Shown in pieces: positions 1 through 14,788 of a stretch of DNA of 14,788 nucleotides (positions are counted from its first letter, which is position 1; every line of letters starts with the position of its first letter). This stretch comes from a bacterium (lineage in GTDB: Bacteria > CAIWAD01), in the NCBI GenBank assembly GCA_030429345.1, contig JAUIFJ010000053.1:1-14788 (forward strand). The letters run 5' to 3'. Position numbers and translations under genes: made by a program. The notes under the pieces were generated by a model, which saw only the letters and a list, made by a program, of their open reading frames with translations, did not search any database and was not told where the DNA came from.

Positions 1-1032
1 GTGGTTCCTGGTCTGGATGTGATCCTGGCCGATGAGGTGGGTGCGCATCACGTCCCCCAGTTCTTCCTTCCTGCGGTAGAGGATTTTTGCCGCGTTGTTC
101 ATCCGCTCGTATTCCTCTGCCACGGCCGTGACGTCCATGGGGTCTATTTGCGCCTGGGGCAGCCCCTGATCGACGATCTGGCGCCACAGCGGGCAGGCGT
201 GCCGGTGTTCGCAGTATCCGCAGTTCTTGTTCAGCTGTGGCCTGAATTCCCTGGTGGACTCGATCTTGCGGACCAGGCCGACGATTTCGGTGAAAGCCTG
301 GTTCAGCTGCTCGGGACTGCGGGTGGTGCGCTGGTTTATCCCGGGGTGTCTGAGCATCACGAACTCGATGTCCACCGGGGTCTCGGGATGGACGTTGAGC
401 ACCGTGCTGTCCCGGACGGCCAGCTCGTAGATACTTGCTTGCCTGGACCTCCTCAGCTCATCGTGTGTGAAGAGCAATCTGCTGGACTTGTAGTCCACGA
501 TGCGGACGGTGTCATCGCCTCGGTGTTCTAGACGATCGATGTAGCCTCGGATCCCCACATCGCCTTCCAGGTCTTCCAGGATCAGCTGGAAGGGCCACTC
601 GAGTCCACGGATGGACTGGGCGTCCACCAGTTCGGTGGGCAGCCAGTGTTTGAGGATCTCCTGTGCCTCGGTCAGGACTGCTGCACCTGCGGACGGGTCT
701 TCTGCAAATGCCTGGTTCAGCATGTCATAGTACAGGTGTGCTTCCTTGACCACTCGGCCGGAGTGTCCGCCTGCCCACAGTTCCTGGGTTGTGAGTTCCA
801 GGCACCGGTGCAGCAGGGTTCCGAGTGGCAGGGGTCCCGTGGGGTTCTCGACCACCTGGTGCTCGATGCCCAGCTTGGGGTCGATGTACCGGGCTTTATA
901 GGCCTGTGGGCAGTTGCAGAAGAGGTCGATTGACGAATGGGAGTGGAACTCCCTGTGGTGTGTGTATCCTTTCGGCAGCTGTGGTTCCAGCATCTGTGTC
1001 TTGGGCAGCTGCAGGGTCTGGGTCTGTGACAT
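1..1032 (-). CDS. Cas4/RecB-like PD-(D/E)XK nuclease, 3' end cut by window
   Basis: The 344 visible residues contain the motifs of the PD-(D/E)XK exonuclease superfamily: GTLLH (His75), GYIDRLE (Asp166), VDYKSS (Asp180 and Lys182) and a downstream Gln199/Tyr202 pair. Cys39 or Cys41 in LFCNCPQAYKARYI, together with Cys271, Cys274 and Cys280 in CGYCEHRHACPLW, match the four-cysteine iron-sulfur cluster of Cas4 and AddB-type nucleases. Such proteins digest DNA ends, and in phages they usually belong to recombination modules. The ATG at 1032 is preceded by AAAGGA six bases upstream. The frame stays open to the left edge, so the C terminus is missing. No cas1, cas2 or repeat array is visible, so this is not evidence of a CRISPR locus. 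The SbcC-like ATPase at the right end may be its partner (inference). The superfamily call is firm; the exact subfamily is not. Confidence 0.88.
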   Translation of the reverse strand, partial: MSQTQTLQLPKTQMLEPQLPKGYTHHREFHSHSSIDLFCNCPQAYKARYIDPKLGIEHQVVENPTGPLPLGTLLHRCLELTTQELWAGGHSGRVVKEAHLYYDMLNQAFAEDPSAGAAVLTEAQEILKHWLPTELVDAQSIRGLEWPFQLILEDLEGDVGIRGYIDRLEHRGDDTVRIVDYKSSRLLFTHDELRRSRQASIYELAVRDSTVLNVHPETPVDIEFVMLRHPGINQRTTRSPEQLNQAFTEIVGLVRKIESTREFRPQLNKNCGYCEHRHACPLWRQIVDQGLPQAQIDPMDVTAVAEEYERMNNAAKILYRRKEELGDVMRTHLIGQDHIQTRNH

Positions 1033-1072
1033 GGTTGGTCCTTTCGTTCTGTTTCAGTTTGTCGGTCGTGGT

Positions 1073-1160
1073 GCGCGCGCCGCGCGCGTCGCCGTGGGGA
1101 AAGAGGAGCGATTGGCCAGAAGATGCACGGGCTTCGCCCGCGGTAGTCCGGCTTCGCCGG
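1073..1160. repeat. Alternating GC tract and two TTC-loop hairpins
   Basis: Positions 1073-1088 are alternating G and C arranged almost palindromically (GCGCGCGC followed by CGCGCGCG). Further on are two short perfect hairpins: CGGGC-TTC-GCCCG at 1128-1140 and CCGGC-TTC-GCCGG at 1148-1160. They lie 41 to 128 bases upstream of the nuclease start at 1032. They could act on a leader RNA, or be small repeat elements. No U-tract follows on the minus strand, so they are not classical terminators. Confidence 0.45.
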
Positions 1161-1240
1161 GGACCTTGTGGAACACGCCTGGGCATCGCATTGCAATTCA
1201 CTGGATATCTCCCTCGAAACACGGCAGAAGCCCAGTTTTG

Positions 1241-1596
1241 GCCAACGCCCAGGCCGTTCCCAGCCAACGCCCAGGCCTATCTACTTGACAGTCAAGCAGA
1301 TGAGACCAAAAGGGCTCTGGGCGTTGGGCTTTTGGCCAGTCTCTTCAAACACGCAATAACTCTCTCTCGTCTTAGTGGGGGGCGTTGGCATGGGCGGTGG
1401 CCTTTAATTAACTCTAAAAATAAGAGTCGCCTGAAGTCTAGCGTCCATGTCGTTGTAACGCCCATAGGTTTCTGTTCTGACCCTGGATTTCGCCAACGCC
1501 CAGAGCCCATTTTGCACTTATCCTCATGATTTTAATTCTTTTAGCCTGGGTGTTGGCTGGGCGTTGGCTGGGAACGGGGTGGGAATGGGCGTTGGC
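1241..1596. repeat. Nested inverted GCCAACGCCC repeats around an AT-rich core (iteron-like)
   Basis: The core GCCAACGCCCA, or its complement TGGGCGTTGGC, occurs at 1241 and 1263 (identical 15-bp copies 22 bp apart, ending in GGCC), 1318-1328 (one mismatch), 1380-1389, 1492-1502, 1547-1557 (one mismatch), 1558-1568 and 1586-1596. The orientations are symmetrical. A 21-bp segment at 1254-1274 is the exact inverse of 1557-1577, and 1312-1328 is the inverse of 1492-1508 at 16 of 17 positions. The two pairs share nearly the same centre, about 1410-1416, inside an AT-rich stretch with TTAATTAA at 1404-1411 and a small ACTCT/AGAGT stem at 1412-1428. Iterons around an AT-rich unwinding site are typical of replication origins; a multi-site operator is the alternative. 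Confidence 0.7.
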
Positions 1597-1621
1597 GACC
1601 CCTTCTAAAGTCAATGGATTC

Positions 1622-1713
1622 GTGTCCAGCAAGTGTCCTTGTGTCCATTTCATAATTTTGAAACACACGGGTTTCATAATTTTTAAATGGACACAAAGAC
1701 ACAGCTTGGACAC
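1622..1713. promoter_or_regulatory. Palindrome of six GTGTCC-type sites flanking an AT-rich spacer
   Basis: The 29-bp arms 1622-1650 and 1685-1713 are inverse copies of one another at 24 of 29 positions. Each arm carries three GTGTCC or near-GTGTCC sites: GTGTCC at 1622, 1633 and 1641, and on the other strand GGACAC at 1689, GACAC at 1698 and GGACAC at 1708. The 34-bp spacer is AT-rich, and two direct copies of TTTCATAATTTT start at 1648 and 1672. This is the layout of a cooperative operator or of an origin with bidirectional binding sites. It starts about 50 bp from the stop of the HTH gene at 1762, whose product or relatives could bind it (inference). Confidence 0.6.
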
Positions 1714-1761
1714 AGTTGCGCCAATTTCTTGAGGCCAAGATTCTTGCGTAAGGAGCGATAA

Positions 1762-2277
1762 TCATATCCAATCCTCATCGACTGAGGGTGACAGGCTGTC
1801 CATCCACTCCTCGATCGCGGCCTGGGTCTCTTTCCTGGGCATGGACTGACCAGACCGCCATCGGTTGACGGTCCTGACGGTTGCCCCGAATTTCCGTGCC
1901 ACCTGCTGGGTGTTCATCCCCAGCTTTTTGATGCAGGCGTCCAGTGCGTTGGCGAAGGAGTTTTGTTCCGTGTACTCCCTGAGGCGGAGGGTCGGACGTG
2001 GTGTGGGTGCGGGTCGTCCTGCAGGCCGCGGCTTGGGCATCGTCTGCAGCTTGTGCTCCACCTTCCCCAGGTCTTCCTCCAGGCCTTCGACCTGGCGGTC
2101 CAGCAGGTACAGGTGCTCTTCCTGGCCTTCCAGTTTCTCTTTCACCTGGTCTATGAAGGGCCTGATGTATCCGCGCATCCTGTGCACCAGGTCTGCCAAC
2201 TGGGCCAGTGTCCAGTCCTGGGGGTTGTCGGACAGCATCGGGATCGATTCCTGCTTCACTTCTGCTTGGCCATTCAT
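1762..2277 (-). CDS. Coiled-coil plus C-terminal helix-turn-helix protein
   Basis: This 171-residue protein is probably a DNA-binding regulator. Residues 40-80 form a charged coiled coil (VKEKLEGQEEHLYLLDRQVE), a Pro/Arg-rich linker spans 81-100, and a helix-turn-helix lies at about 109-160. The recognition helix region reads VARKFGATVRTVNRWRSGQS, as in Cro/CI (XRE)-like proteins that choose an insertion or operator site. The ATG at 2277 has AAGGAG seven bases upstream and overlaps the stop of the preceding HTH gene as ATGA, so the two are translationally coupled and perhaps made in equal amounts. It is the last gene before the repeat-rich non-coding region. DNA binding is well supported by the motif; the target is unknown. 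Confidence 0.8.
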   Translation of the reverse strand: MNGQAEVKQESIPMLSDNPQDWTLAQLADLVHRMRGYIRPFIDQVKEKLEGQEEHLYLLDRQVEGLEEDLGKVEHKLQTMPKPRPAGRPAPTPRPTLRLREYTEQNSFANALDACIKKLGMNTQQVARKFGATVRTVNRWRSGQSMPRKETQAAIEEWMDSLSPSVDEDWI

Positions 2278-2780
2278 GCCATGCTCCTTCGGCCAGCCGG
2301 CCGTGTTTCATTTTTCTGCAGCGGGTACACCATGCCCAGCCCATGGTCAGCCAGGAACACGTTCAGTATGTGACGTGCCTGGCCTATGGGATTTGCATGT
2401 CCTGCGCACCAGCGGTTGAGACTTCGGCGCCGGAGGCCCAGGCGGACTGCCAACTCGGGGACTGTGAGGCCTAGTGCAATCCGCATGGCTTCGAGAACAG
2501 TTCGGGCGGTGCAGACGGCTGGAACGGCAGGCGTTGCCGCCCGTTCGACCAGCGGGCTGAGATCCAAGCCCGGGCGGGAATCAGGGTGCTGATGGCGAAT
2601 CCACTTTGCCACGGTGTGCGCCAGCTGCTTTTCTGCCTGGTTCTGGGTGTTGACCGCGGGGTTCTGCAAATGCTGGTCTTCGGTCCAGCCCAGGGGCCGC
2701 CGGCGGTACCACAGGCGGATTGCACAGCCCGCCAGGTCTTCCGGCAATGGTTGCGCCTGCATCTTCTGGTCATCTTGCAT
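2274..2780 (-). CDS. Helix-turn-helix protein
   Basis: This is a 168-residue protein with a C-terminal helix-turn-helix at about residues 94-145, reading LTVPELAVRLGLRRRSLNRW. That resembles the HTH of the next gene downstream (both have a NRW motif after the recognition helix), which suggests an old duplication. The N-terminal 90 residues are not recognised. The frame stays open further upstream, but the ATG at 2780 is preferred: GGAG lies six bases before it, while the upstream extension is Pro/Arg-rich and looks like non-coding sequence. Its stop overlaps the next start as ATGA. It is likely a transcriptional regulator; the target is unknown. Confidence 0.78.
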   Translation of the reverse strand: MQDDQKMQAQPLPEDLAGCAIRLWYRRRPLGWTEDQHLQNPAVNTQNQAEKQLAHTVAKWIRHQHPDSRPGLDLSPLVERAATPAVPAVCTARTVLEAMRIALGLTVPELAVRLGLRRRSLNRWCAGHANPIGQARHILNVFLADHGLGMVYPLQKNETRPAGRRSMA

Positions 2781-3032
2781 GTGGGTCTCCGAAAAGGGAT
2801 AGCCTGGGCAGCAAATGGAAAGCCGAAACTGCACCAGCTGCTGCCTGGGCGTGCAAACAAAGCTGGACCGAGGACCGGAAGGCCAAGGGCCGGGGGGCGG
2901 ACGAAAGGGCCTTACGGGCCGTAGACCGGCGCGGAACATGGGTACGGACATCGATCCTGTCCGGGGGACTTGGGGATTTGCAGGGGGGAAGGCACGGTTT
3001 CTTTCGGGGGCGGCGGGTTTGCCAGGCCCTGT
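2781..3032. other. 252-bp intergenic gap, no gene supported
   Basis: Minus-strand frames cross this gap but are low-complexity Pro/Arg-rich and lack ribosome sites. A short GGCC-TTAC-GGGCC stem occurs near 2908-2921. A promoter for the downstream HTH pair is expected here but I see no strong match. Confidence 0.4.
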
Positions 3033-3242
3033 CTACGGTGGCGGGACTTCTCGGGCATTGGCCGCTTCCTTGGTGCTGGCCGCGCATGCAGGGCAGACCG
3101 GTGTGCCAGGCTCAGTAGGCCGTGCAGGTAGCCAGCTACGCTGCCAGAAGAGCGTGCCGCAGGCCCCGCGGTCGAACCGGCCTTCCAGTTGGCCATGGAA
3201 CAGGTGGACGAACCGGCTGCCCCTGGGCTGGATCCACCTCAT
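3033..3242 (-). CDS. Small Cys/His protein, possible zinc-binding
   Basis: This is a 69-residue protein of unknown function. Its ATG at 3242 overlaps the stop of the upstream HTH gene as ATGA, the pattern seen throughout this cluster, which supports it as real. The sequence has His13, His16, Cys28 and a TPVCPACA motif (Cys50, Cys53), giving a possible single metal site of the H/C-x-CPxC kind. The tail is short and polar, ending in three prolines. Coupling to an HTH regulator suggests an accessory regulatory role, but no function can be assigned. Confidence 0.6.
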   Translation of the reverse strand: MRWIQPRGSRFVHLFHGQLEGRFDRGACGTLFWQRSWLPARPTEPGTPVCPACAASTKEAANAREVPPP

Positions 3243-3628
3243 TGGTACACCGGCCGCATGCTGGCGATGAAGGTCCGCAGCTTGTCCACCCCGGTGATCA
3301 TCTGCAGGACCTTCAGCCCGTTCTCAACGCCGGTCTCAGCGAGGAAGGCGGCGATGGCCAAGAATTCCCTGGCAGTGATCTGGTCGGTCCAGCCCTTCTC
3401 ATCCAGAAAGGACTGCGCGGCCGAGTGGACATCGGGTCCGGATTCGTAGCACATGCGGATTTCCAGCTGCTCGAACACGGCCTCCAGGCTGCTGATCTGG
3501 GGGCTGAATCCGTGCTTGTTCAGCATGTCGTGCACGGTGCTAGTGGAAAGGCCGGCAGCCCTGGCCAGGGCACGGGCACTCAGCGCCTTTCTGGCCAGTC
3601 CATTCTTGATTTCAGTTTTCCAACTCAC
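3239..3628 (-). CDS. Cro/CI-like HTH protein
   Basis: This is a 129-residue protein beginning MSWKTEIKNGLARKALSARA. A helix-turn-helix of the XRE type covers about residues 11-60 (ALSARALARAAGLSTSTVHD), followed by an 'SSLEAVFEQLEI' helix as in phage repressor-like proteins. The C-terminal half is helical and may dimerise. The GTG at 3628 is chosen because AAAGGAG sits six bases upstream; a further GTG at 3652 would place that ribosome site inside the gene. Its stop overlaps the start of the small Cys/His gene. The preceding gene ends at 3671, leaving a 42-bp gap. It is likely a transcription regulator. Confidence 0.8.
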   Translation of the reverse strand: MSWKTEIKNGLARKALSARALARAAGLSTSTVHDMLNKHGFSPQISSLEAVFEQLEIRMCYESGPDVHSAAQSFLDEKGWTDQITAREFLAIAAFLAETGVENGLKVLQMITGVDKLRTFIASMRPVYQ

Positions 3629-3670
3629 GGGGATCTCCTTTGTTTGTGTCACATCATTGGATTTATGGAT

Positions 3671-3925
3671 TCAGATTCTTCGTCGACGTACTTCATGATG
3701 CCCGCGGCAGACCAGGGGACTGCAGTCCACCTTAGCGGGTCCGAAGCCGAACCTGGAAAGGGCGTAGACGGACACGCAGCCGGATTTTCCTTCTAGCCAG
3801 GCGACGGGCCGGGATCCATTCAACAGGTTCTTGTGTGTCACGGAATAGACCTGACCGTCGTGGGGGCCGCCGATGATCGGGTGGTAGCGGACACGCAAGC
3901 CGGGCTTTATGTCTTCGTAGTTCAC
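3671..3925 (-). CDS. Small conserved-looking beta-rich protein, function unknown
   Basis: This is an 84-residue protein. The sequence VNYEDIKPGLRVRYHPIIGG followed by alternating hydrophobic residues (GQVYSVTH, PVAWLEGKSGCVSVYALS) suggests a small beta-barrel, perhaps SH3-like. The GTG at 3925 has GGGGAG six bases upstream and overlaps the stop of the Cys-rich gene as GTGA. The frame is open for another 120 codons upstream, but that part merely shadows the Cys-rich gene in another frame. No catalytic motif is visible. The family is not identified. Confidence 0.7.
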   Translation of the reverse strand: MNYEDIKPGLRVRYHPIIGGPHDGQVYSVTHKNLLNGSRPVAWLEGKSGCVSVYALSRFGFGPAKVDCSPLVCRGHHEVRRRRI

Positions 3926-4500
3926 TTGGTTCTCCCCTGATTCAGCAGCTGCTCCAGATCCTGTAGGATCTGCATGCGCGGCCAGTGCTGCCGAGCCTTC
4001 TGCGCCAGGTACAGCATGTTCTCCAGCCGCAGCTGCTTGTTGAAATCGCGATCGTTGACCGAGAGTGTGGATTGCCCGGCCATCCAGGTTTTGAACCCAT
4101 CTTGCGCGGCCTGCAGCGCCTCCCGCCATTCGATGCCCCGGTCCTTGGCGCGCAACTGGGTCTTTGGTGCGGCAGGAATCAGAATGCGCGTGCAGCTTTC
4201 CGTGTCGTGCTGAAACCGGGCGACCATACCCGTTCCGTGATGCACACCGCCACAGGCGCAAGTGCAGCGCGGTCCTTGCGCCTTGGCACACGATTCATTG
4301 CACTTGCAGCCATGGGCCAGATTTCCAGGCTTCTGCTTGATGACCTGGACCTTGCCCATGGTTTCGAAGGACTGGCCGCCACAGCAGCCGCATGTGCCGT
4401 CCGCAGGGATCTCTTGCGGATTCAGAAGCACGAAGGGCAGCAGGCAGTGATTGCAGCGCCAGTAGGTGCGCTCAGGCATGGCTGAGGGGCTGGTGCTCAT
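3922..4500 (-). CDS. Cys-rich zinc-binding protein with a phage-type CxCGGxxHG motif
   Basis: This is a 192-residue protein with two probable metal sites. Cys16-x2-Cys19 and Cys37-x2-Cys40 form a zinc ribbon. A second cluster, from Cys65 to His88, reads CKCNESCAKAQGPRCTCACG followed by GVHHG. I recall the C-x-C-x-CGG-x2-HG ending from small conserved phage and plasmid proteins of unknown function. The C-terminal half (about 100-190) is helical without recognised motifs. Its ATG at 4500 overlaps the upstream stop as ATGA, with GAGGAG about 11 bases before it. It probably binds nucleic acid or protein through zinc, but the role is unknown. Confidence 0.78.
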   Translation of the reverse strand: MSTSPSAMPERTYWRCNHCLLPFVLLNPQEIPADGTCGCCGGQSFETMGKVQVIKQKPGNLAHGCKCNESCAKAQGPRCTCACGGVHHGTGMVARFQHDTESCTRILIPAAPKTQLRAKDRGIEWREALQAAQDGFKTWMAGQSTLSVNDRDFNKQLRLENMLYLAQKARQHWPRMQILQDLEQLLNQGRTK

Positions 4501-5006
4501 GACAGCTTTTGCTCCTCGTGCTCCGTCTTGAATGGAGCATACCCTGCGTCACTCGCCCGGGTCGTCAGGCTCAAAAGCTTTGCCTCGGCTTCCTGCAGGT
4601 CCCGCTGCGAATGCTGGATCTGTTCCGGGCTGCTGGCCAGTTTCAGTCCTGCTGCCGCGTTGTCGACGAAGCCCCGGGCGTCTTCGATGGCCTTCAGGCG
4701 ATCGCGCGCGGCGAACAGGCAGCGGACGGTTGTGTGGATCGACTGGCCGATGTGCCCACAGTCATGGCCTTCTAGCACAAGGCTGCCTTCCAGTAACCCT
4801 TCCCCAATCATCTGGGCGTGTCGGCTGGCCCCGCAGGTGTTCCACGGAAAGCGGCGTGTGGCATTCGAGTCCGTGAGCTGCTTGATCCTCTTCTCCGCCA
4901 GGCGTGCGCGTGAGCGCCACTGAAGCATCTGCTGCTTCGCTTCTTCCAGCTGGCGGACCAGCTGGCTGTATTCCAGGCAAGGGCCTGGTTTCTGTTTCTT
5001 GCTCAT
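4497..5006 (-). CDS. Coiled-coil protein of unknown function
   Basis: This is a 169-residue protein with N-terminal and C-terminal coiled-coil helices (YSQLVRQLEEAKQQMLQWRS near the start, QHSQRDLQEAEAKLLSL near the end). A central segment has several Cys and His residues (NTCGASRHAQMI, HDCGHIG). The ATG at 5006 is chosen because it begins seven bases after the stop of the previous gene and has GGGAAG upstream; the earlier ATG at 5039 would overlap that gene. Its own stop is coupled to the next gene as ATGA. I do not recognise the family. Confidence 0.68.
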   Translation of the reverse strand: MSKKQKPGPCLEYSQLVRQLEEAKQQMLQWRSRARLAEKRIKQLTDSNATRRFPWNTCGASRHAQMIGEGLLEGSLVLEGHDCGHIGQSIHTTVRCLFAARDRLKAIEDARGFVDNAAAGLKLASSPEQIQHSQRDLQEAEAKLLSLTTRASDAGYAPFKTEHEEQKLS

Positions 5007-5013
5007 CTGGATT

Positions 5014-5310
5014 CTACTTCCCGTTTGCCCGTGTGCCACACCTGGTGCTGCTCAAACCCAGCAGGACCCAGCCCTCGGCCAGACCTGGCGTGCCGGCCGG
5101 CACGATGTGCGTGATGCATGCGCTAAAGGCCCGGTCCGTGATCTCGCCTTCGCAGATTTCGCGCACCAGGATCCGCTGTCCCAGCTGGTACTCGAAGTCG
5201 GCCGGGGCGAGCAGGGCCTGCAGCTGCATCCGCAGCCTGGGCTCGAATTCACCGGTCGGCACATTGAACTCGTAGTCGAACGGGTCTGCCACAGATTGGC
5301 TGCCACTCAT
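5014..5310 (-). CDS. DUF3850-like (ASCH/PUA-type) small protein
   Basis: This is a 98-residue protein. Its second half has the order seen in DUF3850: a 'LGQRILVREICEGE' segment (compare GD-x-LxLRE), a stretch leading to ITHIV, then LAEGWVLLGLS near the end. DUF3850 proteins are small PUA/ASCH-like folds common in phages, thought to bind RNA or nucleotides. The first 40 residues are divergent. The ATG at 5310 overlaps the upstream stop as ATGA and has GAGGAA upstream; the open frame extends further back only as a shadow of the previous gene. The gene is firm, the family is a moderate call. Confidence 0.68.
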   Translation of the reverse strand: MSGSQSVADPFDYEFNVPTGEFEPRLRMQLQALLAPADFEYQLGQRILVREICEGEITDRAFSACITHIVPAGTPGLAEGWVLLGLSSTRCGTRANGK

Positions 5311-5612
5311 GCGTTCCTCGCTATTTCTTGGTCGGGTCGATTGATCTTCAACACTACCTGGCCGGACTCCCAAAGACGCACCGGCTCCGAGCAGTCCTGC
5401 CGAATCAGCGACCTGGCCGGCCTGCGCCGCAATTCGATCACTGCCCACCAGCCGGGACACGGTCCCTTCGAAGCCTCGTGCTGCGCGTGACCGTTGGCCA
5501 GATCGTAGGTGTCGAACACGGCCTCGCGGATGTCTACAAACGACTCCGGAACATCCGCGCCAAGCGGCAAAGGTGCGGCCCATTGGCCGTGGTACTTTTG
5601 GTAGGCGCTCAT
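5307..5612 (-). CDS. Hypothetical protein
   Basis: This is a 101-residue protein beginning MSAYQKYHGQWAAPLPLGAD. It contains a Trp-rich centre (GPCPGWWAVIELRRRPARS) and ends in a basic stretch. I do not recognise it. Both its ends are coupled: its ATG at 5612 overlaps the methyltransferase stop as ATGA, and its stop overlaps the DUF3850-like gene. AGGGAAG lies ahead of the start. Its position directly behind the methyltransferase could suggest a related role, such as modulating modification, but nothing in the sequence shows that. Confidence 0.65.
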   Translation of the reverse strand: MSAYQKYHGQWAAPLPLGADVPESFVDIREAVFDTYDLANGHAQHEASKGPCPGWWAVIELRRRPARSLIRQDCSEPVRLWESGQVVLKINRPDQEIARNA

Positions 5613-6526
5613 CCCGCTTCCCTGATCGCCCTGATCATATCAGCCGCCACGGGCGGGCACACGGCGTTGCCCAGCAAGTGCACGGCGAGCCTCCGATTGG
5701 CCGGTAACTGGTAGCCCTCGGGAAATCCCATTCCAGCGCGCACTTCGTCGGGAAGGAGCATCCGCATCCGGTTTCCGTCAACGATGGCCCAGCGATCCCG
5801 GGTAGTCAGTGTGCCGATAGGCCGCTCGAGGCTTCGGCCACCGTGCTCGTTGCCGTAGTAAGCAATCAGGAATCGCGGGCCGAGATTGCGTCGGCCGCGG
5901 GAAATGCGCGCGAGCGTGGCCGCGGCGCGCCCTGTGCGGCGAACCGGGGACCAGTCGCCCCCAGACAAGTCCACGATAGTGGAGGCAGCTGTGTACTCCC
6001 GGCTGGGTAAGTTGAGGCTCAGCGGCGCGCGGCTGCGGGTTCCGACGATGAACAGCCGGCGGCGATGCTGGGGAACCCCGTGATCCGCGGCGTCGACGAT
6101 CATGGGCATCAGGCTGTAGCCCAGCGCTTCCAGTGCCTGGCGCCAAGCGGGGAACAGCTGCCACTTCGCGAACTCGGGGACATTCTCGACCAGCAGGACC
6201 GGCGGCCGGTGGCACTCGGCTGCGGATACGACAGCCCAGGCGGTCGACCGTGTGGCGTCATGATGCGGCCTGTCCTTGCCCCTTGCCCGGCTGTGTCCCT
6301 GGCAGGCGGGGCTGGCCAGCAGCAGGTCATGCGCGGGAACCTGGGTCCAGTCTGCCTGATGCAAGTCCTGGCAGCTGTGCTCGGTTTCCGGGTGGTTCGC
6401 CTGGTGCGCCTCGACAGCCGCAGGCCAGTGATTTGCCGCCCACACGACCTCAACGCCGGCCATCCGTGCGCCCTCACTGAATCCACCCGCGCCGGCGAAC
6501 AGGTCAATCGCCTTGAGATTGCTCAT
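5609..6526 (-). CDS. DNA (cytosine-5) methyltransferase
   Basis: This 305-residue enzyme transfers a methyl group from S-adenosylmethionine to cytosine C5 in DNA. All key motifs are present in order: motif I IDLFAGAGGFS (7-17) for the cofactor, the catalytic Cys75 in SPACQGHS (motif IV, with Ala-Cys instead of the usual Pro-Cys), ENV (114-116, motif VI), QHRRRLFIVG (153-162, motif VIII), a short target-recognition region, RPIGTLTTRD (235-244, motif IX) and GNAVCPPVA (286-294, motif X). The protein is compact, as in many phage-borne orphan enzymes. No restriction endonuclease is recognised beside it, so it more likely protects the element from host restriction or marks its DNA. AGGA lies about nine bases ahead of the ATG at 6526. 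Its target site cannot be read from the sequence. Confidence 0.95.
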   Translation of the reverse strand: MSNLKAIDLFAGAGGFSEGARMAGVEVVWAANHWPAAVEAHQANHPETEHSCQDLHQADWTQVPAHDLLLASPACQGHSRARGKDRPHHDATRSTAWAVVSAAECHRPPVLLVENVPEFAKWQLFPAWRQALEALGYSLMPMIVDAADHGVPQHRRRLFIVGTRSRAPLSLNLPSREYTAASTIVDLSGGDWSPVRRTGRAAATLARISRGRRNLGPRFLIAYYGNEHGGRSLERPIGTLTTRDRWAIVDGNRMRMLLPDEVRAGMGFPEGYQLPANRRLAVHLLGNAVCPPVAADMIRAIREAG

Positions 6527-6570
6527 CGTTACAGTCCTGCGATCTGGTTCTGCATCCGTTTCTCCGTGTG

Positions 6571-6759
6571 CTATTTGCGGTTTCGTCTACGCGACTTCTT
6601 GATCATCCGGCGGCGAGAGCTTTTCGATCGGGATACTCGCCTGTCGGCGGCTGTGCGCTGGCGAACGCCGGGAGTTCGATCGAAAGACATGGGCAAGGAT
6701 GTCGTGCTGCCACTCAATGCAGCTCCGGCGACCAGCAGAAGCCCAGTCAGCTGTCTCAC
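6571..6759 (-). CDS. Small protein with hydrophobic N terminus and basic tail
   Basis: This is a 62-residue protein. A hydrophobic segment (LTGLLLVAGAALSG, residues 4-17) looks like a signal peptide or membrane anchor, and the C terminus is dense in Arg, Lys and Ser (SKSSRRRMIKKSRRRNRK). The GTG at 6759 overlaps the preceding stop as GTGA, and GGAAAGGGG lies about five bases upstream, which supports translation. The basic tail could bind nucleic acid or acidic lipids. The function is unknown; an envelope or lysis-related peptide is only a guess. Confidence 0.55.
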   Translation of the reverse strand: MRQLTGLLLVAGAALSGSTTSLPMSFDRTPGVRQRTAADRRVSRSKSSRRRMIKKSRRRNRK

Positions 6760-7304
6760 AAATACCCCTTTCCAGCAGAATTCTTCAGCTTGATCACCAG
6801 GTGGATTTCATGCGGCGGGCTCTGGCCATCGGCGGGTCTGTGTGGCGGGCGGATCCCATGCCCGCCCTGGCAGCCGTAGTGCGGCCACGGCAGTTCGGGA
6901 TGCAGGCTGCAGACCTGGGTGTGTGGCAGGGTCTCCGGATCCGGCTCCGTCCACTCGATCAAGTCACGCAGGAACTGTCCCCAGGTAGGGCCGGCTTCCC
7001 CGACGGCCAGGTCATGCTGGTCCGGCAGGGCAATCGGGATGGTGCAGACGCGCTGCTCCTGCGCCTCAAGGGCAGGTGTAGTCGTGGGTGGCGCATCCAC
7101 TCCCTGGGCGTTCAACCGCTCCGCCCTGGCATTCAGGATCCGCCACAGGGCGTGCCAGCCGGAGGAACCGTGCCGCAGGCCAAAGAGAGTGCGGTTCTCG
7201 GCCAGCTCGCGGATCACGGCATACAGGTCTTCCAGCTCGTCAGCCGGGTTCATGGGCCTGGTGGAGAACAGGCGCGGGATCGGATGGGAGGGACTGCCCT
7301 TCAT
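6756..7304 (-). CDS. Hypothetical protein with C-terminal Cys/His motif
   Basis: This is a 182-residue protein of unknown function. Residues 20-65 are helical (LEDLYAVIRELAENRTLFGL), a Pro/Thr linker follows, and near the C terminus VCSLHPELPWPHYGCQGGHG has Cys132, His135, His142 and Cys145 that could hold one zinc. Its ATG at 7304 overlaps the upstream stop as ATGA; a Met at residue 18 is a less likely start. It sits in the third transcription unit between two coupled small genes. Confidence 0.65.
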   Translation of the reverse strand: MKGSPSHPIPRLFSTRPMNPADELEDLYAVIRELAENRTLFGLRHGSSGWHALWRILNARAERLNAQGVDAPPTTTPALEAQEQRVCTIPIALPDQHDLAVGEAGPTWGQFLRDLIEWTEPDPETLPHTQVCSLHPELPWPHYGCQGGHGIRPPHRPADGQSPPHEIHLVIKLKNSAGKGYL

Positions 7305-7648
7305 TGCCGGACCGTTCCCCGGGCGAGGATCGCGCCGGCCGGCAGGTGCCGCTCCTGCAGCTCACCCGTCACGGCGTGTGACAGTTTGAACTGCGCGGGC
7401 CGCCTGACCACCAGGCACCAGTCGGCGCCGCCTTCCAGACCGGGATACTGTTCGATCCGGATCCCGCGGTAGCTTTCATCCTGGAGAAGTGGTCTATGCG
7501 TCCCGTGGGCATCCAGAACGGCCTGGACCAGGGTATCGCGACCCCTGCGGGTCATCATCAGCCGCAGGTCCCCCGTGCGGTGGTACCCGCCCCCATGGGC
7601 GGTCAGGCCTTCGTCCAGCTCGGTCAGGATGGTCTGTACATCGGTCAC
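7301..7648 (-). CDS. Hypothetical protein, first gene of the third unit
   Basis: This is a 115-residue protein beginning VTDVQTILTELDEGLTAHGG. The GTG at 7648 is chosen because GGAGG lies eight bases upstream; the frame remains open to a TTG at 7696, but that would put the conserved 48-bp element partly inside the gene. The central part is strand-rich (IRIEQYPGL, DWCLVVRRPAQFKLSH). I see no known domain. The start lies 19 bp downstream of the conserved element at 7667-7714, so this is probably the first gene of a long operon running to 1762 or to 3033. Confidence 0.65.
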   Translation of the reverse strand: MTDVQTILTELDEGLTAHGGGYHRTGDLRLMMTRRGRDTLVQAVLDAHGTHRPLLQDESYRGIRIEQYPGLEGGADWCLVVRRPAQFKLSHAVTGELQERHLPAGAILARGTVRQ

Positions 7649-7666
7649 CAGGTAGTCCTCCAGTTC

Positions 7667-7714
7667 GGGGTGTCTACCTACGTATGGGGCAAGCAAATCC
7701 TGATTTGTGACAGG
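7667..7714 (-). promoter_or_regulatory. Conserved 48-bp promoter/operator element, copy A
   Basis: This segment matches 13120-13167 at 41 of 48 positions. Its minus-strand end lies 18 bp before the start codon at 7648. Shared blocks are TACGTATGGGGC and TTTGTGACAGG on the plus strand. The TACGTA core could serve as a -10 box (read on the minus strand), and the CCTGTCACAAA block as an upstream binding site. No good sigma-70 -35 match is seen, so an activator-dependent or element-specific promoter is likely (inference). Confidence 0.65.
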
Positions 7715-7734
7715 CCCAGAGAAAAAAGGTCAAA

Positions 7735-7769
7735 AAAAGAGCAGCCGAAGCTGCTCTTTGTGTGTGACG
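7735..7769 (-). terminator. Intrinsic terminator, left copy of a 35-bp repeat
   Basis: On the minus strand AAAGAGCAGC-TTCG-GCTGCTCTTT forms a strong hairpin with a stable TTCG-type loop, followed by a run of T (from the A-tract at 7732-7738). It lies 15 bp after the stop of the membrane-protein gene at 7784, as expected for its terminator. The whole 35 bp is repeated exactly at 8897-8931. Confidence 0.9.
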
Positions 7770-7783
7770 AGAAAAGGCTGCCG

Positions 7784-8542
7784 CTAGAAGTTTTTGGGAT
7801 CCTTCATTGAAGCGTAAACACTTAGACTGAAGCGATTAGCAGTTTGGATTCGATCTCTTGGGAAGATCATTGCGAAATCCTCCGGGGAAACATCACAATC
7901 CTCAATGCTTCCAAGCCTGGTATACACACTCTTGTAGTTTGTTGTAATCGTTAGCCGCTTAGAATTTGGATCTCTATATCCACTGAGGTAGGGAAGCAGT
8001 GTAAAATACTTCTTTTCAACTCTCTCGAACGCTACCCTAGTGACTTGACCGATGTATACTTTGCCATTTTTCAAAGTAACACTAACAGGAAACTCATATT
8101 CATATGAATCGAGCAATAACAACTCAAGGTCATTCTCTTGGACGGCTTTACGAAGCGCTCGGACCCTATCTTCTAGCGGTTTCCTTCTGGCTCTCCACCT
8201 AAGAAACGAAACATACAGCAGAGAGATGAGCAGGTTGGCTGTACAGAATGCATAGACTTCAGCATCACTGGAGTCTGCACCCGACAAACTGCCAACTCTC
8301 AATCGAATCTGACTTGTAATCCACTTATGAACATGATCCCAAATTGATGTACACCCCGAAAGTACGACTAAATCCAAACCAAAGATTACCAGGGAAGAAA
8401 TCAAGAATAGAATTAATGACCAGAACGCAATATTGAAGTACTGCTCGTGCCCCGTTCTCTGCTGGGACTCGTATACCTGATTCAAGCTCCACTGGGTATA
8501 CAAGTAACCCGGCACAAGAAACAGAAGAATGAACAGATTCAT
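7784..8542 (-). CDS. Three-segment membrane protein with a cytosolic beta-rich domain
   Basis: This is a 252-residue protein. Hydrophobic segments at about 1-17, 38-62 and 98-114 predict three membrane helices. A basic stretch (LRWRARRKPLEDRVRALRKA) follows, then a soluble domain from about 150 with VSVTLKNGKVYIGQVTRV, LLPYLSGYRD and LTITTNYKSVY. I recall this pattern from bacterial membrane proteins of unknown function, somewhat like DUF6338. The gene is clearly richer in A and T than its neighbours and sits with the next gene in a cassette between two identical terminators, so it was probably acquired separately. Its ATG overlaps the upstream stop as ATGA. Phage cassettes of this type often carry superinfection-exclusion or defence genes; that role is not shown here. 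Confidence 0.82.
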   Translation of the reverse strand: MNLFILLFLVPGYLYTQWSLNQVYESQQRTGHEQYFNIAFWSLILFLISSLVIFGLDLVVLSGCTSIWDHVHKWITSQIRLRVGSLSGADSSDAEVYAFCTANLLISLLYVSFLRWRARRKPLEDRVRALRKAVQENDLELLLLDSYEYEFPVSVTLKNGKVYIGQVTRVAFERVEKKYFTLLPYLSGYRDPNSKRLTITTNYKSVYTRLGSIEDCDVSPEDFAMIFPRDRIQTANRFSLSVYASMKDPKNF

Positions 8543-8709
8543 GCAGACTGCTTCGCCGGCGCCTGCGGCTCTTCAACATGGATTTTTTCCAGTTCCTTCA
8601 TAGCCTTCTTAAACGCATCTGATTGCATGAACTTGCGAACATCAATTTCAACGACTCCCGTCAATGAAATCGACTTCACACCATCTTGTGATTTCTTTAC
8701 GCTGTCCAT
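8539..8709 (-). CDS. Small 56-residue protein coupled to the membrane protein
   Basis: The protein reads MDSVKKSQDGVKSISLTGVV at the start, has a helical middle (SDAFKKAMKELEKIHVEE) and ends in a polar Ala/Pro tail. The ATG at 8709 has GGGAGGA five bases upstream; an earlier ATG at 8739 would place this ribosome site inside the gene. Its stop overlaps the start of the membrane-protein gene as ATGA, so the two are probably made together and may act together. No known family is recognised. Base composition is intermediate to AT-rich, like its partner. Confidence 0.68.
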   Translation of the reverse strand: MDSVKKSQDGVKSISLTGVVEIDVRKFMQSDAFKKAMKELEKIHVEEPQAPAKQSA

Positions 8710-8896
8710 GGTGGTCCTCCCAACCGAAAAAAGGGGCAATGAAACTCAAATTGCAATCCAAATCGGTCCCTCCTCCAAAAGGATTACACCTGAGTCATTT
8801 CCTGAAAACTATTTCGCCGGGGGGTGGGACATATTTCTAAGCTACTGATATTTGGATCATTGAGGTGTACCCTTTCAGGATTTTTTGGGCAAAAGG
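8710..8896. other. AT-richer gap, probable promoter region of the two-gene cassette
   Basis: No gene is supported. On the minus strand the sequence TTTTCA, 16 bases, then TAATCC (near 8798-8771) is a weak sigma-70-like candidate. Because a strong terminator lies just upstream in the direction of transcription, the cassette must have its own promoter somewhere here. Confidence 0.35.
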
Positions 8897-8931
8897 AAAA
8901 GAGCAGCCGAAGCTGCTCTTTGTGTGTGACG
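8897..8931 (-). terminator. Intrinsic terminator, right copy of a 35-bp repeat
   Basis: The hairpin and flanks are identical to 7735-7769. Read on the minus strand, the GAGCAGC/GCTGCTC stem is followed by TTTTCC and TTTT. It lies 13 bp after the stop of the gene at 8945 and ends the long unit that starts at 13102. Confidence 0.85.
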
Positions 8932-8944
8932 CTGGATCCGAAGG

Positions 8945-9166
8945 CTATTCATTCTCGACCTCGATAGTAATGCGGACACGCCGCTTGACCCCATCGCCTG
9001 CAGCAACGGCCTCGATGGGGAAGCAGCCCCCAACGAAGTCCTTGAGTTCGTCCTTCACACGGTCGTTGGACAGGAATCCACTGTAATTCTCCAGCCCATT
9101 CAGAATCGTCTGCTCCATTTTCTCGTCCTTGGGGACGAGGCGAGTAAGCGTGCGCGTGAACTTCAT
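8945..9166 (-). CDS. Small hypothetical protein
   Basis: This is a 73-residue protein starting MKFTRTLTRLVPKDEKMEQT, with a helical middle and a strand-rich end (VKRRVRITIEVENE). The ATG at 9166 has AAAGGAAG about five bases upstream. It is the last gene before the terminator at 8897-8931 and follows the preceding gene after 25 bp. The family is not recognised. Confidence 0.68.
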   Translation of the reverse strand: MKFTRTLTRLVPKDEKMEQTILNGLENYSGFLSNDRVKDELKDFVGGCFPIEAVAAGDGVKRRVRITIEVENE

Positions 9167-9191
9167 AGGTCTTCCTTTCGGTCAATGTGTG

Positions 9192-9467
9192 TCATTTGAA
9201 ATTGTTCCAGTCCTGGGTTTCGAGCCAACGAAGGGCCTGGCCGGCTGTCAAGCCGGTGGGGAACTCTAGACCCAACCGCCGCAGAATCGTGCGCCTGGCC
9301 CTGCCGTTGCCCCGCGGCCAACGCTTGGGTCTGGTCTGCTCGGCCTGAAACGCCAAGGCATCGATCCTGCGGTTCAGGGCCCGCAGGCCTTCTCGATCTC
9401 CGTAGAAGGGAACGCCAGCAAAGCGGGGTGGGACAGGATCCCCCTGTCCTTGCCTACTGCGCAACAT
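9192..9467 (-). CDS. Small basic hypothetical protein
   Basis: This is a 91-residue protein, rich in Arg and helical, containing YGDREGLRALNRRIDALAFQ and an Arg-rich stretch (RGNGRARRTILRRLG). It ends with a short 'AGQALRWLETQDWNNFK' helix. The ATG at 9467 lies 14 bases inside the end of the upstream HTH gene; the ribosome site is poor, so translation may depend on coupling. The basic charge suggests nucleic-acid contact, but no known fold is seen. Confidence 0.58.
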   Translation of the reverse strand: MLRSRQGQGDPVPPRFAGVPFYGDREGLRALNRRIDALAFQAEQTRPKRWPRGNGRARRTILRRLGLEFPTGLTAGQALRWLETQDWNNFK

Positions 9468-9747
9468 CCGCTGCCGGCCCCAGTAGCCCGTCCGTCAGGT
9501 CACCCACGCCATCCAGATCGAAGTGCTGCACCAGGCGCAGGAGGGTTCGCAGCCCCGGCATCTGGTCCCTGGGCTTCAGGATCCCCTGCAGGCTGCCCAT
9601 GCTGATGCCCGCGGCGCGGGCCACGGTGGCCGGCACTGCAGGCGGATCAGACTCCTGCATCAAAAGCCGAACGTTGTGTGACAGGCGGTGAAGGACCTCG
9701 TGGTCCAGCTCGGAAAGCGGCTGGCGCCGTGCCCGCGGCTCGCTCAT
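9454..9747 (-). CDS. Small Cro/CI-like HTH protein
   Basis: This is a 97-residue protein with a helix-turn-helix at about 36-78, reading PATVARAAGISMGSLQGILK, followed by a RTLLRLVQHF helix. This matches XRE-type DNA-binding domains. The N-terminal 35 residues form an additional helix (LDHEVLHRLSHNVRLLMQES). Its ATG overlaps the stop of the two-HTH gene upstream as ATGA. It is probably a transcription regulator coupled to that protein. Confidence 0.77.
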   Translation of the reverse strand: MSEPRARRQPLSELDHEVLHRLSHNVRLLMQESDPPAVPATVARAAGISMGSLQGILKPRDQMPGLRTLLRLVQHFDLDGVGDLTDGLLGPAADVAQ

Positions 9748-10544
9748 GCCTCACCGCCTTTCAGGCCAGCCTTCTCCAGGTAGGCCAAGCCTTCCAAGTG
9801 CAGGTCCGTGATGTGCTCGGCCTTCAGCCCATAGACCAGCTGGGCAATCCGCATCCGGTTCCGCAAATCCGGCTTCTGGGTCTTGTTCGCCCACTTGTAG
9901 AGGGTGCGGACATGGACGCCTAGCTCCTCGGCCGCGCGGCTGTCCACCTTGCCGGGCTGGGCCAGCAGCCGCTTCAGTTTCAGGATCAGGGGATCCCCCC
10001 TGGAATCCATGTCCGCCGTGCCCGCCAGCTGCTCCGGACTCGGCTTTCGCACATCGTAGACCCAGCAGGCGATTTCCTGGCGATGGCGCTGGCTGGGAAT
10101 GGATCGCCCTTCAGCCCATTGCTCGATCAGATCCACGGGTGCGCCCACGTCCTCAGCGAAGACCATGATGGCAGCCGGGTCCGTCCTGGAGAGCAGGTAG
10201 CGCAGGCGGTTCATCAGCGGATCGCGGGGCACACGCTGGTCCAGCAGCTGCTGCAACTGTTGTTCCAGGTTGCGCTTGAGCCGCATCTCCAGTCTGAGCA
10301 CTTCGGCCTTTGTGGTAGCCGCCTGCGCCTTCGAGTCCTCCCTGATCCTGCGATCGCAGTAGCGTTCCGCATCACGGGCAAGCTGGTTCTGCCCATCGAC
10401 CGCAGCGTCCACTGCGCCCTGCAGGCGATTGATGCGCGCGACCAGCAGGTCCACAGCGGTCTTCCAGTCCGTACTGGTAATCCACCGCCAGAAGGCCTTG
10501 AGCGGACCCGGTCGCAGTGCCCGGTATTGGTGATCCACATGCAT
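9744..10544 (-). CDS. Coiled-coil protein with two helix-turn-helix domains
   Basis: This 266-residue protein has three parts. Residues 27-103 form a long charged helix or coiled coil (LVARINRLQGAVDAAVD, then VLRLEMRLKRNLEQQLQQLL). Residues 109-165 carry a first HTH (FAEDVGAPVDLIEQWAEGRS), and residues 185-240 a second (SRAAEELGVHVRTLYKWANK). Each HTH ends in a similar CWVYDV/QLVYGL helix, so they look like tandem copies. A protein that dimerises through the coil could bind two or more operator sites and bridge DNA. The ATG at 10544 has GGAGGG seven bases upstream. Its stop is coupled to the small HTH gene. The function is inferred from the domains only. Confidence 0.78.
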   Translation of the reverse strand: MHVDHQYRALRPGPLKAFWRWITSTDWKTAVDLLVARINRLQGAVDAAVDGQNQLARDAERYCDRRIREDSKAQAATTKAEVLRLEMRLKRNLEQQLQQLLDQRVPRDPLMNRLRYLLSRTDPAAIMVFAEDVGAPVDLIEQWAEGRSIPSQRHRQEIACWVYDVRKPSPEQLAGTADMDSRGDPLILKLKRLLAQPGKVDSRAAEELGVHVRTLYKWANKTQKPDLRNRMRIAQLVYGLKAEHITDLHLEGLAYLEKAGLKGGEA

Positions 10545-10560
10545 ATACTTTCCCTCCGTG

Positions 10561-10938
10561 TTACAGTCCCAGCAGCTGCTGCAGGACCACCATGCCGATC
10601 AGGACGCCCACCAGGTCGACGACCAGGTCTGACCAGCTGAAGCCATCGGCGCGCAGAAACTGGTCCCTCAAGTCCCCGAAGGGCCGCTCGTACCACAGGG
10701 GTTTGAAGCCATCGCCCACTTCCCAGAGCAGACCCAGCAGGAGCGCCCAGCCCGCGGCCGGAAGCTCGGGCCGTCCTGCCCCCGACTTGTAGACCAGCAG
10801 TCCGATCCCCACACAGAGGGCAAGGCTGCCAAACAGGTGGATCCAGGTGTGGCGATCGAGGACAAAGCGCCGGTTGAACCGGAAGGGCATGGTTCCCAGG
10901 TGGAAGAGAGTCGTGATCCATCGCGGCGGGCTACTCAT
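10561..10938 (-). CDS. YfiM/VanZ-like small membrane protein
   Basis: This is a 125-residue protein with hydrophobic segments at about 33-50, 62-73 and 104-123. The pattern WEVGDGFKPLW (72-82), followed by GFSWSDLVVDLVGVLIG (99-115), resembles the E-x2-D...FSWxDLxxDxxG signature of the YfiM (DUF2279) family, relatives of VanZ-like membrane proteins. Their function is not known. The ATG at 10938 sits eight bases inside the end of the HU-like gene and is preceded by GGAGGT at ideal spacing. Its place between DNA-binding genes is unusual. The gene is firm; the family is a moderate call. Confidence 0.78.
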   Translation of the reverse strand: MSSPPRWITTLFHLGTMPFRFNRRFVLDRHTWIHLFGSLALCVGIGLLVYKSGAGRPELPAAGWALLLGLLWEVGDGFKPLWYERPFGDLRDQFLRADGFSWSDLVVDLVGVLIGMVVLQQLLGL

Positions 10939-11248
10939 CGGCCACCTCCTTCGGTTTCATGCGACGTTCCGGACTGGGTGGGATCCGCTCCTTCAGGCCA
11001 CGCTTCACGGACTCGGCGGGATAGAAGACCAGGCGTGTATGCGAGTCTGCGAATCTGCTCCTTCGACGTTCGACCAATTGGAAGCGGCCCAGGTTGAGGA
11101 GTGTCAGGCTGTCCTGCGTTTCCAGCTCGTCCATCAAGTCCAGCATGGCCTGGGTAGTCTGGGTCAGGATGGTCTGACACTTCTCCACCGAGCTCGCAAC
11201 CCCCAGCTCTTTCATCCGGACAGCCAAGTCGCGGTTCTTGTATCTCAT
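10931..11248 (-). CDS. HU/IHF-like DNA-binding protein with a short arm
   Basis: This is a 105-residue protein. The first 45 residues form the helix pair of the HU/IHF fold (SVEKCQTILTQTTQAMLDLM), followed by a LTLLNLGRFQLVERRRSR strand region corresponding to the L-x-G-FGxF-x-V segment of HU, then TRLVFYPAESVKRGLKERI, the equivalent of the closing strand and helix. The beta-arm between them is about ten residues shorter than in HU and lacks the usual Arg-Asn-Pro tip that kinks DNA, so bending may be weak or altered. A basic tail of about 20 residues is added. The ATG at 11248 has TTTGGAG upstream; an open frame further back shows no ribosome site. Confidence 0.78.
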   Translation of the reverse strand: MRYKNRDLAVRMKELGVASSVEKCQTILTQTTQAMLDLMDELETQDSLTLLNLGRFQLVERRRSRFADSHTRLVFYPAESVKRGLKERIPPSPERRMKPKEVADE

Positions 11249-11264
11249 CCGTGCTCCAAAATGT

Positions 11265-11322
11265 GGCCCGGCAACCGTCCCTCCACCTCCCCCCCGGAAA
11301 GTGTTGTTCAGGCTGCCGGGCC
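11265..11322 (-). promoter_or_regulatory. Long-loop hairpin in the leader of the HU-like gene
   Basis: GGCCCGGCA at 11265-11273 pairs with TGCCGGGCC at 11314-11322. On the minus-strand RNA the loop carries a G-rich run (GGGGGGGAGGTGGAGGG). The 3' arm ends a few bases before the ribosome site of the HU-like gene. ACATTTT follows the stem, so it may be a weak terminator or a control of translation. Confidence 0.5.
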
Positions 11323-11330
11323 CAACAAGA

Positions 11331-12353
11331 CTAGTCGCCGAAGGGGTCGAGGGTGCCTTCCTCGTCGCCGCCGGCGCCCTGGTCATTGGTCACTTCATCT
11401 TCATGCGCATCACCTCCATCCGGGCTGGATTCCTGTTCCTCTTCGGAGGCCGGTTCCCCCGCCCGGGGCTGGGCGACTGCCGGGTCGGAATCCACTTCCC
11501 CGGGCGGGTTGGCCGGCTCTTCGGGATTGTTCTCCACCACCGGGCGCGGCGTGTGCGTCACAACCGTGATCCGCCCGGTCTTCTTGTCCAGCTCGGCGCT
11601 GTACTGGAATTCGGATTCGAAGAGCGGATACTTCTCCCTGAGCTCGTTGATCCGCTCCACCGGTTCCAGCAGCCGCTGGATCTGCTCATCCACCAACTTG
11701 GCCGTCGACTGCATGCGGATCACGTCATTCATCTTCTCCGCAGTCAGCAGGCAGGTCTTGGCGTTGTCGCGCGCATCCAGCAGCTGGCCGAACACAGTGC
11801 GCCAGCCGCGGGTGTGCGTCATCTCCTGCAGGTCCAGCAGCTCCTGGACCAGGTCCTGGTAGTCGCGTGTGGCAGCCGGCGGCGGTCCTTCCGGCTTTTC
11901 GGGCTCCTCATCCTCCTCCGGCTCTTCCGGCGGATCCGTTTCTTCCTGCTCCTCGGCTTCCGCCGCCTGGGCCTGCTCCTCCGACTCTTCGGCTTCCGGG
12001 TCCGTGGCAGCCGGTTCTGCCACATCCTCCGTAGCGGCCAGCTTTTCGTCTTCCTCGTCCGGTGTGTCATCCAGCTCCGTTGCCGGGGCACCAGCGGCTT
12101 CGCCGCCAGCCTCCAGCTGTTCCAGCCAGCTCTGGTCCACGAGGACCTCGCGCGGCTTGTTGTCAAAGGGTGTGACAACCCCTTGCTGCTCCAGCAGGTC
12201 GACCAGCTTGCCCGCCCGGCTGTACCCGATTTTCAATTCACGCTGGAGCAGGCTTATGGCGCAGCGCTGGGTCTGGATCACAATCCGGGCCGCTTCGAGG
12301 AACAGGTCATCCTGCTCCATCGCCGGGGCCAGTGTTTCAGTCTGTCCTTCCAT
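11331..12353 (-). CDS. Free-standing FtsK gamma-like winged-helix protein with acidic linkers
   Basis: This is a 340-residue protein. Residues 13-73 match the gamma domain at the C terminus of the FtsK DNA translocase: DLFLEAARIVIQ, then ISLLQRELKIGYSRAGKLVD, LLEQQGVV and PREVL. In FtsK this winged helix recognises the GGGNAGGG KOPS sequence and activates the XerD recombinase. No motor domain or Walker motif is present. A long Glu/Asp/Ala/Pro linker (84-160) follows, then a helical segment (163-247, DYQDLVQELLDLQEM onward) and an acidic tail to residue 340. The ATG at 12353 has GAGGA five bases upstream and overlaps the end of the preceding gene by 17 bp. It may load the gamma domain on DNA sites or steer host Xer recombination (inference). 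Confidence 0.85.
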   Translation of the reverse strand: MEGQTETLAPAMEQDDLFLEAARIVIQTQRCAISLLQRELKIGYSRAGKLVDLLEQQGVVTPFDNKPREVLVDQSWLEQLEAGGEAAGAPATELDDTPDEEDEKLAATEDVAEPAATDPEAEESEEQAQAAEAEEQEETDPPEEPEEDEEPEKPEGPPPAATRDYQDLVQELLDLQEMTHTRGWRTVFGQLLDARDNAKTCLLTAEKMNDVIRMQSTAKLVDEQIQRLLEPVERINELREKYPLFESEFQYSAELDKKTGRITVVTHTPRPVVENNPEEPANPPGEVDSDPAVAQPRAGEPASEEEQESSPDGGDAHEDEVTNDQGAGGDEEGTLDPFGD

Positions 12354-12837
12354 CGGGGTCCTCATGATTTGGAATGGTGTGTGCGGCATGGTTTGCCAGG
12401 CTGAGACCACAGTCTTTCGTGGCCTCCAGGGATTTCAGCGCATCGGCCAAGAGCAGGCTCTCCCGGTCGGCCGGCACATCCATCACCGACAGGCATGCCT
12501 GTGCGTTGGCCACGTGGGTCAGCAGGTGGGTGATCTGGGTCAGGATTGGAAGGCACAGCCCGTCTACCGTGCGCCGGTGTGCTAGGCGGATTTCCCGCCG
12601 TGCTTCCTGCAAGGAGATCCGGCCCGTGGCACAGGCGCTGTGCAGCAGTTCCAGCAGCATCTGTGCTGCCTGGGAATCCACACACGCAGGCCTGAGGGCC
12701 TCCAGCTGGGCCAGGAACTTCTGTGTGGTGCGCTGGCCTAGTCTCTGGGGACGAATTGCAACCCAGGTGATGCCAGCGCCTAACAGCATGCAACACAGGG
12801 CAGCCAGAACGGCATGGGGCGTCGTGACCTCAATCAT
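12337..12837 (-). CDS. Membrane-anchored hypothetical protein
   Basis: This is a 166-residue protein. The N terminus (HAVLAALCCMLLGAGITWVA, residues 8-27) is a single membrane helix, and the rest is a helical soluble domain with several Cys and His residues (LLELLHSACATG, ITHLLTHVANAQACL). The ATG at 12837 has GAGGT at good spacing and overlaps the end of the excisionase-like gene by eight bases. A longer frame upstream is a shadow of that gene. It is not recognised. Its position between the excisionase-like and FtsK gamma-like genes may mean a joint role at the membrane or division site, which is only a guess. Confidence 0.7.
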   Translation of the reverse strand: MIEVTTPHAVLAALCCMLLGAGITWVAIRPQRLGQRTTQKFLAQLEALRPACVDSQAAQMLLELLHSACATGRISLQEARREIRLAHRRTVDGLCLPILTQITHLLTHVANAQACLSVMDVPADRESLLLADALKSLEATKDCGLSLANHAAHTIPNHEDPDGRTD

Positions 12838-13102
12838 CGGCCACCTCGTGCGTCCGGCTTTCGATGAAGTCCAGTACATCGGTCAGTCGGTACAGCACCT
12901 GGCGCCCGAGTTTGGTGACCGGGATCTCGTACCGGCCGGTGCACCGCCACTTGGCCAGCGTCTGCGGCTTTTGCTGCAGGATCTGCGCGGTCTCCACATC
13001 GGTCAGGAAGACCGGGGGGTGGTCCAGTTTGTGGCCTAGGGCGCGGAGAACCGCCAGCTGCAGGCGTGCCTGCCGGGTTTCAGTCTGGATGGAATCCTGC
13101 AT
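12830..13102 (-). CDS. AlpA/excisionase-like HTH protein
   Basis: This is a 90-residue protein. Residues 32-82 fit the MerR-like HTH_17 domain of excisionases and AlpA regulators: FLTDVETAQILQQKPQTLAK, W52, then a GRYEIPVTKLGRQVLYRLTD wing and VLDFIESR. Such proteins direct excision or act as transcription activators. The ATG at 13102 has GAGG five bases upstream and lies just downstream of the conserved 48-bp element, making it the first gene of the second unit. A short N-terminal helix of 30 residues precedes the HTH. No integrase gene is seen next to it, so a regulatory role is equally likely. Confidence 0.8.
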   Translation of the reverse strand: MQDSIQTETRQARLQLAVLRALGHKLDHPPVFLTDVETAQILQQKPQTLAKWRCTGRYEIPVTKLGRQVLYRLTDVLDFIESRTHEVADD

Positions 13103-13119
13103 GTAGGCCTCGAATTCTG

Positions 13120-13167
13120 GGGGTGCCTACATACGTATGGGGCGAAGAAATTCTGTTTTGTGACAGG
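13120..13167 (-). promoter_or_regulatory. Conserved 48-bp promoter/operator element, copy B
   Basis: It matches 7667-7714 at 41 of 48 positions. Its minus-strand end lies 17 bp before the start codon at 13102, almost the same spacing as copy A. The perfect palindrome CATACGTATG is intact here and one base short in copy A. The TTTGTGACAGG block is fully conserved. It is probably the start signal for the unit running to 8945. Confidence 0.65.
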
Positions 13168-13200
13168 TGCTGGAGATTTATTGCAGAAAAATGGAGGGGT

Positions 13201-13929
13201 CTAGCAGCAGTAGTGGCAGACGGCGTCCAGGAAAGTGGTCCCGGTTTCATCGGATCCGAAGGCGGCCATCATGTCCCAGCTGGCTTTCGTTGGATCATCG
13301 CCCATTCGGCCCTGGCGAAGACGCAGGCCGTGATGCAGTCCGATCGCCGTTTCAAGCACCAGGTGGGTTATCCTGCTGCCCAAGGCTCGCCGAGGACTGA
13401 GTTGATCCAGATTCGGTGCCTGCTGCTGCACATGGTGCTGGGAAAGCTGGCGTGTGCTCTCAAGCTGTGCAGGATGTGTTTCAAGCAGCAGGCGCAGCCG
13501 CTGCCCAATCTCCAGCTGCGGGTTGCCCGCCAGGACCAGCAGCTGCTGCGTCGACCGCCGGGTCCGCCAGCCAGTCTTTCGGGGCATGTCCCGCCGGATG
13601 GACCAGGCACTAAGCGCAATGGCCTGTGTGGCAGCCTTCAATCGCCGATCCAGCTGCAACTTGTTCCACGCCTGCAGCAGCAGCTTCATCCGCCGGCGGC
13701 GCTTTCTCTCTTCCTCGGGATCTTCGCGCGTTGACCGGTTCATCAGCAGGTAGGCGCCGCGGAAGGTCTGGTCCGCTATCCCTGCAGCATGGGTCAGCAG
13801 GTGATTTGCATCACGCACTTGGTCCAGCAGGTCCATCAAGTCCATGACCTCGGATGTAGCCCAGCGGGCGGGCCGCCCGCCAGGCCAGCGATCGATACGC
13901 TCGAAGGGGTCAGACAGCTTGCTGGACAC
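13201..13929 (-). CDS. Hypothetical helical protein with a CxxCC tail
   Basis: This is a 242-residue, largely helical protein of unknown function. A basic stretch at about 72-81 (EEERKRRRRMK) and several Arg-rich helices suggest nucleic-acid contact, and it ends in DAVCHYCC. The GTG at 13929 has AGGAGG six bases upstream and overlaps the end of the ATPase gene by 20 bp, so it is in the same transcript. A role beside the ATPase in DNA processing is possible but not shown. Confidence 0.72.
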   Translation of the reverse strand: MSSKLSDPFERIDRWPGGRPARWATSEVMDLMDLLDQVRDANHLLTHAAGIADQTFRGAYLLMNRSTREDPEEERKRRRRMKLLLQAWNKLQLDRRLKAATQAIALSAWSIRRDMPRKTGWRTRRSTQQLLVLAGNPQLEIGQRLRLLLETHPAQLESTRQLSQHHVQQQAPNLDQLSPRRALGSRITHLVLETAIGLHHGLRLRQGRMGDDPTKASWDMMAAFGSDETGTTFLDAVCHYCC

Positions 13930-14788
13930 CGGGATCCTCCTGCCATGGGGTCTCCACTTCGCCGTCTACGATGTGGATGCCGATCCGTTCGCTGGTCGCG
14001 AGCTCCATCAGGACGAAGAACCCGTGCTCCTCAGCCCAGGCCTGAACCCGGGCACGTGTGCCTTCGTCCATCATCGAAGCCTCCTGCAGGGACAGGAACT
14101 TGAGCCGCGGGTGCATCGCCGCCCCCATGGCCAGGCTGATCTCCAGCCTGCGCGCACTGCTTGCCTGCTCGAAGGGCCGGCCTTCGAAATAGACCCCGCC
14201 GTCCTCGCGAATCTCCAGTCCCTCGATCGGAAGCTTTCCACCCGCAAGAACGGTCCGGATCTGGGTATCGATGACAGACAGGTCGTTGGTCAGGCTTTCC
14301 ACCCTGGACTCGTGCTCCGCCAGCTCCTCCTTCGCCTCTCGGTATTCCCGAGCCTGCCGGGCCTCCAGGTTCAGCTGGTCGACACGGGCCAACCGATCCT
14401 CGAGCTCCTGTGTATCCGGTTCGACGAGCGCAGCAATCACTTCCTTCTGGGCTTTCCCACTCTCCTTCACCTGCTGCTGGCGTGACCGCAAGTCCTCAAG
14501 GCGAGCCTGCAGTGCGGCAAGCTCTGCCTCTGCGTCCGTGATCTGCTGTCCAAGCTCCGCGTGCTCGGCGTACAGCTGCTGCAGCTTCTGACGCTGCTCC
14601 TCGTTCTGCCGGCGCTGCTCCCGCCGCTGATCCAGCTGGGTCAGCAGCTCCTTCGTGTTCACCTCTTCCACCTGGCCGCCCGGTCGGGGCTGGGGCAACC
14701 GATCCACCGCGGCCTGGGCATTGCGGACCAGGGTGTTGGCCGCCGTGCGCTCGTCGTACACCACCTGGCGCTTGTCCTTCAGCTCCTT
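13910..14788 (-). CDS. SbcC/Rad50-like coiled-coil ATPase, 5' end cut by window
   Basis: The 292 visible residues are the C-terminal part of an SMC/Rad50-type ATPase. Residues up to about 190 form a long coiled coil (QRREQRRQNEEQRQKLQQLY and similar). Then SSARRLEISLAMGAAMHPRL corresponds to the ABC signature region, and LKFLSLQEASMMDEGTRARV to Walker B and D-loop, followed by an AWAEEHGFFVLMEL strand. The same degenerate ending is known in phage AAA proteins found with recombination nucleases. The Walker A motif would lie upstream of the window. No CxxC zinc hook is visible in this part. It probably handles DNA ends together with a nuclease; the Cas4-like nuclease at the left end is a candidate partner. 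Confidence 0.83.
   Translation of the reverse strand, partial: KELKDKRQVVYDERTAANTLVRNAQAAVDRLPQPRPGGQVEEVNTKELLTQLDQRREQRRQNEEQRQKLQQLYAEHAELGQQITDAEAELAALQARLEDLRSRQQQVKESGKAQKEVIAALVEPDTQELEDRLARVDQLNLEARQAREYREAKEELAEHESRVESLTNDLSVIDTQIRTVLAGGKLPIEGLEIREDGGVYFEGRPFEQASSARRLEISLAMGAAMHPRLKFLSLQEASMMDEGTRARVQAWAEEHGFFVLMELATSERIGIHIVDGEVETPWQEDPGVQQAV

Follow-up and report, generated by a model that had tools for sequence, protein, structure and literature searches.

A prophage protein that joins a motorless FtsK gamma domain to a conserved helical domain in a replication and recombination region

The gamma domain of FtsK (Pfam PF09397) is known from solved structures of Pseudomonas aeruginosa (2ve8 and 2ve9) and Escherichia coli (2j5p). 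In E. coli, KOPS recognition involves R1300, E1303, and E1306 (PMC2680272), while a nine-residue stretch, RQFRIGYNR, suffices for XerD activation when fused to XerC; R1289 is critical for this activity, and E184 of XerD is its partner (PMC5052618). Gamma domains also occur in phages. The small terminase of Bacillus phages Sam46 and Sam112 bears an N-terminal gamma fusion, and what single gamma genes do in phages has been described as unknown (PMC8190038). XafT of TLC phage, as cited in PMC9765430, activates XerD without FtsK.

The DNA considered here (the window) is 14,788 nucleotides long and makes up the entire contig C57, one of the 92 contigs of a genome (G000) from a sparsely sampled phylum, for which five genomes were present in the comparison set. 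An open reading frame on the minus strand encodes a protein of 340 amino acids (coding 11334-12353, ATG at 12353, stop codon 11331-11333), which is composed of the following parts:

11331-12353, minus strand: whole gene, 340 aa, comprising gamma, an acidic linker, a helical domain, and an acidic tail
12138-12317, minus strand: FtsK gamma winged helix, residues 13-72, assigned by Pfam, predicted fold, and alignment of the XerD- and KOPS-contact residues
11880-12119, minus strand: acidic linker, residues 79-158, assigned by D/E count
11538-11870, minus strand: helical domain, residues 162-272 (approximate limits), three-helix fold with a beta hairpin, representing the conserved family core
11334-11537, minus strand: acidic tail, residues 273-340, ending in DPFGD, fast-changing, assigned by composition

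By codon score the gene ranks first in the window, and its helical domain, compared with that of the related copy on contig C43, shows a pN of 0.007 against a pS of 0.149 (13 synonymous and 2 nonsynonymous changes); for both reasons it is a real gene, not a chance frame. A plus-strand reading frame at 11238-12404 is regarded as spurious. The tail differs between the same two copies by one synonymous and five nonsynonymous changes. Thus, strong purifying selection acts on the helical domain but not on the tail.

By sequence and predicted structure, residues 13-72 are a genuine FtsK gamma winged helix. The original prediction, which had read a gamma signature in residues 13-73, is borne out by the Pfam FtsK_gamma match to residues 13-72 (79.4 bits against a gathering cut-off of 30.6; E 1.6e-22), and phmmer against the solved FtsK gamma chains gave a best E of 3.5e-13. 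An AlphaFold2 model made with 19 viral gamma sequences as input shows the winged helix at residues 21-70 (block-mean pLDDT 87-93), and all 13 Foldseek matches in the PDB with E<=0.001 are FtsK gamma domains, including the KOPS-bound 2ve9. In line with the same prediction, the translocase motor is missing: no RecA-like or FtsK/SpoIIIE ATPase was found in the 340-aa protein, and gamma is its only Pfam family above the cut-off. The host's full-length FtsK is encoded by a separate gene on contig C13. The acidic and helical parts that had been read beside gamma are there as well, with 34 D/E and 2 K/R among the 80 residues of the linker, 22 D/E and 1 K/R among the 68 residues of the tail, and a three-helix model between them. 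Hence, the protein shares with the PF09397 proteins of known structure the winged helix, the QRxLKIGY core, and the R1289 equivalent, but differs from them in having no motor, in bearing gamma at the N-terminus, and in having lysine at the R1300 position.

This lysine deserves comment. The window equivalents of R1300, E1303, and E1306 are K49, D52, and E55, one identical and two conservative, so most of the DNA-reading surface appears to be retained, one conservative change being unusual. The gamma of the host FtsK is 60% identical over 58 columns and has S/R/D at positions 1296/1300/1303, where the window gamma has S/K/D; lysine at the R1300 position was seen in none of the gammas compared (the best 80 of 215 viral and 19 bacterial ones), and therefore the sequence specificity of the domain may differ. 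The XerD-contact stretch reads RELKIGYSR, in which R38 corresponds to R1289; since almost every gamma has this arginine, R38 is not diagnostic of Xer activation.

It was also suggested in the original prediction that the protein might guide or block the host FtsK, with gamma sitting on host or phage KOPS and blocking or loading the translocase, for instance as a means of shielding phage DNA from the pump at the septum. A motorless gamma could indeed bind KOPS without translocating, acidic scaffolds are typical of inhibitors, and GGGNAGGG is scarce in the window; this scarcity, however, rests on a count of 1 against 4.5 expected, and in the host GGGNAGGG is not polar toward dif. Furthermore, the conserved part of the protein is the helical domain and not gamma, and its company consists of recombination genes, so we consider a role as an FtsK decoy or guide unlikely. 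A search for enriched octamers in the element contigs gave no KOPS-like winner, and derivation of a host KOPS from polarity around dif revealed nothing beyond coding-strand bias. Since GGGNAGGG may not be the octamer read by the window gamma, the KOPS counts neither favour nor oppose DNA targeting.

The helical domain is modelled as three helices and a beta hairpin with a mean pLDDT of 83.5; aligning the gamma and helical fragments together misaligned them, and this alignment was kept out of folding. No Foldseek match with E<=0.001 was found for this fold, and the best VIA Z of 5.4 is uninformative for helical bundles. The domain is nevertheless the conserved core of the family. It is present in 3 of the 386 genomes searched; scans of the genome contigs collection with the helical domain gave no relative, nor did the full-length 340-aa protein find any among viral contigs. 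Four loci of the sister genome G001 code for the domain (32-38% identity), and the order of ATPase, 242-aa protein, HTH_17, and helical protein is the same as in the window as far as the contigs reach, with the HU-like neighbour kept in two contigs. These syntenic orthologues carry no gamma, their N-terminus being a short unstructured stretch, though the DPF motif of the tail is present in them too; the sole gamma found in G001 lies inside an 873-residue frame of FtsK size. A distant helical relative in G002 likewise lacks gamma. Among viral sequences, the helical relatives L076, L077, and L079 are encoded directly upstream of a RuvC-like resolvase gene, and two of the three loci also have SSB-like and annealing-protein-like genes at a greater distance upstream, while L078 is found near an SbcC-like ATPase (phrog_1499), YqaJ, and RecT; none of the four carries gamma. 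Because helical relatives are conserved without gamma, it may be concluded that gamma was either gained in, or lost from, a pre-existing protein of a phage recombination module.

The window itself is the replication and recombination region of a prophage of the tailed-phage type, several related copies of which are present in one genome. The immediate surroundings of the gamma gene are as follows:

1-1032, minus strand: PD-(D/E)XK exonuclease, partial, cut by the contig end (full in C43)
10931-11248, minus strand: HU-like gene, 105 aa, downstream of the gamma gene (weak Pfam HU-CCDC81 match, 0.031)
12830-13102, minus strand: HTH_17 DNA-binding protein, member of the conserved gene order
13201-13929, minus strand: 242-aa protein, member of the conserved gene order
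13910-14788, minus strand: SbcC-like AAA ATPase, C-terminal part (phrog_1499), cut by the contig end (full in C76)

The product of 10931-11248 may be HU/IHF-like, judging from its sequence, and two sister contigs have a similar sequence next to the helical gene. Related copies in G000 are found on contigs C26, C43, C63, and C76, mostly with about 87-96% identity. The assembly breaks in copies of the element fall inside or near the gamma gene: C43 and C26 begin within it and C76 ends short of it, the contig ends not being exact matches to the window. The order of the element is a composite of several contigs; a complete copy was not seen on any one of them. It runs from a DinG-like helicase through an SF2 helicase with a RuvC-like part, a DnaG-like primase, the SbcC-like ATPase, the 242-aa protein, HTH_17, a 180-aa protein, the gamma protein, the HU-like protein, regulators, and a C5 methyltransferase to the PD-(D/E)XK exonuclease, beyond which lie a Xer-like integrase and the terminase large subunit. 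In C63 and C76, the DinG-like helicase, the RuvC-like SF2 helicase, and the primase stand directly upstream of the SbcC-like ATPase; C63 continues for 87 kb, and its gene content was taken from a part of it. In the window, the gamma gene lies between the SbcC-like ATPase and the exonuclease, and its membership of the module follows from guilt by association.

The original prediction also held that the protein may hijack dif/Xer recombination; gamma would then activate the host XerD at dif without FtsK, as XafT does, and dif would be the site of integration or excision of the element. The host does possess XerC/XerD-like proteins (contigs C9 and C75) and a single dif, ACTGCGCATAATACATATTATGTAAAC, at C25:51525-51551 in a 158-kb contig, and, along with R38 at the critical arginine, five of the nine residues of the minimal activating peptide (PMC5052618) are identical. 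However, the window contains neither a dif-like site within 3 mismatches nor a XerD half-site within one mismatch, and the dif contig has no similarity to the window, C26, C42, C43, C62, or C76. In addition, the element family has a Xer-like integrase of its own, about 290 aa long, which adjoins the terminase large subunit (G000:C43, about 1352-2224); copies in C42, C62, and C77 are 94-100% identical except for one 53% copy in C77. A 48% identical integrase in G001 and G002 is located 15-21 kb from a gamma-less helical protein on the same contig. Taken together, the lack of dif in the window, the clean dif contig, the element's own integrase, and its occurrence with gamma-less relatives make a hijack of dif very unlikely, and this part of the prediction is not supported. 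The element served by XafT relies on host Xer at dif, and the family in the window is set apart from it by an integrase of its own and by the lack of dif in the window. The pattern of a XafT-type Xer activation factor, whose element would integrate at dif with host Xer and lack its own integrase, does not fit the integrase of the related copies, the absence of dif from the window, and the lack of any dif-contig match in the element contigs tested, the window contig being incomplete.

Gamma might instead activate the element's own integrase and so switch integration, excision, or multimer resolution. This integrase is XerD-like (E 8.9e-27), and a Glu that both host Xer proteins lack aligns, as read by eye, with XerD E184. 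The integrase-bearing relatives without gamma argue against a gamma requirement for the element integrase, though, and among the best 80 of the 215 viral gamma loci an integrase of this type is found within 4 kb at only one; such a function is thus quite improbable.

These viral loci come from a scan of IMG/VR, in which 215 stretches were found to encode a gamma relative. In the best 80 of them, 79 gamma-containing frames have no Walker A motor motif, a fraction biased upward because the search seed included motorless phage sequences. RecT is encoded within 4 kb in 26 of the same best 80 of 215, which is a raw count without a background rate, and this set also includes an RdgC fusion (3.6e-105) and a fusion to a phage metallopeptidase. 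On the strength of these counts and of the published terminase fusion, motorless gamma can be called a recurrent phage theme. The RdgC fusion (L158) and the RecT-adjacent gammas (L097 and other members of phrog_6576) resemble the window protein in that a motorless gamma is on or beside phage recombination proteins, but their partner domains are different, and their gamma is central or C-terminal. Consequently, the novelty originally supposed has to be narrowed: the full architecture was not found elsewhere, and the helical partner domain is new here, whereas motorless phage gamma itself is common and partly described (PMC8190038). The small terminase of Sam46/Sam112 is likewise a phage protein with an N-terminal gamma and a second domain, which might suggest a small-terminase-like packaging protein whose gamma marks the pac site (PMC8190038). 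The partner there is a terminase domain, however, while in the window it is a helical domain of a recombination module; neither Pfam nor PHROGs reveals Terminase_2 or any other terminase domain in the protein, and the gene belongs to the replication module, with the terminase large subunit on the far side beside the integrase, so that a packaging role is extremely unlikely.

The reading we prefer, which has a slightly better than even chance of being correct, is that the protein serves the prophage replication/recombination module as an accessory subunit and carries a grafted DNA-address tag. The three-helix domain would be its working part and would probably contact a partner encoded nearby, with the SbcC-like ATPase, a Holliday-junction resolvase, or the exonuclease as candidates. 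We infer a tether: the N-terminal gamma would bind KOPS-like DNA of 8 bp and, by way of the flexible acidic linker, would keep the partner close to such sites on phage or host DNA undergoing replication. In favour of this proposal are the sequence and fold of gamma, the position of the gene between ATPase and exonuclease with helicases and primase nearby in C63 and C76, the gene order kept without gamma in G001, the resolvase, ATPase, YqaJ, and RecT genes near the viral helical relatives, the other motorless phage gammas near RecT or fused to RdgC, and the selection on the helical domain that is absent from the tail. Against it speak the lack of an enriched KOPS-like motif in the element and of a derivable host KOPS, the unmatched lysine at the R1300 position, a helical domain without a fold match, and a module membership that is guilt by association. 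The original interpretation as a whole is thus partly supported, and the protein probably serves phage recombination as an address tag rather than hijacking host dif; the company of RecT, RdgC, RuvC, and SbcC points to recombination. The protein bears on the function of lone phage gammas, an acknowledged open question (PMC8190038). Orthologues that share a gene order but differ in the presence of gamma offer a natural comparison for what gamma adds. A more general idea, that phages repeatedly attach gamma to recombination proteins and that the polar KOPS map of host or phage DNA sets the site or direction of phage recombination or replication, is speculative and rather doubtful; under it, the window protein would be a new type of tether whose cargo is a subunit of a recombination module.

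Several other features of the element were observed. A C5 cytosine DNA methyltransferase gene of the early region (window 5609-6526, minus strand) is kept in C43 and C26, and its counterpart in G001 is 72% identical. In the SF2 helicase L041 (G000:C63, 3949-6123, minus strand), residues 497-721 match the RuvC-like phrog_159, and hence this copy of the element possibly encodes a helicase-resolvase fusion. A 200-aa frame at the end of G000:C26 (L043, 12059-12661) resembles, by eye, an Eco29kI-type restriction endonuclease. Finally, an intergenic block of about 80% identity occurs twice in the window (7649-7714 and 13100-13167), upstream of separate gene groups, as well as in C43 and C63, and is possibly a shared promoter or operator.
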